64,000 bases of DNA, from contig JAMPFF010000008.1 of assembly GCA_023664605.1 (NCBI GenBank), positions 1-64,000 on the forward strand, in the 5' to 3' direction. Origin of the DNA: Clostridium sp. GTDB taxonomy: Bacteria; Bacillota; Clostridia; Lachnospirales; Lachnospiraceae. This document shows, in pieces, positions 1 to 64,000 of this stretch. The notes beneath the pieces were generated by a model. That model searched no databases, had not been told where the DNA came from, and saw only the letters and a program-made list of their open reading frames with translations. How positions within the stretch are numbered: the stretch's first letter is position 1; each line of letters begins with the position of its first letter. The translations under genes and the position numbers were made by a program.

Positions 1-164
1 CTGGTCTGAAAAACCGCCCTGAACATATAGTCGTTAGTCATGCCGTAGGGGATGGCACCGTGGGCGTTTTTAAGCAAATCATCTGAAAGTAAATCGCTTG
101 GAAGTAAAGCATTAGGATTGGAAACGAAAGCTGCATTTTTAAGATTTGTTGTTTTTTGATTCAT
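1..164 (-). CDS. PD-(D/E)XK nuclease family transposase-like protein, N-terminal part
   Basis: Only the first 55 or so codons lie in the window; the gene continues leftwards beyond base 1. The N terminus (MNQKTTN, then PYGMTNDYMFRAVFQT) is nearly the same as the complete paralogue at 36244-37254, which belongs to the PD-(D/E)XK transposase-associated (PF12784/Rpn-like) family. An AAAGGAG site ends 8 bases before the ATG at 164; an ATG at 170 is too close to it. About ten extra residues (around SDLLSDD) are inserted relative to the paralogue. The family acts on DNA or is domesticated from transposase-linked nucleases; the actual role here is unknown. Confidence 0.75.
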   Translation of the reverse strand, partial: MNQKTTNLKNAAFVSNPNALLPSDLLSDDLLKNAHGAIPYGMTNDYMFRAVFQT

Positions 165-310
165 AGACATGACTCCTTTGTGATGTAAGATAACAGAAAG
201 CGCATAAGCAGCTTTCCGCAGAATGAATTAGCCGAATGACCGAATATGAATTATTTATATCACATTTAAGAGAAAAACGCAATTATTTCTTTTGTAAAAT
301 TTTTCTTATG

Positions 311-345
311 TGCATAAAAAAGCGCAAGCTCTGCAGCTTGCGCTT
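311..345 (-). terminator. Leader terminator-like hairpin
   Basis: An 11-bp perfect stem (320-330 with 335-345, loop CTGC) is followed on the minus strand by a T run. It sits about 150 bases upstream of the minus-strand gene starting at 164. The same hairpin is present in the second copy, where no minus-strand gene lies upstream, so a leader/attenuator role is as likely as simple termination. It would also stop minus-strand transcripts coming from the sigma-28 promoter at 520-546. Confidence 0.6.
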
Positions 346-468
346 AAGTTCTCATCATGATTACAGCAATTTCCTATTATATAAAAAATGGGGAAACTGT
401 TTACGGATAGGCAGCATATAAAGTTTCACTATTTTTTGGATAGAAAAGCAAAACTATGGCATAATAAG

Positions 469-499
469 AATGCAACACTTTGTATAAAAATGTTGCATT
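469..499. repeat. Left inverted repeat of invertible segment
   Basis: A 31-bp sequence matching the reverse complement of 1247-1277 at 29 of 31 positions, including a 21-nt identical run. It is itself an imperfect palindrome (AATGCAAC ... GTTGCATT arms around a 15-nt core), as expected for a tyrosine recombinase crossover site. Confidence 0.85.
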
Positions 500-519
500 T
501 CTTTTTGTTTACACTTTAT

Positions 520-546
520 ATATCGGAGCCTTCTTTTAAAACTTTA
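520..546 (-). promoter_or_regulatory. Sigma-28 (SigD/FliA) flagellar promoter
   Basis: On the minus strand TAAAGTTT (-35, starting at 546) matches the FliA -35 consensus completely. After the TAAA core and 15 bases comes TCCGATAT at 527-520, differing from the Bacillus-type GCCGATAT at one base. It lies inside the invertible segment and reads out leftwards across the repeat at 469-499. Confidence 0.75.
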
Positions 547-602
547 GTCCTTTTTTCAATTTTTTTAAAATTTTTTAAATACGGAAAATGACGCGCTATT
601 TT

Positions 603-1184
603 CTATAATTGTATATGAAGATAGACATTATCCCTCTCATCCTGCTCGATACCAAGGTAACGCTGTGTTACCTGATACGAGGAATGGTTATAGATATCCA
701 TAAGCATAGCGGGTTGTGTTCCCTGCTTCCAGGCATGATAGCCAAATGTTTTTCGCAGGGAGTGACAGCCGATATGCTCATGTAAGCCGGAACCGGCAGC
801 CGCTTCTTTTACAATGCGGTAGGCTTGATAGCGTGACAACGGGAAGCCTTTATGTTTTCGGCTTTGAAATAAATAGTCGCTCATATGGGCGGGGGTGTTG
901 AACAAATAATAATCTTTTAAGGTGTTGCGTTCCGTCTGATTGATGGCAACAATCCGTTCTTTTCCGGTCTTTTGTTCCATAATGCTGATATGGCGGCGGA
1001 ATGTCTTTTTCTTTTCATCATATACATCATTCCATGTTAATGCCAGCAAATCGCCTATTCTGAACGCTGTGTTTAATCCCATAATAATCATCGTGTAATT
1101 ACGCGGGTTAGGTTTGGTTTTTAAATAGAAATCCTTAAAATCTTTTAATGCTTTTTTGTTCTTGATTGGATAGGTAACGCTCAT
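603..1184 (-). CDS. Tyrosine recombinase, FimB/FimE-like DNA invertase
   Basis: The 193-residue protein is a catalytic-domain-only tyrosine recombinase of FimB/FimE size. Catalytic residues are visible: R42 (AFRIGDLL), K72, H141-R144 (HSLRKT), H167 and the nucleophile Y176 (QRYLGI). It lacks the N-terminal core-binding domain of full-length integrases. An AAGGAG site lies 8 bases before the ATG. The gene is wholly enclosed by 31-bp inverted repeats, so it would flip with the segment it probably inverts. Its 5' end faces csrA in the present orientation. A simple integrase remnant is the alternative, but intact catalytic residues and flanking repeats favour an active invertase. Confidence 0.85.
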   Translation of the reverse strand: MSVTYPIKNKKALKDFKDFYLKTKPNPRNYTMIIMGLNTAFRIGDLLALTWNDVYDEKKKTFRRHISIMEQKTGKERIVAINQTERNTLKDYYLFNTPAHMSDYLFQSRKHKGFPLSRYQAYRIVKEAAAGSGLHEHIGCHSLRKTFGYHAWKQGTQPAMLMDIYNHSSYQVTQRYLGIEQDERDNVYLHIQL

Positions 1185-1246
1185 CTTCTTATCTCCTTTA
1201 CATTTAATTATAGTAATTATATAAATTTAACAACAATACATCCTGC

Positions 1247-1277
1247 AATGCAACATTTTTATACAAAAAGTTGCATT
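1247..1277. repeat. Right inverted repeat of invertible segment
   Basis: Reverse-complement partner of 469-499. Here the palindrome is longer: 13-bp perfect arms (1242-1254 and 1270-1282) flank a 15-nt core that is asymmetric and matches the left copy in inverted orientation. It ends 31 bases before the csrA start. Confidence 0.85.
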
Positions 1278-1313
1278 GCAGGGAGGCACTTAAAAAGGCA
1301 GGGAGGTTTTTGA

Positions 1314-1601
1314 ATGTTAAGACTGACAGTAAACACGGAAGAGTATCTACAGATTGGGGAGGACATTAAAATTGTTTTTCTCGGCGGCAGCAAAAATCAT
1401 ACACGGATTATGCTGGATTTGCCAAAGGAAGTGAATGTTATCCGAAGCAAAGTGATTGAAAAGACGGTAAGCGATTCGGATGATAAGAAAAATCTTCCGC
1501 ATTACTACGCAGAGCCGGAATTGCCGGAGAAGTACCGCAAAAAACGAGTGGTAACAAACGATTCGGCAAAAGAGAAGAAAAAGATGGTTGCAAAGGCATA
1601 A
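1314..1601 (+). CDS. csrA: Carbon storage regulator CsrA with C-terminal extension
   Basis: Residues 1-50 align with CsrA/RsmA: MLRLT at the start, IGEDIKIVFLGG, and the LDLPKEVNVIR stretch ending with conserved R44. CsrA dimers bind GGA motifs in mRNA hairpins and block translation; in Gram-positive bacteria the main target is flagellin mRNA. The usual basic pair at positions 6-7 is V-N here, and about 45 lysine-rich extra residues follow the core, both unusual. GGGAGG (1301-1306) is the ribosome site. No terminator separates it from flagellin, so the two are probably co-transcribed. The usual antagonist gene fliW is not in the window. Confidence 0.88.
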   Translation: MLRLTVNTEEYLQIGEDIKIVFLGGSKNHTRIMLDLPKEVNVIRSKVIEKTVSDSDDKKNLPHYYAEPELPEKYRKKRVVTNDSAKEKKKMVAKA

Positions 1602-1675
1602 CAGTGTATCAGTAAGGTAATAACCCGGAGTTATCCTGGGGGTTTCGGGATTATTATAAAAAACAAAAAATCAAA

Positions 1676-1714
1676 TGCCACAAACGGATTTGTGGCAGAC
1701 ACACAACAAGGAGG
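1676..1714 (+). promoter_or_regulatory. CsrA binding sites in flagellin leader
   Basis: A perfect 9-bp hairpin (1676-1684 with 1689-1697) displays CGGA in its loop, preceded by A, giving the CsrA loop consensus ANGGA. A second site, ACAAGGA, overlaps the Shine-Dalgarno AAGGAGG (1708-1714). This two-site layout is the one known for CsrA control of Bacillus flagellin mRNA. Confidence 0.7.
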
Positions 1715-1721
1715 TAATATT

Positions 1722-2552
1722 ATGGTAGTACAACACAACATTACAGCAGTAAACGCAAACAGACAGCTTGGTATAACAACCAAAACACAGGCAAAGTCCA
1801 CAGAGAAGTTATCATCCGGTTATAAAATCAACCGTGCAGCAGATGATGCAGCAGGCTTGGCGATTTCTGAAAAGATGAGACGTCAGGTTAGAGGTCTTAC
1901 ACAGGCATCCTTAAATGCACAGGACGGTATCTCATGTGTACAGACGGCAGAAGGTGCATTAACAGAAGTTCATGATATGTTACAGCGTATGAATGAACTT
2001 GCTGTTAAGGGTGAAACAGGTACATTGACAAGTACAGATAGGGATTATATCAAGAAAGAACTTGACCAGTTGATGGATGAAGTTGACCGCGTACAGAGTA
2101 CAACGACATTCAATGAAAAGAAATTGTTGGATGGAAAATTTGATGTACAGCTTCAGGTTGGAGCAGAGGCAGGTCAGCATATTCAGGTTAAAATTGATAA
2201 TATGGATTGTAGTTCATTAGGTATCACTGCTAAAATTGCTGCTGCAACCGGCACAGAAACAGCAGATTCCCAAGCATATGGAGATTTTAATAAGCTGGTA
2301 AAAGCTGCAATTCAGAAAGTTTCCGAACAGCGTGCAGACCTTGGTGCAGTTCAGAACAGACTGGAGCATACGGTAAATAACCTGGATAACATCGTTGAGA
2401 ACACCACAGCGGCAGAATCACAGATTCGTGATACGGACATTGCAACAGAGATGGTTAAATACGCTAACAACAATATCTTGCAGCAGGCAGGTACATCCAT
2501 GCTCACCCAGGCAAATCAGTCCAACCAGTTGGCGCTGTCATTACTCGGCTAA
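1722..2552 (+). CDS. Flagellin
   Basis: The 276-residue protein has the conserved N-terminal D0/D1 helices (MVVQHNITAVNANRQLG, then KLSSGYKINRAADDAAGLAISEKMR) and C-terminal D1/D0 helices (DTDIATEMVKYANNNILQQAG ending LSLLG), with only a short middle region, so it is a minimal flagellin lacking an exposed variable domain. It polymerises into the filament after export by the flagellar type III apparatus. ATG 1722 is chosen over GTG 1692 because AAGGAGG sits just before it and family proteins start at MVVQHN. It follows csrA and is probably translationally repressed by it. No other flagellar gene is in the window. Confidence 0.93.
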   Translation: MVVQHNITAVNANRQLGITTKTQAKSTEKLSSGYKINRAADDAAGLAISEKMRRQVRGLTQASLNAQDGISCVQTAEGALTEVHDMLQRMNELAVKGETGTLTSTDRDYIKKELDQLMDEVDRVQSTTTFNEKKLLDGKFDVQLQVGAEAGQHIQVKIDNMDCSSLGITAKIAAATGTETADSQAYGDFNKLVKAAIQKVSEQRADLGAVQNRLEHTVNNLDNIVENTTAAESQIRDTDIATEMVKYANNNILQQAGTSMLTQANQSNQLALSLLG

Positions 2553-2642
2553 TCAGGTATTCCGCCTCATATTTTGGTTAAGTAAGTGTACGAAATATTG
2601 CAATAAGAGTTTATTGCAAAGTGAAACGATTACCATAAGGCA

Positions 2643-2676
2643 GCCGCATTCCATTACGGGATGCGGTTGTTTTGTA
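2643..2676 (+). terminator. Flagellin terminator
   Basis: A GC-rich hairpin (CCGCATTCC with GGGATGCGG, one G-T pair) is followed by TTGTTTTG about 90 bases after the flagellin stop. Confidence 0.8.
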
Positions 2677-2719
2677 TACGAAAAACAAATAAAAAGTACA
2701 AATAATTTCCTAAAAGAAA

Positions 2720-2748
2720 TAGACTTTGTATGTAAAGTATGATATACT
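2720..2748 (+). promoter_or_regulatory. Promoter of small-peptide unit
   Basis: TAGACT, 17 bases, TATACT preceded by TGA (extended -10). Confidence 0.6.
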
Positions 2749-2789
2749 GTATCTGCTCAGTAATGGATAGTAGTAAGAAGTGGAGGCAA

Positions 2790-2876
2790 ATGTCAGATAA
2801 CGAAAAGCTTGATTTGGTCTTGGAAATGGTAGTAACTATTGACAAGAAAGTAGATACGCTCAACAAAAAGGTGTAA
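2790..2876 (+). CDS. 28-residue small protein, unknown
   Basis: A short reading frame (begins MSDNEKLDLVLEMVVTIDKK) with a GGAGG ribosome site, its own promoter and a terminator that overlaps its stop codon. The peptide is acidic/amphipathic with heptad-like spacing and resembles the first helix of small coiled-coil proteins of Clostridia, so it may be a shortened relative of them. The unit could instead work as a small RNA of about 150 nt. No function is claimed. Confidence 0.5.
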   Translation: MSDNEKLDLVLEMVVTIDKKVDTLNKKV

Positions 2877-2910
2877 AGTCTATTGCTTGATTAAGGCTTT
2901 ACACTTTTTT
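2871..2910 (+). terminator. Terminator overlapping small-peptide stop
   Basis: GTGTAAAG (2871-2878) pairs with CTTTACAC (2897-2904), followed by six Ts. Confidence 0.8.
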
Positions 2911-2943
2911 ACCATATAGGAAAAGTTAAAAGGAGGAAAACAG

Positions 2944-3636
2944 ATGCAGCAAGAGAATAAGGTTTTCCAATATCTGCTGTTTGATTTGGACGGCACATTG
3001 ACAGACCCTAAGATTGGTATTACAACATGTGTGCAGTATGCGCTGCGCCGGTTCGGGATAGAAGAACCGGACCCGGATAAACTGGAAGGCTTTATCGGAC
3101 CGCCGCTTTCGGACAGTTTCCCGGAATTTTATGGATTTGATGAAAAGCAGACAAAAGAGGCTATTCAAGTGTTCAGGGAGCGGTTCAGTACAATCGGGCT
3201 GTATGAAAACGAGATATATCCGGGGATAAAGGAAATGCTTGCCGGATTAAAAGCCGCAGGAAGAAAACTGGCGGTTGCCTCTTGTAAAGCGACGGTTTTT
3301 ATCACCAAAATATTAAAGCACTTCGAGATAGAGCAGTATTTTGGCGTGATTGCGGGAAGTGAGTTAGACGGTACCCGCTCCCGTAAGGAAGAAGTTATAG
3401 AAGAGGCGTTACGACAATTATGTCATGAGAATAAAAATGAAAATGACATAGCTGTCATGATAGGTGACAGGAAGTTTGATATACTGGGGGCGCAGGTTTT
3501 TGGGCTGGTGAGTGTGGGCGTTTCTTTCGGGTATGCACCGCCCGGCGAGCTGGAGGCAGCGAATGCGGATTATATAGTAGGAACGGTGGCGGAACTGGAG
3601 AAACTGTTGCTTACGAACGGACATGGAGGATTATGA
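2944..3636 (+). CDS. HAD-family phosphatase, phosphoglycolate phosphatase-like
   Basis: The 230-residue protein has HAD motif I DLDGTLTD (nucleophile D14, acid/base D16), a helical cap, a motif II Ser/Thr region (AVASCKAT), a Lys region near RKEE and motif IV GDRKFDILGA. This layout is typical of Gph/PGP-like cytosolic phosphatases acting on small phosphorylated metabolites; the substrate cannot be read from sequence. AGGAGG lies 8 bases before the ATG. Its stop overlaps the start of the CPBP protease by four bases, indicating translational coupling. Confidence 0.85.
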   Translation: MQQENKVFQYLLFDLDGTLTDPKIGITTCVQYALRRFGIEEPDPDKLEGFIGPPLSDSFPEFYGFDEKQTKEAIQVFRERFSTIGLYENEIYPGIKEMLAGLKAAGRKLAVASCKATVFITKILKHFEIEQYFGVIAGSELDGTRSRKEEVIEEALRQLCHENKNENDIAVMIGDRKFDILGAQVFGLVSVGVSFGYAPPGELEAANADYIVGTVAELEKLLLTNGHGGL

Positions 3637-4499
3637 TAAAAAAGGATGATATGTTGAGGAAACAAAAAGGTTTTCATAAATACATAATGATTTTCGGGGA
3701 TATTGTAATCCCCTTTTTCATTTATTTTTGCATTTATATCCTCGCGCTTGTTGGATTGACTTCATTAGTCATTAGTATATTGGAAAAGGCTGGGGAAGGC
3801 TGGCGTAATCTGCTGTTGGAGCGGGAGGCAACGGTGAATGCCGTGATTGGCGGATTTGCGATGTTATTGGGGATTGTGCCGCTTGTTCCGATGTTCAGGC
3901 AGGAAATAAGCCATGAGAGAGATGACAAAAACGGTACCGGAGCAGGTACACGCACAGGCAGAGTAAAGATTTTTCTGACGATAGCGCTTGCCGTTACGGC
4001 TTCCGTTGCCATTAATATTTTTTTCATCCTGCTCCATCTGACGGAAAGTTCAGAAGCATATGCCCAGACAGCCGAGCATCAGTATAGCGTGCTTTTTCCG
4101 TTCGGGCTTTTTTTGTACGGAGTGGTTTCTCCGCTGGCGGAGGAAGTGGTTTTCAGGGGCATTATTTATAATAGAATGAAGAAATATTTTCCGGCTGCGG
4201 TATCTATGGTATTGTCGGCGGTTCTTTTCGGGTTCTATCATGGGAATGCGGTGCAGATGCTTTATGGTTTCTGCATGGGTATGTTGATAGCCTATACATA
4301 TGAAAAGTTTGGCGGGTTTTTCCATGCTTTTCTTTTCCATGCGGCGGCAAATGCGGCAGTTTATACGATTACGGGCAATTCCCGGTTGCATGAAATGTTA
4401 ATCAGACCGTATGTCGCTATTGTGTTTGCGGGGATTGCGGTGGGGGTGGTGGTTTGGATGGGGAGAATAAAAGATACAAAATCATTCCAAGAATGTTGA
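3633..4499 (+). CDS. CPBP-family intramembrane metalloprotease (CAAX/ABI)
   Basis: A multi-spanning membrane protein of 288 residues. The CPBP/ABI catalytic motifs are visible in the C-terminal half: EEVVFRG (EExxxR), FGFYH (FxxxH) and HAAANA (HxxxN/B). Such proteins cleave or process membrane peptides, and some protect against self-made bacteriocins; the substrate is unknown. It overlaps the upstream HAD gene by ATGA. The hicAB promoter -35 overlaps its stop codon, so no terminator separates them. Confidence 0.88.
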   Translation: MIKKDDMLRKQKGFHKYIMIFGDIVIPFFIYFCIYILALVGLTSLVISILEKAGEGWRNLLLEREATVNAVIGGFAMLLGIVPLVPMFRQEISHERDDKNGTGAGTRTGRVKIFLTIALAVTASVAINIFFILLHLTESSEAYAQTAEHQYSVLFPFGLFLYGVVSPLAEEVVFRGIIYNRMKKYFPAAVSMVLSAVLFGFYHGNAVQMLYGFCMGMLIAYTYEKFGGFFHAFLFHAAANAAVYTITGNSRLHEMLIRPYVAIVFAGIAVGVVVWMGRIKDTKSFQEC

Positions 4500-4524
4500 C
4501 ACCAAATATGACACCACATATAAT
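4496..4524 (+). promoter_or_regulatory. Consensus promoter of hicAB with repeat operator
   Basis: TTGACA, exactly 17 bases, TATAAT: a perfect SigA promoter. GACACCA occurs twice, 12 bp apart (4498 and 4510), between and over the promoter elements, a plausible binding site for the RHH domain of HicB. Confidence 0.88.
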
Positions 4525-4542
4525 AGAGATAGGAGAATTAGA

Positions 4543-4800
4543 ATGTCGAAATGGGATAAACTATTAACGCGTATTTGTACTTTATCAAAAGACCTCTGGT
4601 TTGATGAATTGCGTAAGGTAATGGAAAGCTATGGATATGAGATGAATGTACCAAAAGGAGGAAGTAGTCATTATACATTTAGAAAATCCGGGTGCCAGCC
4701 AATTACAATACCAAGGCATGAACCGATTAAAAAGATATATGTAGAGATGGTAAAGCAGGTTGTAGAAAGTGAGGTAAAAGATGATGAAAACATTGGATGA
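4543..4800 (+). CDS. hicA: HicA-family mRNA interferase toxin
   Basis: An 85-residue protein with the HicA double-stranded-RNA-binding-like fold: KVMESYGYEMNVPKGGSSHYTFRK contains the G-S-x-H-Y/F catalytic signature with H43, followed by TIPRHEP. HicA toxins cleave mRNA independently of ribosome type. The gene is first in the operon and its 3' end overlaps hicB by 20 bases. The protein is slightly longer than the usual 60-80 residues because of an N-terminal addition. Confidence 0.88.
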   Translation: MSKWDKLLTRICTLSKDLWFDELRKVMESYGYEMNVPKGGSSHYTFRKSGCQPITIPRHEPIKKIYVEMVKQVVESEVKDDENIG

Positions 4801-5146
4801 TTATATGGCAATGTCCTATCGCATGGAGATTGTGGAAGATAAGGATGAGGGTGGTTTTGTGGTTTCTTATCCTGACCTTCCGGGATGTATTACCTGTGGT
4901 GAGACGGTGGAATCTGCGGTAGAGAATGCACTGGATGCAAAGCGGGCATGGATTGAAGCGGCGTTGGAAGATGGTGTAGAGATTCAGGAACCGGATAATT
5001 TAGAGGATTATTCGGGGCAGTTTAAATTGCGGATACCTCGTAGCCTGCATCGGTTATTGGCAGAGCATTCTAAGAGAGAGGGTATTAGCATGAATCAATA
5101 TTGTGTGTATCTCCTTTCCAGAAATGATGCTATGTATTCAAACTAA
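4781..5146 (+). CDS. hicB: HicB-family antitoxin
   Basis: A 121-residue protein with the HicB N-terminal RNase H-like fold (YRMEIVEDKDEGGFVVSYPDLPGCITCGET, ending with DAKRAWIEAALEDG) and a C-terminal ribbon-helix-helix segment (GQFKLRIPRSLHRLLAEHSKREGISMNQY). It should bind HicA and repress the operon promoter. Start is ATG 4781 or 4784; either leaves it overlapping hicA, the usual coupling in such pairs. Confidence 0.88.
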   Translation: MMKTLDDYMAMSYRMEIVEDKDEGGFVVSYPDLPGCITCGETVESAVENALDAKRAWIEAALEDGVEIQEPDNLEDYSGQFKLRIPRSLHRLLAEHSKREGISMNQYCVYLLSRNDAMYSN

Positions 5147-5196
5147 AAGCAAAGGCAATTCCATAAATTACACAGACAATAACTATCAAAATGATA

Positions 5197-5219
5197 AATT
5201 GTCAAATTATCTGACAATT
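5197..5219. promoter_or_regulatory. Palindromic operator upstream of gltB
   Basis: Perfect 8-bp inverted repeat AATTGTCA-N7-TGACAATT ending 16 bases before the -35 of gltB, in the position of an activator site. LysR-type GltC-like control is a guess; no regulator gene is adjacent. Confidence 0.55.
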
Positions 5220-5235
5220 CCCTGAAAATTCTTTA

Positions 5236-5264
5236 TTTACAACCGCTCCAAACAGGTGTATAGT
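5236..5264 (+). promoter_or_regulatory. gltB promoter
   Basis: TTTACA, 17 bases, TATAGT. The predicted start near 5271 leaves a leader of about 160 nt. Confidence 0.65.
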
Positions 5265-5277
5265 AGTTATAGTTTCA

Positions 5278-5323
5278 AGTCGCAAAGGTGCGCTTTCAAC
5301 AGAAAGGTACTTTGTGGCTTTTT
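5278..5323 (+). terminator. Leader terminator (attenuator candidate) of gltB
   Basis: A 10-bp stem with two G-U pairs (5278-5287 with 5310-5319), capped by an inner CTTTC/GAAAG hairpin, is followed by five Ts. It lies just after the predicted transcription start, so it could terminate before gltB unless prevented. Confidence 0.55.
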
Positions 5324-5352
5324 CTTGTGCATTAGTAAATTTCTTGATGAGT

Positions 5353-5401
5353 GGAAGAATGCGAAGCATTCTTCCCGAGATAATCGCGTAGCGATTTTCT
5401 C
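5353..5401. repeat. Paired palindromes before gltB
   Basis: Two adjacent hairpins: 10-bp arms 5353-5362/5366-5375 with loop GAA, and 11-bp arms 5377-5387/5391-5401 with one mismatch and loop GTA. A stem built on the same GAATG/CATTC core occurs at 25195-25215. Confidence 0.6.
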
Positions 5402-5430
5402 ATATGGAACTAACGGGAGGAGAGAAAAAT

Positions 5431-8400
5431 ATGTTTGATGTAAAAATGACTGTTCCAGAAGCGCCGCTTCACAGAATGGAGTTTGAGCATGATAACTGCG
5501 GTATTGGCGCGTGCGTCAATATCAAAGGGCAAAAAAGCCGCACGACAGTGGAGAATGCGCTGAAGATTGTGGAAAATCTGGAACATAGGGCAGGCAAGGA
5601 CGCGGAGGGAAAAACCGGCGACGGTGTCGGCATTCTGACGCAGATACCTCATAAGTTCATGCTGAAAGTGACGAAAGAAGCAGGCATTCAAATCGGAAAA
5701 GAAAGAGAGTACGGCGTCGGTATGTTTTTCTTTCCGCAGGATGAGCTGCAACGCAATCAGGCAAAGAAGATGTTTGAGATTATTGTGGAAAAAGAGGGAC
5801 TGGAATTTTTAGGCTGGCGCAGCGTGCCGACGAATCCGTCCGTCCTTGGACATAAAGCAGTGGAGTGTATGCCCTGCATTATGCAGGCATTTGTAAAAAA
5901 ACCGGCGGGGATTGCCTGCGGGCTGGAATTTGACAGGAAGCTCTATATTTTGAGAAGAACGTTCGAGCAGTCAACGGATGTGACATATGTTGTTTGTTTA
6001 TCCAGCAGAACCATTGTTTATAAAGGAATGTTTTTAGTCGGTCAGCTTCGTACGTTTTTCCCGGATTTGCAGGACGGCGATTATGAATCGGCTATTGCCA
6101 TTGTGCATTCCCGTTTTTCCACGAATACCAATCCGAGCTGGGAGCGTGCGCATCCGAACCGGTTTATCGTACATAACGGTGAAATCAATACTATCCGCGG
6201 CAATGCGGACAAGATGCTTGCCAGGGAAGAGACGATGGAATCCGAACATCTGGCGGGACAGCTCCATAAGGTGCTTCCGGCAATCAGCGCATCCGGTTCT
6301 GATTCAGCGATGCTTGACAATACGCTGGAATTTCTTGTTATGAGCGGTATGCCGCTTCCGCTGGCGGTTATGATTACCATTCCGGAGCCGTGGGAGAATA
6401 ATAAGACGATGTCGCAGAAAAAGAAAGACTTTTATCAGTATTATGCGACGATGATGGAGCCATGGGACGGTCCTGCGTCCATTCTTTTTTCCGACGGCGA
6501 TATTATGGGGGCAGTGCTTGACCGGAACGGTCTACGCCCGTCAAGATATATGATTACGGATGACGATACGCTGATTCTTTCTTCGGAAGTGGGCGTACTG
6601 GATATTGACCCGACCAAAATTGTCATAAAAGAGAGACTGCATCCGGGAAAAATGCTTTTAGTCGATATGGTTGAGGGCAGGGTGATTGATGATGACGAGT
6701 TAAAAGAAAAATACGCTTCGGCGCAGCCTTACGGCGAATGGCTTGACAATAATCTGGTGACGTTAAAGGAATTGAAGATTCCGAACCAGAGAGTGCCGGA
6801 ATTTACCTATGAGGAAAGACAGCGGATGCAGAAAGCGTTTGGCTATACATACGAGGAGTTAAAGAGCAGCATCCTTCCGATGGCGAAAAACGGCGCGGAG
6901 GCGATTGCGGCGATGGGCGTGGATACGCCGCTGCCGGTGCTGTCTAAGGCGCACCATCCGCTTTTCCACTATTTCAAACAGTTGTTCGCGCAGGTGACGA
7001 ATCCGCCGATTGACGCTATCAGAGAGGAAGTGGTTACGTCTACGACGGTTTATCTTGGCATGGACGGTAACTTATTGGAGGAAAAGCCGGAAAACTGCAA
7101 TATGTTAAGGGTGCATAATCCGATTTTGACAAGTACGGATTTATTGAAAATTAAAAATATGAAGTCGGAGGGCTTTAAGGTGGAAGTCGTACCGATTACT
7201 TATTATAAGAATACCAGTCTGGAAAAAGCGATTGACAGGCTGTTTGTGGAAGTGGACAGGGCATTCCGCGGCGGCGTCAATATTTTAATCCTTTCCGACA
7301 GGGGCGTGGACGAAAACAGGGTGGCGATTCCCTCGCTCTTAGCGGTATCGGCATTGCAGCAGCACCTTGTCAATACGAAAAAAAGAACGAGCGTGGCAAT
7401 CGTCCTGGAATCGGCGGAACCGCGCGAAGTACATCATTTTGCGACGCTGCTTGGTTTTGGTGCTTCCGCTATCAACCCGTATCTGGCGCAGGAAAGCATC
7501 AGGGAATTGATTGATAATCATATGCTGGATAAGGATTATTATGCGGCGGTCAACGATTATAATGACGCCATATTGCATGGCATCGTAAAAATTGCTTCTA
7601 AAATGGGTATCTCCACGATACAGTCTTATCAGGGCTCCAAGATTTTTGAAGCAATCGGCATTGATAAAGAAGTCATTAATAAGTATTTTACCAATACGGT
7701 ATGCCGCGTCGGCGGAATTACTTTGAAAGATATTGAAAAGGAAGTCGATACGCTGCATTCCATGGCTTTTGACCCGCTCGGTCTATCGACGGATTTAGCG
7801 CTGGATAATCCCGGACATCACCAGATGCGGAGCGGTGCGGACGAGCATCTTTATAATCCGGAGACGATTCATTTATTACAGGAGTCAACCAAGCGCGGTG
7901 ATTATGAAATGTTCAAACAATATACCCAAGCGGTCAATAAAGAGGACAGTATTAAGACGCTGCGTGGTTTAATGGACTTTAATTATGCCAAGAAACCCGT
8001 GCCGATTGAGGAAGTGGAGAGTGTTGACAGTATTGTCACAAGATTCAAAACAGGCGCGATGTCCTATGGTTCTATTTCCAAAGAGGCGCATGAGACAATG
8101 GCAATCGCCATGAACAGGCTGCACGGAAAATCAAACTCCGGCGAGGGCGGCGAAGATAAAGACAGGCTGACAATCGGAGCGGACGGACTGGACAGATGTT
8201 CCGCGATTAAGCAGGTGGCAAGCGGACGTTTCGGCGTTACAAGCGAGTATTTAAACAGTGCGAAAGAGATTCAGATTAAAATGGCGCAGGGCGCGAAACC
8301 GGGAGAGGGAGGACATCTGCCGGGCGGCAAAGTCTATCCTTGGATTGCCAAGACAAGGCATTCGACGGCGGGCGTAAGCTTAATCTCGCCGCCGCCGCAC

Positions 8401-9981
8401 CATGATATCTATTCGATTGAAGATTTGGCGCAGCTTATTTACGATTTAAAGAATGCCAATACAAGGGCGAGGATTTCGGTAAAACTTGTTTCGGAAGCCG
8501 GAGTCGGCACGGTAGCGGCAGGCGTGGCAAAGGCGGGTGCACAGGTCGTTCTGGTGTCCGGTTACGACGGCGGTACGGGAGCCGCGCCGCGCAGCTCCAT
8601 TCACAATGCCGGACTGCCTTGGGAGCTTGGTCTTGCCGAGACGCACCAGACGCTTATTCAAAACGGGCTGCGAAACAAGGTGCGCATTGAAACGGACGGT
8701 AAATTAATGAGCGGCAGAGACGTTGCGATTGCGGCGATTCTTGGCGCGGAGGAATTTGGATTTGCAACGGCGCCCCTTGTGACGATGGGCTGCGTGATGA
8801 TGAGAGTCTGCAATCTGGATACCTGTCCTGTCGGCGTGGCGACGCAGAATCCGGAATTGCGCAAGCGTTTTAAGGGCAAACCGGAGTATGTGGAAAACTT
8901 CATGAAATTTATTGCGCAGGAACTTCGGGAGTATATGGCGGCGTTAGGCATCCGCAGTGTCGATGCGCTGGTCGGCAGGACGGATTTATTAAAAATCAAA
9001 GACAATCTACCGGAAAAATTAAAAAAGATAGATTTGAGCCTGATACTTTCCAATCCTTATGAGGGAAGTAAGGAAAAAGTGATATTTGACCCGAAACAGG
9101 TTTATGATTTTGAACTGGAAAAGACGTTGGATGAAAAAGTGCTGTTAAAGCAGCTTGCAAAAGCGATGGAAACAGGACAGAAGAGAAGCATAGAGGTTGA
9201 CGTTACCAATACGGACCGGACATTCGGTACGATATTAGGTTCTGAAATCACGAGAAAGTTTGGCGATACGCTTCCGGAAGACACATACCGCATTTTATGC
9301 AATGGTTCCGGCGGACAGAGTTTCGGCGCATTTATCCCGAAAGGACTGACGTTAGAGCTGGTAGGCGATTCCAATGATTATTTCGGCAAAGGATTGTCCG
9401 GCGGTAAATTGATTGTATATCCGCCCAAAGGCTCCAAGTTCAAGCAGGATGAAAATATTATCGTCGGCAACGTGGCGCTATACGGCGCGACGTCGGGCAA
9501 GGCATTTATTAACGGCGTGGCGGGCGAACGATTCTGTGTCCGTAATTCCGGCGCGATGGCGGTCGTAGAGGGCGTAGGAGACCACGGCTGCGAATACATG
9601 ACCGGAGGCCGTGTGGTTGTGCTTGGCGCGACCGGCAAGAACTTTGCGGCCGGCATGAGCGGCGGTATCGCCTATGTACTGGACGAAAACAATGATTTAT
9701 ATACTAAAGTCAATAAGGAAATGGTTTCTTCCTATGAAATGACTTCCAAATATGACGTTCTGGAGTTAAAGCAGATGATTAAAGAGCATGTTGCCTATAC
9801 CAATTCCGTCAAAGGGAAAGAGATTCTGGATAATTTCGGGGAATATCTACCGAAGTTTAAGAAAATCATCCCGCACGATTATGAGCGTATGCTAAAGCTG
9901 ATTGTGCAGATGGAAGAAAAAGGCTTAAGCGCGGAGCAGGCGCAGATTGAAGCTTTTTATCAGGGAATGAAAGCTTTCTAA
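5431..9981 (+). CDS. gltB: Glutamate synthase, large subunit
   Basis: A 1516-residue protein with all GltB domains: N-terminal class II glutaminase with the catalytic cysteine C23 (DNCGIG) exposed after propeptide removal; the central domain (about 450-750); the FMN-binding synthase barrel (about 800-1180), including SGEGGEDKDR and a 3Fe-4S cysteine cluster (CVMMRVCNLDTCPVG); and the C-terminal GXGXG beta-helix (about 1220-1450). It transfers glutamine amide nitrogen to 2-oxoglutarate. ATG 5431 is preferred over 5404 because GGGAGG precedes it and the propeptide length is normal. It is followed by gltD. Confidence 0.97.
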   Translation: MFDVKMTVPEAPLHRMEFEHDNCGIGACVNIKGQKSRTTVENALKIVENLEHRAGKDAEGKTGDGVGILTQIPHKFMLKVTKEAGIQIGKEREYGVGMFFFPQDELQRNQAKKMFEIIVEKEGLEFLGWRSVPTNPSVLGHKAVECMPCIMQAFVKKPAGIACGLEFDRKLYILRRTFEQSTDVTYVVCLSSRTIVYKGMFLVGQLRTFFPDLQDGDYESAIAIVHSRFSTNTNPSWERAHPNRFIVHNGEINTIRGNADKMLAREETMESEHLAGQLHKVLPAISASGSDSAMLDNTLEFLVMSGMPLPLAVMITIPEPWENNKTMSQKKKDFYQYYATMMEPWDGPASILFSDGDIMGAVLDRNGLRPSRYMITDDDTLILSSEVGVLDIDPTKIVIKERLHPGKMLLVDMVEGRVIDDDELKEKYASAQPYGEWLDNNLVTLKELKIPNQRVPEFTYEERQRMQKAFGYTYEELKSSILPMAKNGAEAIAAMGVDTPLPVLSKAHHPLFHYFKQLFAQVTNPPIDAIREEVVTSTTVYLGMDGNLLEEKPENCNMLRVHNPILTSTDLLKIKNMKSEGFKVEVVPITYYKNTSLEKAIDRLFVEVDRAFRGGVNILILSDRGVDENRVAIPSLLAVSALQQHLVNTKKRTSVAIVLESAEPREVHHFATLLGFGASAINPYLAQESIRELIDNHMLDKDYYAAVNDYNDAILHGIVKIASKMGISTIQSYQGSKIFEAIGIDKEVINKYFTNTVCRVGGITLKDIEKEVDTLHSMAFDPLGLSTDLALDNPGHHQMRSGADEHLYNPETIHLLQESTKRGDYEMFKQYTQAVNKEDSIKTLRGLMDFNYAKKPVPIEEVESVDSIVTRFKTGAMSYGSISKEAHETMAIAMNRLHGKSNSGEGGEDKDRLTIGADGLDRCSAIKQVASGRFGVTSEYLNSAKEIQIKMAQGAKPGEGGHLPGGKVYPWIAKTRHSTAGVSLISPPPHHDIYSIEDLAQLIYDLKNANTRARISVKLVSEAGVGTVAAGVAKAGAQVVLVSGYDGGTGAAPRSSIHNAGLPWELGLAETHQTLIQNGLRNKVRIETDGKLMSGRDVAIAAILGAEEFGFATAPLVTMGCVMMRVCNLDTCPVGVATQNPELRKRFKGKPEYVENFMKFIAQELREYMAALGIRSVDALVGRTDLLKIKDNLPEKLKKIDLSLILSNPYEGSKEKVIFDPKQVYDFELEKTLDEKVLLKQLAKAMETGQKRSIEVDVTNTDRTFGTILGSEITRKFGDTLPEDTYRILCNGSGGQSFGAFIPKGLTLELVGDSNDYFGKGLSGGKLIVYPPKGSKFKQDENIIVGNVALYGATSGKAFINGVAGERFCVRNSGAMAVVEGVGDHGCEYMTGGRVVVLGATGKNFAAGMSGGIAYVLDENNDLYTKVNKEMVSSYEMTSKYDVLELKQMIKEHVAYTNSVKGKEILDNFGEYLPKFKKIIPHDYERMLKLIVQMEEKGLSAEQAQIEAFYQGMKAF

Positions 9982-10038
9982 CGCATCGAAGAACGATGAA
10001 TGGATTATATTTGGAGTAGTAAGAATGGAGGAAAAAAG

Positions 10039-11532
10039 ATGGGAAAATCTACTGGATTTTTAGAGTATGAGCGCAAAGTTTCAATAGACGTAAGTCCGAA
10101 ACAGCGCATTAAGAATTTTAATGAATTTCATGAGCATCTTTCAATGGAGGAGCAGCAGCTCCAGGGCGCGCGCTGTATGGACTGCGGCGTTCCGTTCTGC
10201 CAGTCGGGCATGACGTTATGCGGTATGACTTCCGGCTGTCCGCTGCACAATCTGGTGCCGGAATGGAATGACCTTGTTTATACGGGAAACTGGGAACAGG
10301 CATACAACCGTCTGCATAAAACAAATAACTTCCCGGAATTTACGTCCAGAGTGTGTCCGGCGTTGTGCGAGGCGGCGTGTACCTGTAATCTGACAGGCGA
10401 GCCGGTGGCGACGAAAGAAAACGAATATGCCATTATTGAAAATGCCTATGAAAAAGGCTATGCAGACCCGAAACCGCCAAAGACGAGGACGGGGAAGAAA
10501 GTTGCCGTGGTAGGAAGCGGACCTTCCGGACTTGCCGTGGCGGACCAGCTCAATAAAAGAGGCCATCTGGTGAGCGTTTTTGAGCGTTCTGACAGAATCG
10601 GCGGTCTTTTGATGTACGGTATTCCGAATATGAAACTGGAAAAACACATTATTGACCGGAAAGTGAAAGTGATGGAGGCAGAGGGCGTTACTTTTGTAAC
10701 TAATGCGGATATCGGAAAATCGGTTAAGGCGGATAAGCTGACGAAAGAGTTTGATTGTGTTGTGCTTGCCTGTGGTTCCTCCAATCCAAGGGATATTAAC
10801 GCGCCGGGCAGAGACGCAAAAGGAATTTATTTCGCAGTTGACTTCCTTGGCAGAAATACTAAGAGCCTGTTAGATTCTGATTTTAAGGATAAAAAATATG
10901 TCGATACGAAAAATAAGAACGTCGTTATCATTGGCGGCGGCGATACGGGCAACGACTGCGTGGGTACGGCGATACGGCATGGGGCAAAGTCCGTGACGCA
11001 GATAGAGATGATGCCGAAAGCGCCGGATACAAGAGCGGAAAATAATCCCTGGCCGCAGTGGCCGAAGGTCTGCAAGACAGATTACGGTCAGGAGGAAGCG
11101 ATTGCGGTATACGGACACGACCCGCGTATCTATGAATCTACGGTCAAAGAGTTTATCAAGGATAAGGAGGGTCAGCTTAAGGGTGTTAAAATCGTGGCGC
11201 TTTCATGGGAAAAAGACGAGGCGACAGGACGTATGAACATGAAAGAAAAAGAGGGTTCCGAAAAAGTGCTGGATGCCGATATCGTACTGATTGCGGCGGG
11301 ATTTCTCGGAAGCCAGAAGTATGTGACGGACGCTTTTAAGGTGGAACTCGACCAGAGAACGAATGTCAAAACTGCTGCGGGCGGTTTTAAGACAAACGTG
11401 GATAATGTTTTTACAGCGGGCGATATGCACACCGGACAGTCTCTTGTCGTCAAAGCCATCCGTCAGGGACGCGAGTGCGCAAGAGAAGTGGATGAGCATT
11501 TGATGGGATATACGAATATGTATATTCAATAG
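10039..11532 (+). CDS. gltD: Glutamate synthase, small subunit
   Basis: A 497-residue NAD(P)H-oxidising subunit. The N-terminal region has two cysteine clusters (CMDCGVPFC and CPALCEAAC) for 4Fe-4S centres, then the FAD-binding GSGPSGLAVADQL and the NAD(P)-binding IIGGGDTGNDC. It passes electrons to GltB, completing glutamate synthesis. ATG 10039 is chosen for its GGAGG site; the frame is open to 10000. The gene lies 57 bases after gltB and the two form one operon ending at the terminator 11542-11580. Confidence 0.96.
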   Translation: MGKSTGFLEYERKVSIDVSPKQRIKNFNEFHEHLSMEEQQLQGARCMDCGVPFCQSGMTLCGMTSGCPLHNLVPEWNDLVYTGNWEQAYNRLHKTNNFPEFTSRVCPALCEAACTCNLTGEPVATKENEYAIIENAYEKGYADPKPPKTRTGKKVAVVGSGPSGLAVADQLNKRGHLVSVFERSDRIGGLLMYGIPNMKLEKHIIDRKVKVMEAEGVTFVTNADIGKSVKADKLTKEFDCVVLACGSSNPRDINAPGRDAKGIYFAVDFLGRNTKSLLDSDFKDKKYVDTKNKNVVIIGGGDTGNDCVGTAIRHGAKSVTQIEMMPKAPDTRAENNPWPQWPKVCKTDYGQEEAIAVYGHDPRIYESTVKEFIKDKEGQLKGVKIVALSWEKDEATGRMNMKEKEGSEKVLDADIVLIAAGFLGSQKYVTDAFKVELDQRTNVKTAAGGFKTNVDNVFTAGDMHTGQSLVVKAIRQGRECAREVDEHLMGYTNMYIQ

Positions 11533-11541
11533 AACATGAAT

Positions 11542-11580
11542 AAAATCCCCTGTGACCGGAAAGCCACGGGGGATTTTTTT
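11542..11580. terminator. Bidirectional terminator between gltD and asnA
   Basis: AATCCCC...GGGGATT hairpin followed by seven Ts on the plus strand and preceded by A-rich sequence, so it can serve both converging genes. Confidence 0.88.
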
Positions 11581-12589
11581 ATAATAGTTGTATCCCATGT
11601 GCCAGCGCTTCTTTCGTCACTTCATCCGGCCAGAGAGAGGACTGTACCTCCCCGATATGCGCTTTTCGCAGGAAAAACATACAGATACGCGATTGTCCGA
11701 TACCGCCGCCGATGGTGAGCGGAACCTCATCATTCAGAATCGCTTTCTGGAATGGCAGTTTTGCTCTTTCAGGGCATCCTGCTTTCTCAAGCTGGCTTAG
11801 TAAAGATTCTTTATCGACACGGATACCCATAGAGGATAATTCCAGCGCAATGTCCAAAACCGGATAATATACGACAATATCCGCATTCAACGCCCAATCG
11901 TCATAGTCGGGCGCGCGGCCGTCATGTTTTTCACCGGACGCCAGTAAATCGCCAATCTGCATCACGCAGACGGCGCCTTTTTCTTTGCAGATATGATATT
12001 CACGTTCTTTCGGAGGCATATCAGGGTACATATCCTCTAACTGCTGTGTGGTGATAAAGAAAATATCATGCGGTAGGATTTCTTCTATGTAGTCATATTG
12101 AATCGCCATATATTTTTCCGTTTTGCGCAGTACTTTATAGACGGTGCGCACGATTTCCTGTAAAAAATCAAGATTCCGTTCTTCCTTGGAAATGATTTTC
12201 TCCCAATCCCACTGGTCAACATAGATGGAATGAATATTGTCGGTATCTTCGTCGCGGCGGATGGCGCTCATATCTGTATACAGCCCTTCTCCATAAGAAA
12301 ACCCGTATTTTTGCAGGGCAAACCGTTTCCATTTTGCAAGGGAATGCACGATTTCAGCCTCGGCGTCGTTCTGTTCCTTGATGCCGAAAACAACCGGGCG
12401 TTCCACGCCGTTTAAGTTGTCGTTTAAGCCGGAGTGCGGGTCAACGAATAACGGTGCGGAAACGCGTAAAAGATTCAGGCGTTTTGCCAGTAAATCCTGA
12501 AAAAAGTCCTTGACTGTCTTAATGCCAATCTGCGTATCGTGAAGATTCAGCGCGGACTGGTAATTGTCGGGAATCATTAAGTTTTTCAT
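11579..12589 (-). CDS. asnA: Aspartate-ammonia ligase (asparagine synthetase A)
   Basis: A 336-residue class II aaRS-like enzyme that makes asparagine from aspartate, ammonia and ATP. Typical AsnA segments are seen: LRVSAPLFVDPHSGLNDNLNG, ERPVVFGIK, YTDMSAIRRDE and the C-terminal GGGIGQSRICMFFLRKAHIGEVQ (motif 3). Length is usual for the family. It is transcribed from its own SigA promoter with a leader of only about 40 nt, so T-box control is excluded. It converges on gltD, grouping ammonia-derived nitrogen genes together. Confidence 0.96.
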   Translation of the reverse strand: MKNLMIPDNYQSALNLHDTQIGIKTVKDFFQDLLAKRLNLLRVSAPLFVDPHSGLNDNLNGVERPVVFGIKEQNDAEAEIVHSLAKWKRFALQKYGFSYGEGLYTDMSAIRRDEDTDNIHSIYVDQWDWEKIISKEERNLDFLQEIVRTVYKVLRKTEKYMAIQYDYIEEILPHDIFFITTQQLEDMYPDMPPKEREYHICKEKGAVCVMQIGDLLASGEKHDGRAPDYDDWALNADIVVYYPVLDIALELSSMGIRVDKESLLSQLEKAGCPERAKLPFQKAILNDEVPLTIGGGIGQSRICMFFLRKAHIGEVQSSLWPDEVTKEALAHGIQLL

Positions 12590-12637
12590 AAAATCCTCTT
12601 TTCCATTATATTGATTCTATAAATATATTGTTCTTGT

Positions 12638-12666
12638 ATTATATTATGCCATATTTCTTACGTCAA
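12638..12666 (-). promoter_or_regulatory. asnA promoter
   Basis: On the minus strand TTGACG, 17 bases, TATAAT. Confidence 0.8.
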
Positions 12667-12698
12667 TAGAAGATGCTCGTTTACATTTTAATAAAATA

Positions 12699-12771
12699 GA
12701 ACAAATGTTCTAAAAGGTATTGCATGTGAAGAATGAGTATGTTAAAATATAAAAAATAAGAACATACGTTC
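12699..12771 (+). promoter_or_regulatory. SOS-controlled promoter with two LexA boxes
   Basis: TTGCAT (12720-12725), 17 bases, TAAAAT (12743-12748) is bracketed by two perfect Gram-positive LexA boxes: GAACAAATGTTC (12699-12710) and GAACATACGTTC (12760-12771). The second covers the transcription start region. This points to DNA-damage induction of the gene pair at 12798-14887. Confidence 0.85.
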
Positions 12772-12797
12772 TAATATAGATTGGAAAGGAATCCAAC

Positions 12798-14111
12798 ATG
12801 GAAATAAGAATCGCTCCGGACATGTCCATTATGGATAAACTGCATATTCTTGCCGATGCTGCGAAGTATGATGTTTCCTGCAGTTCCAGCGGTTCATCAC
12901 GGAAAGGGGATGGAAAGGGAATCGGCAATACCGTGGCGGCGGGGCTTTGCCATAGCTTTGCGGCGGACGGACGCTGTATTTCTCTTTTGAAGATTTTATT
13001 CACGAATGAATGTATTTTTGACTGCAAATACTGTATGAACAGGAAGTCCAATGATGTGCCGCGGGCATCTTTTACGCCGGATGAAGTCTGCGAACTGACG
13101 ATGGAGTTTTACAGACGTAATTATATAGAAGGCTTATTTTTAAGCTCCGGCATTTTGTACAGTCCTGATTATACGATGGAATTGATTTGCCGGACGCTTT
13201 ACAAGCTGCGCACGGTGTATCATTTTCAGGGATATATCCATGTCAAGGCGATTCCGGGAGCAGACCCCGTCCTGGTAGAAAAGGCGGGATTTTTGGCGGA
13301 CAGGATGAGCGTCAATTTAGAACTTCCGACGGCGGAGAGTCTGCAAAAGCTGGCGCCGAATAAGCATAGGAAGACTATTTTACGTCCGATGCGGCAGATT
13401 CAAAACGGTATCTCACAGAATCGTGACGAGTTGGTTTTATATCGCCATGCGCCGCGTTTTTGTGAGGCAGGGCAGTCCACACAGATGATTGTCGGCGCAA
13501 CGCCGGAGAATGATTATCAGATTATGGCGGTAGCGGAGAGCCTGTATCAGAAGTTTGCCTTGAAAAGGGTTTATTATTCCGCCTTTGTCAATGTCAATGA
13601 AGATAAGGATTTACCGGCGCTGCCCGGCGGGCCGCCGCTTCTTAGGGAACACAGGCTGTACCAGGCGGACTGGCTGCTGCGGTTTTATGATTTTACGGTG
13701 GATGAACTGTTGAGTGAGGATAGACCTAATTTTAATATGATGATAGACCCGAAGGCGGATTGGGCGGTCAGGCATCTGGAACTGTTTCCGGTGGAAATCA
13801 ACCGCGCCGATTATAAGATGTTACTAAGGATTCCCGGCATCGGCGTCAAAAGCGCGCAGCGGATTGTCAAAGCAAGGCGGTTCGGCAGACTGACGTTTGA
13901 AGATTTAAAGAAAATCGGCGTGGTACTAAAACGAGCCTTGTATTTCATTACCTGTAACGGAAAAATGATGTATCCAACTAAGATAGAGGAAAACTATATT
14001 GTTAGAAATTTAACGTACCAGACGCTTACCGGCAGGAAAGAAAGGGAGCTTTTTTCCACGGATGGTATGCAGTATGAGCAGATGTCGCTGTTTTCCGGGA
14101 ATGGGAGTTAA
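12798..14111 (+). CDS. Putative DNA modification/repair radical SAM protein (TIGR03916-type)
   Basis: A 437-residue radical SAM enzyme. The 4Fe-4S cysteines are in CIFDCKYC (Cx3Cx2C); a helix-hairpin-helix DNA-binding motif (RADYKMLLRIPGIGVKSAQRIVKAR) lies near residues 335-360. This matches the family linked to uracil-DNA-glycosylase-like partners (rSAM_link_UDG). The reaction is not established. It is followed after two bases by the matching TIGR03915 gene and is driven by a promoter with two LexA boxes, which independently supports a DNA-repair role. Confidence 0.88.
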   Translation: MEIRIAPDMSIMDKLHILADAAKYDVSCSSSGSSRKGDGKGIGNTVAAGLCHSFAADGRCISLLKILFTNECIFDCKYCMNRKSNDVPRASFTPDEVCELTMEFYRRNYIEGLFLSSGILYSPDYTMELICRTLYKLRTVYHFQGYIHVKAIPGADPVLVEKAGFLADRMSVNLELPTAESLQKLAPNKHRKTILRPMRQIQNGISQNRDELVLYRHAPRFCEAGQSTQMIVGATPENDYQIMAVAESLYQKFALKRVYYSAFVNVNEDKDLPALPGGPPLLREHRLYQADWLLRFYDFTVDELLSEDRPNFNMMIDPKADWAVRHLELFPVEINRADYKMLLRIPGIGVKSAQRIVKARRFGRLTFEDLKKIGVVLKRALYFITCNGKMMYPTKIEENYIVRNLTYQTLTGRKERELFSTDGMQYEQMSLFSGNGS

Positions 14112-14113
14112 AT

Positions 14114-14887
14114 ATGGAAGAGATATATATGATTTGTGAAGATTCCATAGAGGGTGTTTTTACGGGGATTTATGACGCTTATGCCTTGAAAAAAGGACAT
14201 GAGCATATTCATCTGCAAATCGGCGAGGAAGAAAATTATAGGTTATTTTCACATGATATGTATATACAGCCGGATTCTGTCAAGACTAGGAAAGTAGCGG
14301 AAACGATACAAAGACGGTTAGGCGCGGATGTTTACATGAGTATCTGCCGCGCATTGGCAACGGAAGATGAGCAAAAGGCGCAGGCGGTTTACCGGACTGT
14401 CGTGGATGGCATCACGTATGGAAGCGGCAAAAGAGTATTGGAAAATATGGCAAATCCTTACGTGAATACGCTGTTTCAACTGGCGAGGAGTGCAGGCAAT
14501 GAAATTCACAGAATGATGGAGTTTCTCAGGTTTGAAGAATTACAGCAGGGCATTTTGTATGCCGGGATAGGACCTAAATGCAATATTGTTTCTTTCCTGA
14601 TGCCGCATTTTACGGACAGGCTTTCTTTGGAAGATTTTGTTATCTATGATGAAAAGAGGAATTTATATGGCGTACATCCGGCAAAGAAAGACTGGTATCT
14701 GGTATCCGGGCAGGAAGAAAAGGTAAGGGATGGACTTAGGATGTCGGATAAGGAAGAAGATTACCGGGAACTTTTTACCATGTTTTGCCATACCATTGCG
14801 ATTAAAGAGCGGAAGAATCTGAAATTACAGCAGCAGATGCTGCCTTTACGCTTCCAAGAATACATGGTGGAATTTAGTAAAAAGTGA
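14114..14887 (+). CDS. TIGR03915-family putative DNA metabolism protein
   Basis: A 257-residue protein of the family that accompanies TIGR03916 radical SAM proteins; in other bacteria it is fused to a uracil-DNA-glycosylase-like domain, absent here. Characteristic stretches include DSIEGVFTGIYDAY near the N terminus and HRMMEFLRFEELQQGILYAGI in the middle. GGGAG precedes the ATG by 7 bases. It is co-transcribed with the radical SAM gene from the SOS promoter. Biochemical role unknown. Confidence 0.85.
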   Translation: MEEIYMICEDSIEGVFTGIYDAYALKKGHEHIHLQIGEEENYRLFSHDMYIQPDSVKTRKVAETIQRRLGADVYMSICRALATEDEQKAQAVYRTVVDGITYGSGKRVLENMANPYVNTLFQLARSAGNEIHRMMEFLRFEELQQGILYAGIGPKCNIVSFLMPHFTDRLSLEDFVIYDEKRNLYGVHPAKKDWYLVSGQEEKVRDGLRMSDKEEDYRELFTMFCHTIAIKERKNLKLQQQMLPLRFQEYMVEFSKK

Positions 14888-15026
14888 GAAAATTGCATTC
14901 TTTTACGGGGAAGAAGAAAAGTAATAATAAGCAGAATGAACAAAGAAAACAAAAAAAGCCGTTAAGAGTTGTCAAAAATGTAAAAAACACGGAAATTGTG
15001 TCTATTGTAGATGCAATAATTCACTA

Positions 15027-15054
15027 TTTACAAATGAAAAGAATGGAGTATAAT
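15027..15054 (+). promoter_or_regulatory. Promoter of HPr-like gene
   Basis: TTTACA, 16 bases, TATAAT. The stretch 14888-15026 upstream shows no convincing gene. Confidence 0.65.
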
Positions 15055-15119
15055 AACAGCAATAAAAGAAAAGCGGTTTCAGGTTTGCACGTAATCATAT
15101 AATGAGAAGGAGGGTATTT

Positions 15120-15350
15120 ATGATGATGCAGCACAGAATTAAGCTAAGACCAGATGAAGTAAAAGAATTTGTAGCGGCAGCCGCAAAGTGCATGTTTGAC
15201 GTGGATATTTCCTATAACAGCTTCATAGTAGATGCCAAATCCATCATTGGCGTGTTGGGTTTGAACTTCGACCAGATATTGACAGTTTCCTGCAATGGTT
15301 ATGATGCTGATTTTGAAAAATATCTTACAAAATTTGCCGTAGCTTGTTAG
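15120..15350 (+). CDS. HPr-like protein lacking the phospho-histidine
   Basis: A 76-residue protein with the C-terminal half of an HPr fold (DAKSIIGVLGLNFDQILTVSCNGYD corresponds to the usual SKSIMGVMSL... region). The N-terminal segment that should carry H15 (G-x-H-A-R-P) reads RPDEVKEFVAAAAKC, so PTS phosphotransfer is not expected. HPr-like proteins without the histidine are found in Clostridia with unknown roles. AAGGAGGG best supports ATG 15120, 15123 or 15126. A strong terminator follows. Confidence 0.75.
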   Translation: MMMQHRIKLRPDEVKEFVAAAAKCMFDVDISYNSFIVDAKSIIGVLGLNFDQILTVSCNGYDADFEKYLTKFAVAC

Positions 15351-15377
15351 GGCGGCAAAAATAAAAATACTTCATTG

Positions 15378-15419
15378 ACTCCCTGTACAGGATTATAGTG
15401 TCCTGACGGGGAGTTTTTT
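15378..15419 (+). terminator. Terminator after HPr-like gene
   Basis: ACTCCC...GGGGAGT hairpin with inner AGGA/TCCT pairing, followed by a T run. Confidence 0.85.
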
Positions 15420-15548
15420 GTTATAATGGACATAGAGAAAACGGCGGAAAAAACAACAGAAAGCAACGACAGAAAAATCAGCGGAAAGAAACGGAAAGCA
15501 ACAGCGGAAAAATCAGCGGAAAGAAACGATGGAAAGGAAAAAGAAAGA

Positions 15549-18035
15549 ATGGAGATTCGGGTTTCGGTCAGAAATCTGGTAGAATTTATATTGCGCTGCG
15601 GAGACATTGATAACCGTAAAACTTCGGCACCGGATGCCATGCAGGAGGGTGGGCGTATCCACCGTATGATTCAGAGGCGGATGGGAGCGGAATACCATGC
15701 GGAGGTTGGCTTGCGCATGGTTTATCCGACCGATGAATATGATATTGTCATCGAAGGGCGCGCCGACGGTATTATTATAGAGCCGTATGGGAACAAAAGC
15801 GTGGTACCGGAGCTTACCGATACGAAGATTCCACCGGAAAGTACGGATAATGTCACGGTAACAATCGATGAAATCAAGGGAACCTACCGTGATATTGTAA
15901 AGATGAAACAGGCTGTGGCGGTCCATCTGGCGCAGGCGAAATGCTATGCCTATATATTTGCCCTGCAAAACCGCCTTCGTTCGATTCGTATCAGAATGAC
16001 ATACTGCCAGCTTGACGCCGATAATATTACGGATATCAGTCAGGACGCCATCCGGTATTTCCACTATGAATATAGTTTTACGGAATTAGAGGAATGGTTT
16101 GAAGAGGTTATGGAACAGTACAGGAAGTGGGCGGACTATAGCTTTTCGTGGCAGAAATTGAGACAGGCGTCCATCAAAGAGCTTGTTTTTCCTTTTTCCT
16201 ACAGAGAGGGGCAGAAAGAGCTGGCTTCCTATGTATATCAGACGATTTATCATAAAAGAAAGCTTTTTATCGAAGCGCCAACCGGCGTCGGCAAGACAAT
16301 TTCTACGGTATTTCCGGCGGTAAAAGCTATGGGAGAGGGAATCGGGGAAAAGATTTTTTATCTGACGGCCAAGACGATTACAAGAACGGTTGCGGAAGAT
16401 ACCTTTCAGTTATTGCGCAGTAAGGGCTTACAGTTTAAGACGGTTGTTTTGACGGCAAAAGAAAAAATCTGTTTTTTAGAGGAGATGGAATGCAATCCGG
16501 AGGCTTGTCCTTATGCCAAAGGCCATTATGATAGAATCAATGAGGCCATGTATGCGCTTTTGACAAACGAGGACAGCTTTCACAGGGAAAAAATAGAAGA
16601 ATATGCAAAAAAATATCAGGTCTGTCCGTTTGAGATGTGTCTGGACATGAGCTTGTTTTCCGATGCCGTTATATGCGACTATAACTATGTTTTTGACCCG
16701 CATGTGTATCTGCGGCGTTTTTTTGCGGAGGGAAGCAGGGGAGAATACCTGTTTTTAATCGACGAGGCGCACAATCTGGTGGAGCGTGGCAGACAGATGT
16801 ACAGCGCCGTTTTACGCAAGGAAGATTTTTTACGGCTAAAAAAGGCAGTGAAAGAATATTCTCCGAGGCTGGAAAAGCAGCTTGAAAAATGCAATAAGGA
16901 ATTGCTTTCTCTAAAGCGGGAATGCAGTAATTATAAAATAGAAGATAATATTTCTTCTTTCCTTATGACGCTTAACCGTTTAAACAACGGCATGGCGGAT
17001 TATCTGGAGGAACACGAAACAAGCCCGGTGCGTCAGGATGTTCTGGAATTTTATTTTGAGGTCTCACATTTTTTAGGCATTTATGATTTGGTGGACGATA
17101 ATTATGTGACATATACGCAAATGGACGATGACGGCGGCTTTTCGGTGAAGTTATTCTGCGTCAATCCGGCGAATAACTTAAGGGAATGCATGATGCGGGG
17201 GCGGAGTACGATTCTGTTTTCCGCGACGCTTTTGCCGATTCAGTATTATAAGACGCTGCTGGGAGCGGAAGAGGGAGACTATGAAGTTTATGCGAAGTCC
17301 GTTTTCAGACCGGATAAGAGAGGGCTTTATATCGGAAGCGATGTGACAAGTAAATATACGAGGCGCGGCGAGGTGGAATATTATCATATTGCTTCCTATA
17401 TCTATGAGACGGTAAAGAACAGGCACGGAAACTATATGGTCTTTTTCCCGTCACATGCTTTTTTAAAGAATGTATATGAAAGCTTCACGGCGCATTTTGC
17501 AGAAGAACAGATAGAATGCATTGTGCAGGAAGATTATATGAACGAACGCTCCAGGGAGGAATTTTTAAGCCGTTTTACGGGGAATGAGGATTGTAATTTA
17601 GAGAGCGTGATTCATATGGACATCGAAGTGGAGGAAGAAAAAATCCTGCTTGGATTCTGCGTGATGGGAGGTATTTTCAGCGAGGGCATCGATTTGAAAA
17701 ACGATAGTCTAATCGGGGCAATTATCGTCGGAACCGGTTTGCCGCAGGTGTGTAACGAAAGGGAAATTTTGAAAAAATACTTTGACGGCTGGGGAGAAAA
17801 CGGTTTTGACTATGCCTACAGATATCCGGGAATGAATAAAGTGCTGCAGGCGGCGGGGCGCGTAATCAGGACAATGGATGATGTCGGTATTGTCGTACTG
17901 CTGGACGAGCGGTTTCTAAATCCCGCCTACCAAAGACTTTTCCCAAGGGAGTGGAGCAATTACGAGGTTGTTACAATGAGGCAGATTGCCGCCAGAGTGG
18001 AAGAGTTTTGGAATAATAAGTTGAAAAAACCCTGA
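15549..18035 (+). CDS. PD-(D/E)XK nuclease fused to XPD/DinG-like helicase
   Basis: An 828-residue protein. Residues 1-200 show a RecB/Cas4-like nuclease pattern: GRADGI (Asp), then DEIKGTY (E-x-K) and HLAQAKCYAY. A superfamily 2 helicase follows: Walker A APTGVGKT, four cysteines between (CFLEEMECNPEACP, CPFEMC) likely binding 4Fe-4S, DEAH box FLIDEAHNL, and C-terminal GRVIRT. It probably processes damaged or branched DNA. The frame is open to 15426, but that start overlaps a TATAAT-like element and a low-complexity repeat, so ATG 15549 is preferred. It belongs to the DEAD_2/Helicase_C_2 type. Confidence 0.85.
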   Translation: MEIRVSVRNLVEFILRCGDIDNRKTSAPDAMQEGGRIHRMIQRRMGAEYHAEVGLRMVYPTDEYDIVIEGRADGIIIEPYGNKSVVPELTDTKIPPESTDNVTVTIDEIKGTYRDIVKMKQAVAVHLAQAKCYAYIFALQNRLRSIRIRMTYCQLDADNITDISQDAIRYFHYEYSFTELEEWFEEVMEQYRKWADYSFSWQKLRQASIKELVFPFSYREGQKELASYVYQTIYHKRKLFIEAPTGVGKTISTVFPAVKAMGEGIGEKIFYLTAKTITRTVAEDTFQLLRSKGLQFKTVVLTAKEKICFLEEMECNPEACPYAKGHYDRINEAMYALLTNEDSFHREKIEEYAKKYQVCPFEMCLDMSLFSDAVICDYNYVFDPHVYLRRFFAEGSRGEYLFLIDEAHNLVERGRQMYSAVLRKEDFLRLKKAVKEYSPRLEKQLEKCNKELLSLKRECSNYKIEDNISSFLMTLNRLNNGMADYLEEHETSPVRQDVLEFYFEVSHFLGIYDLVDDNYVTYTQMDDDGGFSVKLFCVNPANNLRECMMRGRSTILFSATLLPIQYYKTLLGAEEGDYEVYAKSVFRPDKRGLYIGSDVTSKYTRRGEVEYYHIASYIYETVKNRHGNYMVFFPSHAFLKNVYESFTAHFAEEQIECIVQEDYMNERSREEFLSRFTGNEDCNLESVIHMDIEVEEEKILLGFCVMGGIFSEGIDLKNDSLIGAIIVGTGLPQVCNEREILKKYFDGWGENGFDYAYRYPGMNKVLQAAGRVIRTMDDVGIVVLLDERFLNPAYQRLFPREWSNYEVVTMRQIAARVEEFWNNKLKKP

Positions 18036-18177
18036 TTTTTCCCCATCATAATGCATGTTACTTAATTATACTATATTCGAGCAATTTCCGCATAAAATAT
18101 ATTAGAAAATTTTGTCATTATGGAGAAAATTGTCACACTATGGAAAGGGAGTCATAAATGTATGACACGAGTGTCAA

Positions 18178-18326
18178 TGTGGATAACTCTGTGGAAATTG
18201 GGGATTTCTTCTGCAATTTCACCTGTTTTTGAAACGAAGCCGTCATAAATTCTGTGGATAAGTCAGTCAATTTTGATTTTGAAAATGAAAAAAACTGTTT
18301 GAGTCAATAACGGTTTCTGTGGATTT
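18178..18326 (+). promoter_or_regulatory. Cluster of four DnaA-box-like sites
   Basis: In the 394-bp AT-rich gap after the helicase gene, TGTGGATAA occurs perfectly at 18178 and 18253, and near-matches TGTGGAAAT and TGTGGATTT occur at 18190 and 18318, all in one orientation. Two short palindromes (GTCATA-N4-TATGAC; GACAC-GA-GTGTC) precede them. No dnaA, dnaN or rpmH gene is near. Confidence 0.5.
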
Positions 18327-18328
18327 TA

Positions 18329-18357
18329 TTGGCAAGCTGCCGGAAGTGTGATACACT
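18329..18357 (+). promoter_or_regulatory. Promoter of glycosyltransferase gene
   Basis: TTGGCA, 17 bases, TACACT with an extended -10 TGA. It directly follows the last DnaA-like box. A GCGATATTATCGC palindrome lies in the leader. Confidence 0.6.
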
Positions 18358-18429
18358 AGCGATGGAGCAGAAATTTGTGATTCCCGGTGCGATATTATCG
18401 CAGTGGGTTGAAAAAAAGGCGCAGTCATT

Positions 18430-19908
18430 ATGATGAAGAATTGGACTATAAAAAACATAAAAAAACAGGTGATATGGGAAATGGCGGTTCTATGGATAAG
18501 CGGCGTTTTATTCCTATTGTATTTTTCCTATATGACAAGTCCGTTGTTTCCGTATTCCTACGGATGGGATTCGGCCTTTTTCCAGCTTGTGGGAAACGGT
18601 ATGACAAAGGGTTATCTGCCATACCGGGATTTTTACGATATGAAAGGGCCTTGGCTTTTTTTTATTGAATATGCGGCGCAGCTTCTTTGGCGCGGAAGGA
18701 CGGGTATCTTTTTGTTGCAGTGTGTCAGCCTGTGCTGTGTGTTATTTTTATGCAGCCGCATTTACAGGCGGTATTTTGGCGGCAGCGGCATCATCAAAAG
18801 CCTGGTAACGGTTCTGCCGCTTTATGTGGCGCTTGCCTCGACAATCGAGGGGGGGAATCTGACGGAGGAATGGAGCCTGCCCTTTATCTTTTTATCTGTT
18901 TACCTTTCGTTAGATTTCATTATGGGAGAAAAGAAAGCGCACAGACCTGTTTTTGGTTTCGTATATGGCGTCTGCTTTGGCATTATCGCGCTTATCAGAA
19001 TCACGAATGCGGTTATGATATGCGCCATTGTTTTAACTATCTCCTGTTATCTTATCAAAAATAAAGAATGGAAAAACCTGTTATGGAATGCGGCGGCGTT
19101 TCTTTTGGGGCTGGCAGCAGCGTTTCTTCTTCCCGTGCTTTACTTTGGATATTATGGGGAACTTGGCGATATGCTGCAATGCGTTTTTGTATTTGGCTAT
19201 ATATATGGTACGGAGGGATTTCAAATAGGAGCGGGCGGCATCTTTTTAGTAACGCTGCTGTTACCGCTTATGGTATTTGTGTTGACCGGACAGGATAATA
19301 GGAAACTGTGGATGCTTGTACTATGGAATACAGCAGGGATGATGATAACGCTGGGAATGGGAAACAGCACGCTGCATGATTATATCATGGTGATTCCGGG
19401 GATGATGTTCGGCGTATGGCGGTTTGTGCAGACATGGCAGCTTATGCGGACGCAGCGAGAGGAAAGTTTTGATAAAATAAGAAGATATCTGATGATAGCA
19501 GCTGCTATTGTATGCTTTGCCTATCCGTGCTATAAGATGGCGGGAGCGGGCATCTCCATTTGGAAGCAGGCGGGGGATGATACGGCGTACCGTAATGTGA
19601 TGGAAACGGCAGAGTGCATTCCGGAAGCGGAACGAAACAGCGTATGGGGATATGAGATAGCTTTGCGGTGGTATACGATTGCGGATGTTATACCATATCA
19701 TAGATACTGCGGGTGGCAGGAGCATTATATGAGTCTTTCCCCGCAGATTGCAGCGGAAGTAAAAGAGATGTTAGAGACTGCTCCGCCCAAATGGATTGTG
19801 ACGAAAAAAAGCGCAGTGATAGAAAATGAGACGGTAAAGGACAAAATGGCTAAAGAGTACAGCCTTTATATGGAAAACGAGGAATATAAACTCTATCAGC
19901 ATCAATAA
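18430..19908 (+). CDS. Multi-spanning membrane glycosyltransferase-like protein (GT39/ArnT-like)
   Basis: A 492-residue protein with about ten to twelve hydrophobic segments. The first extracytoplasmic loop GWDSAFFQLVGNGM...GYLPYRDFYDMKGP has the acidic residue and D-x-K-P-like motif of GT-C lipid-phosphosugar glycosyltransferases. The C-terminal soluble part (from about residue 380) is short. It probably transfers a lipid-linked sugar to an envelope acceptor; donor and acceptor are unknown. It stands alone with its own promoter and a terminator. Confidence 0.65.
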   Translation: MMKNWTIKNIKKQVIWEMAVLWISGVLFLLYFSYMTSPLFPYSYGWDSAFFQLVGNGMTKGYLPYRDFYDMKGPWLFFIEYAAQLLWRGRTGIFLLQCVSLCCVLFLCSRIYRRYFGGSGIIKSLVTVLPLYVALASTIEGGNLTEEWSLPFIFLSVYLSLDFIMGEKKAHRPVFGFVYGVCFGIIALIRITNAVMICAIVLTISCYLIKNKEWKNLLWNAAAFLLGLAAAFLLPVLYFGYYGELGDMLQCVFVFGYIYGTEGFQIGAGGIFLVTLLLPLMVFVLTGQDNRKLWMLVLWNTAGMMITLGMGNSTLHDYIMVIPGMMFGVWRFVQTWQLMRTQREESFDKIRRYLMIAAAIVCFAYPCYKMAGAGISIWKQAGDDTAYRNVMETAECIPEAERNSVWGYEIALRWYTIADVIPYHRYCGWQEHYMSLSPQIAAEVKEMLETAPPKWIVTKKSAVIENETVKDKMAKEYSLYMENEEYKLYQHQ

Positions 19909-19910
19909 AT

Positions 19911-19936
19911 CGCCGCATTGCGAAACCGGCGTTTTT
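19911..19936 (+). terminator. Terminator after glycosyltransferase gene
   Basis: CGCCG (19911) pairs with CGGCG (19927-19931), followed by five Ts. Confidence 0.65.
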
Positions 19937-20016
19937 ATGATATGATAGATGAGGTCTTTGGCAAAAGACAAATAAAAACAAAAAAGACAGATAGAGGTAA
20001 AGAGAGGGGAAAACAA

Positions 20017-21327
20017 ATGTGGGCATATGAGAGTGTTTTTTATCAGATATATCCGTTGGGATTTTGCGGCGCGCCGTTTGAAAACGACGGCGTATTGGAG
20101 TCCAGAATAGAAAAAGTGAACGACTGGATTCCGCATATGAAGAAGCTGGGCGTTAATGCGATTTATTTTTCACCGGTGTTTGAATCCGACACGCACGGTT
20201 ATAATACGAGGGATTATCATAAAATTGACTGTCGTCTGGGAACGAACGAGGATTTTGTGAAAGTTTGCAAGAATCTGCATGAAAACGGGATTAAGGTGAT
20301 TTTAGACGGCGTCTTTAATCATGTAGGCAGAGGGTTCTGGGCGTTTCAGGATGTGTTGGAGAAAAGATGGGATTCGCCTTACAAGGACTGGTTCCATATC
20401 AGTTTTGACGGCAATTCCAATTATAACGACGGCCTCTGGTATGAGGGCTGGGAGGGCAACTATGATTTGGTGAAGCTTAACCTGCGCCATGAGGATGTTA
20501 TCAATCATATTTTAGACAGTGTCAAAGGATGGGTGGAAGAATTTGACATCGACGGGCTGCGCCTCGATGTCGCTTACTGCCTCGACCATGATTTTTTGCG
20601 CAGGCTGCGGAGTTTCTGCGATGGTTTAAAACCGGATTTTTATCTGTTGGGCGAGACGCTGCACGGCGATTACAATCAGTGGATGAATGATAGTATGCTT
20701 CATTCCGTTACGAACTATGAATGTTATAAGGGGTTGTTTTCCAGCTTTAACAGCATGAATTTGTTTGAAATTATTCATTCGCTCTTACGGCAGTTCGGAC
20801 CGGAAAACTGGACCTTATATAGAGGAAAACATTTACTTTCCTTTGTGGACAACCATGATGTGACGAGGATTGCCAGTAATTTGACAAATGAAAAACATCT
20901 GCCGCTTATTTACGCCCTTTGCTTCGGTATGCCGGGCATCCCCTGCGTTTATTACGGAAGCGAATGGGGGGCAAAAGCGTTAAAGAGCGAGGGAGACCCC
21001 GCGCTGCGCGCCTGCTTTGAGAAGCCGGAGTGGACGGATTTGTGTGACTGGATTGGCGCGCTTGCAGAGGCAAAGAAAAATTCTCCTGCCTTAAATTATG
21101 GAACATTCCGTTCCGTGGTACTGACGAATAAACAGTGTATCTTCGAGAGAAAAGCGGATGACGAGCGCGTGCTGGTGGCAATCAATGCGGACAGTGAAAG
21201 CTATACGGCGCATTTCGACGCGGGCTGCGGCATGGCGGTCGATTTAATAAGCGGTAAGGAGCATGATTTCGGGGGCGGAAGCGAACTGCCGCCTTACAGC
21301 GCATACTTCTGGAAGATGGAAAGATAG
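20017..21327 (+). CDS. Alpha-amylase family (GH13) glycosidase
   Basis: A 436-residue enzyme without signal peptide, so cytoplasmic. GH13 regions I-IV are present: DGVFNHVG, GLRLDVAY (nucleophile Asp), LLGETLHG (acid/base Glu) and FVDNHDVTR. Its compact size and YQIYPLGFCGAP start are like the neopullulanase/cyclomaltodextrinase-like intracellular enzymes that trim maltodextrins. The frame is open to 19918, but ATG 20017 with an upstream GAGGGG site matches the family start. It appears monocistronic. Confidence 0.9.
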   Translation: MWAYESVFYQIYPLGFCGAPFENDGVLESRIEKVNDWIPHMKKLGVNAIYFSPVFESDTHGYNTRDYHKIDCRLGTNEDFVKVCKNLHENGIKVILDGVFNHVGRGFWAFQDVLEKRWDSPYKDWFHISFDGNSNYNDGLWYEGWEGNYDLVKLNLRHEDVINHILDSVKGWVEEFDIDGLRLDVAYCLDHDFLRRLRSFCDGLKPDFYLLGETLHGDYNQWMNDSMLHSVTNYECYKGLFSSFNSMNLFEIIHSLLRQFGPENWTLYRGKHLLSFVDNHDVTRIASNLTNEKHLPLIYALCFGMPGIPCVYYGSEWGAKALKSEGDPALRACFEKPEWTDLCDWIGALAEAKKNSPALNYGTFRSVVLTNKQCIFERKADDERVLVAINADSESYTAHFDAGCGMAVDLISGKEHDFGGGSELPPYSAYFWKMER

Positions 21328-21347
21328 AAATTTTATCAAAAGAGTAG

Positions 21348-21388
21348 TTGACTTTTCTCTGATAATAACGTATTATAGCAAGTACGTT
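21348..21388 (+). promoter_or_regulatory. Promoter and operator of the ABC exporter leader
   Basis: TTGACT, 17 bases, TATTAT (21371-21376). An inverted repeat AACGTA...TACGTT (21367-21388) straddles the -10, a likely repressor site. Confidence 0.7.
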
Positions 21389-21438
21389 ATATAGTGTGAT
21401 TACAGAAATTGAAAAATAAAGGAAAGGAGGTAACAACA

Positions 21439-21534
21439 ATGTTCACATATGTAAATTTTGACAGTAAAAAAGACAGAAAAACAAAACAAAGAGTAACAGG
21501 ACATGAGATTACCTCCGTATATAGGAAACATTGA
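21439..21534 (+). CDS. 31-residue leader peptide of ABC exporter operon
   Basis: A short frame starting MFTYVNFDSKKDRKTKQRVT with a perfect AAAGGAGG site. It is very basic, lies on the exporter transcript and is followed 45 bases later by a terminator. By position and size it resembles BmrB, the leader peptide whose stalled translation controls the Bacillus heterodimeric exporter BmrCD. The similarity is of arrangement, not of sequence. Confidence 0.65.
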   Translation: MFTYVNFDSKKDRKTKQRVTGHEITSVYRKH

Positions 21535-21579
21535 TAGTGACCGGCATATGGTTATATCAGTGAAACGCGTTATGTAAGC

Positions 21580-21609
21580 AGCCACGGTAATTTCACCGTG
21601 GCTGTTTTT
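21580..21609 (+). terminator. Leader terminator (attenuator) before ABC exporter
   Basis: Perfect 9-bp stem AGCCACGGT/ACCGTGGCT with a T run, located between the leader peptide and the exporter genes. I did not find a convincing antiterminator. Confidence 0.8.
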
Positions 21610-21658
21610 GCGTGAAGAGAATACGGAGGACGGTCGGTGAGGGGGTTTTATCAATATT

Positions 21659-23392
21659 ATGAAGAAAATATCAACCTATATATGGGAGAATAAGGCGTCA
21701 TATCTATTGGCGGTAGCGGCTATTTTCATTGCGGTTACGCTGGATATGATGTCGCCGAGACTGACGAAGCTTGTCGTTGACGACGTCATCGTCGGCGGGA
21801 ATATCGCCAAGTTAAAATATCTGCTGCTCGGCTTTCTGGGAATCGGCGTGGGCAGAAGCGTATTTCAGTATGTCAAGGAATATACATTCGACAGTACGGC
21901 GTCGAAGATTACGGCGCAGATGCGTAAGGATTTGTTCGTACATATTCAGTCTTTGAGCGCGGATTTTTTTGACAGAACCAATACCGGTGAGTTGATGGCG
22001 CGTGTAAAAGAGGATATAGACCATATCTGGGACGCGCTGGGGTTTGTCGGGATGTTGATTATCGAGGTCATCTATCATACAAGCATCATTTTAGCAAGTA
22101 TGTATATGCTGAACTGGAAACTGGCGCTGATTCCGACACTGTCCATGATTTTTTGCGGCGCTATCGCGCTTATTATGGAAAAAAAGTTAGGCGGCGTCTA
22201 TGAGGAAATCAGCGAGGAAAATGCGGCGCTCAATACGGTAGCGGAGGAAAACTTGGCGGGGGTGCGGACGGTTAAGGCATTTGCCAGAGAGAAGTTTGAG
22301 ATTGGCAAGTTTTTATCGCATAACCAGAGATACTACGACTTAAATATGAAACAGTCAAAGGTTTTCGTGAAATACTACCCATATTTTTCGGTAGTATCCA
22401 AGGTGCTGCCGTTATTGACTATATTGGTCGGTGGAAAATTTGTCATTGGGAAAGAGATGACGCTTGGCGAAATGACGGCGTTTGTGGAATATTCTACAAA
22501 TATCGTATGGCCGATGGAGATGTTAGGGTGGCTGACAAACAGCTTTTCTTCTGCCGTAGCGTCCAATAAAAAGATTCGCAGAATCTATCAGGAAAGCCCA
22601 AGCATTACGGAGGTGGAAAATCCGATTGTACTGGAAAAAATAGAGGGAAAAATCTGTTTTGACCATGTCAGTTTCCACAAGGCGGATATGTATGAAATTC
22701 TGCATGATATCTCTTTTACGCTGGAACCGGGAAAGACGCTCGGCATTATGGGAACGACGGGAGCCGGAAAGACTTCTATCGTGCAGCTTTTACAGCGAAT
22801 GTATGATGCGACGGGCGGCAGTATATCCATAGATGATGTGGATATCAGACAGCTTTCGTTAGAGCAGCTTAGAAGCAATATCAGCTATGTGATGCAGGAC
22901 GTATTTTTGTTTTCCGATACGATTAATGAAAATATCAAGCTCGGCAAGAAGAGTACGACGGATTTTAATATGGTATGCAAAGCCTCTACGGATGCGCAGG
23001 CAAGCGAATTTATCGAGCGGATGGAAAGAAAATACGATACCGTAATAGGCGAAAGAGGGGTAGGACTCTCCGGCGGGCAGAAGCAGAGGATTAGTATCGC
23101 AAGGGCGCTTTCCAAAAAAGACCCGATTCTGGTACTGGATGATTCCACTTCCGCGCTGGATATGGAAACGGAGCATTTGATTCAGGAAACGCTGGAAAAA
23201 CTGCAAGGTACCACAAAGATTATCATTGCCCATCGTATCAGCGCGGTGCGGAATGCGGATGAAATTCTGGTATTGCAGGATGGCGGTATTGCGGAACGGG
23301 GAACGCATGAGAGCCTGCTTGCCGAAAAAGGTTTATATTATGAGACATATCTTGCCCAGTACGGCGAGGTATTGGAAGCAAAGGAGGCGTAG
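21659..23392 (+). CDS. ABC exporter half-transporter, degenerate-site subunit
   Basis: A 577-residue type IV ABC half-transporter: six transmembrane segments (about 1-300), then an ATPase with Walker A GTTGAGKT, signature LSGGQ, Walker B ILVLDDSTSALD and H-loop IIAHR. The catalytic Glu after Walker B is Asp (LDD), the hallmark of the non-hydrolysing site of heterodimeric multidrug exporters such as BmrCD/TM287-288. It pairs with the next gene, whose start follows by 3 bases. Its own ribosome site is weak (GAGGGG, 13 bases from ATG), consistent with leader control. Confidence 0.9.
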   Translation: MKKISTYIWENKASYLLAVAAIFIAVTLDMMSPRLTKLVVDDVIVGGNIAKLKYLLLGFLGIGVGRSVFQYVKEYTFDSTASKITAQMRKDLFVHIQSLSADFFDRTNTGELMARVKEDIDHIWDALGFVGMLIIEVIYHTSIILASMYMLNWKLALIPTLSMIFCGAIALIMEKKLGGVYEEISEENAALNTVAEENLAGVRTVKAFAREKFEIGKFLSHNQRYYDLNMKQSKVFVKYYPYFSVVSKVLPLLTILVGGKFVIGKEMTLGEMTAFVEYSTNIVWPMEMLGWLTNSFSSAVASNKKIRRIYQESPSITEVENPIVLEKIEGKICFDHVSFHKADMYEILHDISFTLEPGKTLGIMGTTGAGKTSIVQLLQRMYDATGGSISIDDVDIRQLSLEQLRSNISYVMQDVFLFSDTINENIKLGKKSTTDFNMVCKASTDAQASEFIERMERKYDTVIGERGVGLSGGQKQRISIARALSKKDPILVLDDSTSALDMETEHLIQETLEKLQGTTKIIIAHRISAVRNADEILVLQDGGIAERGTHESLLAEKGLYYETYLAQYGEVLEAKEA

Positions 23393-23395
23393 ACC

Positions 23396-25168
23396 ATGGC
23401 GGTCAATTCATATAGAGATGATGAAACAAGCATAGAGCGCAGTAAGATACAGACATTAAAAAGGCTTTTTGCCTATCTGTTCGCCTATAAGTGGCAGATT
23501 GTGCTGGTGCTTTTGATGATGGGCTACGGCGTTATTATCAGTCTTATCAATCCGCTTATTATGGAGGCGGCGATTGATGAGCATATCGCAATCGGCGATA
23601 CGGCGGGCTTGTACCGTCTGCTGCTTGTGGCGCTGGCGTTAAATTTATTGCTTGTTTTTATGATAAAACTGCGGATGTATATTATGGCGAAAGTATGTAA
23701 TAACATTCTTTTAACTATCAGGCAGGAATTGTATACACATATTCAAAAACTGGACTTTCATTTTTTTGACAGCAGACCGACGGGAAAGATTCTCTCCCGG
23801 ATTATAGGCGATATCAATTCCTTAAAGGATGTGCTGTCTAACTGCGTGACGACGTTGATACCGGACGGCTTTACTGTTATTGCGGTTGTGGTGATTATGA
23901 TTTATAAAAATCCGCGCCTTGCGCTTGCCTCGATGCTGACGATTCCTTTTATGGCGGCGGCGATGGTTTGGATTGAGTTAAAAGCGCATCCGCGTTGGCA
24001 GCTTTTTCGGAAAAAATCGGCAAACTTAAATGCTTTTGTACATGAGGATATGGCGGGAATCCGCATTATCCAGAGTTTCCATGCGCAGGAGGAAACAAGG
24101 GAGACGTTTGATAATCTGGTCGGGGAGCATAGAGGCTCGTTTTTGGACGCGGTCAGAATCAGTGACGCTTTCGGTTCCGTGATTGATTTTTCCTGGGGGC
24201 TGGGATGTATTTTGCTTTATTTTACAGGAATTGTTATACTGGGAGTTGATAAGGTATCGCTGGGAACATTCATTGCTTTTAGTAGTTATTTAAATATGTT
24301 CTGGCATCCGATTCAGAATATCAGTAACTTTTATAATCAGCTTGTGACGAATATTGCGGGTGCGGAAAGAATCTTTGAAATACTTGATACGCCTCCGGCA
24401 ATCGCGGATGAAGATGGCGTGGAGGAAATGCCGGAGATTACCGGAGAAGTGGCGTTTGAGCATGTAACGTTTTCTTATGATGAAAACGTCAAGGTGTTAG
24501 ATGATGTGAACTTTACCATTAAACCGGGCGAGACGATTGCGCTGGTGGGACCGACGGGCGCGGGAAAATCCACAATCGTCAACTTAATCAGCCGTTTCTA
24601 TGACGTGCAGCAGGGCATCGTGCGGATAGACGGTAAGGATGTGAAAAAAGTTTCCATTGAAAGTCTGCGAAAGCAGATGGGCATTATGACGCAGGATAAC
24701 TTTCTGTTTTCCGGCACGATTAAGGAAAATATCCGCTACGGCAAGCTGGATGCGACCGACGAGGAAATTATCGCGGCGGCAAAAGCCGTCAATGCCCATG
24801 ACTTCATTATGAAGCTGGATAAAGGATATGAGACGGAACTTTCCGAGCGCGGCGGCGGACTCTCTATCGGGCAGAAACAGCTGCTTGCCTTTGCCCGAAC
24901 CATGGTGTCCATGCCGAAAATTCTGGTTTTGGATGAAGCGACGTCCAGTATTGATACTAAGACCGAACTTTTAGTGCAAAGCGGCATTGAGCATCTTTTG
25001 CAGGGCAGGACGTCTTTTGTCATCGCCCACAGATTATCGACCATACAGCGCGCCGACCGTATTTTCGTGGTGGACGACGGACGGATTATAGAAGAGGGAA
25101 ACGCACAGGAATTACTGGAGAAAAAAGGCGCTTACTATCAGCTTTATATGGCGCAGTTTTCCGCATAG
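23396..25168 (+). CDS. ABC exporter half-transporter, catalytic subunit
   Basis: A 590-residue partner of the preceding gene. It has six membrane segments, Walker A GPTGAGKST, Walker B ILVLDEATSSID with the catalytic Glu and H-loop VIAHRLS; its signature reads LSIGQ instead of LSGGQ. The asymmetric combination (good Walker B, altered signature, complementing the partner's good signature and poor Walker B) is what a heterodimer with one active site requires. AAGGAGG overlaps the end of the upstream gene. Substrate probably drugs or other hydrophobic compounds. Confidence 0.9.
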   Translation: MAVNSYRDDETSIERSKIQTLKRLFAYLFAYKWQIVLVLLMMGYGVIISLINPLIMEAAIDEHIAIGDTAGLYRLLLVALALNLLLVFMIKLRMYIMAKVCNNILLTIRQELYTHIQKLDFHFFDSRPTGKILSRIIGDINSLKDVLSNCVTTLIPDGFTVIAVVVIMIYKNPRLALASMLTIPFMAAAMVWIELKAHPRWQLFRKKSANLNAFVHEDMAGIRIIQSFHAQEETRETFDNLVGEHRGSFLDAVRISDAFGSVIDFSWGLGCILLYFTGIVILGVDKVSLGTFIAFSSYLNMFWHPIQNISNFYNQLVTNIAGAERIFEILDTPPAIADEDGVEEMPEITGEVAFEHVTFSYDENVKVLDDVNFTIKPGETIALVGPTGAGKSTIVNLISRFYDVQQGIVRIDGKDVKKVSIESLRKQMGIMTQDNFLFSGTIKENIRYGKLDATDEEIIAAAKAVNAHDFIMKLDKGYETELSERGGGLSIGQKQLLAFARTMVSMPKILVLDEATSSIDTKTELLVQSGIEHLLQGRTSFVIAHRLSTIQRADRIFVVDDGRIIEEGNAQELLEKKGAYYQLYMAQFSA

Positions 25169-25194
25169 GAATTGCGTGCCGGCGCGCTTGTTTC

Positions 25195-25215
25195 GGAGAA
25201 TGTTTTGCATTCTCC
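25195..25215. repeat. Palindrome upstream of third ABC gene
   Basis: GGAGAATG/CATTCTCC stem with a five-base loop, alike in core to the palindrome at 5353-5375. Confidence 0.5.
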
Positions 25216-25259
25216 TATAGATTGCGCTAAGATGTAGTAAGAAAGGCGGCGTTGGTCGG

Positions 25260-27107
25260 ATGTGGAATAGAAAAGGATTACAGAAAGAAGAACGTAATAA
25301 AGAGAAATATCAGTACAAACTACAGCATGAAAGCGATTTGGACGAGACGGAGCGGAAATTATTAGAGACTTTTAAAAGAAACAAAAACCACTCCTTAAAA
25401 ACGTTAATCGGGATTTATAAGGGGCATTATCTGGAACTTCTGCTTTCTATTTTGCTTTTTGCAATAAAGCATTCGCCGGTCTGGATTCTGCCGATTGTGA
25501 CGGCGAATATCGTCAATATTGCGACGAACAGGGAAAAGGACGCGGCGGTCAAAATCATCGTTCAGGTTGCTATTATGGTTGTGATGATAGCGCAGAATGT
25601 GTTAAGCAATTATTTTCACACGTTATGCTATGCAAGGGCAATCAGGAACGTGGAACGCGATTTGCGAAGCTCTCTGGTGCGGAAACTGCAGCAGCTTTCC
25701 ATTACTTATCATAACGAGATGCAGTCGGGACGTTTACAGTCTAAGATTATGCGTGATGTGGAGCAGATAGAGACGCTTTCGTCGCAGATTTTTATTACGG
25801 TTTTAAGCATTATTATGAACGTTGTGGTTTCTTTTGGCGTTGTCATTACTAAGAGTCTGACGGTGTTTGCGTTTTTTCTTGCTACGATACCGGTCGCGGT
25901 CTGCATTATGGTGACGTTTAGAAGCAGGATAAAAAGCTATAATAAAGAATTTCGGAAAGATATGGAGGAAACTTCCGTTCATGTGATGGAAATGATAGAA
26001 ATGATTCCGGTAACAAGGGCGCATGGGCTGGAGGAAAAAGAAATCGGCAAAATGGATAACCAGCTTCATCATGTGGCGCGTTCCGGTCTGCGGCTGGATA
26101 TGGTGCAGTCCTATTTTTCCTCTATCAGTTGGGCGTCGTTTCAGATTTTCCAGGTGTTGTGCCTTGGATTTACCGGTTATCTGGCAAGCCGGGGCAAAAT
26201 CAGCGTAGGCGAAGTTGTGATGTACCAGACTTATTTTGCGACGATTGTCGCGCAGGTCTCCAATATTATTACGCTGCTGCCCACGATTGCCAAGGGACTT
26301 GAATCCGTCGATTCTATCGGCGATGTGCTGCTCTGCCATGATGTGGAGGATTATCATAATAAGAAGAAACTGCCCTCGCTGCGGGGAGAGATAACGTTTG
26401 AAGATACGGGATTCCGTTATAAAAACGGGGAAGAGTCCGTATTTACCCATTTGAACCTGAAAATACAAGAGGGTGAGACGGTTGCATTCGTCGGTGAGTC
26501 CGGGGCGGGCAAGACGACGATTTTAAATATGGTTATCGGTTTTTTGCACGCCACACAGGGGCGCGTGCTTATCGACGGGTATGATATGGAAAAGCTTCAT
26601 TTAAAACAGTACCGCTCATATATTGCGGTTGTGCCGCAGACGCCGATTTTGTTTTCCGGTACGATACGCGATAATATTACCTATGGAAAAGACGACATTG
26701 AGGACGAAAAACTGATGGAAATTATCCGTGCGGCGAATCTGGAGGAAGTCGTCGGGCAGCTTCCGGACGGCATCGATACGATGGTAATGGAGCATGGAAG
26801 CAACTTATCGGGCGGACAGCGTCAACGGGTTTCCATTGCCAGAGCCTTTATCAGAGACCCCAAAATTTTGATTCTGGACGAGGCGACTTCGGCGTTAGAC
26901 AGTATCGCGGAGGAAAAGATACAGGCGGCGACACAGCGTTTGATACAGGGCAGGACGACGCTGATTGTGGCGCACAGGCTTTCCACCATCCGCAACGCCG
27001 ACCATATCGCGGTTATCGGTCACGGAGGCTTGATGGAATACGGTACATATGAAGAATTGATGGAAAAACAGGGTGAATTTTATAAACTCCGGCAGTTACA
27101 GATATGA
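25260..27107 (+). CDS. ABC exporter half-transporter, homodimer type
   Basis: A 615-residue half-transporter with an approximately 50-residue charged N-terminal extension before the first membrane segment. The ATPase has complete motifs: GESGAGKTT, LSGGQRQR, ILILDEATSALD and VAHRLS. Unlike the preceding pair it can hydrolyse at both sites, so it probably acts as a homodimer. It lies 91 bases after the pair without a terminator and may share its transcript. Substrate unknown. Confidence 0.88.
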   Translation: MWNRKGLQKEERNKEKYQYKLQHESDLDETERKLLETFKRNKNHSLKTLIGIYKGHYLELLLSILLFAIKHSPVWILPIVTANIVNIATNREKDAAVKIIVQVAIMVVMIAQNVLSNYFHTLCYARAIRNVERDLRSSLVRKLQQLSITYHNEMQSGRLQSKIMRDVEQIETLSSQIFITVLSIIMNVVVSFGVVITKSLTVFAFFLATIPVAVCIMVTFRSRIKSYNKEFRKDMEETSVHVMEMIEMIPVTRAHGLEEKEIGKMDNQLHHVARSGLRLDMVQSYFSSISWASFQIFQVLCLGFTGYLASRGKISVGEVVMYQTYFATIVAQVSNIITLLPTIAKGLESVDSIGDVLLCHDVEDYHNKKKLPSLRGEITFEDTGFRYKNGEESVFTHLNLKIQEGETVAFVGESGAGKTTILNMVIGFLHATQGRVLIDGYDMEKLHLKQYRSYIAVVPQTPILFSGTIRDNITYGKDDIEDEKLMEIIRAANLEEVVGQLPDGIDTMVMEHGSNLSGGQRQRVSIARAFIRDPKILILDEATSALDSIAEEKIQAATQRLIQGRTTLIVAHRLSTIRNADHIAVIGHGGLMEYGTYEELMEKQGEFYKLRQLQI

Positions 27108-27235
27108 TGAAACGTCAGATGTTCAATAACAGGTCTTGAAATCCATAGGCAAGATGTGTAAAATAATATCGTCTGAAATCCGTAAAGAGCGTGTTTTGCC
27201 ACGACTTTACGGGGTGAGAAAGGGGATATGGAGAA

Positions 27236-29203
27236 ATGAAAAAGATACAGACGAAGATTATGCTTATGGTAATCGTGGCGACACTTGGCGTTTCGATTGT
27301 GAACAGCGCGCAGAGCATAGCGATTACCCGCAGTTCCACCATGTCGGCGATTGAGCAGACCTTGATGGAAACGACGCAGTTAGCGGCTTCGTCGGCGCAG
27401 AATATGATATCTACCTATACGCTGACGATTGCGGAGATTGCCGCCAATCCGATATTTACGGATGACAAATATTCGCTGGCGCAGAAGCAGGATTTGCTGC
27501 AAAAAAGGGTGGACGCTTACTATATGCGTATGGGCGGCATGACGGATGCTTCGGGCTATGATTTGATACATGATGCGGATGTGTCGGGAGAGCCTTTTTT
27601 CCAGAAAGCAATACAGGGAGAAACTTATATGTCCACGCCCTATATAGACGGGGATGACAGTTATCTGGTCGTTGCCGCGCCGATTGTGAAAGATGAGAAA
27701 ATAGCGGGCGTACTCTATTTCCAATGTGATACCTACATATTACAGTCAATCGTGGAAGAGGTTCAGATTGGCGAAGAGGGCGAGTCCTATATTCTGGATA
27801 AAAACGGCGTGACGATTGCCTGCGGAGATAAACAGGCGGTGCTGGAAAAGGAGAATATTATAGAAGAAGCCGCGGCAAATCCCGACAGGGGGGATTTACA
27901 GAAACTTGCGGCCATTGAACAAAAAATGATAGCCGGGGAAAGCGGTATCGAACGATATTATTATGAAGAGGATGATTCCAATAATATTCAGGGGTATGCG
28001 CCTATTCCGGGAACAGACGGATGGAGCGTTGCGGTAACGATGGATGAGGATGAGTTTATGCACACCGCCTATGTCGGCAATAACAGGCAGATTGCGGTTG
28101 CTTTTATCCTGTGTATTGTCGTGATTTTCATTGCGGTAGTGTTGAGCCGTTCCATTGCAAAACCGATAGTCAGATGCGCCAACCGTCTCCATGCGCTTTC
28201 GGAGGGGGATTTGCGAAGTCCGCTGCCGGAGGTAAGAAGCAGAGACGAGGTACATATGCTGTCGGAGTCTATTGCGCACCTGATTGAAAACTTTAAGTCG
28301 ATTGTAGACGAGGTCGGCACGGTGCTTGGCGCAATCGCCAACGGGGATTTGACAAAAGAAGCGGTAAATGCGGATTATCCCGGCGATTTCAGCGATTTAC
28401 AGTATTATTTACAGGTTATCAATGAGAAACTCAATACGACGCTGGGCGGCATTGTGGAAGCGGCAGGACATGTGTCAAATAATTCGGCGCAGGTAGCGTC
28501 CAGCAGTTCCATGTTGTCGCAGGGAGCAATGCAGCAGTCGAGCGCGGTAGAGCAGCTTTCCGTTACCATGTCGGATATGGATAAGGATGCAGAACAGACC
28601 GCGGAACTGGTGACGCAGGCCAAATCGGCGGTCGATGTTTCGGGAGCCGAGCTGCAGGAAAGCAGCGAATATATTGACAGGCTGAATCAGGCAATGAATT
28701 TAATTATGACTTCCACCAATGAAATCGGCCGTATTATAGATGCGATTGAGGATATCGCGCTGCAGACAAACATTCTGGCGTTGAATGCTTCCGTGGAAGC
28801 GGCGCGCGCAGGCGAGGCAGGCAAAGGATTTGCGGTGGTTGCCGGAGAGGTACGGGAACTTGCGGCTAAGTCTGATGAGGCTGCCAAGGCGACATTGGAA
28901 TTAATCAGAAGTTCGACCGATGCGGTCAATAGCGGAAGCGAAGTGGTGACAAAGGTAACGCAGTCCGTAACCAATGTTGTGGAACAGTCCGTTCAGACGG
29001 CGGAGAAGATGGGAATTGTAGCGGCGGCGATAGAACGTCAGACAAAATCTATCGGTCAGGTGACGGAAGCCATCAGCCAGATTTCGGGAGTTGTGCAGTC
29101 TAATACGGCAACTTCACAGGAAAGCGCAGCCTGCAGCGTGGAATTATCAGAGCAGGCAGGAGAGCTGGAGCGTCTGGTCGGAAGCTTTTCACTGCGCGGA
29201 TAG
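27236..29203 (+). CDS. Methyl-accepting chemotaxis protein
   Basis: A 655-residue receptor: N-terminal membrane segment (about 9-30), extracellular dCache-like sensor (about 35-280, with [20 protein letters not shown]), second membrane segment ([18 protein letters not shown]), HAMP domain, and the cytoplasmic signalling hairpin with [20 protein letters not shown]. It would control CheA and flagellar rotation, matching the flagellin at the window start. A CCGTAAAG/CTTTACGG hairpin (about 27180-27212) lies in its leader. No clear sigma-28 promoter was found. Confidence 0.93.
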
Positions 29204-29263
29204 CAGGACGCGCCGGATGGTAAAACAATAAAAAGCAGTAAAAAGAATATAAACAGCCAAAAG

Positions 29264-29303
29264 AATCACAGGTGGAAAAGGAATATACCGCCTGTGATTT
29301 TTG
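29264..29303 (+). terminator. Chemoreceptor terminator
   Basis: AATCACAGG/CCTGTGATT stem followed by TTTTTG. Confidence 0.8.
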
Positions 29304-29353
29304 TATGGCATAATCCTCGATAAAATTTCATATAAAATATTTTATAATATGTA

Positions 29354-29425
29354 TTGACAAATAATATTATATGACGTATAGTATCGGTAACAACAATATT
29401 ATATGAGATATAATATTATAGAAAA
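29354..29425 (+). promoter_or_regulatory. padR operon promoter with palindromic operators
   Basis: TTGACA, 17 bases, TATAGT. AATATTATAT occurs in the spacer and again downstream, where it forms a perfect 10-bp inverted repeat with ATATAATATT (three-base spacer, from about 29395). These are likely binding sites for the PadR protein encoded next. Confidence 0.75.
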
Positions 29426-29453
29426 ATATAATAATATATCATCGGCAATTTGA

Positions 29454-29535
29454 GTCAGAGCCTCAAATATGCCCGGAGCGCAGCCGAGAATTTGAGATTC
29501 TCAGCGCGATGTCATCGCAGTAAAACTGCTCTGAC
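29454..29535. repeat. Nested palindromes in padR leader
   Basis: GTCAGAGC (29454-29461) pairs with GCTCTGAC (29528-29535), enclosing CTCAAAT/ATTTGAG, GAGAAT/ATTCTC and GCGAT-GTC-ATCGC hairpins. A structured leader or dispersed palindromic element. Confidence 0.5.
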
Positions 29536-29584
29536 ATGGAGGATTGGAATGAAATATGTAAGAAAAGGGAGAGGAGGATATCGA

Positions 29585-29908
29585 ATGGTTTTTAACACGG
29601 GCGCAGCTTTGCTGGATGCCATAGTCCTTGCCGTTGTGTCAAGCGAACCGGAGGGTACTTACGGATATAAAATTACGCAGGAAGTGCGGGGGGTAATAGA
29701 AATTTCCGAATCGACGCTGTATCCGGTACTCCGCAGACTGCAAAAAGACGAGTGCCTTGAAGTGTATGACATGGAATGTGCGGGACGAAACAGACGATAC
29801 TATAAGGTGACGGAGAAAGGACGCGCGCAGCTTAATCTGTACATCAGCGAATGGTATCGCTATTCTGCGAAGTTGAACAGTATTTTTGAGGGAGGATTGA
29901 AAAAATGA
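29585..29908 (+). CDS. PadR-family transcriptional regulator
   Basis: A 107-residue winged-helix regulator: GALLDAIVLAVVSSEPEGTYGYKITQEV, then the recognition helix ESTLYPVLRRLQKDECLEV and the wing GRNRRYYKVTEKG. PadR proteins repress their own operons and respond to envelope stress or ligands. ATG 29585 (GGAGG 7 bases upstream) gives the usual start; ATG 29549 also has a good ribosome site and would add 12 residues. First gene of a four-gene operon. Confidence 0.9.
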   Translation: MVFNTGAALLDAIVLAVVSSEPEGTYGYKITQEVRGVIEISESTLYPVLRRLQKDECLEVYDMECAGRNRRYYKVTEKGRAQLNLYISEWYRYSAKLNSIFEGGLKK

Positions 29909-30681
29909 ACAGGGCAGAATTTATGAGAAAACTTGCAGAGCTGCTGGCGGACGTATCACTGGCGGAAAGGGAAGAGGCAATACAGTACTATAACGATTAC
30001 TTTGACGACGCGGGGGCTGAAAACGAGCAGAGCGTGATTGCGTCTCTTGGCACGCCGGAACAGCTTGCCAAGTCCATTAAGGCGGGATTATCCGACGGCG
30101 GAAACGCGGGGGAGTTTACGGAAAAAGGTTTTTCGGGATATGAGCAGAGGAATCATAACGAGGTATTAAATCCCGAAAGCGCATATTCGCAGCATACGGA
30201 TTCTTCGTATCAGAATGGAAACTACCAGAACGGATATGCCGGTCAGAATACTTATGCGCAGGAACCGCAAAGAGAGCAGAAAAAAGAAAAGATGTCAGCC
30301 GGTTCCGTCGTGTTGATTGTGCTGCTGTGCATTTTGGCTTCACCGCTTATCATTGGTATCGGCGGCGGACTCTTAGGCGGCGTTATCGGTATTATCGGAG
30401 CGTTGTTCGGCATCGTCGTAGGATTTGGCGCGGCGGCGGTTGGGCTGTTAATTGCAGGCGTATGTCTGTTCGTCTATGGCATTACCTTATTATTTGGAGC
30501 GCCGCTTGCCGGTTTGTGTACGATAGGCGCGGCAATGGTATGTATTGCCGTCGGTCTGCTTTTCTTATGGTTTGTCGTGATGATTTGCGGCGCGCTGATA
30601 CCGGCGGCTGTCAGAGGCATTGTGAAGATATTTCAAAGGCTTTTTCCGAATAGGGGAAATAAAGGAGGTGCGGCGGCATGA
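29905..30681 (+). CDS. DUF1700 (HAAS-type) membrane protein
   Basis: A 258-residue protein. The N-terminal domain (MNRAEFMRKLAELLADVSLAEREEAIQYYNDYFDDAG) is the DUF1700/HAAS cytoplasmic signalling helix bundle; a Q/N/Y-rich linker (about 75-120) and three to four glycine-rich membrane segments follow. Such proteins work with PadR regulators, probably as sensor or anti-regulator. Overlaps padR and the next gene by four bases each, showing tight coupling. Confidence 0.85.
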   Translation: MNRAEFMRKLAELLADVSLAEREEAIQYYNDYFDDAGAENEQSVIASLGTPEQLAKSIKAGLSDGGNAGEFTEKGFSGYEQRNHNEVLNPESAYSQHTDSSYQNGNYQNGYAGQNTYAQEPQREQKKEKMSAGSVVLIVLLCILASPLIIGIGGGLLGGVIGIIGALFGIVVGFGAAAVGLLIAGVCLFVYGITLLFGAPLAGLCTIGAAMVCIAVGLLFLWFVVMICGALIPAAVRGIVKIFQRLFPNRGNKGGAAA

Positions 30682-31709
30682 AAAAGTTTACAAAAGGATG
30701 TTTAATCACCGCGTTAGTGCTGTTTATCTTCGGAGTCGCGTTCTGGGGAATCTGCGGAGTTATGGGTGGTTTCAGACAGTTAGATAACTTAGATATTGAC
30801 AGCAGCAGGTTTTTCAGTCTCGGATGGAACGGCTTTAGATGGGGATATAACGGGAAGTGGTTTAATGTGCGATGGGATGACGACGATTTTTTTGATGATG
30901 ACGGGTGGTCCAACTCAGCAGGAACGCCGAATCTTGTAGAAGTGGGCGAAACGGTGCAGACGGGTTACCGTGCTTTGGACATTACGGATATAGACATCGA
31001 ATTGGGAGGCAGTAATCTGTTTATTAAAGAATCGGATGACGATTATGTCCATATTGCGAATAATGCCGATGCAAATACGGTCAAGTATGCGTTAAAAGGC
31101 GGTACATTGAAACTTTATTATGGAAAAACCGTGCAGCATTGGATTGGCATTGGTAAGAATAACGGAAATATCGTTTTGTATCTGCCAAAAGACATGACGC
31201 TGTGCTCTATCGATATCGAAATGGGCGCGGGCAATATGGAGAGTATCGCACTGGCAGCGGATGAGATTGACATGGAGATAGGAGCGGGCAATTTTAGCAT
31301 AGAAGGGCTTGTGAGCGACGAACTGGATATCAGTGTCGGAGCAGGTAACGCAGAGATAGGCGCCGTTAGCGCCGGAAATGTTTCTATGGAAGTCGGCGCG
31401 GGAGAAATCGTTGTAGACGATATGATAATCAGAGATTTAGACCTGGAATGCGGCATGGGAAATTCTACAATAACCGGAGCTATTACCGGGAATGCAGATA
31501 TCGAATGCGGCATGGGAAATGTAAACCTGATGTTGTCCGGCGGCGTTGCAGACTATAATTACCAGCTGGAATGCGCTTTGGGAAATATCACCATTGGCAA
31601 TGATGAGTACGGCGGTATTGTTAATGAGAGAAATATCAATAATGGCAGCAGGCAGAATATTGATATAGAGTGCGCGACGGGGAATATTGCGATTGTGTTT
31701 ACGAATTAA
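30678..31709 (+). CDS. DUF4097-family beta-strand repeat protein
   Basis: A 343-residue protein with an N-terminal membrane anchor (about 6-30) followed by a surface domain built of repeated short beta-strands (MGAGNMESIAL, IGAGNFSIEGL, VGAGNAEIGAV, CGMGNSTITGA and further copies), the right-handed beta-helix pattern of DUF4097 adhesin-like proteins. It is exported outside the membrane and is encoded with the DUF1700 protein as a likely envelope-stress module. Function unproven. Confidence 0.85.
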   Translation: MKKFTKGCLITALVLFIFGVAFWGICGVMGGFRQLDNLDIDSSRFFSLGWNGFRWGYNGKWFNVRWDDDDFFDDDGWSNSAGTPNLVEVGETVQTGYRALDITDIDIELGGSNLFIKESDDDYVHIANNADANTVKYALKGGTLKLYYGKTVQHWIGIGKNNGNIVLYLPKDMTLCSIDIEMGAGNMESIALAADEIDMEIGAGNFSIEGLVSDELDISVGAGNAEIGAVSAGNVSMEVGAGEIVVDDMIIRDLDLECGMGNSTITGAITGNADIECGMGNVNLMLSGGVADYNYQLECALGNITIGNDEYGGIVNERNINNGSRQNIDIECATGNIAIVFTN

Positions 31710-31732
31710 GAACAGAAAGGAGCAAGTAGGAT

Positions 31733-31927
31733 ATGGGAAATGATTATAGGAAACTGACACGTTCGTCGGGAAATAGAATGATATGCGGTGTGTGCGGGGG
31801 ATTGGGGGAATATTTGAACATTGACCCGACCATCGTTAGAATCATATGGATATTTTGCGCACTGGCAGGCTGCGGCACGGGCGCGCTCATCTATCTGATT
31901 GCGGCGGTTATCATACCGGAGGCATAA
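31733..31927 (+). CDS. PspC domain protein
   Basis: A 64-residue PspC-type membrane protein: RMICGVCGGLGEYLNIDPTIVRIIWIF followed by a second hydrophobic stretch. PspC proteins sense membrane stress with phage-shock or LiaIR-like systems. Last gene of the padR operon, with GGAGC ribosome site, and followed by a terminator. Confidence 0.9.
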   Translation: MGNDYRKLTRSSGNRMICGVCGGLGEYLNIDPTIVRIIWIFCALAGCGTGALIYLIAAVIIPEA

Positions 31928-31949
31928 GCGGTCGGAAACATTATCAAAT

Positions 31950-31985
31950 AAGGAACTGCCGAGGGTTACGGCAGTTCCTTATATT
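31950..31985. terminator. Bidirectional terminator, pspC and DUF3021 genes
   Basis: 12-bp perfect stem AAGGAACTGCCG/CGGCAGTTCCTT. The 3' arm encodes the last codons and the stop of the converging DUF3021 gene. Confidence 0.8.
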
Positions 31986-32394
31986 TTTCTAACTGTTCAT
32001 TCATTCTTTTCGCATCCCGGGCGGCACGTTTTCTGGAAACATACGATACAAAGACAAAAACAGCGGCGATGGAAATAAGCATAGCTGCCACGCTGCGGAT
32101 ATCGGCAGGATGATACCATTCAAACCGCCAGCCGAGTCCCAGCACGATAACATTAATCAAAATATAATGTATGCAGACGCGGATATAAAACTCCGTTTTC
32201 CGAATGGCACGCTCCCATGGATAAATCAGGGGAGACAGCGAACACAGAAAAGAAGTGATAAGAATCTGCCACAAGGTATACGGCGTTATCGAAGCCACGG
32301 GATTGATTACGGTGGTAAAAAGCGCCGTTACTACCAGAACACAGGCGGTTATAATACAGAAACAATTCCCTATGAATAATATTTTCTTTTTCAA
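31966..32394 (-). CDS. DUF3021-family membrane protein
   Basis: A 142-residue protein with four hydrophobic segments and a charged C-terminal tail (RKRAARDAKRMNEQLEKYKE). DUF3021 proteins are nearly always encoded next to a LytTR regulator, as here, and are thought to modulate it at the membrane. Last gene of the ABC/LytTR operon. Confidence 0.8.
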   Translation of the reverse strand: MKKKILFIGNCFCIITACVLVVTALFTTVINPVASITPYTLWQILITSFLCSLSPLIYPWERAIRKTEFYIRVCIHYILINVIVLGLGWRFEWYHPADIRSVAAMLISIAAVFVFVSYVSRKRAARDAKRMNEQLEKYKELP

Positions 32395-32405
32395 GTCCGC
32401 ACCTC

Positions 32406-32843
32406 CTATAATCCCAGTTTTTCTTTTAAAACCGGCACATACTGCCGGGAAACAATCAGTTTTTCTTCATTTTTTAAACAGACTTCAAACCGGCCGTTGA
32501 AGCCGGGACTGAAGTTTTGTACCTTGGAAAGATTGATGATGGTCGATTTGGAGGCGCGGAAAAAATCGGTATGCCGCAAACGTTCCTCCAGCTCGTATAA
32601 TTTCAGCTTCGTTTCGTAGACCTCTTTTTGCGTGTAGGCATAGACGCGATTGTCCACGGCGTCAAAATAATATATTTCCGACGGCGGAAGCTGTAATAAT
32701 TTTTCTCCTTTTGACACAGTGATTTTATCACGGCTTGCCTTTAAGGAATAAATTGTTTTTAATAACTGTTCGTCTATCTGTTTACAGCGGATGATGATTT
32801 CCTCCTCTTCACCCGCCGGACAGTCCTGGATTGTAATCTTCAT
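32406..32843 (-). CDS. LytTR-family DNA-binding regulator
   Basis: A 145-residue protein: a short N-terminal region (about 1-45) and a C-terminal LytTR domain (SEIYYFDAVDNRVYAYT, RASKSTIINLSKV, IVSRQYVPVLKEKL). It lacks a receiver domain, so it is not a classical response regulator; control probably passes through the DUF3021 membrane partner. Direct repeats spaced 21 bp upstream of the operon are candidate binding sites. Confidence 0.88.
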   Translation of the reverse strand: MKITIQDCPAGEEEEIIIRCKQIDEQLLKTIYSLKASRDKITVSKGEKLLQLPPSEIYYFDAVDNRVYAYTQKEVYETKLKLYELEERLRHTDFFRASKSTIINLSKVQNFSPGFNGRFEVCLKNEEKLIVSRQYVPVLKEKLGL

Positions 32844-32856
32844 GTCGCTCCTTTAT

Positions 32857-33774
32857 TTAGCGGTCTTTTAGTTTCCGTTTTTTATTGATATATGCGGCAG
32901 CAGCTATCGCTATTATAGCATAACCGAGTAAGACTGCGCACTGTGTTGTCAGCGTTATTTCACTATCGTTCCAGAAAAGGGTGATGCCCATCTGTTTCTG
33001 AAAAATATCTGCCACACTGTCAGGCAGGCCCGCAAATGTCTCATCAATGGCGGCCTTGGTACAAACCTGACGCATCATGGAAGCTCCGTGCAAAACCGGC
33101 AGGCACATTAATACCTTTTGCAGATTTTCCCCTAACATGCCAAGAGATAAATAGATACCGCCGATAAATCCGACCAGCGTACCGATAATGGTAAGCATCC
33201 CGCTCCACGCGCTGTCGCTGTGGATAAACAAAGCCAGAAGATATCCCAGAGCCGAAAAGGTAAAGGCATTTAAAGCAATCATGCCGGTTAGGGTAAATAT
33301 ATCGGATGCCGTCAAAAGAGGGTATCCCTGTATCAGGAAATAAATCTCTCCGACCGCCAGCGTTAAAAGGCACATAAATGTACCGACAAGCCATGCAGAT
33401 AAGATATAGCCTAAAGAGAGTTTAATGCGTTTAACGGGGCTGACATAAAAGGCCACAATCCGGTGTCTGGTTTCATCCTGTACCATAGCTCCCAGTACGG
33501 TCAACGTTACGGTAACGGAGTTTACGACTAAAATACCGGCTAACGTCCAAAGCTGTATCAGGCAGGTAGCATTGCGCTCATCGACGGCGCTGTCTCTTCC
33601 CCCGAACTGCGCCAACACATCCAGCAAATCATCGCTGTTCATTTTCCCTAAAAAAATAACCATCAATCCAAGCACAATCAGCATGGATAACATGGAAAAA
33701 AATACGGCAGCTTTGTCTCTGATATAAATGAGGCAGTTTCTTTTCGTACAATAAAATATTTCGTTCATTTTCAC
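32857..33774 (-). CDS. ABC-2 type transporter permease
   Basis: A 305-residue membrane protein with six hydrophobic segments and an ABC-2 layout; a large extracytoplasmic loop follows the first segment (about 45-85). The protein begins MKMNEIFYCTKRNCLIYIRDK, the cytoplasmic amphipathic stretch typical of drug or lantibiotic exporters. It works with the ATPase encoded just upstream (10-base gap). Confidence 0.85.
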   Translation of the reverse strand: MKMNEIFYCTKRNCLIYIRDKAAVFFSMLSMLIVLGLMVIFLGKMNSDDLLDVLAQFGGRDSAVDERNATCLIQLWTLAGILVVNSVTVTLTVLGAMVQDETRHRIVAFYVSPVKRIKLSLGYILSAWLVGTFMCLLTLAVGEIYFLIQGYPLLTASDIFTLTGMIALNAFTFSALGYLLALFIHSDSAWSGMLTIIGTLVGFIGGIYLSLGMLGENLQKVLMCLPVLHGASMMRQVCTKAAIDETFAGLPDSVADIFQKQMGITLFWNDSEITLTTQCAVLLGYAIIAIAAAAYINKKRKLKDR

Positions 33775-33784
33775 AGCCCTCCCT

Positions 33785-34717
33785 TTATTGATTCTGTAAA
33801 GTTTTTCCGGTGACGTTCAAAAAGACGTCGTCCATCGTTCCTTGCAACATCTCAAAGCCCGACAGCAGATTTTGCGCCGCCTTTAGAATCTCCAATGCCT
33901 TCATGCTGTCTTTTACCGCAACGATAACCCGCTCGTTTGCTTCTTCGATATCTTCCTTTTGATATGCCATCTTTTCTAAAAGGGAAAACAGTTGCCTGCG
34001 AGACTCTTTGTTTGGAATCAGATGGAGTTTATCTTTGGCATAGTTTTCCTTTAATTCAAAGGGCGTTCCGTATTCTTTGATTTTTCCGCTGTCGATAATG
34101 GCGATATGGCTGGCGCAGGCGGCTTCCTCCATATAGTGCGTCGTCAGAAAAATTGTCGTGCCGTCCTCTTTTTGCAAAGCGTCCATGCTTTCCCAGACAA
34201 GTTTTCTGGTAGCGGGGTCTAGTCCCGTAGTCGGTTCGTCTAAGAACAGGACTTTCGGCGTATTGATAAGCGCCGCGGCGATTTCGCACCGCCTTTTTTG
34301 CCCGCCGGAAAGCTTTTCATAGCGCATATGGAGGATATCCTGTAAATGCAGTTTCTTTTCTATTTCCACAATCCGCTCTTTCAGGCGGTTTTTGCTAAAA
34401 CCGTATAACGAACCTCGCACAAGGAGGTTTTCCTTTACGCTTAGGCGTTCGTCCAGACAGTTATTCTGCCATACGACACCGATACTCTGGCGGATTTTTT
34501 CATCTTCTTTTCCGATACGATATCCGCAGATGGAAACTTCGCCCGCAGTTGCCGGAAACAGCGTGCATAACATATTGATGGTGGTTGATTTGCCCGCCCC
34601 GTTGATACCGAGAAAGCCGAAAGTTTCGCCCTGTTCGACATGAAAGCTTATGTCGTCTACTGCTTTGACTTCGCGGAAGTACTTTTTTAGGGCGGTTACG
34701 GTTATGATGTCGTTCAT
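33785..34717 (-). CDS. ABC transporter ATP-binding protein
   Basis: A 310-residue ATPase of the DrrA/CcmA type: Walker A GINGAGKST, Q-loop VVWQNN, signature LSGGQKRR, Walker B VLFLDEPTTGLD and H-loop TTHYMEEA, with a C-terminal extension of about 80 residues. First gene of the operon ATPase-permease-LytTR-DUF3021, probably exporting a peptide or antimicrobial. Confidence 0.92.
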   Translation of the reverse strand: MNDIITVTALKKYFREVKAVDDISFHVEQGETFGFLGINGAGKSTTINMLCTLFPATAGEVSICGYRIGKEDEKIRQSIGVVWQNNCLDERLSVKENLLVRGSLYGFSKNRLKERIVEIEKKLHLQDILHMRYEKLSGGQKRRCEIAAALINTPKVLFLDEPTTGLDPATRKLVWESMDALQKEDGTTIFLTTHYMEEAACASHIAIIDSGKIKEYGTPFELKENYAKDKLHLIPNKESRRQLFSLLEKMAYQKEDIEEANERVIVAVKDSMKALEILKAAQNLLSGFEMLQGTMDDVFLNVTGKTLQNQ

Positions 34718-34795
34718 ATGTTTGAGTCCTTTCTTTTTGTCGCGTTTTTATTAAGTGACATATCACCCGTGCTATACATTTTAAACGGTTCATGG

Positions 34796-34868
34796 GGTAA
34801 GTATAGCTTTTCATACCGAATAGAACAACGAATTTGCGGTAAGTTGCGTTTTTGGCAGGGTAAGCTGC
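34796..34868 (-). promoter_or_regulatory. 21-bp-phased direct repeats, LytTR operator candidate
   Basis: GGTAAGTTGC (34838) and GGTAAGCTGC (34859) are exactly 21 bp apart; GGTAAGTATA at 34796 is 42 bp from the first. Two direct repeats two helical turns apart is the known LytTR binding geometry. They lie 80-150 bases upstream of the ATPase start. Confidence 0.55.
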
Positions 34869-34929
34869 ATAAGCGGCGGTGTACGGGCAAAGGGAGATTA
34901 AAAAATTATTCATAGCATTACGGAAGCGT

Positions 34930-34957
34930 TTGTGGTAAGATAGCAGTATTACATAAT
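34930..34957 (+). promoter_or_regulatory. Promoter of tyrosine phosphatase gene
   Basis: TTGTGG, 16 bases, CATAAT. Confidence 0.4.
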
Positions 34958-35009
34958 AAATTTCCGTTTAAAAACGATAACTTCCCGATTTACAGGAGGA
35001 AGATGAACG

Positions 35010-35573
35010 ATGGCTTCTTTATTGAAATCAACAAGAAATACCCGCGCATTGCCTACGGGTACAATGCGTTACATTAGAAGTGATGTACCGTTGGATTTGA
35101 CAGATGACGAAATTCAATGGCTGATAGATAATAATATAACAACTCTTGTAGATTTAAGGTCAGATGAGGAAGCTTATAAACAGCCTTGTGGACTTGCAGA
35201 TAAAGCAGGTTTTCAATATTATCATTTACCGGTTACAGGCGGCGGAGATACGCCCAAATCACTTGAACACCTATATACTGTATATTCACAAATGATAGAT
35301 AAGCAAATGGAAAAAATTATTGACACAATCATGGCGGCAAAGTCAAATGTAATGTATTTTTGCAGTGCGGGTAAAGATAGGACTGGTGTGGTATCTGCTG
35401 TGCTTTTACGGAAATTAGGGTATTCTGATGAGGTTATTATTGAAGATTATATGAAATCAAAGGATAATTTGATGGATATGCTTACAGCGTATGTAAAAAA
35501 ACACCCTGAGGTTGATATTGAAATCATTATTCCGCATATTGAAAATATGAGTAGATTGTTGGAACAAATATAA
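35010..35573 (+). CDS. Tyrosine-protein phosphatase (IphP/Y_phosphatase3-like)
   Basis: A 187-residue cytoplasmic phosphatase with the Cx5R loop CSAGKDRTG (nucleophile C118, R124) and the upstream VDLRSDEEA motif that supplies the general acid region. It starts with STRNTRALPTGTMRYIRSD, the substrate-loop region of IphP enzymes. Base composition is more AT-rich than the preceding operon. It is followed after 27 bases by a histidine phosphatase gene. Confidence 0.88.
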   Translation: MASLLKSTRNTRALPTGTMRYIRSDVPLDLTDDEIQWLIDNNITTLVDLRSDEEAYKQPCGLADKAGFQYYHLPVTGGGDTPKSLEHLYTVYSQMIDKQMEKIIDTIMAAKSNVMYFCSAGKDRTGVVSAVLLRKLGYSDEVIIEDYMKSKDNLMDMLTAYVKKHPEVDIEIIIPHIENMSRLLEQI

Positions 35574-35600
35574 CCTCTTTTTTGCCATGGAGAATTAGAT

Positions 35601-36146
35601 ATGCAAGCAGTTATTATAAGACATGGAAAAGTGGATTTTCAATGGAAAAAATGGAGTACATCAAAACAATTCGACGAGGATTGCATAAGGTATGATGAAG
35701 CGCCGGTTTTTCCACTGTCATCTGATGGAACATGGACAGGCTATAAAAATATTTATATTAGCAGTTTACGGAGAAGCAGAGAAACCGCCAATCAGTTGTT
35801 TGGGGAAAAAAATTTTATTTCTACAAAGCTGATTGATGAAGTGCCATTGTGTGCAGGTATTACTTCAAGTAAGAAGCTGCCGTTAATATTTTGGAATGTT
35901 TTGGGGCGTCTGCAATGGTTTTTCAATATCCATTCACAAAAAGAATGTAGGAGAGATACCATTTATCGCGCAGGGCAGTTTATAGAAATGATAATAAAAA
36001 GCGAGACGGACTGCATTATTGTCACACACGGATTTTTTATGCACACACTCTTAAATCAAATGAAGAAAAAATCATTTCAAATCAGCCATACACAATTAAA
36101 TTATGCAAATGGTGAATATGTTATTGTCAATCAAAATCAAATATAG
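35601..36146 (+). CDS. Histidine phosphatase superfamily protein
   Basis: A 181-residue protein with the phosphohistidine motif VIIRHGK near residue 8, SSLRRSRETA, Glu in DEVPL and the second catalytic His in VTHGFFMHTL. These are the four catalytic-pocket elements of the phosphoglycerate mutase-like family. Substrate unknown. Encoded directly after the tyrosine phosphatase, so a shared process is likely. Confidence 0.82.
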   Translation: MQAVIIRHGKVDFQWKKWSTSKQFDEDCIRYDEAPVFPLSSDGTWTGYKNIYISSLRRSRETANQLFGEKNFISTKLIDEVPLCAGITSSKKLPLIFWNVLGRLQWFFNIHSQKECRRDTIYRAGQFIEMIIKSETDCIIVTHGFFMHTLLNQMKKKSFQISHTQLNYANGEYVIVNQNQI

Positions 36147-36243
36147 TAGCGTTAGGGTGCATAGAAAATAAAAATTCCGCCTTTTTTAAAGAATGGAAAT
36201 GGGCAGCGCGGACAGCGAAATATTTGCCGCCTATTCCGCCGTC

Positions 36244-37254
36244 CTATTTCCCCGTATTTGATTTCAGCATTTCTATTTTATCAAGAAGTTCTTTGATAGT
36301 TTTCTTATCTTTCGCAATAATCTTCTCCTTTTCTGCAATAATCTTCTTATCTTCAGCAATGATTATATCCTTTTCACTGATAATATTCTCATTTTTTGCA
36401 ATAATCTTCTCTTTTTCCGCAAGCATCTCCTTATCTTCGGCAAGTTTTTTGTCTTTTTCCGCGATAGTTTTCTTATTCTCCTCAACTTCCCTCTCATACG
36501 CCCGCAAGTCCAGATAATACTCTTCACGGTCGCGGCAGCGTTTCAGTATCTGCTCTTCGGCGCTTAACTGAAAAATAGCCTTAGACGCTTCGTTAATGTA
36601 TTGGTCTTTCGCTGCTAACATTTTGATTTCCTCCCATGTTGTGGCTTTAAAAAGCTTTGCCCAGTAATCGATATGATATTCTTTGTCCTCATCGGTGGCA
36701 AGTTCTATATGAGTTAAGTCTACCACACTTAAGGTCAGCTTGTCACTATAAACATGATGATTTTTTACGTTAAGAAGTTTATAAGTAGCATAAAATTCAG
36801 GACAATCTTTGAATAAGGTATAATCCAGAAAGCCAATATGTATGACGGGTTTGACTTCCGTATAATCCTGCCCATGATTAAGCATATCAAAAGAGCGGCA
36901 GAGATAGCTGACGGAGCGGTTGGACCAGATAAGCCTGCCCGTTACCTGCATTTCAAGATTAATACGGGAGCGGTTGTTTAATTTAACGTTAATGTCCAGA
37001 CGGAATTCCTTGTTTTTAATGGATTCTCCTAAGATAACGGGATTTGTGATTTCCACGGATATGATATCTTCTTCCCGAAGATGCAGAAGCGAACGGATAA
37101 GACCGCGTAAAGCCTTGTTGTTTGTCTGGAAAACCGCCCGAAACATGTAGTCGTTAGTCATGCCGTAGGGAATAGTTCCGTGGGCGTTTTTAAGTAAATC
37201 GTTTGGATTGGAAAGCAGGGTTACATTTTTAAGATTTGTTGTTTTTTGATTCAT
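36244..37254 (-). CDS. PD-(D/E)XK nuclease family transposase-like protein with coiled-coil tail
   Basis: A 336-residue protein. Residues 20-230 form the PF12784-type domain: PYGMTNDYMFRAVF, FRLDINVKLNNRSRINLEMQV (Asp and E-x-Q catalytic positions) and HIGFLDYTLF. Residues 245-330 are a tandem heptad array of IIAEKEK/IIAKDKK units forming a long coiled coil. The AAAGGAG site supports ATG 37254. It is the paralogue of the gene cut at base 1. Such proteins are widespread multi-copy genes in Clostridia of uncertain function, perhaps mobile-element derived. Confidence 0.8.
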   Translation of the reverse strand: MNQKTTNLKNVTLLSNPNDLLKNAHGTIPYGMTNDYMFRAVFQTNNKALRGLIRSLLHLREEDIISVEITNPVILGESIKNKEFRLDINVKLNNRSRINLEMQVTGRLIWSNRSVSYLCRSFDMLNHGQDYTEVKPVIHIGFLDYTLFKDCPEFYATYKLLNVKNHHVYSDKLTLSVVDLTHIELATDEDKEYHIDYWAKLFKATTWEEIKMLAAKDQYINEASKAIFQLSAEEQILKRCRDREEYYLDLRAYEREVEENKKTIAEKDKKLAEDKEMLAEKEKIIAKNENIISEKDIIIAEDKKIIAEKEKIIAKDKKTIKELLDKIEMLKSNTGK

Positions 37255-37492
37255 AGACATGTCTCCTTTGTGGTGTAAGATAACAGAAAGCGCATAAGCT
37301 GCTTTCCGTAGAATGAATTGAATTGGTCGAATGACCGAACATGAATTATTTATATCACATTTAAAAGGAAAAAGCAATGATTTCTTTTGTAAAATTTTTC
37401 TTACGTGTATAAAAAAGCGCAATCCCGGCGGCTTGCGCTTAAGTTCTCACTACGATTACAGCAATTTCCTATTTACATAAACAATGGGGAAA
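37132..37492. repeat. Direct repeat, copy 2 (gene start plus leader)
   Basis: Same-strand copy of 1-396 covering the gene start and its leader; similarity ends at the shared 'atggggaaa'. Confidence 0.85.
37408..37440 (-). terminator. Leader terminator-like hairpin, second copy
   Basis: AAGCGCAA (37415-37422) pairs with TTGCGCTT (37433-37440), with a T run on the minus strand. It lies between divergent genes, so there is no upstream minus-strand gene to terminate. Confidence 0.6.
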
Positions 37493-37510
37493 GTCAAAAG
37501 CGAAATAGAG

Positions 37511-37540
37511 TTGCACTGCGTGTTTGCGGTATGGTAAAAT
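37511..37540 (+). promoter_or_regulatory. Promoter of HAD gene
   Basis: TTGCAC, 18 bases, TAAAAT. Confidence 0.6.
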
Positions 37541-37587
37541 AATAGTATTGGGTAAATCTGCAATTCTTATTGATGGCGGTGTATCAT

Positions 37588-38244
37588 ATGTTAAAAGCAA
37601 TTATTTTTGATTTTGATTATACATTGGGGGATTCTACAAATGGCATTGCATTAAGTATCCATTATGCTTTGGGAGAATTAGGCTATGCAGCCCCGAATAT
37701 TGCAGATATCAAAAAGACAATAGGCTTATCTTTAAAAGAGACATATTTTAAATTAACATCAAATAATAGTTCGGATGAGGCAGAGCAATTTATTAAACTG
37801 TTTAGGGAAAAAGCCGATAGCGTGATGGTTGCTAATACCGAACTTTATGCAGGAGTAAAAGATGTTTTGCAAAAGCTGAAGGCTAAAGGATATAAGACAG
37901 CTATTGTTACAACAAAATTTCATTATAGAATTGAACAGATATTAAACAAATTTGATGCAAATGAGTTGATTGATATGATTGTGGGAGCCGAGGATGTAAA
38001 AATAGAGAAACCCAACCCGGAAGGATTGCTCCGGGCTATCGCACATTTGGATGCAATGAATGAAGAGGCGCTTTATGTTGGAGACAGTTTGGTTGATGCT
38101 AAGACAGCCGAAAATGCAAAAGTTGAATTTGCCGCTGTACTAACGGGAACGACCACAAGGGAAGATTTTAGAAGTTATCACAGTGCGTATATAGGTGAAA
38201 ACATATCAGATGTTTATAAATACATATTAACTTTGTCGCCATAA
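37588..38244 (+). CDS. HAD-family phosphatase
   Basis: A 218-residue hydrolase: motif I DFDYTLGDST, Ser/Thr motif AIVTTKF, Lys motif KIEKPNP and motif IV YVGDSLVDAKTA. Related to phosphoglycolate phosphatases but AT-richer than, and distinct from, the HAD gene at 2944. ATG 37588 starts the conserved LKAIIFDFD; the frame is open a few codons further up. Substrate unknown. Confidence 0.85.
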   Translation: MLKAIIFDFDYTLGDSTNGIALSIHYALGELGYAAPNIADIKKTIGLSLKETYFKLTSNNSSDEAEQFIKLFREKADSVMVANTELYAGVKDVLQKLKAKGYKTAIVTTKFHYRIEQILNKFDANELIDMIVGAEDVKIEKPNPEGLLRAIAHLDAMNEEALYVGDSLVDAKTAENAKVEFAAVLTGTTTREDFRSYHSAYIGENISDVYKYILTLSP

Positions 38245-38328
38245 AATCCTATTTGTATAGGAGATACACTAAACATCTGAGAGAGCAGATAACAGAGTCA
38301 AACTAAGCGGCGCAAATTGGGGATATAA

Positions 38329-38412
38329 ATGGAGAAATTAAAACAGTTAGCAGAGGGGATGAATCACAGATTTCCAAAGGGCAATGAGAAAGCGGGTATT
38401 CCCCCTTCTTAA
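38329..38412 (+). pseudogene. Remnant of MazG-like pyrophosphohydrolase gene (tentative)
   Basis: A 27-codon frame beginning MEKLKQLAEGMNHRFPKGNE resembles the first residues of MazG-like nucleotide pyrophosphohydrolases (which continue with a P-F-x-x-x-T-R-L-L-E-E-x-G-E stretch) but ends after KAGIPPS. No continuation is visible in the following 150 bases. It sits in a 342-bp gap. Confidence 0.4.
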
Positions 38413-38450
38413 ATCAAATAAAGATTAACGATATGGCAGAGATTATCTTA

Positions 38451-38474
38451 ACAGACAATCGGCTGTCTTTTTTA
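38451..38474 (+). terminator. Short terminator
   Basis: AGACA/TGTCT stem followed by a run of Ts. Confidence 0.5.
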
Positions 38475-38509
38475 TTTTTGGTAGCGACCAACGCATCATA
38501 GAAATTTTA

Positions 38510-38538
38510 TTGTAAATGCGAGCGGTCTTTTGTATAAT
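38510..38538 (+). promoter_or_regulatory. Promoter of secreted unknown
   Basis: TTGTAA, 17 bases, TATAAT. Confidence 0.7.
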
Positions 38539-38586
38539 AAAAAAACGGTTAAAGCTGTGGAGGCGATATAGTAGGAGAATAACTTA

Positions 38587-39375
38587 ATGGAACAAATGAA
38601 ATACTTTGTAACTATTATTATGATAATTTGCTATGGACTACCAACGATAATGCCTCAGACCGATGCGAATAAGTTTATATATCAAAAGGATATTACGGAA
38701 TCTGTATATCAATCAGAGCGCGATGCCATAGATAATAAATGGCAGGACTGTGATTTGGAAGTGGAAGAATGGCCCGATTATGATTTTTTTATAAATGCTC
38801 AACAGAAACACTATAATCTTTCACTTGAAAATGCAGTAGCTTTTGTGGTCAAAGATTATATGAATGGAAAGGAAAAAGAGTTGTGGGAGTTAAAGCAGAT
38901 ATATCATTATAGAGACGATATTTATCAAGCTTATACGGAATCGGACATGGGAAATGAGTTGTATATACTTTTTAAAACAAATACTCCAGATACATTATCC
39001 AGGTATGTGATTGTGGCGGATATTCGCAAAGACAATGTTGCAGACATTCTTTTATATGGGGAATATTCTTATAATTCTATGCTGGAATGGTACTCCTATC
39101 AAGACTGGTTCGATGGAAAGATTAGTACAGAACAACTTCCATTTGACGTTACTAATGAAATATATGATTCAATATATAATGGGGAAGTCCGTTTAGCTAT
39201 ATATGATTATGTTGATATGGCGGATAAGGATACAAGGATTCATTGGGAATTAGATGGCAATTCCATGTATGTCGGGGAAAATGGATATATCGTATGTGTT
39301 AATTGTAGCAATGGAGTTCAAAATATAATTTTATTTGTGGATGTATGGAATAAAACATATGCAGTATTGACGTAA
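38587..39375 (+). CDS. Hypothetical exported protein
   Basis: A 262-residue protein not recognised. Residues 1-22 (MEQMKYFVTIIMIICYGLPT) form a signal peptide or anchor; the rest is acidic, rich in Asp, Tyr and Trp, with no obvious catalytic motif. AGGAG ribosome site and its own promoter are present. AT-rich like its neighbours, suggesting an accessory gene. Confidence 0.65.
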   Translation: MEQMKYFVTIIMIICYGLPTIMPQTDANKFIYQKDITESVYQSERDAIDNKWQDCDLEVEEWPDYDFFINAQQKHYNLSLENAVAFVVKDYMNGKEKELWELKQIYHYRDDIYQAYTESDMGNELYILFKTNTPDTLSRYVIVADIRKDNVADILLYGEYSYNSMLEWYSYQDWFDGKISTEQLPFDVTNEIYDSIYNGEVRLAIYDYVDMADKDTRIHWELDGNSMYVGENGYIVCVNCSNGVQNIILFVDVWNKTYAVLT

Positions 39376-39419
39376 TAAAAATCAAATATGGTATTCAAAC
39401 ATTCATATCACAAAAATCA

Positions 39420-39505
39420 TTGACAAAATAACCGGATGCGCATAAAATAATAAACATGTTAATATTTAATATGTTAATAATTAATAGATTAATTATCAGA
39501 TAATT
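39420..39505 (+). promoter_or_regulatory. marR operon promoter and operator
   Basis: TTGACA, 17 bases, TAAAAT. Immediately downstream, AACAT...ATGTT and repeated TTAATA units (about 39453-39500) form imperfect palindromes, a likely MarR operator. Confidence 0.75.
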
Positions 39506-39524
39506 GCAAAGTGCAAATCTTTGG

Positions 39525-39617
39525 GGCAGCGGCATGAACGAGAGTGTGCGGACAAAGGAACCATTCATGTCACTGCCTACACAGGTTTCAAAAAGCGGTT
39601 GATAAACCACTACCGCT
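39525..39617 (+). ncRNA. Structured leader RNA of the marR-ABC operon
   Basis: The transcript leader of about 180 nt contains a long stem: GGCAG plus GCATGAA (39525-39538) pairs with TTCATGT plus CTGCC (39564-39577) around one 2x2 internal loop, with the purine-rich sequence GCGGACAAAGGAACC inside. A second hairpin AGCGG/CCGCT (39594-39617) follows. I could not assign it to a known riboswitch. Confidence 0.45.
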
Positions 39618-39637
39618 GACTTTATTCGGAAAGAGGG

Positions 39638-40102
39638 ATGAATGTGACGGAATTATACAGAACGACAGCCGAAATATTCCGCAAGACGGACGGCAGGCTT
39701 CGTCGCTGCATTGAAAAGGAATTAAAAAGTCTGGACGAGGAAGTCTATCGCAGCCAGCACAGACTTTTGATGATGTTGGGGAAAAATCCGAACTGCTCGC
39801 AGAATGAACTGGCGTCGGCGCTCGGTATTTCTCCGGCGGCGGTTGCCGTTTCTTTAGGAAAGTTGGAAAAGGGAGGCTATATCAGGCGGGAGACGAATTT
39901 AGACGACCACCGCAGCAATCAGGTCGCCATTACGGAAAAAGGAAACCAAATCATATGCAAGAGTATTAAAATCTTCGACAAGGTGGAATGCGCCATGTTC
40001 GACGGATTTACAAAAGAGGAGCTGGAAAACTTTCATGAATTGATGAAAAAAGCATACGGAAATCTTGATAAAATGCTGCAAAATAAAGGAGGAGCACAAT
40101 GA
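39638..40102 (+). CDS. MarR-family transcriptional regulator
   Basis: A 154-residue winged-helix regulator: LLMMLGKNPNCSQNELASALGISPAAVAVSLGKLEKGGYIRRETNLDDHRSNQVAITEKG contains the recognition helix and the D-x-R-S/N wing motif of MarR. It probably represses its own operon through the palindromes downstream of its promoter. It overlaps the first ABC gene by four bases, and export substrates are the likely inducers. Confidence 0.92.
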   Translation: MNVTELYRTTAEIFRKTDGRLRRCIEKELKSLDEEVYRSQHRLLMMLGKNPNCSQNELASALGISPAAVAVSLGKLEKGGYIRRETNLDDHRSNQVAITEKGNQIICKSIKIFDKVECAMFDGFTKEELENFHELMKKAYGNLDKMLQNKGGAQ

Positions 40103-41832
40103 AACGATACGGAAAATATGTAAAACCATATTTGTCGGCATTTATTTTAGGACCCCTTATGATGATAGTGGAGGTCGTGGGAGAAGTCATGCTGCCAGCC
40201 ATGATGGCGGATATCATTAATATCGGGGCGGCGAATCATGACATTCCCTATATTATCGGCAAGGGCGTTATGATGGTCGGCATGGCGTTTGTTATGATGG
40301 CGGGAGGCATTGGCGGCGCGTATTTTGCGGCAAAAGCGGCAATGCACTTTGGCAGGGATTTAAGAAAGGATTTATTCCGAAAAGTACAGAAATTTTCATT
40401 TGCTAATATTGACAGTTTCAGCACCGGTTCTTTAGTAACGAGGCTGACCAATGATATCACGCAGTTACAGAATGTGATTATGATGGGGCTTAGGATGATG
40501 TTGCGCGCGCCCGGTATGTTAATCGGAGCAGTCATTATGGCGTTTATGATGAATGCGTCTCTTGCGGTGGTTATTTTGATTGTAGTGCCGCTTCTGGCGG
40601 CGGCTATCGGCACGATTATCAGAATTGCATTTCCGCGTTTTGAAATCATGCAGAAAAAACTCGACCGCTTAAACTCCAACATACAGGAGACCTTAACGAA
40701 TGTCAGAGTTATTAAGTCCTTTGTGCGCGGGGAGTATGAGGAGGAGCGTTTTTCTAATTCTAATGAGGAATTAAAAAATGCGGGTCTGGATGCCTTTAAG
40801 GTCGTTATCATTCAGATGCCGATTATGACCTTTGCCATGAATGCGACGGTAATCGCGGTCGTCTGGTTTGGCGGCAATCAGATTTTGGGCGGCGCGATGC
40901 AGGTCGGCGATTTGACGGCTTTTACCACCTATGTGACACAGATTTTGATGTCGCTTATGATGCTTGCCATGGTGCTTTTACAAAGTTCAAGGGCGGTGGC
41001 GTCCTCCAAGCGAATCGGTGAAGTGCTGGATACGGATATCGACTTGACGGACGATAACGCGGCGCAGAAAGATAAAAAGGTGGAAAAAGGAAAAATAGAA
41101 TTTAAGCACGTTTCTTTCCGTTATTATAAAAATAGCCAGGAAAAAGTGCTGGATGATATCGACTTTACGATAGAGCCGGGACAGACGGTAGGCATTATCG
41201 GCTCTACGGGTTCAGGAAAAACGACCTTGGTGCAGATGATTCCGCGCCTCTATGATACGGACGAGGGAGAAGTGCTGGTAGACGGCGTCAATGTCAAAGA
41301 CTATTCGCTTAACAATCTGCGAAACGGAGTCAGCATGGTATTACAGAAAAACATACTTTTTTCCGGTACGATTCTGGAGAATTTACAGTGGGGGGATGAA
41401 CACGCCGCAGACGCCGAAATCCGCGAGGCTGCGGACGCCGCGCAGGCGGATGGATTTATCAACGCATTTCCGGACGGGTACGAAACGGAGCTTGGACAGG
41501 GAGGCGTCAACGTGTCCGGCGGGCAGAAACAGCGTCTTTGTATTGCTAGAGCCTTACTGAAAAAACCGAAAATATTGATTCTCGACGACAGCACGAGCGC
41601 GGTAGATACCGCGACGGAGGCGAAAATCAGAGAGTGTTTCCATACGACCCTGCAGGATACGACCAAGTTAATTATTGCGCAGCGTATCAGTTCCGTTATG
41701 GACGCAGATCTGATTCTGGTAATGGAAGAGGGAAAAATTACGGGAATGGGGAGACACGACGAACTGTTGGCTTCTTGTCACGCATATCAGGAAATCTATG
41801 ATTCCCAGATGGACAGGGAGGTGAGCGCGTAA
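40099..41832 (+). CDS. ABC exporter half-transporter, degenerate-site subunit
   Basis: A 577-residue half-transporter with six membrane segments and an ATPase: Walker A GSTGSGKTT, signature VSGGQ, Walker B ILILDDSTSAVD (Asp in place of the catalytic Glu) and Q in the H-loop position (IIAQRIS instead of IAHR). Two altered catalytic residues mark it as the non-hydrolysing partner. It overlaps marR (ATGA) and the next gene by one base. Confidence 0.92.
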   Translation: MKRYGKYVKPYLSAFILGPLMMIVEVVGEVMLPAMMADIINIGAANHDIPYIIGKGVMMVGMAFVMMAGGIGGAYFAAKAAMHFGRDLRKDLFRKVQKFSFANIDSFSTGSLVTRLTNDITQLQNVIMMGLRMMLRAPGMLIGAVIMAFMMNASLAVVILIVVPLLAAAIGTIIRIAFPRFEIMQKKLDRLNSNIQETLTNVRVIKSFVRGEYEEERFSNSNEELKNAGLDAFKVVIIQMPIMTFAMNATVIAVVWFGGNQILGGAMQVGDLTAFTTYVTQILMSLMMLAMVLLQSSRAVASSKRIGEVLDTDIDLTDDNAAQKDKKVEKGKIEFKHVSFRYYKNSQEKVLDDIDFTIEPGQTVGIIGSTGSGKTTLVQMIPRLYDTDEGEVLVDGVNVKDYSLNNLRNGVSMVLQKNILFSGTILENLQWGDEHAADAEIREAADAAQADGFINAFPDGYETELGQGGVNVSGGQKQRLCIARALLKKPKILILDDSTSAVDTATEAKIRECFHTTLQDTTKLIIAQRISSVMDADLILVMEEGKITGMGRHDELLASCHAYQEIYDSQMDREVSA

Positions 41833-43781
41833 TGGATGAAGCAAGAATAGCAAGACTGGAAAAGAAATACGGCAGGAAAGAAGCGGCAATGCCGGAAGCC
41901 GGACGTGGACCCGGACCAAGACCGGGGCGTGGACCCGGCTCCGGACCAAGAGGCGCCCGTATGCCCGGCGCAAAACCGCAGAATGCAGGAAAAACGATAC
42001 AAAGGCTTTTTTCCTATATCGGCAAAGATAAGTGGAAACTGGTTATTTTTATCCTCTGTATCATTATCTATACGGTGGCGAGTCTGGCAGGCTCCTATCT
42101 GCTGCGCCCGGTTATCAACAACCTGGTTTCCGAAAACGGCAGCAGGGAAACGCTTTTTCACTCGTTAATAACGATGGGCTGTATTTTTGCGGTCGGTATT
42201 ATCGCCCAGTATTTGCAGTCCAGAATTATCGTTTCCGTATCACAAAACGCTTTGAAAAAGCTGCGTGACGATTTGTTCCATAAAATAGAAAACCTGCCGG
42301 TGCGGTTTTATGATACCAATAACCACGGCGATATCATGAGCCGTTTTACGAACGACGTCGATACGGTAGGCGAGATGTTGAATAATACAGTGAATCAGGT
42401 AATTTCCGGCGCGATTAATATCGTGGGAACATTTATCCTTATGGTATATACCAATATTTACCTGACGATTATCACCGTTGTCATGGCGCCGCTTATGATT
42501 CGTGCGGGCAGGGCTGTGGCGGGCAGGAGCCGGAAATACTATAAACAGCAGCAGGCGGCGTTGGGAACCTTAAACGGCTATATCGAGGAGACCGTTACGG
42601 GACAGAAAGTCGTGAAAGTTTTCTGTCATGAGGAGATTGCGGAAGAAGAATTTTCCTATCTGAATGACGATTTATGTAAAAAACAGATTAACGCCCAGTT
42701 TTTCGGCGGCATTATGGGACCTGTCATGGGCAATTTAAGTCAGGTCAGCTATTCGCTGACAGCCTGCATCGGCGGTATTTTATGCGTGTTAAAAGGCTTT
42801 GACTTAGGCGGACTCACTATTTTTGTCAATTACTCCAGACAGTTTTCCCGCCCTATCAATGAGATTTCCATGCAGGTCAACACCATTTTTTCCGCGCTTG
42901 CCGGAGCGGAGCGTGTATTCGACGTGATGGACAGAGAGCCGGAACCTGCCGACGAAGCGGACGCAGTGTCGATTGTGGAAAAAGGCGGGAAGTTTATCTA
43001 CCGGACGCCGGACTCGGGAGATTATGTAAACCTGAACGGAACGGAAATGAAAGGCGCAGTAACCGTGGAGCATGTTACATTCGGTTATGTGCCGGAAAAA
43101 ACGATTTTAAGGGATATATCGCTGTATGCGAAACCCGGACAGAAAATCGCCTTTGTCGGTTCCACGGGCGCGGGTAAAACGACCATTACCAATCTGATAA
43201 ACCGTTTTTATGATATTGATGAGGGAAAGATTCTCATAGACGGCATAGATATCAAGAAGATAAAAAGGGATGACTTGCGAAAAAGTATCGCTATGGTTTT
43301 GCAGGATACGCATCTTTTTACGGGAACGGTCAGAGAAAATATCCGCTATGGGCGGCTGGACGCTACGGACGAGGAAGTGGAGGCGGCGGCGAGAATGGCG
43401 AGCGCGCATTCCTTTATCATGCGCCTGGAACACGGCTATGATACGATGTTAGAGGGAGACGGCGCCAACTTGAGCCAGGGGCAGAGACAGCTTCTAAACA
43501 TTGCAAGGGCGTCTATCTCTAAAGCGCCGATTCTGATTCTGGACGAGGCGACAAGCTCCGTCGATACAAGGACGGAGAAACATATCGAACACGGCATGGA
43601 CAGACTGATGGCACAGCGGACAACGCTTGTCATTGCCCACAGGCTTTCCACCGTCAGAAACGCCAATGCCATTATGGTGCTGGAAAACGGGGAAATTATC
43701 GAGCGCGGCGACCACGACGATTTGCTGGCGATGCACGGCAGATATTATAACCTTTATACGGGGTTGAGCGAGTTGGAGTAG
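41832..43781 (+). CDS. ABC exporter half-transporter, catalytic subunit with Pro/Gly/Arg-rich N terminus
   Basis: A 649-residue partner of the preceding gene: Walker A GSTGAGKTT, signature LSQGQ, Walker B ILILDEATSSVD, H-loop VIAHRLS. Residues 20-50 are a low-complexity repeat of G-R-G-P-G-P units (encoded by tandem GC-rich DNA, about 41900-41955) preceding the first membrane segment, absent from most homologues. Together with the upstream gene it forms a MarR-controlled heterodimeric exporter. Confidence 0.92.
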   Translation: MDEARIARLEKKYGRKEAAMPEAGRGPGPRPGRGPGSGPRGARMPGAKPQNAGKTIQRLFSYIGKDKWKLVIFILCIIIYTVASLAGSYLLRPVINNLVSENGSRETLFHSLITMGCIFAVGIIAQYLQSRIIVSVSQNALKKLRDDLFHKIENLPVRFYDTNNHGDIMSRFTNDVDTVGEMLNNTVNQVISGAINIVGTFILMVYTNIYLTIITVVMAPLMIRAGRAVAGRSRKYYKQQQAALGTLNGYIEETVTGQKVVKVFCHEEIAEEEFSYLNDDLCKKQINAQFFGGIMGPVMGNLSQVSYSLTACIGGILCVLKGFDLGGLTIFVNYSRQFSRPINEISMQVNTIFSALAGAERVFDVMDREPEPADEADAVSIVEKGGKFIYRTPDSGDYVNLNGTEMKGAVTVEHVTFGYVPEKTILRDISLYAKPGQKIAFVGSTGAGKTTITNLINRFYDIDEGKILIDGIDIKKIKRDDLRKSIAMVLQDTHLFTGTVRENIRYGRLDATDEEVEAAARMASAHSFIMRLEHGYDTMLEGDGANLSQGQRQLLNIARASISKAPILILDEATSSVDTRTEKHIEHGMDRLMAQRTTLVIAHRLSTVRNANAIMVLENGEIIERGDHDDLLAMHGRYYNLYTGLSELE

Positions 43782-43823
43782 CGTTACCGTATAAAAATAT
43801 GAAAACCAGAGAAAATACCAGAT

Positions 43824-44363
43824 ATGAGAAAGAAGATTACCTTTGATTATTATATCCTGTTGTTTTTTCTGGTTTCTTTTTGGGGATGGATGTGGGAAGT
43901 GTGCATCTATCTGGTACGGGAGAAACGGTTTGTCAACCGCGGCATTACAATAGGACCGTGGCTGCCTATCTACGGGGCAGGCGCGCTGCTTTTGTATTTG
44001 ATTCTTCGTAAACAGGCAAAGAAGCCGGTGCGCGTTTTTTTCCTTTCCATGATTATCTGCTCCGTTTTAGAATACGCAAGCGGCTGTTTTCTGGAAAAAA
44101 TGTGGGGCGTTAAATGGTGGGATTACAGCGATATGTTCTTAAATCTGAACGGTCATATCTGCCTTATAAGCTGCCTGATGTTCGGCGTCGGGGGCGTCTT
44201 TTTGATGTCATTTCTCCTACCTGTTTATACGGCGTTATATCATAAGATACCAGTGAAAGTAAGGGGAGCTGTCAGTGTGCTTTTACTGCTTCTATTTGTC
44301 GCGGACGCGGCGTACAGTGCGGATATCCCGCATATGGGACGCGGAATAACGTATCGGGGGTGA
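43824..44363 (+). CDS. CmpB-like putative ABC-transporter type IV membrane protein (PF06541)
   Basis: A 179-residue protein with five hydrophobic segments and family hallmarks: FWGWMWEV, RGITIGPWLPIYGAG, LEYASGCFLEKMWGVKWWDYSD and LNGHICL. Members are named from transporter context but have no shown activity. It lies 42 bases after the ABC exporter pair and may be co-transcribed. Confidence 0.82.
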   Translation: MRKKITFDYYILLFFLVSFWGWMWEVCIYLVREKRFVNRGITIGPWLPIYGAGALLLYLILRKQAKKPVRVFFLSMIICSVLEYASGCFLEKMWGVKWWDYSDMFLNLNGHICLISCLMFGVGGVFLMSFLLPVYTALYHKIPVKVRGAVSVLLLLLFVADAAYSADIPHMGRGITYRG

Positions 44364-44380
44364 GTTCTCCTTTTTTGGAA

Positions 44381-44409
44381 TTGTGTACCTGTTAAAAATG
44401 GGTTATAAT
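44381..44409 (+). promoter_or_regulatory. Promoter of small unknown gene
   Basis: TTGTGT, 17 bases, TATAAT. Because the transcript should begin near 44416, the start at 44447 rather than 44408 is chosen for the gene. Confidence 0.65.
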
Positions 44410-44446
44410 GATGTCAACAAAGCGGGATTTGTTGGGGGAAAACACG

Positions 44447-44698
44447 ATGAAGATGTGGAAAAGCAGAACATGGCAACATGAAACAACGGGCTTTGATGGA
44501 AGCGCTACTTTATTTGGTGTCAATATATTTGATTACAAGTGGCAGAACACGCACAAATCTGTCACAGTTCGAGACCCTTTATATAATCAAGAACATGAAT
44601 TTCATATCTATACAGTTATTATTGATGGACAGGAGAAAGAATTTGCTGCTGGGGAATTTAGCAACTGTGTTTGGGGATTTTATCTCTTGAAGTATTGA
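44447..44698 (+). CDS. Hypothetical protein, 83 residues
   Basis: Not recognised. A small soluble protein rich in aromatic residues (FDYKWQNTH, EFHIYTVIIDGQEKEFAAGEF) that looks like a compact beta-fold ending NCVWGFYLLKY. It has its own promoter; the purine-rich GGGGGAAAACACG precedes the ATG. Confidence 0.6.
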   Translation: MKMWKSRTWQHETTGFDGSATLFGVNIFDYKWQNTHKSVTVRDPLYNQEHEFHIYTVIIDGQEKEFAAGEFSNCVWGFYLLKY

Positions 44699-44878
44699 GT
44701 TATACAAATCTTGTTTACAGAACGGCAAATAGTAGCACTTTTTCCAAAAGAGTGTAAAATAAAAAAGAAACGAGCAGTCCGCTTGATAAAAAAACTGTAC
44801 GGTGAAAACCCATTTTTTTATGCATGATTGTATTGAAAGAGTGAGGTTTTGTCAAAAATAGAAATAGCAAAAAAGATA

Positions 44879-44907
44879 TTGATTATTTTCAATGAATTGC
44901 ATATAAT
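44879..44907 (+). promoter_or_regulatory. Promoter of small RNA
   Basis: TTGATT, 17 bases, TATAAT. The 180 bases before it (44699-44878) contain no convincing gene. Confidence 0.75.
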
Positions 44908-44913
44908 AAAAGC

Positions 44914-45038
44914 ACAGATAGAAATATCTGTACAGCGGTTAGAGCGTCCAATGAAAATGCTCGTTTAAAAGCGGTTAGATTGTCCGATAAAAACAATCGT
45001 TTAATAGTAGTGGATGGAGTTGCCCCATCCACTTTTTC
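44914..45038 (+). ncRNA. Small RNA with tandem covarying hairpins
   Basis: About 125 nt between a good promoter and a terminator. Hairpin 1: ACAGATA/TATCTGT with a GAAA tetraloop (44914-44931). Then two 36-nt tandem units (44934-44969, 44970-45005), both AGCGGTTAG...TCGTTTAA, each with a 5-bp stem and an 11-nt loop: GAGCG/TGCTC in unit 1, GATTG/CAATC in unit 2. Two base pairs changed on both sides and one G-U became G-C, strong evidence for RNA structure. Terminator stem AGTGGATGG/CCATCCACT (45009-45033) with Ts ends it. There is no open frame of note. Class unknown. Confidence 0.75.
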
Positions 45039-45083
45039 CTTTAATAATTTATGATATAAAATGAGCAAAGCTACCTTGATATT

Positions 45084-45117
45084 TAGGTAGCTCAGCTGGT
45101 AGGATATGCGATTTTAG
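45084..45117 (+). pseudogene. Possible tRNA 5' fragment
   Basis: TAGCTCAGCTGGTAG (45088-45102) is the consensus tRNA D-arm sequence, but no anticodon arm, T arm or CCA end follows. It overlaps the 3' end of the YjzC-like gene. May be a scar of integration at a tRNA gene; chance similarity is possible. Confidence 0.3.
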
Positions 45118-45295
45118 AGTTTGCCAGACTTATTATTTGTGGATCGTTCATCACATAAGTCTGACCTGCTTTCTGTGTTGGGGGCATTGGCTCACCTTTA
45201 ACAACAGTAACCGCTTTGTTAAGTTTTCTGCCACGAGGTCCAATAACGCCATATTGTCCAGAAGCAGGGGCTTTTTCCCCTGGTTTAAGTGTCAT
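45092..45295 (-). CDS. YjzC-like small protein
   Basis: A 67-residue basic protein: LKPGEKAPASGQYGVIGPRGRK, then KGEPMPPTQKAGQTYVM, the conserved pattern of YjzC proteins. Function unknown. AAAGGAGG precedes ATG 45295; a longer frame to 45358 has no support. The last 15 residues (QIISLANSKIAYPTS) run into the tRNA-like fragment and look like an acquired tail. A CIRCE element overlaps its transcription start, so heat-shock control by HrcA is likely. Confidence 0.75.
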   Translation of the reverse strand: MTLKPGEKAPASGQYGVIGPRGRKLNKAVTVVKGEPMPPTQKAGQTYVMNDPQIISLANSKIAYPTS

Positions 45296-45314
45296 AAGAA
45301 ATCCTCCTTTCTCG

Positions 45315-45347
45315 TTATCAGCACTCGAAATAAATGAGTGCTGATAA
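45315..45347 (-). promoter_or_regulatory. CIRCE element (HrcA operator)
   Basis: TTATCAGCACTC-N9-GAGTGCTGATAA: 12-bp perfect arms containing AGCACTC-N9-GAGTGCT with the exact CIRCE spacing, one base per arm away from TTAGCACTC-N9-GAGTGCTAA. It lies directly downstream of the -10. Confidence 0.82.
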
Positions 45348-45348
45348 T

Positions 45349-45377
45349 AAATTAACACTAAATATAGACATTGTCAA
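45349..45377 (-). promoter_or_regulatory. Promoter of YjzC-like gene
   Basis: On the minus strand TTGACA, 17 bases, TAATTT, placing the start within the CIRCE element. Confidence 0.7.
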
Positions 45378-45481
45378 TAAAAAAACACTATAATTTGAAA
45401 ATTATGCTGATTTTTTATTATATTTGTGATAGAGTATAAGTAATAATTTTTGAAGATATTTTATCAAACACGAGGTGTAGT

Positions 45482-48256
45482 ATGACCGAAGCAGAAAAAA
45501 GAACCGCCGCTACAAAGTTTTATAATGACTGGCATGGCATAGGAGATGAGAAAAGTGACTGCCAGCGATTTTGGATTGAATTTCTCAGTAATGTTCTGGG
45601 TATTGAAGATGTTACACAGAAAATTATTTTTGAAAAGCGTGTGGTAGTGGATGGTCAGACTAAATTTATTGATGTTTATATACCGGAAACACGGGTTTTA
45701 ATAGAACAAAAAAGTATAGATAAGGATTTAGGCAAGAAAATGCCGCAGTCAGACGGAAACCTACGGACACCTTTTGAGCAGGCACGCAATTATGCTCAGT
45801 GGATGATACCAAATGAAACGCCATTATGGATTGTGACTTGTAATTTTAAGTCTTTTGAAATCCACGATATGAATAAGCCAAATGAACAGCCTTTGGTAGT
45901 CTTGCTTGAAGAAGTGCGTAATAAGCTTCCGCTGTTTGATTTTATGTTTAAAGAGGATGTCAAGGAACTATCCCGCGAAATGGAAATATCCGTCAAGGCG
46001 GGCGAAATTGTAGGAATACTTTACGATAAACTGCTTGCACAGTATAAAGAGCCGGATGCACAGTCATATAAAAGTCTAAACGCATTATGTGTACGACTTG
46101 TATTCTGCTTGTATGCAGAGGATGCAGGCATTTTTGGTTCGCACATGATGTTTCATGACTATTTGAAAGATATTCCGGTCAATAGTTTCAGAAAGGCGCT
46201 TGTGGAACTGTTTAAGGTTTTGGATACGCAGATAAAGAATAGAGATAAGTATTTAGCAGAGGATAATCCCCAATTAGCTGCTTTTCCATATGTCAATGGT
46301 GGTTTATTTGCAGATGAAACGATAGAAATACCGCCTTTTACAGAAGAAATAAAAAGTCTGCTTTTGGATAAAGCAAGTGCAGATTTTGATTGGTCAGATA
46401 TCAGCCCGACTATTTTTGGTGCAGTGTTTGAAAGCACGTTAAATCCTGAAACCCGTAGAAACGGTGGAATGCACTATACTTCTATTGAAAATATCCATAA
46501 GGTCATAGACCCTCTGTTTTTGAATGAACTCAAAAATGAATTGGATGAAATAAAGAAGATTGATGTGGAGCGAACAAAAAAGGCGAAGTTAAATGCTTTT
46601 CAAGTGAAAATTGCCGGATTAAAGTTTCTTGACCCGGCATGTGGTTCAGGAAACTTTTTGACAGAAACGTATATTTCATTACGCAGATTAGAAAATGAAG
46701 TTCTTAACGAGTTGCAGGGTGGACAGATTGTATGGGGAGAGGCTTTTAACCCAATACAGGTGTCAATCGGTCAGTTTTATGGAATTGAAATTAATGATTT
46801 TGCCGTAACGGTCGCAAAAACTGCATTATGGATTGCAGAAAGCCAGATGATGAAAGAAACGGAAGATATTGTCCATGTGAGTCTTGATTTTCTCCCTTTG
46901 AAATCTTATGCGAATATCGTTGAGGAAAATGCACTTCGAATTGATTGGGAAAGCGTAGTACCGAAACAGGAATTGGATTATATAATGGGCAATCCGCCGT
47001 TTGTTGGGGCAAGATTGATGACACCATCACAAAAACAGGATATAGCATATGTATTTGGTAGATTGAAAGGTTCTGGTAATTTGGATTATGTGTCTGCATG
47101 GTATAAAAAATCAGGAGAAATGATGCAAGGCACAAATATAAAAACAGCACTGGTTTCAACTAATTCAATAACGCAAGGCGAACCAGCCGCAATATTGTGG
47201 AAGAACCTATTTGGCAGCGGTATAGAAATCTTTTTTGCATATAGGACATTTAGATGGGATAGTGAAGCAAAAATTAAAGCCCATGTGCATTGTGTTATTA
47301 TTGGATTTGTAGCAAATTTACAATTAAAGGAAAGAAAAATTTATTGCAATAATAGTTGTACATCTGTTAATTACATAAATGAATATTTATTAGATGCTCC
47401 GAGTGTTACAATATTCAGTAGAAAGAAACCGTTATGTCAGGTACCGGAAATGGTGTTTGGAAATATGCCAAATGACGGTGGACATTTATCTGATTATTCA
47501 GATGAACAAAAGAATGAAATAATCAATAAATATCCGCAAGCTTCCCAATTTTTCAAGCAGTACTTAGGTGCAAGAGAATTTTTACATGGAGAAAACCGAT
47601 GGTGTCTTTGGTTAATTGATGCTGAACCAAGTATTATGAAACAAATTCCGCCAGTGCTAAATGCTATATCGGCAGTTAAAGAAATGCGTGAAAAAAGCGA
47701 TAGGGAAGCAACAAAAAAACTTGCTATGACACCACAGTTATTTGGAGAAATTAGACAGCCGGATAGTGACTATCTTATTATTCCTAGACATTCTTCAGAA
47801 AACCGCAGATATATTCCTATTGGTTATGTATCTAAAGAGATTATCTGTGGAGATGCAAATATGTTAATTCCAAGTGCATCGCTTTATATATTTGGTGTTA
47901 TGATGTCCAATATTCATAACGCATGGGTAAGAGCAGTATGTGGTAGAATAAAGAGTGATTACAGATATTCAGCAAATATAGTTTACAACAATTTTCCATG
48001 GTGCAATCCTACCGATGAGCAGCGGCAGAAAATAGAGCAAACTGCGCAGGCGATATTAGATGCGAGAAACTTGTACCCTGAAAGCAGTCTTGCTGATTTA
48101 TACGATGAACTCACTATGCCGCCGGAACTGAGAAAAGCGCATATGCAGAATGATAAAGCAGTCATGCAGGCGTACGGGTTTTCTATAAAAGATACAACAG
48201 AGGAAAGCTGTGTGGCGGAATTGATGAAGCTATATCAGAAAATGACAACTGCGTGA
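45482..48256 (+). CDS. Type IIL restriction-modification enzyme (MmeI-like)
   Basis: A single 924-residue polypeptide of MmeI size. The N terminus holds a PD-(D/E)XK endonuclease motif (D64-x10-E75-Q-K77). A helical connector follows (about 150-370), then a gamma-class N6-adenine methyltransferase with motif I FLDPACGSGNF (D384) and motif IV NPPF (504-507). The C-terminal third (about 620-880) is the target-recognition region. Such enzymes methylate one strand and cut about 20 bases away. GAGGTG precedes the ATG. The codons are AT-rich compared with nearby core genes, suggesting transfer. It begins the three-gene candidate defence cluster. Confidence 0.88.
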   Translation: MTEAEKRTAATKFYNDWHGIGDEKSDCQRFWIEFLSNVLGIEDVTQKIIFEKRVVVDGQTKFIDVYIPETRVLIEQKSIDKDLGKKMPQSDGNLRTPFEQARNYAQWMIPNETPLWIVTCNFKSFEIHDMNKPNEQPLVVLLEEVRNKLPLFDFMFKEDVKELSREMEISVKAGEIVGILYDKLLAQYKEPDAQSYKSLNALCVRLVFCLYAEDAGIFGSHMMFHDYLKDIPVNSFRKALVELFKVLDTQIKNRDKYLAEDNPQLAAFPYVNGGLFADETIEIPPFTEEIKSLLLDKASADFDWSDISPTIFGAVFESTLNPETRRNGGMHYTSIENIHKVIDPLFLNELKNELDEIKKIDVERTKKAKLNAFQVKIAGLKFLDPACGSGNFLTETYISLRRLENEVLNELQGGQIVWGEAFNPIQVSIGQFYGIEINDFAVTVAKTALWIAESQMMKETEDIVHVSLDFLPLKSYANIVEENALRIDWESVVPKQELDYIMGNPPFVGARLMTPSQKQDIAYVFGRLKGSGNLDYVSAWYKKSGEMMQGTNIKTALVSTNSITQGEPAAILWKNLFGSGIEIFFAYRTFRWDSEAKIKAHVHCVIIGFVANLQLKERKIYCNNSCTSVNYINEYLLDAPSVTIFSRKKPLCQVPEMVFGNMPNDGGHLSDYSDEQKNEIINKYPQASQFFKQYLGAREFLHGENRWCLWLIDAEPSIMKQIPPVLNAISAVKEMREKSDREATKKLAMTPQLFGEIRQPDSDYLIIPRHSSENRRYIPIGYVSKEIICGDANMLIPSASLYIFGVMMSNIHNAWVRAVCGRIKSDYRYSANIVYNNFPWCNPTDEQRQKIEQTAQAILDARNLYPESSLADLYDELTMPPELRKAHMQNDKAVMQAYGFSIKDTTEESCVAELMKLYQKMTTA

Positions 48257-48294
48257 AAATATTATCTACATTTTTGGATGAAAGGAAAATGCAA

Positions 48295-50292
48295 ATGAAT
48301 ATTGTCGGACAGATAATTAATGGATATTTATTTGAAGAGGCTCTTGGAAGCGGAAGTTTTGGTGATGTATATAGGGTATCAAAAAGCGACAAAAAGTATG
48401 CGGCAAAAGTTTTGTCGGAAACGTATATATTAGATGAATTTAAAAACGAACAGAATCGAATCACTAGGGAAATTGATGTCTTAAAAAATGTAAAGGGAAA
48501 AAATTTGATTCAGTATCAAGAGGATTTTTATTTTGAAAATGAATTTGGCATTATGGAGTATGTCATTGTAATGGAATATTTTGAAGGTATAACTTTAAGA
48601 AATTTTCTGAAAACAGACACTTCGCTTGATACCTTGATTCATATATTTGTAGATATTTTAAATGGAGTAAAGGATTTACATAACACTATCATTGAAAATG
48701 AGGGCATTATTCATAGAGATTTAAAGCCGGATAACATAATGGTTGATGAAAAATTGAATGTTAAAATTATTGATTATGGATTAAGCAAGATTATAGATTT
48801 TTCATCGATAACGTCAACAGGAATGCAAATCGGATCGCCATTATATATGTCACCAGAACAATTAAAGGACAGCAAACACATTGACTATAGAGCTGATATA
48901 TATGCATTAGGAATTATTTTATACGAAATGATGACAAAGAACATTCCATATAAGGCAGCAACATTGCCTGAATTGTTGTTGAAAATATTGAATGATCCCA
49001 TTATTCCGCCTAAACAGTACAACCCGAACATTAGTGACGGAGTAGAGCGCATTATATTCAAAGCGACTGCAAAAGAGCCGTATGCGCGTTTTCAGACAGT
49101 CGATGAGTTTATAGATGCTTTTGGTAAAAAGAATATCCAAGAAGAATTGGTAACGGTGGGAAAATATTATGCGTGGATATATCGTGAGAAAGATGTTACA
49201 GAACAATTTGAAAAAGTAAATAAGGCAGATATTATTTATCCTATCCATGTTCAAAATTGGATGAAAAATTTACATATGTATTTTGCAAAAAATAGTTTTC
49301 AAAATGTAATAATTGATCCATCTACCCAAAGATTGTCATATGTTGCATTTGCCAATACAAAGGGGCTTGTGGATTTACCTTATTCACCGGATAAAGGAGT
49401 CATTTCCTTAGAATATTTACATAATCCTCAAAAGCGCAAAGAATATATAGATACATGGTATTCTACAGTTTCTATGGGTCATAAATTGGTATTACCATAT
49501 CACTATATTAGTAATACGGATTATCCAGTGGAAAAAATAGATGATTGGATAAAAATAAACATTCAATTGATTGATGAAAGCTTACAAGTAGTGGATGAAG
49601 GAAAAGAGAAATATGCAATGATATCAATAGGACTTAGTCATTTGGTATTTCAAGCGGATAGGATATTGTCTTATTTTGTTCATGCACAAGTAGATGGATT
49701 TATTGTACAGGTTTCTGATATGAAACAGTTGAATGAACAGTCATTAGGAAGTTATCTTGATTTTATGATTAATTTGCAGAAGTATACAAACAAGCCTGTG
49801 ATTGCATTAAAAGTACCGATACCTTTGGGGCTGTCATTGATTACGAAAGGAATACATGGCTTTTCATTAGGATTGGCAAGTATTGATTATTTTGACGAGC
49901 AATATATAAAAGAAGAAAAAGATTCATTTAATTTATACTCAAAATTCTATTTTCCGCAAGTATTATCATTTTTGACCTATCCTAAAAAGGATACTTTTGC
50001 GTTTGAGCAGCTTTATAATTATTTTGGTGGTTGCAATTGTAGGTGGTGTAGTGGAAAAACCGCAATTGAAATTGGTACTGGCGATAAAGGAATACAGCTA
50101 CATCATTGGCAGATGATGTTAGAAGAAGTTAATAAAGTAAATGAATATGCAGGAAATAAGAAAATTTCTTATTTGAAAGGAAGAATAGAATCTGCTTTAG
50201 ATAATCTTGATGCGATACCTAGAGAAATTTTGGGAAGTCAAAAAAATACGGACTATTATAAACTATTGAAAAATCTAAAAAGAATAATTTAA
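48295..50292 (+). CDS. Ser/Thr protein kinase fused to TGT/DpdA-like domain
   Basis: A 665-residue protein. Residues 9-275 form a Hanks-type kinase: glycine loop GSGSFGDVY, Lys in YAAKVL, catalytic loop HRDLKPDN (D142) and DYG in place of DFG. Residues 300-665 look like a TIM barrel (strand-like KLVLPYHYI, YAMISIGLS, DGFIVQVSD, KPVIALKVP) ending in C580-x-C582-x2-C585 and LHHW (H603), then YLKGRIESALDNL. This order recalls the zinc site and C-terminal helix of tRNA-guanine transglycosylase and DpdA, which exchange guanine for 7-deazaguanines in RNA or DNA. ATG 48295 has AAAGGA 8 bases upstream. The kinase is secure; the TGT assignment is inference. Confidence 0.7.
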   Translation: MNIVGQIINGYLFEEALGSGSFGDVYRVSKSDKKYAAKVLSETYILDEFKNEQNRITREIDVLKNVKGKNLIQYQEDFYFENEFGIMEYVIVMEYFEGITLRNFLKTDTSLDTLIHIFVDILNGVKDLHNTIIENEGIIHRDLKPDNIMVDEKLNVKIIDYGLSKIIDFSSITSTGMQIGSPLYMSPEQLKDSKHIDYRADIYALGIILYEMMTKNIPYKAATLPELLLKILNDPIIPPKQYNPNISDGVERIIFKATAKEPYARFQTVDEFIDAFGKKNIQEELVTVGKYYAWIYREKDVTEQFEKVNKADIIYPIHVQNWMKNLHMYFAKNSFQNVIIDPSTQRLSYVAFANTKGLVDLPYSPDKGVISLEYLHNPQKRKEYIDTWYSTVSMGHKLVLPYHYISNTDYPVEKIDDWIKINIQLIDESLQVVDEGKEKYAMISIGLSHLVFQADRILSYFVHAQVDGFIVQVSDMKQLNEQSLGSYLDFMINLQKYTNKPVIALKVPIPLGLSLITKGIHGFSLGLASIDYFDEQYIKEEKDSFNLYSKFYFPQVLSFLTYPKKDTFAFEQLYNYFGGCNCRWCSGKTAIEIGTGDKGIQLHHWQMMLEEVNKVNEYAGNKKISYLKGRIESALDNLDAIPREILGSQKNTDYYKLLKNLKRII

Positions 50293-50312
50293 AAGCAAAG
50301 CAGGTGCGATAT

Positions 50313-50951
50313 ATGTTTGTAAACGAAAAAGCATTGGTAGAAAAATTAGTTCTTGATTTACAGGAAAGATTTGGAACACATTATATTGTACGAGAATTAC
50401 AGAGCGGAAATAATATTGCGGATATTGTTTATTCAACTGAAATAAACAGAAGCAATATTGTGTTTGATGAATATTTTAATGCATATTATTATTTTAGTGA
50501 TATTTATAATAATAAAAAAGTCAATTTGGAAAATGTCAAAATTGCAGATGAAAAAATCGGTAAGAAATTTTATCACTTTCTTCGGGAACTAGAAGATATG
50601 GGATATGTACAAATCAATGGTAACTATATTACTTCTGTAAAAAAGGTAGATGCTGTTACTAAAAATTTTATTGCTGTAGAAGCGAAAATTTCTGATTGGA
50701 AATCAGGATTGGAGCAAGCAATCCGATATAAACAATATGCAAATGAAGTGTATGTTGCGTTAAGCTCTGAGTATATCTCCAAAGTTGATAGGCAGCAATT
50801 TAAAGACTTGAACATTGGTTTAATGAGCGTTTCTTCTGGTAAACTTAAAATATCCCTTAGAGCAAAAAAGCAATCTGTTGAAAAGTTGGATATCCAATAT
50901 TATATTGCAGATCGATTTTTGAAGCAATTACAATTATTGGAAATTATATAA
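50313..50951 (+). CDS. PD-(D/E)XK-like nuclease candidate
   Basis: A 212-residue protein. After a winged-helix-like region (about 60-110: FYHFLRELEDMGYVQINGNYITS) comes FIAVEAKISDWKSGLEQAIRYKQYANEVYVAL, an E-x-K followed by Q-x-x-x-Y, as in restriction-type nucleases; an earlier IADIVY may supply the Asp. It follows the kinase gene by about 20 bases and is probably co-transcribed. ATG 50313 is chosen over GTG 50304 because AGGTG precedes it. Role in host defence is inferred from context. Confidence 0.6.
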   Translation: MFVNEKALVEKLVLDLQERFGTHYIVRELQSGNNIADIVYSTEINRSNIVFDEYFNAYYYFSDIYNNKKVNLENVKIADEKIGKKFYHFLRELEDMGYVQINGNYITSVKKVDAVTKNFIAVEAKISDWKSGLEQAIRYKQYANEVYVALSSEYISKVDRQQFKDLNIGLMSVSSGKLKISLRAKKQSVEKLDIQYYIADRFLKQLQLLEII

Positions 50952-51092
50952 ACTTAAATGGAATAATTGCTTAATATCTAGATCCGATTAAAACGGTTAT
51001 TGGGTGGATATAAGTTATTATTGGACTTTTATGTTTTAATTCTTCAAATAGAAAACATTTCAATCAGTTACCATCTCTCGTTTATTTTGTGT

Positions 51093-51098
51093 TATAAT
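51093..51098 (+). promoter_or_regulatory. Extended -10 promoter of structured RNA
   Basis: TGTTATAAT is an extended -10 (TGn-TATAAT). No good -35 is seen, as is common for extended -10 promoters. Confidence 0.55.
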
Positions 51099-51103
51099 GT
51101 TTT

Positions 51104-51297
51104 ATGTGGTTTTGTTTCCCCATTTTCCCTTATCAGGGTTCATAACGCCCTATGAGAAGATATAACACAAGGGAAACGATAAAGGAAAGTTAATCCACAA
51201 TAAATTTAGTAGAGCAAGTCGCAAGACTTGGCTCTTATGCAAGGGTTAGCGGAGATTTTAATAACATTTTACAACGGCTAATGCTTCCCTTAAAAAG
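51104..51297 (+). ncRNA. Multi-stem structured RNA upstream of HD gene
   Basis: About 190 nt with several nested stems: TGTGG/CCACA (51105-51109, 51195-51199) encloses GTTTCCC/GGGAAAC (51114-51120, 51171-51177), which encloses CCCT/AGGG and TCATA/TATGA hairpins. A second domain has AGAGCAAGTC/GACTTGGCTCT with a GCAA tetraloop (51211-51235) and AAGGGTTAGC pairing with GCTAA and CCCTT (51241-51291). No long open frame. Either a stand-alone RNA or a leader controlling the HD-domain gene 40 bases downstream. It fills most of the 382-bp gap. Confidence 0.65.
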
Positions 51298-51333
51298 TGT
51301 CAAATCACAACCGGAGTTTATGGAGATAGAGAG

Positions 51334-51768
51334 ATGGTTTATACATCAATGACGATTAAGGCTATGAAATATGCCTATGAAGCACATTTAGGACAAGTGG
51401 ATTACAATAATGTTCCATATATTTTTCACCCATATCATTTAGCGGAGCAGATGGAAGAAGAAAAATCCTGCACAGTCGCATTGCTGCATGATGTCATTGA
51501 AGATACGGACACTACATTAGATGATTTAAAATTGGAATTTCCCGATGATATTGTTGAGGCAGTGGCACTTTTAACACATGACGAGACAGTTGACTATTTT
51601 GATTATATAAAAATTCTCAAGAATAACCCTATTGCACGAAAAGTTAAATTAGCGGATTTAGAACACAATTCTGATGAAAGTAGAGCTGTAGGGTGCAGCT
51701 TGTCAGAAGATGAACAAATTTATTGGAAAGAAAAGTATGCAAAAGCGAAGATGATTTTGCTTAACTAA
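51334..51768 (+). CDS. HD-domain hydrolase, RelA/SpoT-like (small alarmone hydrolase type)
   Basis: A 144-residue protein made only of an HD domain: FHPYHLAEQM, then LLHDVIEDTDTTLDDL (the H-D metal site of SpoT/MESH1-like hydrolases) and KLADLEHNS. This fits a small pyrophosphohydrolase of (p)ppGpp or related nucleotides; synthetase and regulatory domains are absent. GGAGAT-type ribosome site. Encoded right after a structured RNA that may control it. Confidence 0.8.
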   Translation: MVYTSMTIKAMKYAYEAHLGQVDYNNVPYIFHPYHLAEQMEEEKSCTVALLHDVIEDTDTTLDDLKLEFPDDIVEAVALLTHDETVDYFDYIKILKNNPIARKVKLADLEHNSDESRAVGCSLSEDEQIYWKEKYAKAKMILLN

Positions 51769-51898
51769 ATTCCCGTTTTTGGACACAAATGCTTCTGGCG
51801 GCTGCTGGAAGCATTTTTTATGCAAAGGAAGCAGGAATCATATCTTCAAAAATCTCCCCAATCCCCTATCCAATCCTCCCGCAGTCACGTTATACTTA

Positions 51899-51916
51899 TT
51901 AGAAAGCGCTTTCAAA
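51899..51916 (+). promoter_or_regulatory. cre-like site (CcpA) before ECF sigma gene
   Basis: TTAGAAAGCGCTTTCAAA matches the cre consensus WWTGNAARCGNWWWCAWW at 17 of 18 positions. It lies 22 bases before the sigma gene start. Confidence 0.5.
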
Positions 51917-51937
51917 AACAGCAGAAAGGAGGTTTCC

Positions 51938-52495
51938 ATGCAGCAGGATTTTCTTTTGGTGCGAAAAATGCAGGATGGCGACGAAGCGGCAATGGATATT
52001 TTCGTGCAAAAATATTATCCGAAAATTCTGCAATACTGCGGATACCACTGTCCGGACAGGGAATCGGCGTATGATTTGACGCAGGAAACCTTTGCACATT
52101 TTTTTAAAAACCTGATTCACTACCGCCATAGGGAAAAGGCGTTGAATTACCTTTATACCATTGCCAGAAACCTCTGTATCGATTGGGGGCGGAAAAATAA
52201 AGCCATAGCATATGACAGATTTACGGAAATAGACGGAATAGCCATAGCAGACAAAATAAGCGGCGCGGACACACTGAACGGAGCAGACGGCATGAACGGT
52301 GCGGATGAAAGAGTAGCGGTTCGGGCGGTGCTTGCAAAACTGCCGGAAGAATTGCGGGAAGCTGTGATTCTGCATTATTTTCAGGAGTATACTCTGCGGG
52401 AGACGGCGCAAATTCTGCATATCGGGCTTCCGCTTGTAAAGTACAGGATAAAGAGGGCAAAGGAGCAGTTGAGGAGTTTGTTAGGAGAAATATGA
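51938..52495 (+). CDS. ECF-type RNA polymerase sigma factor
   Basis: A 185-residue sigma-70-family protein: region 2 (FVQKYYPKILQYCGYHCPDRESAYDLTQETFAHFF) and region 4 (LPEELREAVILHYFQEYTLRETAQILHIGLPLVKYRIKRAKEQL). The linker between them has an unusual repeated S/N-G-A-D motif (around residues 108-122) from short tandem DNA repeats. AAAGGAGG supports ATG 51938. It heads a sigma, membrane protein, ABC ATPase, permease cluster. Confidence 0.9.
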   Translation: MQQDFLLVRKMQDGDEAAMDIFVQKYYPKILQYCGYHCPDRESAYDLTQETFAHFFKNLIHYRHREKALNYLYTIARNLCIDWGRKNKAIAYDRFTEIDGIAIADKISGADTLNGADGMNGADERVAVRAVLAKLPEELREAVILHYFQEYTLRETAQILHIGLPLVKYRIKRAKEQLRSLLGEI

Positions 52496-52531
52496 CAACA
52501 TGATATTAACACTTGAAAGGAGGCAGCCATT

Positions 52532-53278
52532 TTGAAAACAATAGAAGAACGTTTGCGGGAGTATGGCAGAAATAGTGCTATCGAGATGGATGAAGCAAGA
52601 ATGCGGGAAACACTTATCAATGCAAAGCGGCATTTTTATGAAAGCGCGGAGCGCAAAGAAGCTTCCTGCTCGGAGTTTTTCTGCGGGCAGATAGGATATA
52701 TCAGGAAAAGATGGTGGATATTACAGTTTTTCGCCCTGGTTTATACCGGATGTCTTTTGCAGGGGACAAACAGCGCGTATTATATACAACGGCTGTTAGG
52801 CGTTTCGGCGTCTCTGTTCGTGATTATGATAATACCGGAGTTATGGAAAAACCGCAGCAGTCATTCGCTGGAAATAGAGGAGACGTCCCGTTTTACGCTC
52901 AGACAGGTTTATGCCGTGCGGATGCTTGCTTTTGCTATCGTGGACAGCGTTTTGCTGACTATATTTGCCGGAGTTGTTACAATGACTACATCGGTCAGTA
53001 TAGAGGAGATGGTCATTCATTTTTTCCTGCCGATGGCGGTGGCATGCTGTATCTGCTTTCATGCACTGTGCAGCCGCTATGCGTTATCGGAATATACCGC
53101 CTGCTTTCTTTCCGTACTCTGGAGCGCGGTATGGACGCTGTTCATATTAAACGACAACGTGTATAAGCTGATTTCGCGCCCTGTATGGATGGGTATCTGC
53201 ATTACTGTCATTTTATATTTGACCTGTCTGGTTAAAAAAATGATAAAAGGCGATATCGGCGAATTATTGAGTCAGTAG
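52532..53278 (+). CDS. Membrane protein, probable anti-sigma partner
   Basis: A 248-residue protein with a charged N-terminal cytoplasmic region (1-60, helical) and six hydrophobic segments. Placed directly after the ECF sigma gene with an AAAGGAGG site, where anti-sigma factors usually lie, but no zinc anti-sigma motif is visible. Function inferred from position. Confidence 0.6.
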   Translation: MKTIEERLREYGRNSAIEMDEARMRETLINAKRHFYESAERKEASCSEFFCGQIGYIRKRWWILQFFALVYTGCLLQGTNSAYYIQRLLGVSASLFVIMIIPELWKNRSSHSLEIEETSRFTLRQVYAVRMLAFAIVDSVLLTIFAGVVTMTTSVSIEEMVIHFFLPMAVACCICFHALCSRYALSEYTACFLSVLWSAVWTLFILNDNVYKLISRPVWMGICITVILYLTCLVKKMIKGDIGELLSQ

Positions 53279-53394
53279 GTCATTGCAAAGTGACATTTGT
53301 GTCGTAACCTGACGTCATGATAGATGTGTTATGGCAGATTGCCGACATCATTGTATCATGGCACTGGTATCATATTTATTTCCGCGAGCAACGA

Positions 53395-53520
53395 GCCAAG
53401 TAGACGTGCTTGCACGTATATTTGGCGACTGCCGCGAGAGTCAAATACCCCGCCCCTTGGGGTGTTTCAAGATTGATGCACATTGAAGATGTGTTATGCT
53501 TTGCGGCGGGGGCTTTGACT
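53395..53520. repeat. Overlapping palindromes before ABC genes
   Basis: GCCAA...TTGGC with inner ACGTGC/GCACGT (53395-53426); ACCCC/GGGGT hairpin (53447-53463); and a competing 16-bp arm pair 53439-53454/53505-53520 (14 of 16 paired). The last two are mutually exclusive, so a leader switch is possible; a dispersed palindromic repeat is the alternative. Confidence 0.5.
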
Positions 53521-53543
53521 TAATATAGAAAGGCGCATAAAAC

Positions 53544-54434
53544 ATGGAATTAAAAATAGAAAATCTGACAAAAGAATTTCAGGGAATGAAAGCGGTCAAC
53601 GATATTAGTTATACGATGGAAAAGGGCGTATACGGGCTGCTTGGTCTAAACGGCGCAGGAAAAACAACGCTGATGCGGATGCTCTGCACATTAATAAAGC
53701 CGACGCAGGGCAGTATTACCTGTAACGGCGAAGATATTTTTAGGATGGGGGAGCAGTATCGGAAGCTGTTGGGCTATCTTCCGCAGGATTTCGGTTTTTA
53801 TCCGGACCTTACGGTCAAAGATTATCTGCTTTATATCGCGTCGATTAAAGGAGTCAATAAGGCGGCGGCAAAGAAAAAAGTAAAAGAACTGCTTACAGAA
53901 GTAGGGCTTTCCAAGGCGCAGGATAAGAAGATGAAAAAGCTTTCCGGCGGCATGAAACGAAGAGCGGGCATCGCGCAGGCAATGATAAACAATCCGGAGA
54001 TTTTGATTTTAGACGAACCGACGGCGGGGCTTGACCCGAATGAAAGAATCCGTTTCAGGAATCTTATCAGCACGCTTGCGCAGGACAGGCTGGTGTTATT
54101 GTCCACTCACATCGTATCGGATATTGAATCTACCGCTAATGAAATCATTTTTATGAAAGAGGGGGAATTTCTGCATACCGGCTCGCCGCAGACGGTTATT
54201 TCGGCAATGACGGAGAATGTGTGGAATCTGACGGTTTCCAATGCCGAGGCGGGAAAATACATGAGGCAGTATAAGGCGGCAGGCAGCAGGATGGTTCCGG
54301 AGGGGATGCAGCTTAGACTGCTTTCTGTGGAAAAACCGCACCCGGACGCTGTACAAGAGACGCCGACACTGGAAGATGTATTTTTATCCTGTATGGGAGC
54401 AAAAGCGGAGGAGGAAGAAGATGCTGTATTATGA
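53544..54434 (+). CDS. ABC transporter ATP-binding protein
   Basis: A 296-residue ATPase: Walker A GLNGAGKTT, Q-loop YLPQDFGF, signature LSGGMKRR, Walker B ILILDEPTAGLD and H-loop STHIVSD. The SGGMKRR signature is typical of ABC-2 transporters of the clostridial sigma-linked type. The 3' end overlaps the permease gene by 14 bases. Confidence 0.92.
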   Translation: MELKIENLTKEFQGMKAVNDISYTMEKGVYGLLGLNGAGKTTLMRMLCTLIKPTQGSITCNGEDIFRMGEQYRKLLGYLPQDFGFYPDLTVKDYLLYIASIKGVNKAAAKKKVKELLTEVGLSKAQDKKMKKLSGGMKRRAGIAQAMINNPEILILDEPTAGLDPNERIRFRNLISTLAQDRLVLLSTHIVSDIESTANEIIFMKEGEFLHTGSPQTVISAMTENVWNLTVSNAEAGKYMRQYKAAGSRMVPEGMQLRLLSVEKPHPDAVQETPTLEDVFLSCMGAKAEEEEDAVL

Positions 54435-55650
54435 ATTGAAAAAAATATGGGTAAAACCGGGAACCAGAATTGCGTTGCTGTTATTGGCGGTATTATTAGT
54501 TGTTGCGAGCTGGTCTGCCTGTCATGGCGTTTACTGGTTGAATGAAAATGCCGAACACGAGTATGGCATAGAGGGCATCCGAAAGTTAAAAGAAGCAAAA
54601 AAAGAATGGGCAGGAGTGTTGACCGAAAAAGTCATTGCAGATGTTCTTAGAGAAAATGCGAGAATTAACGAGACGCCGGAAGCGCTTTCCGACGACATAG
54701 AACAAAAAAATATTGCTTATGGGTGGAAGCAGGGCTTTCATGATATCAGATATCTGATTATGCGCTCTTTTTGTAAGTTCCGTGAGGGAGATTATTATAA
54801 GCCGGACAGGGTGAAACCGGAGGAAGCGGTTCATTTCTATGAAAACCGCGTGCTGCAGTTAAAGGAATGGCTGGATGAGGAGGAGCAGCAGTATCGGTTT
54901 TCCGAGGAGGAAAGGCAGTTTCTTATCGAGCGGTATGAGGCAATGCAGACACCTTTGGAATATGATTATGCGGATGGCTGGAAGCAGTTGTTTGAATACT
55001 CCGCGATGGTGACGATGATTATGATGTTGATACTTGGCTTTGTAGCGGCAAGCGTTTTTTCGGGAGAGTTTGCCAATAAAGCGGACGCGGTCTTTTATTC
55101 TTCCTATCATGGACGGGGAAAGGCGGTAGCGGCGAAGCTGGGGGCGGCGGCGCTGTTTATCTCATTGGTATATTTTATCGTGATGTTTTTATATACGGTC
55201 ATCGTTCTTCTCTTGTTGGGAGCGGACGGCGCAGGACTTGCCATTCAGTCAAGGTGGAACTTATGGAAAAGCTTCTATTATATAACGAACAGTCAGGAAT
55301 ATCAGTTGATTGTGTTAGGCGGCTACATCGGTACGATGTTTATCCTGCTGGCGACAATGTTAGTCTCTGCCGCGACAAGGTCAACGGCTTTAGCGGTTAT
55401 GATACCTTTTATCCTGATTTTTCTGCCCGCTTTCATAGGAGACCCGGGATATTTCATTGTGGAAAAAATATTGGCGGTTCTGCCCGACCGATTATTCGAC
55501 ATTAACCAGACAATCAGTTATTTTTACTTATATCATATCGGGGGGAAAATAGTGGGACCGCTTAACATCATCTTCCCGCTGTATGCGGTATTAGCCGTTA
55601 TTCTGTGTCCGGTTATTTATAAAGTTTATCGCAGGAAAGAAAGTAAGTAG
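54421..55650 (+). CDS. ABC transporter permease
   Basis: A 409-residue membrane protein: N-terminal segment (about 16-36), a long soluble extracytoplasmic region (about 40-185), then five hydrophobic segments. ATG 54421 (MLYYELKKIW) follows a GGAGGAAGAAG ribosome site; the frame is open further upstream inside the ATPase gene. It forms an exporter with the preceding ATPase, probably controlled by the ECF sigma factor. Confidence 0.85.
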   Translation: MLYYELKKIWVKPGTRIALLLLAVLLVVASWSACHGVYWLNENAEHEYGIEGIRKLKEAKKEWAGVLTEKVIADVLRENARINETPEALSDDIEQKNIAYGWKQGFHDIRYLIMRSFCKFREGDYYKPDRVKPEEAVHFYENRVLQLKEWLDEEEQQYRFSEEERQFLIERYEAMQTPLEYDYADGWKQLFEYSAMVTMIMMLILGFVAASVFSGEFANKADAVFYSSYHGRGKAVAAKLGAAALFISLVYFIVMFLYTVIVLLLLGADGAGLAIQSRWNLWKSFYYITNSQEYQLIVLGGYIGTMFILLATMLVSAATRSTALAVMIPFILIFLPAFIGDPGYFIVEKILAVLPDRLFDINQTISYFYLYHIGGKIVGPLNIIFPLYAVLAVILCPVIYKVYRRKESK

Positions 55651-55657
55651 GATATTA

Positions 55658-55690
55658 CGCCGCGGCGCAGCAATATTATATGCCGCGGCG
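55658..55690. terminator. GC-rich hairpin, convergent terminator
   Basis: 9-bp perfect stem CGCCGCGGC/GCCGCGGCG, eight bases after the permease stop. No immediate T run (a run of Ts comes about 17 bases later), so termination strength is uncertain. Confidence 0.5.
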
Positions 55691-55694
55691 GTCT

Positions 55695-55830
55695 CTACGT
55701 TTCGGTATTTTTTTGACAAACCGGACAGTAAATGCTTCCCCTGCCGCCCACTACCATACGGGATAAAATAGGTAAGCTGTTGCGGAATAGCGGTGTCAAG
55801 CCGTTCCCATTCCTCCTTATGCTTTTTCAT
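55695..55830 (-). pseudogene. Frameshifted Fpg-type zinc-finger remnant (tentative)
   Basis: On the minus strand the frame opens with ATG 55830 (KHKEEWERLDTAIPQQLTYF), overlapping the GH53 stop. Its continuation, after a frame change near 55770, reads RMVVGGRGSIYCPVCQKN and stops at 55695-55697. The second part resembles the C-terminal zinc finger of formamidopyrimidine-DNA glycosylases. A frameshifted remnant is the simplest reading; a sequencing error is possible. Confidence 0.4.
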
Positions 55831-57557
55831 TCGTTTATGATAAGTTTCACATCCTTAACCGCCCCATAGCTGATTGGCGAGTCCATGATGAGACCGACTT
55901 CCAATTCCATGGCGGCGTCAGTATTCTCCGTTTTTGTGATTTCCATAGTGACGCTATGCTCGTGCCAGAGTTCTTCCGGGAAAAGGGCGCGGTTTATTTT
56001 CCTGTCGTCTGCCGCAATATACATTTCAACTTTTACACCCGTTGTATTATCCCCCATAAAAGATAATGAAAATTGATATTGTCCGGTTTTGTGTACCTTG
56101 ATTTTCCGGCTCATACGGAAGAAAAATTTATCATTTCCCTTGACATATAAATAATGGTATGAATCATACGGAAGTTCGTCCGCAACCTGTTCCCGTACCT
56201 GTATGTCAACGCAGTCCGGCTTTTCTATCTGCCAATCGTCAAGACCATCTGTAAAATCGCCATTGGTAAGTAAGTTGATATGATTGGCGTCATTGACAAT
56301 CTCAACCCGGACGGTAATGGTTTGTCCGTTGCAAATCCCTGTTATTTCATTTATCATGTCCGGTTTTATCTGCGCAGTATCGTTCCAGATGACCGGTAAT
56401 TTATCAATATTTCCATCCATCCGCAGCGCCTTTATTTCTTTGGGAAGCCGTTCCGGTAAACTATCCGCCATATCTGCGGTCAGTTTTATTTTTTCGGGTG
56501 CATACAGCTTAGTGTAGTCCGCGGCGTTCAATTCATATGGATTTTCTGAAAATGCCTTTAATCCCTCCATCGCCCTGCCGTTTTGGTCTACCAGACTCAT
56601 GCTTAAAGCCCACTTATCGTCCATTCCGGCGGGTATGCAGAACGGCTCCCAATAAAAAACGCCGAGTCCTTTATTTCCGCTAATATTTGCCGTGATGCAC
56701 ATGATTAGTTCCATCACTTTTTTCTGCCCTTCGGGACTGGAGGGAAAGCCTGAAAGTTCTTCCTGCGGTTTATCATATAAGCCGCCCTCAATGACCCTGT
56801 AACCGTGCGCCGCTTCTACGAGAATTATCGGTTTATCATATCTTTCCACAAGTTTTTCCATGGAATTTTTGACGTCATGATACCCGCCGTGCCAAAACGC
56901 ATAATAGGAAAGACCGATAATGTCAAAGTCCGTCACGCCATGTAAAAGGCAGTTATCAAACCATTCTTCCAGATAATAATAGCGCCCGCCCTGGTCTAAA
57001 TGGAGCATAACTTTTGTATTACGCTGTTTCTGCGTGTCCCTGACGGCTTTGATGCCCGCATTGATAAGCCTTGCAAGCATCGGCCAGTTATCCGTTTTGC
57101 CCTCCGGCCAAATCATGCCGCAGCGTATTTCGTTGCCTATCTGCACCATATCGGGATATGCGCCCGCCTTATCAAGTTCTTGCAGCGTGTTTTTCGTAAA
57201 ATCATATACTGCCGCTGTCAGTTTATCATTATTAAGCCCTTGCCATGCTCTTGGTTTGGTCTGCGTACCCGGGTCGGCATACCAGTCCGAATAATGAAAA
57301 TCAAGCAAAAGCCCCAATCCGCGCTTTTTTATTTCCTGCGCCATGCGTTTTGTATGCTCCAAATCGCAGTAACCTTTCGCTTCCGGCACATTTAGCGGCT
57401 CATTCCAGATGCGGAGCCGTCCGTAATTAAATCCCTGGCTTACGGCAAAGTCGATAAGATTTACTTCCTTACCGTCATAATCATAATAGTGATATCCCAT
57501 ATCTGTCATTTCAGGATAAGAGGATATGTCCATTCCTTTCATAAATGTCTTGGTCAT
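55827..57557 (-). CDS. Arabinogalactan endo-beta-1,4-galactanase (GH53) with C-terminal binding domains
   Basis: A 576-residue enzyme. Residues 5-345 are the GH53 barrel: GMDISSYPEM, YGRLRIWN, LDFHYSDWYADPGTQ, acid/base Glu in MVQIGNEI and nucleophile Glu in IILVEAAHGY. An Ig-like segment (about 360-415) and a beta-sandwich carbohydrate-binding-like domain (about 425-576, LLTNGDFTDGLDDWQIE) follow. There is no signal peptide, so it should act inside the cell on imported galacto-oligosaccharides, unusual for an endo-acting family. Operon with the MATE gene; divergent AraC regulator. Confidence 0.92.
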   Translation of the reverse strand: MTKTFMKGMDISSYPEMTDMGYHYYDYDGKEVNLIDFAVSQGFNYGRLRIWNEPLNVPEAKGYCDLEHTKRMAQEIKKRGLGLLLDFHYSDWYADPGTQTKPRAWQGLNNDKLTAAVYDFTKNTLQELDKAGAYPDMVQIGNEIRCGMIWPEGKTDNWPMLARLINAGIKAVRDTQKQRNTKVMLHLDQGGRYYYLEEWFDNCLLHGVTDFDIIGLSYYAFWHGGYHDVKNSMEKLVERYDKPIILVEAAHGYRVIEGGLYDKPQEELSGFPSSPEGQKKVMELIMCITANISGNKGLGVFYWEPFCIPAGMDDKWALSMSLVDQNGRAMEGLKAFSENPYELNAADYTKLYAPEKIKLTADMADSLPERLPKEIKALRMDGNIDKLPVIWNDTAQIKPDMINEITGICNGQTITVRVEIVNDANHINLLTNGDFTDGLDDWQIEKPDCVDIQVREQVADELPYDSYHYLYVKGNDKFFFRMSRKIKVHKTGQYQFSLSFMGDNTTGVKVEMYIAADDRKINRALFPEELWHEHSVTMEITKTENTDAAMELEVGLIMDSPISYGAVKDVKLIINE

Positions 57558-57572
57558 GCTTACAGCCTCCTG

Positions 57573-58934
57573 TCATATTTTATCATAATTATTTTCTTCC
57601 CGCGTCAAATTATTTAACCACAGATATTTTTTATACCTTGGATAAAGCCACGGTAATTTCACAATTTCGTCGGCGTTCATCAAGATATATATCGCCATAA
57701 CTGGCAGATGGAATAAGAAAACGCCAAGCAGAGCCAAAGGCAGCGCGAAACACCAGGAAGCAAAAAATACGCTGACAGCATCATAGCGGGAATCGCCTCC
57801 CGCCGGAAAAACGCCGTAGACAATAATCGTGTTGATGGAATACGCGAAAACGTATACGCCGCTGAAAAACAGCATAATAATCAAATACTGTTTCGCTGTT
57901 TCTGACAGCACGAAAAACTTTGCCACAACAGGACCTAAGATACAGAGCAGCAGCATATGCAGCGCGCCTGTCGCAAAAGAGATATGACAGAATTTTTTGC
58001 CATACGCCTTGGCTTTATCAAATAAATTCTGTCCCAGAAGTTTGCCGACCATAATGCCCGCCCCCGCAGAAATGCCTTTGCAGACGCAGGTGATAAGTTC
58101 CTGTGCAACGGATGTAATGGAAGCGGCGGCAGTTGCATCCGAACCAAGATGCCCCATAATAAAAGAGTGCATGGAAAATCCAAGACCCCATGCAAGGGAA
58201 CTTCCCAGCATCGGAACGGAAATTTTCAGTAAATCTTTGGTAATTTCAGCCGAAAACCATCGGAGAGCCTGACGGTCAGGACGGATATTGTCTTTTTTGA
58301 AAGATTCCGCCATACACCAGATTAAGGCGACAAGTTCCACCACTACCGTGGAATATGCCGAACCATTTGCGCCTAATTTTGGCACTCCTGCAATGCCATA
58401 AATTAAGAAAAAATCTATTACAACATCGGTAATCAGGGTAAAAACGGAAATGATGACGCTTTTTGCCGCTTTCCCCTCCACTTTCATAACCAGGTAATAA
58501 CACTGCGTAACGCCGTTAAAAAGATAAGAAAAGCTGACTATCCTAAGATAAGACGCGCCTATTTGAATTAATTCTTCCTCCGGCGTATAAATGCGCATTA
58601 AAATCCGGGGCGTAAACATCGCCAGAGCAAAAAAGAAAAAGGAAATAGCGAATGCCCATTTCATAAGCATACAAAACAGGTTTTTCACCATGTTTTTATC
58701 GTTTTTCCCCCAATACTGCGCGATTAAAACACCGCCGCCGCCGACTATTGCCCCGATGAACAGATTCATGATAAAAGCAATCTGATTGGCAAGGGAAACC
58801 GCCGCGACTGCGTCCTGCGTCAGACGCCCCAGCATCAATGCGTCCGATGCGCCGATTAAAGCGACCAGGAGATTTTGTAAGCCGATGGGGATGGCAAGAG
58901 CAAGCAGTTCTTTGTAAAAATCTTTTCTTTCCAT
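57573..58934 (-). CDS. MATE-family efflux protein
   Basis: A 453-residue protein with twelve membrane segments and MATE repeats: LALAIPIGLQNLLVALIGASDALMLG in the first half and LLKISVPMLGSSLAWGLGFSMHSFIMGHLG in the second. MATE proteins export drugs or metabolites with Na+ or H+. Start is uncertain: ATG 58934 (MERKDFYKELL), ATG 58946 or GTG 58958 around one AAAGGAG site. It precedes the galactanase by 15 bases. Confidence 0.9.
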   Translation of the reverse strand: MERKDFYKELLALAIPIGLQNLLVALIGASDALMLGRLTQDAVAAVSLANQIAFIMNLFIGAIVGGGGVLIAQYWGKNDKNMVKNLFCMLMKWAFAISFFFFALAMFTPRILMRIYTPEEELIQIGASYLRIVSFSYLFNGVTQCYYLVMKVEGKAAKSVIISVFTLITDVVIDFFLIYGIAGVPKLGANGSAYSTVVVELVALIWCMAESFKKDNIRPDRQALRWFSAEITKDLLKISVPMLGSSLAWGLGFSMHSFIMGHLGSDATAAASITSVAQELITCVCKGISAGAGIMVGKLLGQNLFDKAKAYGKKFCHISFATGALHMLLLCILGPVVAKFFVLSETAKQYLIIMLFFSGVYVFAYSINTIIVYGVFPAGGDSRYDAVSVFFASWCFALPLALLGVFLFHLPVMAIYILMNADEIVKLPWLYPRYKKYLWLNNLTREENNYDKI

Positions 58935-59001
58935 ATTTATAAACATACTCCTTTCCACCTTGGCATCCTGCGCCTGATTTGATAAATTATGCTGATTATT
59001 C

Positions 59002-59070
59002 TTGCGGTTGTAACATGAATTAAGTATAATTATGTCACGAATAAATAGTGAATTTCTATGGAAATATCAC
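59002..59070 (+). promoter_or_regulatory. araC-type gene promoter and palindrome
   Basis: TTGCGG, 17 bases, TATAAT (59025-59030), followed by an imperfect palindrome GTGAATTTC...GAAATATCAC (59048-59070) in the divergent control region shared with the MATE-GH53 operon. Confidence 0.5.
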
Positions 59071-59139
59071 CTGAAAATATAATTTTGTTGCGCTTCTTGC
59101 CGCCTCTTCGCGACAAGTCGCTCAGAAATGGAGATTAAG

Positions 59140-60024
59140 ATGGAGAAACGCCAAATACAGATTGACAAAGAACTTAATGCCATTGTGGAATATGATGATG
59201 CTTTCCGCCTGATTCTTTCGCATGATGATTTGAGCGAATACCATAAGGGCTTTGTAAATTGGCATAAACAGCCAATGATTGAAATTTCTGTTGTGGTGGA
59301 GGGCGCAGTAAACGTATATGTTTTAGAGCGTGAACAGATAGTGACAAAAGGAGACGGATTTTTTATCATGCCGGGCTTTCTGCACTCCATCCGTCCTGCG
59401 CCGGGATATCAGGCTGCAAAGTATTTTACTCTGATATTTTATCCTGAAATTTTATATGGCGTACAAGGAAGTTATTACGAAAAAGAATATTATCGTCCAA
59501 TCGTAGATGCCAATACGCCGTTTTTTTTATTCAAAAGATGCGAGACATGGACTGCGGAAATATTCCCGAAATTAGAGTGGATAGCCGATAATTTTTCAGA
59601 AATGCCGGAATTTCGGTTAAAAACACAGCATATTCTGCAGAATATCTGGACTTTATTTGCCGCTAACCTGCCCGGACAAGAAAAAACAAGTTCCGCACTG
59701 CATGATAATAGGAAAATTTTGAATCTGGTGACCTGGTTACATACGCATTATCAGGAAAAATTCTCCTTGGCTATGCTGGCGGAAAGTATGTCCATGAGCC
59801 GTAACGAATGCTGCCGTTATTTCAAACGCATGATGAATATGACGATTACGGAATATCTGTTAGAGTACCGTTTATCCAAAGCGGCGGCGTTATTGGAATC
59901 TTCGGATTTAAGTATTACTGAAATTTCTGAACGGACAGGATTTTGCGACGTCAGCTATTTTATCAAAATGTTTCGCCGGAAAACAGGGATAACGCCGAAA
60001 GCGTATGCAAAGAAATTCTATTGA
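59140..60024 (+). CDS. AraC-family transcriptional regulator
   Basis: A 294-residue regulator: cupin-like N-terminal sensor (about 40-110, with HKGFVNWHKQPMIEISVVVEG and PGFLHSIRP) and two C-terminal helix-turn-helix motifs (SLAMLAESMSMSRNECCRYFKR; SITEISERTGFCDVSYFIKMFRRKTG). Sugar or sugar-derivative ligands are typical. Divergent from the MATE-galactanase operon, which it probably controls. ATG 59140 has GGAG 6 bases upstream; ATG 59128 does not. Confidence 0.9.
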   Translation: MEKRQIQIDKELNAIVEYDDAFRLILSHDDLSEYHKGFVNWHKQPMIEISVVVEGAVNVYVLEREQIVTKGDGFFIMPGFLHSIRPAPGYQAAKYFTLIFYPEILYGVQGSYYEKEYYRPIVDANTPFFLFKRCETWTAEIFPKLEWIADNFSEMPEFRLKTQHILQNIWTLFAANLPGQEKTSSALHDNRKILNLVTWLHTHYQEKFSLAMLAESMSMSRNECCRYFKRMMNMTITEYLLEYRLSKAAALLESSDLSITEISERTGFCDVSYFIKMFRRKTGITPKAYAKKFY

Positions 60025-60085
60025 CGAAGTCTAAATAAGCGATTATGATGAATACTGGATTGCAAGAGATGAGGCAAATCTCTTG
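60021..60085 (+). promoter_or_regulatory. Promoter and leader hairpin of DUF4430 gene
   Basis: TTGACG, 17 bases, TATGAT; the -35 overlaps the araC-type stop codon. CAAGAGAT/ATCTCTTG (60063-60085) forms an 8-bp hairpin in the leader. No cobalamin riboswitch core was recognised. Confidence 0.6.
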
Positions 60086-60117
60086 GGCAAGAATCAGAGA
60101 AGAAAGGGTTAAAAAAT

Positions 60118-60573
60118 ATGCAGAAAAAATATAATCAAAAGCTTCCGTCACGCCTCCTTTGCATATCGTTTATGATTATGACACTACTGTCAGTAAGTGC
60201 CTGCGGAGATAAGATGGAAAGCGGAGCGGCATCCGCCGCCGGACAGGAAACGGCGAACGGTGCGCAAATTGAGATACTTGGAGAGGGCGAGACTGCATTT
60301 CTTTTTACTGTTACAGATAAAGAGGGCGGTGAGACGCAGTTTGAAATCCATACGGATAAAGAGACCGTGGGCGAGGCGCTTTTGGAACTCGGACTGATTG
60401 CGGGAGAAGAGAGCGAATACGGTCTTTATGTGAAAACGGTCAACGGCATTACGGCGGATTATGATACCGACGGCGTATACTGGGCGTTTTATATTAACGG
60501 CGAGTACGCGATGACGGGCGTGGATTCCACCGCGGTCACAGAGGGCGAAGCCTATGCCTTTAAAGTCGAGTAG
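60118..60573 (+). CDS. DUF4430 lipoprotein (transcobalamin-like)
   Basis: A 151-residue lipoprotein: signal peptide with lipobox LSVSAC (lipidated C29), a short linker and a DUF4430 domain (FTVTDKEGGETQFEIHTDKETVGEALLELGLI, YDTDGVYWAFYINGEYAMTGVDST). DUF4430 resembles the beta domain of cobalamin carriers. Encoded directly before an ECF S component, suggesting substrate capture for uptake; the ligand is not proven. Confidence 0.88.
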   Translation: MQKKYNQKLPSRLLCISFMIMTLLSVSACGDKMESGAASAAGQETANGAQIEILGEGETAFLFTVTDKEGGETQFEIHTDKETVGEALLELGLIAGEESEYGLYVKTVNGITADYDTDGVYWAFYINGEYAMTGVDSTAVTEGEAYAFKVE

Positions 60574-60575
60574 GC

Positions 60576-61109
60576 ATGGTTATTAGTATGAAAACGACAA
60601 CGAGAGAACTGGCGGTTTTCGCGATGCTCGGAGCCGTTATGTATGCCTCTAAGCTGGTGATGGAGATTGCGCCGAACATTCATCTTCTCGGCGTATTCAC
60701 GATTGCCTATACCGTTGTCTATCGGAAAAAAGCCCTATATCCGATTTACACCTATGTTTTATTGAACGGCATTTTCAGCGGCTTTGCGACATGGTGGATT
60801 CCCTACTTATACCTATGGACGCTTCTGTGGGGAGCCGTGATGCTGCTTCCTCAAAATATGCCGAAAAAGATACGCCCCTTTGTGTATATGGCGGTATGTG
60901 CGGCGCACGGTTTTTTGTTCGGCACACTATATGCCCCCGCGCAGGCTCTTTTGTACGGGCTTAGTTTTCAGGGCATGATTGCCTGGATTATTGCGGGATT
61001 GCCGTGGGATTTTATCCATGGCGTCAGCAATTTTTTCTGCGGCGTTCTGATTGTACCGATTATTTCGGTGCTAAAGTATGCGGAAAGCAGGGCGGGGAAG
61101 ATAGAATGA
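60576..61109 (+). CDS. ECF transporter S component
   Basis: A 177-residue membrane protein with six hydrophobic segments and S-component features (TTTRELAVFAMLGAVMYASKLVME, ending with the C-terminal GLPWDFIHGVSNFFCGVLIVPI). It binds a vitamin or cofactor and works with the shared EcfAAT module, not in this window. Pairing with a DUF4430 lipoprotein suggests a cobamide-like substrate (inference). Start may be ATG 60588. Confidence 0.85.
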   Translation: MVISMKTTTRELAVFAMLGAVMYASKLVMEIAPNIHLLGVFTIAYTVVYRKKALYPIYTYVLLNGIFSGFATWWIPYLYLWTLLWGAVMLLPQNMPKKIRPFVYMAVCAAHGFLFGTLYAPAQALLYGLSFQGMIAWIIAGLPWDFIHGVSNFFCGVLIVPIISVLKYAESRAGKIE

Positions 61110-61124
61110 ATATGGAGGAAGAAA

Positions 61125-61355
61125 GTGAGAAATGACAGTGTATTAAAGAAAATTGAAATACTTGAAAAAGAGTATGAAAAAACATGGGGTAAAAAAGTTG
61201 ATTATACTATAATGCCCAAAGGAATGACTCAGGAAAAACTGGCTAAGGTATTGGAACTGATGGTTGGAACAGGTGATAGTATCTTAGTTGCATATTCAAA
61301 ATATGAAAATAATGTGGGTGCATTAGAGATAAGGAAAGTAGATAGAAGCAGATAA
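61125..61355 (+). CDS. Hypothetical protein, 76 residues, GTG start
   Basis: Not recognised. GTG 61125 has GGAGG at a normal distance. The protein is helical and lysine-rich at the N terminus (LKKIEILEKEYEKTWGKKVDY), then ITMPKGMTQEKL-like and a short beta end. AT-rich, accessory-like. Confidence 0.6.
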   Translation: MRNDSVLKKIEILEKEYEKTWGKKVDYTIMPKGMTQEKLAKVLELMVGTGDSILVAYSKYENNVGALEIRKVDRSR

Positions 61356-61465
61356 GGGGAATATAGGTTGCCAATTTACAGGGATTTGCTATAATAAATG
61401 ATGTAATTGAAGTATGCTGCTGCCATAAATCAAGTTTAAAGAGATAGAATAGGAATAGATGAAAA

Positions 61466-61822
61466 ATGGTTATTTTAGAGAGAAAATACACGATTAAAGA
61501 ACTGTATGGAATTAATTCTTTTATAAATGGGTTTGTGAAAGGCGTTGTGGATTTGGATAAAGAATTAGTCGCACTTGATGCAGATATGCATTATGAATTG
61601 GCAAATTATCTGAAAGAACAGAAAGGTTCAAAGGAATCCGATATGTGGGGATTTAATTTGTGGCTTGAAAATCAGTCGATGGATGAAATTCTGGAATATG
61701 ATTCTTTTATCAATATCCATAATAATCAGATTCATGGATTTCCACGCGGTGGGATGGGAATATTGGATTCGGATATTATGCAAAAGGCAACGGAGGTGAT
61801 TTGTAAATGGATTCAGTTTTAA
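61466..61822 (+). CDS. DUF5674 family protein
   Basis: A 118-residue protein with DUF5674 hallmarks: VKGVVDLDKELVALDADMHYELANYL, WGFNLW and DSFINIHNNQ, ending with a helix. Small proteins of this family are of unknown function. It overlaps the next small gene by 16 bases, an organisation often seen in toxin-antitoxin pairs. Confidence 0.75.
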   Translation: MVILERKYTIKELYGINSFINGFVKGVVDLDKELVALDADMHYELANYLKEQKGSKESDMWGFNLWLENQSMDEILEYDSFINIHNNQIHGFPRGGMGILDSDIMQKATEVICKWIQF

Positions 61823-62106
61823 ATGAAACATGGTTTGAATTATCTCTTGTGCAACAAATGATAAATATTGGGAATGAAGTCAAACGAGCGCTGAGGTTTG
61901 CTTCGGATACGGATAAAAAAAATATGTTTTTTGACAGAGCAATACAGTTTACTCAACTCACAATGAAAGACCCCAAAAATGCTCATGTATTATCTGAGTT
62001 GCTAATTAGTAAAGAGGTATTGGAAGATTATCGTGGGGAACACAATCTTACCTGCACTGGGGAGCAGATTAATAAATATTATCAAGCTTATCAATATCTT
62101 TTGTAA
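61807..62106 (+). CDS. Hypothetical protein, 99 residues, paired with DUF5674 gene
   Basis: Not recognised. An all-helical acidic protein (SLVQQMINIGNEVKRALRF, then FDRAIQFTQLTMKDP) resembling small helical-bundle partners. GGAGG precedes its ATG inside the DUF5674 gene, so the two are translationally coupled. Confidence 0.65.
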   Translation: MDSVLNETWFELSLVQQMINIGNEVKRALRFASDTDKKNMFFDRAIQFTQLTMKDPKNAHVLSELLISKEVLEDYRGEHNLTCTGEQINKYYQAYQYLL

Positions 62107-62122
62107 TACTTTTAATCAGAAA

Positions 62123-62160
62123 AACCGGAACGGAGAAATTCGTTTCGGTTTATTTCATTA
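62123..62160 (+). terminator. Terminator after DUF5674 pair
   Basis: AACCGGAACG/CGTTTCGGTT stem (62123-62150, one mismatch) followed by T-rich sequence. Confidence 0.6.
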
Positions 62161-62173
62161 TTTTTACTTTTTC

Positions 62174-62200
62174 GGGAACCTTTTGGCGCGCCGGTTTATC
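62174..62200 (+). promoter_or_regulatory. ECF-type promoter candidate
   Basis: GGGAACC (62174-62180) followed, after a 12-nt spacer, by CCGGTTTATC resembles promoters read by ECF sigma factors and lies 40 bases upstream of such a gene (autoregulation). The downstream GCCGG/CCGGC arms form a leader hairpin. Confidence 0.4.
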
Positions 62201-62239
62201 ATAGTTAATAGAAGCCGGCAACAACAAAGGAGGTGGAGC

Positions 62240-62707
62240 ATGGCAGCAATAGATAAGGAAACCTTTGCCAGACTCATTCATGAATATACGTCGGGGCTTT
62301 ACAGGCTTGCACTAGGCATTTTGCATAATCGGGACGATGCGCAGGACGTTGTCAGCGAATCCGTATTGAAAGCGTATGAAAAACTGCATACCTTGCAGAA
62401 AAAGGAAGCTTTTCACGCATGGATAATGCAGATTACGGCAAATGAGGCGAAGCGGGTTTATGCAAAAAACAAGCGGCGTGCGCTGGTAGAAAATATAGAG
62501 GACTATATGCCCGCGTTTGAGGACGAGTATCATGAGTTGTGGGATATTGTTATGAAACTTGATATTGTTTACCGGGAAACCGTTATTTTATATTTTTATG
62601 AGCAGTTTTCCATCAAAGAAATAGGAGATATTCTTCATGTGCCGGAGGGAACGGTCAAGTCCAGACTCTCCAGAGCCAAGAAGCAGTTGAAAGAATATTT
62701 AGAATAG
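62240..62707 (+). CDS. ECF-type RNA polymerase sigma factor
   Basis: A 155-residue sigma factor: region 2 (LIHEYTSGLYRLALGILHNRDDAQDVVSESVLKAYEKL, AFHAWIMQITANEAKRVY) and region 4 (YRETVILYFYEQFSIKEIGDILHVPEGTVKSRLSRAKKQLKEYL). AAAGGAGG supports ATG 62240. It precedes a membrane protein with a cytoplasmic N terminus that is probably its anti-sigma factor, but a palindromic element is inserted between them. Confidence 0.9.
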   Translation: MAAIDKETFARLIHEYTSGLYRLALGILHNRDDAQDVVSESVLKAYEKLHTLQKKEAFHAWIMQITANEAKRVYAKNKRRALVENIEDYMPAFEDEYHELWDIVMKLDIVYRETVILYFYEQFSIKEIGDILHVPEGTVKSRLSRAKKQLKEYLE

Positions 62708-62927
62708 CCGGATTAGGTGCTTATGAAACTTCCCAAATGCTTGTATGGATAACATATACAGTCCAACACGGGTCCGCTTTCGCTACAGTTCAACCGTAGC
62801 GGTATATAATATGCGAAAATACCGCATATAAATACCGACGGTCTCACAGTACCCGCTTATGGATTGTATATGTTACCCCATGCCAGACATTATCGGAAAT
62901 GTTTCGCAATCACCCATATAGCCGGAT
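62705..62927. mobile_element. MITE-like palindromic element with 9-bp direct repeats
   Basis: TAGCCGGAT occurs at both ends (62705-62713, 62919-62927) like a target-site duplication. Between them the termini are imperfect inverted repeats (GGTG...GAAAC against GTTTC...CACC), further inner arms share TAACATATACA/TGTATATGTTA, and the middle holds CGCTAC/GTAGCG and TATGCG/CGCATA hairpins. It has no coding capacity. The left duplication includes the sigma gene stop codon. Confidence 0.6.
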
Positions 62928-62944
62928 AACAGAAAGGAGCATAT

Positions 62945-64000
62945 ATGAAAGACAGACAATTTATTATAGATAAATTCGAGCAGGATTTATTGGAAATGGC
63001 ACAGCGGGAAAAGATAATACCGCCTGAGTCATTGGAGAAAAGAATAGATGACATACTTGTCAGTTTGCCGAAAAAACGCAGAACAATCAGGATGACATGG
63101 AAAAAATCGGTGGTTCTTGCAGCGGCGCTCATCGCCATGTTTTCCTTTACAGTGACCGCAGCGGTCAATGCGTGGCGGCAGCGTATGGCGGCGATGAATG
63201 AAAAGGAAATGGAGGAATATTTTGTAGAGATTTATACGCGCAAGATAGGGGCTGACAATTATAACCGCCCTTATCAGGAGGAGGAAAAGGAGCGTATGAA
63301 GAAACTTCAGGTTTCCTATGAAGAGGAGGCGTTGTTCCCCGAAGGGAGCCTTACGATGATTGACGCGCCGGAGGAATATAAGGGAAAAGGCGTGGCGTTT
63401 TACGGCGATACCTCGACATATTTTTTCCCGGATAAGGAGATGAACGACGAGGAGCTTTTGCAGATTATTGATTTTATGCATAAAAGAGATTACAGCTTAC
63501 AGGCGATGAACGACAGGATTGCAACGGGAACGGCGGACTTTCCACAGGATGAAATCATAAAAGAAAAGGAAAAAGAAATTGAGGCGACCGACGAAGCCAT
63601 CCTGCAAAGCGACGCTGTTTATAATCCGGCGCAGGAGTTGACAATTCCGTATACGGGAGATTTGGAAATCCGCAATATGGCAATGGGGCAAAACTGCATT
63701 TTCCTGACAGGATGGAACGCAGTTCACACTATGGAAATCGGCAGCGGCGATTCGAGGCTCTTCTTTGATAATTTTGACGTTAAAAGCGATGTAAGCGCGC
63801 TATATCAGGATAAAAAGGGAGATGTTTACCTTGCGTTAATGGAACGTACGGATGGCGAGGACTACTGTGCGATTGTAGCGGGTGAAAAATATAAGAAATC
63901 CCTCTGGATTTTAAGTCGGGATGGAAAAGTGAAAAAGAAGATTGATTTATCGTCCTACGAAGATGAAATGTACGGCATCGTCAGCAGGATGGTGGTGGAT
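62945..64000 (+). CDS. Membrane protein, probable anti-sigma factor, partial
   Basis: 352 codons to the window end, no stop reached. Residues 1-45 are cytoplasmic and charged (DRQFIIDKFEQDLLEMAQREKI), one membrane segment follows (about 57-75, VVLAAALIAMFSFTVTAAV), then a large extracytoplasmic part whose end (from about 220) shows repeated strands such as GQNCIFLTGWNAVHTME and GDVYLALMERTDG, propeller-like. Position after an ECF sigma gene suggests an anti-sigma sensor. AAAGGAG lies 5 bases before ATG 62945. Confidence 0.7.
   Translation, partial: MKDRQFIIDKFEQDLLEMAQREKIIPPESLEKRIDDILVSLPKKRRTIRMTWKKSVVLAAALIAMFSFTVTAAVNAWRQRMAAMNEKEMEEYFVEIYTRKIGADNYNRPYQEEEKERMKKLQVSYEEEALFPEGSLTMIDAPEEYKGKGVAFYGDTSTYFFPDKEMNDEELLQIIDFMHKRDYSLQAMNDRIATGTADFPQDEIIKEKEKEIEATDEAILQSDAVYNPAQELTIPYTGDLEIRNMAMGQNCIFLTGWNAVHTMEIGSGDSRLFFDNFDVKSDVSALYQDKKGDVYLALMERTDGEDYCAIVAGEKYKKSLWILSRDGKVKKKIDLSSYEDEMYGIVSRMVVD

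Follow-up and report, generated by a model that had tools for sequence, protein, structure and literature searches.

Gene content and repeats of the recombinase segment

The window, a stretch of 64 kb, is the initial part of contig C77 of a 3.59-Mb genome assembled in 78 contigs. Near its left end a small recombinase gene is followed by a csrA-flagellin unit, and the features of this locus are as follows.

320..345, minus strand: terminator-like hairpin with T-run beyond the segment, a possible second stop for leftward transcripts
469..499, no strand: left inverted repeat, on the dead-end side, palindromic by itself
520..546, minus strand: sigma-28-type promoter, TAAAGTTT-N11-TCCGATAT, facing leftward, the state termed OFF
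603..1184, minus strand: tyrosine recombinase of 193 aa (Pfam Phage_integrase), within the segment
1247..1277, no strand: right inverted repeat, on the csrA side, also palindromic
1314..1601, plus strand: CsrA paralogue of 95 aa with a C-terminal extension
1612..1661, plus strand: structured RNA (model R1), a 13-pair covarying hairpin in the gap between csrA and flagellin
1676..1697, plus strand: GGA-loop hairpin of the CsrA-site type in the flagellin leader, 24 nt upstream of the start codon
1722..2552, plus strand: flagellin of 276 aa

A preceding sequence-only reading described this locus as an invertible sigma-28 promoter caught in the OFF orientation, and its description of the segment agrees with the repeat comparison: the recombinase is enclosed by inverted repeats of 31 nt (469-499 and 1247-1277), identical at 29/31 positions and with 747 nt separating the arms, and the promoter pointing out of the left end (520-546, minus strand) carries 15/16 letters of the sigma-28 consensus in hexamers spaced by N11. 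The segment on C77 therefore has the layout of a promoter inversion, with inverted repeats around a promoter that adjoins the gene to be regulated. Upon inversion, in which each position x becomes 1746-x, the -35 would fall at 1200-1207 and the -10 at 1219-1226; a start near 1233 is then expected, which corrects the earlier estimate of 1205. Both targets had been placed 40-90 bases beyond the right repeat; this is roughly right for csrA (36 bases) and wrong for flagellin, which begins 444 bases from the repeat. An alternative flagellin promoter at 1280-1722, named by the same reading as an observation that would speak against the switch, was looked for and none stands out: the best sigma-28-type match in 1278-1721 has 10/16 letters on either strand, and a sigma-70 scan of 1280-1722 gave two weak plus-strand matches (9/12), one within csrA and one at 1696-1723 over the start codon, sigma-70-like sites in the scanned region numbering 12 versus 8.3 (sd 2.4) in shuffles. 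A promoter of a type other than sigma-28 or sigma-70 could still drive csrA-flagellin.

The recombinase matches Pfam Phage_integrase with an E of 1.5e-25. Residues R42, K75, H141, R144, H167 and Y176 are invariant among 21 aligned sequences and align with their counterparts in the XerC-like structure 4a8e, so that the complete catalytic set claimed earlier is indeed present. The label FimB-like, on the other hand, holds for size and type and not for subfamily membership, because the protein scores 39.7 and 50.9 bits with PRK09870 and PRK09871, which we take to represent FimE and FimB, far under their curated cut-offs of 221 and 222. The window recombinase was not found in viral contigs, among which an alignment search returned 69 relatives with identities of up to 47%. 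The enzyme would act on its own segment.

A second cassette with the same gene order, also OFF, lies on contig C44. Its recombinase is 63% identical to that of the window, its repeats are identical at 23/24 positions, its promoter is likewise TAAAGTTT-N11-TCCGATAT, and the CsrA paralogue encoded there is accompanied by a longer flagellin. With a cut-off of E 0.001, the genome yields eight tyrosine recombinase matches. One related enzyme (45% identity) is encoded on contig C22 (147279-147854; loci L003 and L102) within repeats identical at 26/26 positions; a sigma-28 site was sought in that segment and none was found, and the neighboring genes resemble, by eye, a sugar-nucleotide cluster, possibly pointing to a surface-glycan switch. 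Solo recombination sites (GCAAC-N13-16-GTTGC) were searched for elsewhere in the genome and occur at 14 places, none of which, beyond the four repeat arms, has an A/T-rich core as judged by eye. A further contig bearing the inverted junction was sought and not found, 495-602 being matched by C77 and the C44 cassette alone. Canonical CsrA and FliW genes are adjacent on contig C3, and a FliA-type sigma factor is encoded on C13. Within the window, two small neighboring ORFs at 4543-5146 may be a HicA/HicB-like toxin-antitoxin pair, judging from their translations, and positions 1-171 (minus strand) hold the 5' part of a gene that continues past the contig edge and may encode an Rpn/transposase-like nuclease.

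Recurrence and orientation of the cassette among relatives

In the genus, 76/77 genomes match the recombinase to some degree, often weakly, and 56 regions were retrieved for the strongest matches. In 37/77 genomes the recombinase has csrA or flagellin as a neighbor at one or more loci (28 with one, 7 with two and 2 with three), a count that takes in loci where repeats were not found. A family-wide draw gave matches at E 1e-30 in 36/397 genomes (34 of 334 genera), and an order-level search at the same threshold detected the recombinase family in 74/392 genomes, the 27 order-level loci (L306-L332) being checked for csrA and flagellin by blastp alone. The named relatives with this enzyme are for the most part gut Lachnospiraceae that have not been cultured; cultured strains with the layout include Petralouisia muris NM01_1-7b, Lachnospiraceae GAM79, strains 1xD42-87, 0.1xD8-71 and 1xD8-48, and Eubacterium xylanophilum ATCC 35991. 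The genus and family loci, together with 80 named loci kept of 573, make up 118 distinct recombinase loci, after removal of 43 duplicates and of matches below 120 bits or 480 nt (including L104, L105 and L106). Since these loci share ancestry, the counts given below do not represent independent events.

When the 118 loci are sorted by the direction of the promoter relative to csrA or flagellin, 80 are OFF, two are ON and two are two-way, with a flagellin at either side; L085, L088, L150 and L165 came into this sorting under a looser repeat rule. Among the other 34, which lack a part, one has repeats and no promoter scoring at least 12 (L213), 11 without repeats found still have csrA or flagellin beside the recombinase, and 22 are without csrA or flagellin within 0.9 kb, of which 14 have neither repeats nor promoter, seven have repeats without a promoter and one, at a contig edge, has both (L205). 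The proposal of an invertible sigma-28 promoter controlling csrA-flagellin is accordingly supported, its layout recurring in the second copy and across many relatives at the species level, with OFF as the near-constant state and ON seen twice. That the repeats merely happen to flank a prophage-type integrase next to an ordinary flagellin operon is a negligible prospect, common as tyrosine recombinases are (with the eight matches in this genome), being contradicted by dozens of loci that share the repeats, the placement of the promoter, the T-run and the RNA elements.

The promoter itself was compared with 1600 shuffled segments derived from 80 loci, of which 72/1600 reach a score of 12 and 0/1600 a score of 15, while 80/81 real segments beside csrA/flagellin, all with repeats, score at least 12; this difference is partly one of selection, because the first scan demanded C-G-A-type letters in the -10 and the score-12 cut-off also defined complete loci. 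Upon rescoring of the same chosen loci without imposed letters, the stretch from the recombinase stop codon to the repeat has a best score of 12-16 in 80/80 OFF or ON loci (80 of the 82, two with the promoter at the opposite side of the recombinase being excluded), versus 9-12 in the stretches from the csrA-side repeat to flagellin (n=79). In L218 and L220, both OFF, the promoter lies at the other side of the recombinase. Across 76 sites with a spacer of 11, no variation is seen at T1 or at the C, G and A of the -10; the spacer letters vary.

In the OFF state the window promoter faces terminator-like sites at 499-469 and 345-320, the former being the left repeat itself, which, read leftward, forms 13 pairs with the tail CTTATTATGC; terminator-like sites in 1-2700 number seven, compared with 2.3 (sd 1.7) in shuffles. 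A T-run, defined as at least six T among the first 12 bases past the repeat, is present at the dead end in 72/81 loci and on the csrA side in 2/82. The mean predicted hairpin energy is -15.6 kcal/mol for the dead end, compared with -9.3 when the ON junction is computed; the OFF hairpin has the advantage by more than 0.5 in 72/78 loci, is within 0.5 in two and is less stable in four. The dead-end repeat with its outer T-run thus looks, in these predictions, like a terminator. In both ON loci the T-run is also found on the flank distal to csrA, as expected if the segment alone moves.

The ON loci are L088 and L140, the latter from a goat rectum MAG, and with them the second orientation, looked for among relatives, is seen in comparisons between species and not within one strain. 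For the congeners L085 (OFF) and L088 (ON), the csrA flanks run in the same direction (L085 4639-4921 matching L088 4553-4835 at 78% identity), and the stretch from repeat to repeat of L085 (4942-5698) aligns with L088 5633-4853 on the opposite strand at 75%. Likeness of the dead-end flanks is limited to the repeat and a T-rich stretch, and collinearity therefore covers the csrA flank alone.

Could the element instead be a fossil, a segment once invertible and now locked, leaving csrA-flagellin silent or driven from elsewhere? With ON as rare as 2/82, segments could be mostly locked, and 80/82 one-sided loci are OFF. In one genome (G042; L104 and L362) the recombinase frame is interrupted while repeats, OFF promoter, csrA and flagellin are retained, and this cassette is probably locked. 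As a general account, however, this is very improbable, given catalytic residues invariant in 21 recombinases, a promoter, a T-run and two RNA hairpins that recur across diverged loci, and the existence of ON forms.

The two-way loci are L196, from a MAG with an inverted duplication, and L197, from Eubacterium xylanophilum ATCC 35991. In the latter (5500-7400), a single promoter in the recombinase segment is flanked by two flagellin genes that resemble each other and are divergently oriented; csrA was not found beside the segment, and the arrangement looks like an either/or flagellin switch. Degenerate sequences resembling recombination sites were also noted by eye upstream of second, tandem csrA-flagellin units (L082:3180-3510, L085:3150-3530 and L088:2990-3330), at which larger rearrangements are conceivable. 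At L336 (1881-1907; G001:C39), a csrA-flagellin stretch stops two bases past a sequence of the recombination-site type, at an apparent contig end, which fits an assembler meeting two continuations, other causes being possible as well.

RNA elements and the CsrA paralogue

The hairpin between csrA and flagellin is supported by covariation, 11/13 pairs being doubly changed and 95.5% of cells paired, values that 0/500 shuffles reach. The underlying set of 46 sequences comes from 50 of 89 hits to a regular expression, after two were judged false and duplicates merged; because the expression fixed the loop letters (TCC, one of C/T/A, one of A/G, GG), conservation of the loop is partly a product of choice, and pairing is unaffected. 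The resulting model R1, with 150 of 1103 first-look candidates scored, finds two sites at E up to 1 in this genome, both at the cassettes (1612-1661 and C44:46880-46929). In congeners, 54 matches are distributed across 38/77 genomes, namely the 37 cassette genomes and G042, and for 47/54 a recombinase is located no more than 1.2 kb away. Among the remaining seven, the five inspected, at L336, at L348 (where the csrA match is short only) and in the tandem arrays L082, L085 and L088, sit between csrA and flagellin. R1 is not universal, since 16 of 46 further cassette or related loci match at E up to 0.1. A search of Rfam with window positions 1-3000 gave 13 matches up to E 10, all under gathering scores; R1 is a candidate new RNA family.

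Closer to the flagellin gene, a GGA is located 26-44 bases upstream of the start codon in 91/98 leaders. For 81 distinct stretches, picked by the position of the GGA and not by pairing, 82.8% of cells in the hairpin are paired, as against 65.9% when shuffled and 34-46% when slid, and doubly changed cells number 135 versus 51.5; the eight pairs with double change are within the range of shuffles (mean 6.8; 79/500 as high). The CsrA paralogue of the window scores 55.4 bits with Pfam CsrA (cut-off 27) and has R44, a residue that matters for RNA binding in CsrA, and so belongs to this family, scoring 33.7 and 30.6 bits with two NCBIfam equivalog models, under their cut-offs of 73 and 70.1. All 82 cassette copies keep R44, G24 and P37, and the C-terminal extension has Y64 in 75/82 and K77 in 73/82. 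The cassette CsrA probably binds the GGA hairpin and limits translation of the cassette flagellin.

In Salmonella, FljA acts on another flagellin, and the segment might likewise invert with its main output being the CsrA paralogue acting on other mRNAs, for instance those of other flagellins. In favor of this are the position of csrA as first gene, the invariance of R44, G24 and P37 with a shared extension of its own, and a locus of Roseburia faecis (L178) with recombinase, promoter and a csrA-like gene, for which flagellin was not found within 6 kb. We nevertheless consider it unlikely, the GGA hairpin being present in most cassette flagellin leaders and the two flagellin genes on contig C23 having sigma-28-type sites of their own (spacer 12). 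Neither these two genes nor the flagellin on C6 has a GGA hairpin of at least five pairs within 150 nt upstream, and FljA-like repression of other flagellins is for this reason not favored. As contig C23 has no recombinase match either, the cell may hold flagellin in both states of the segment.

Probable promoter inversion and known flagellar switches

By far the best reading of the architecture and its conservation is promoter inversion, and the locus is very probably a self-contained cassette for flagellin phase variation. Comparison supports it through the shared architecture, both orientations between species, a T-run on one flank and covarying RNAs. The recombinase would use the two palindromic sites to invert the segment that encodes it. 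In OFF, the assembled state, the sigma-28 promoter would fire outward into a terminator formed by the dead-end repeat and the adjacent T-run, leaving csrA-flagellin without a recognised sigma-28 promoter. In ON, the promoter would adjoin the csrA-side repeat, the outer half of which forms a weaker hairpin lacking a T-run, and transcription is for these reasons expected to read through into csrA, the structured RNA and flagellin. Cells could in this way switch alternative flagellins on and off.

The closest parallel is Salmonella hin-fljBA, in which a recombinase gene and a flagellin promoter are likewise inside the segment, with flagellin and an RNA-level regulator outside (PMC11868660). The window cassette has this distribution of recombinase and sigma-28 promoter inside and flagellin outside, but its enzyme is a tyrosine recombinase (Phage_integrase) and Hin a serine recombinase. 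It also differs in its regulator, a CsrA paralogue encoded ahead of flagellin that probably acts on this very transcript, in its terminator-like dead end, and in the number of cassettes, up to three per genome. The cassette is best read as convergent with hin-fljBA and assembled from unrelated parts, a tyrosine recombinase serving in place of Hin and a CsrA paralogue as the regulator.

In Clostridioides difficile, also a gut Firmicute, the tyrosine recombinase RecV inverts flagella-controlling DNA, Cdi4, as well as the cwpV switch; Cdi4 is 154 bp without a promoter, lies upstream of the early flgB operon and acts after transcription initiation (PMC5386303), whereas the segment described here carries a promoter and its own recombinase and adjoins single flagellin genes. 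A Providencia stuartii segment of 844 bp near a surface-structure locus also encloses its recombinase, but serves fimbriae, and the section describing it mentions neither flagellin nor csrA (PMC5903667). The cassettes described here can also be compared with two further systems. At E. coli fimS, FimB and FimE, tyrosine recombinases of about 200 aa, invert a promoter for a surface structure; there the recombinases are outside the segment, the structure is fimbriae and a sigma-28 promoter is lacking. Bacillus subtilis has a CsrA site upstream of the ribosome-binding site of flagellin in its CsrA-FliW-hag system, to which the cassettes add an extra CsrA paralogue each, besides the canonical CsrA/FliW pair.

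A search by titles and abstract openings, with preprints and most subscription journals outside its scope, found no published account of a flagellin promoter that inverts in Lachnospiraceae; inverton surveys (those of Jiang in 2019 and Chanin in 2024) may include individual loci. Flagellins of Lachnospiraceae are host immune antigens. If many small self-flipping cassettes make them phase-variable, each population would contain a mixture of flagellin types, and the orientation of segments seen in metagenomes could serve as a proxy for flagellin expression. The cassette would moreover represent an independent evolutionary invention of the Salmonella flagellar switch with another recombinase class, and the analysis also yields an RNA element that matches no Rfam family at gathering score. 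More tentatively, and with the odds somewhat against it, flagellin choice might be widespread in gut Lachnospiraceae and organised as one to three independent cassettes per genome (in this genome alongside flagellin genes that have sigma-28-type sites of their own), two-way promoters (L197) and a shufflon of tandem units (L082, L085 and L088), a candidate new RNA element tuning each cassette; in such a shufflon, a segment inverting between the dead-end site and a more distant, degenerate site could pick among several flagellins.
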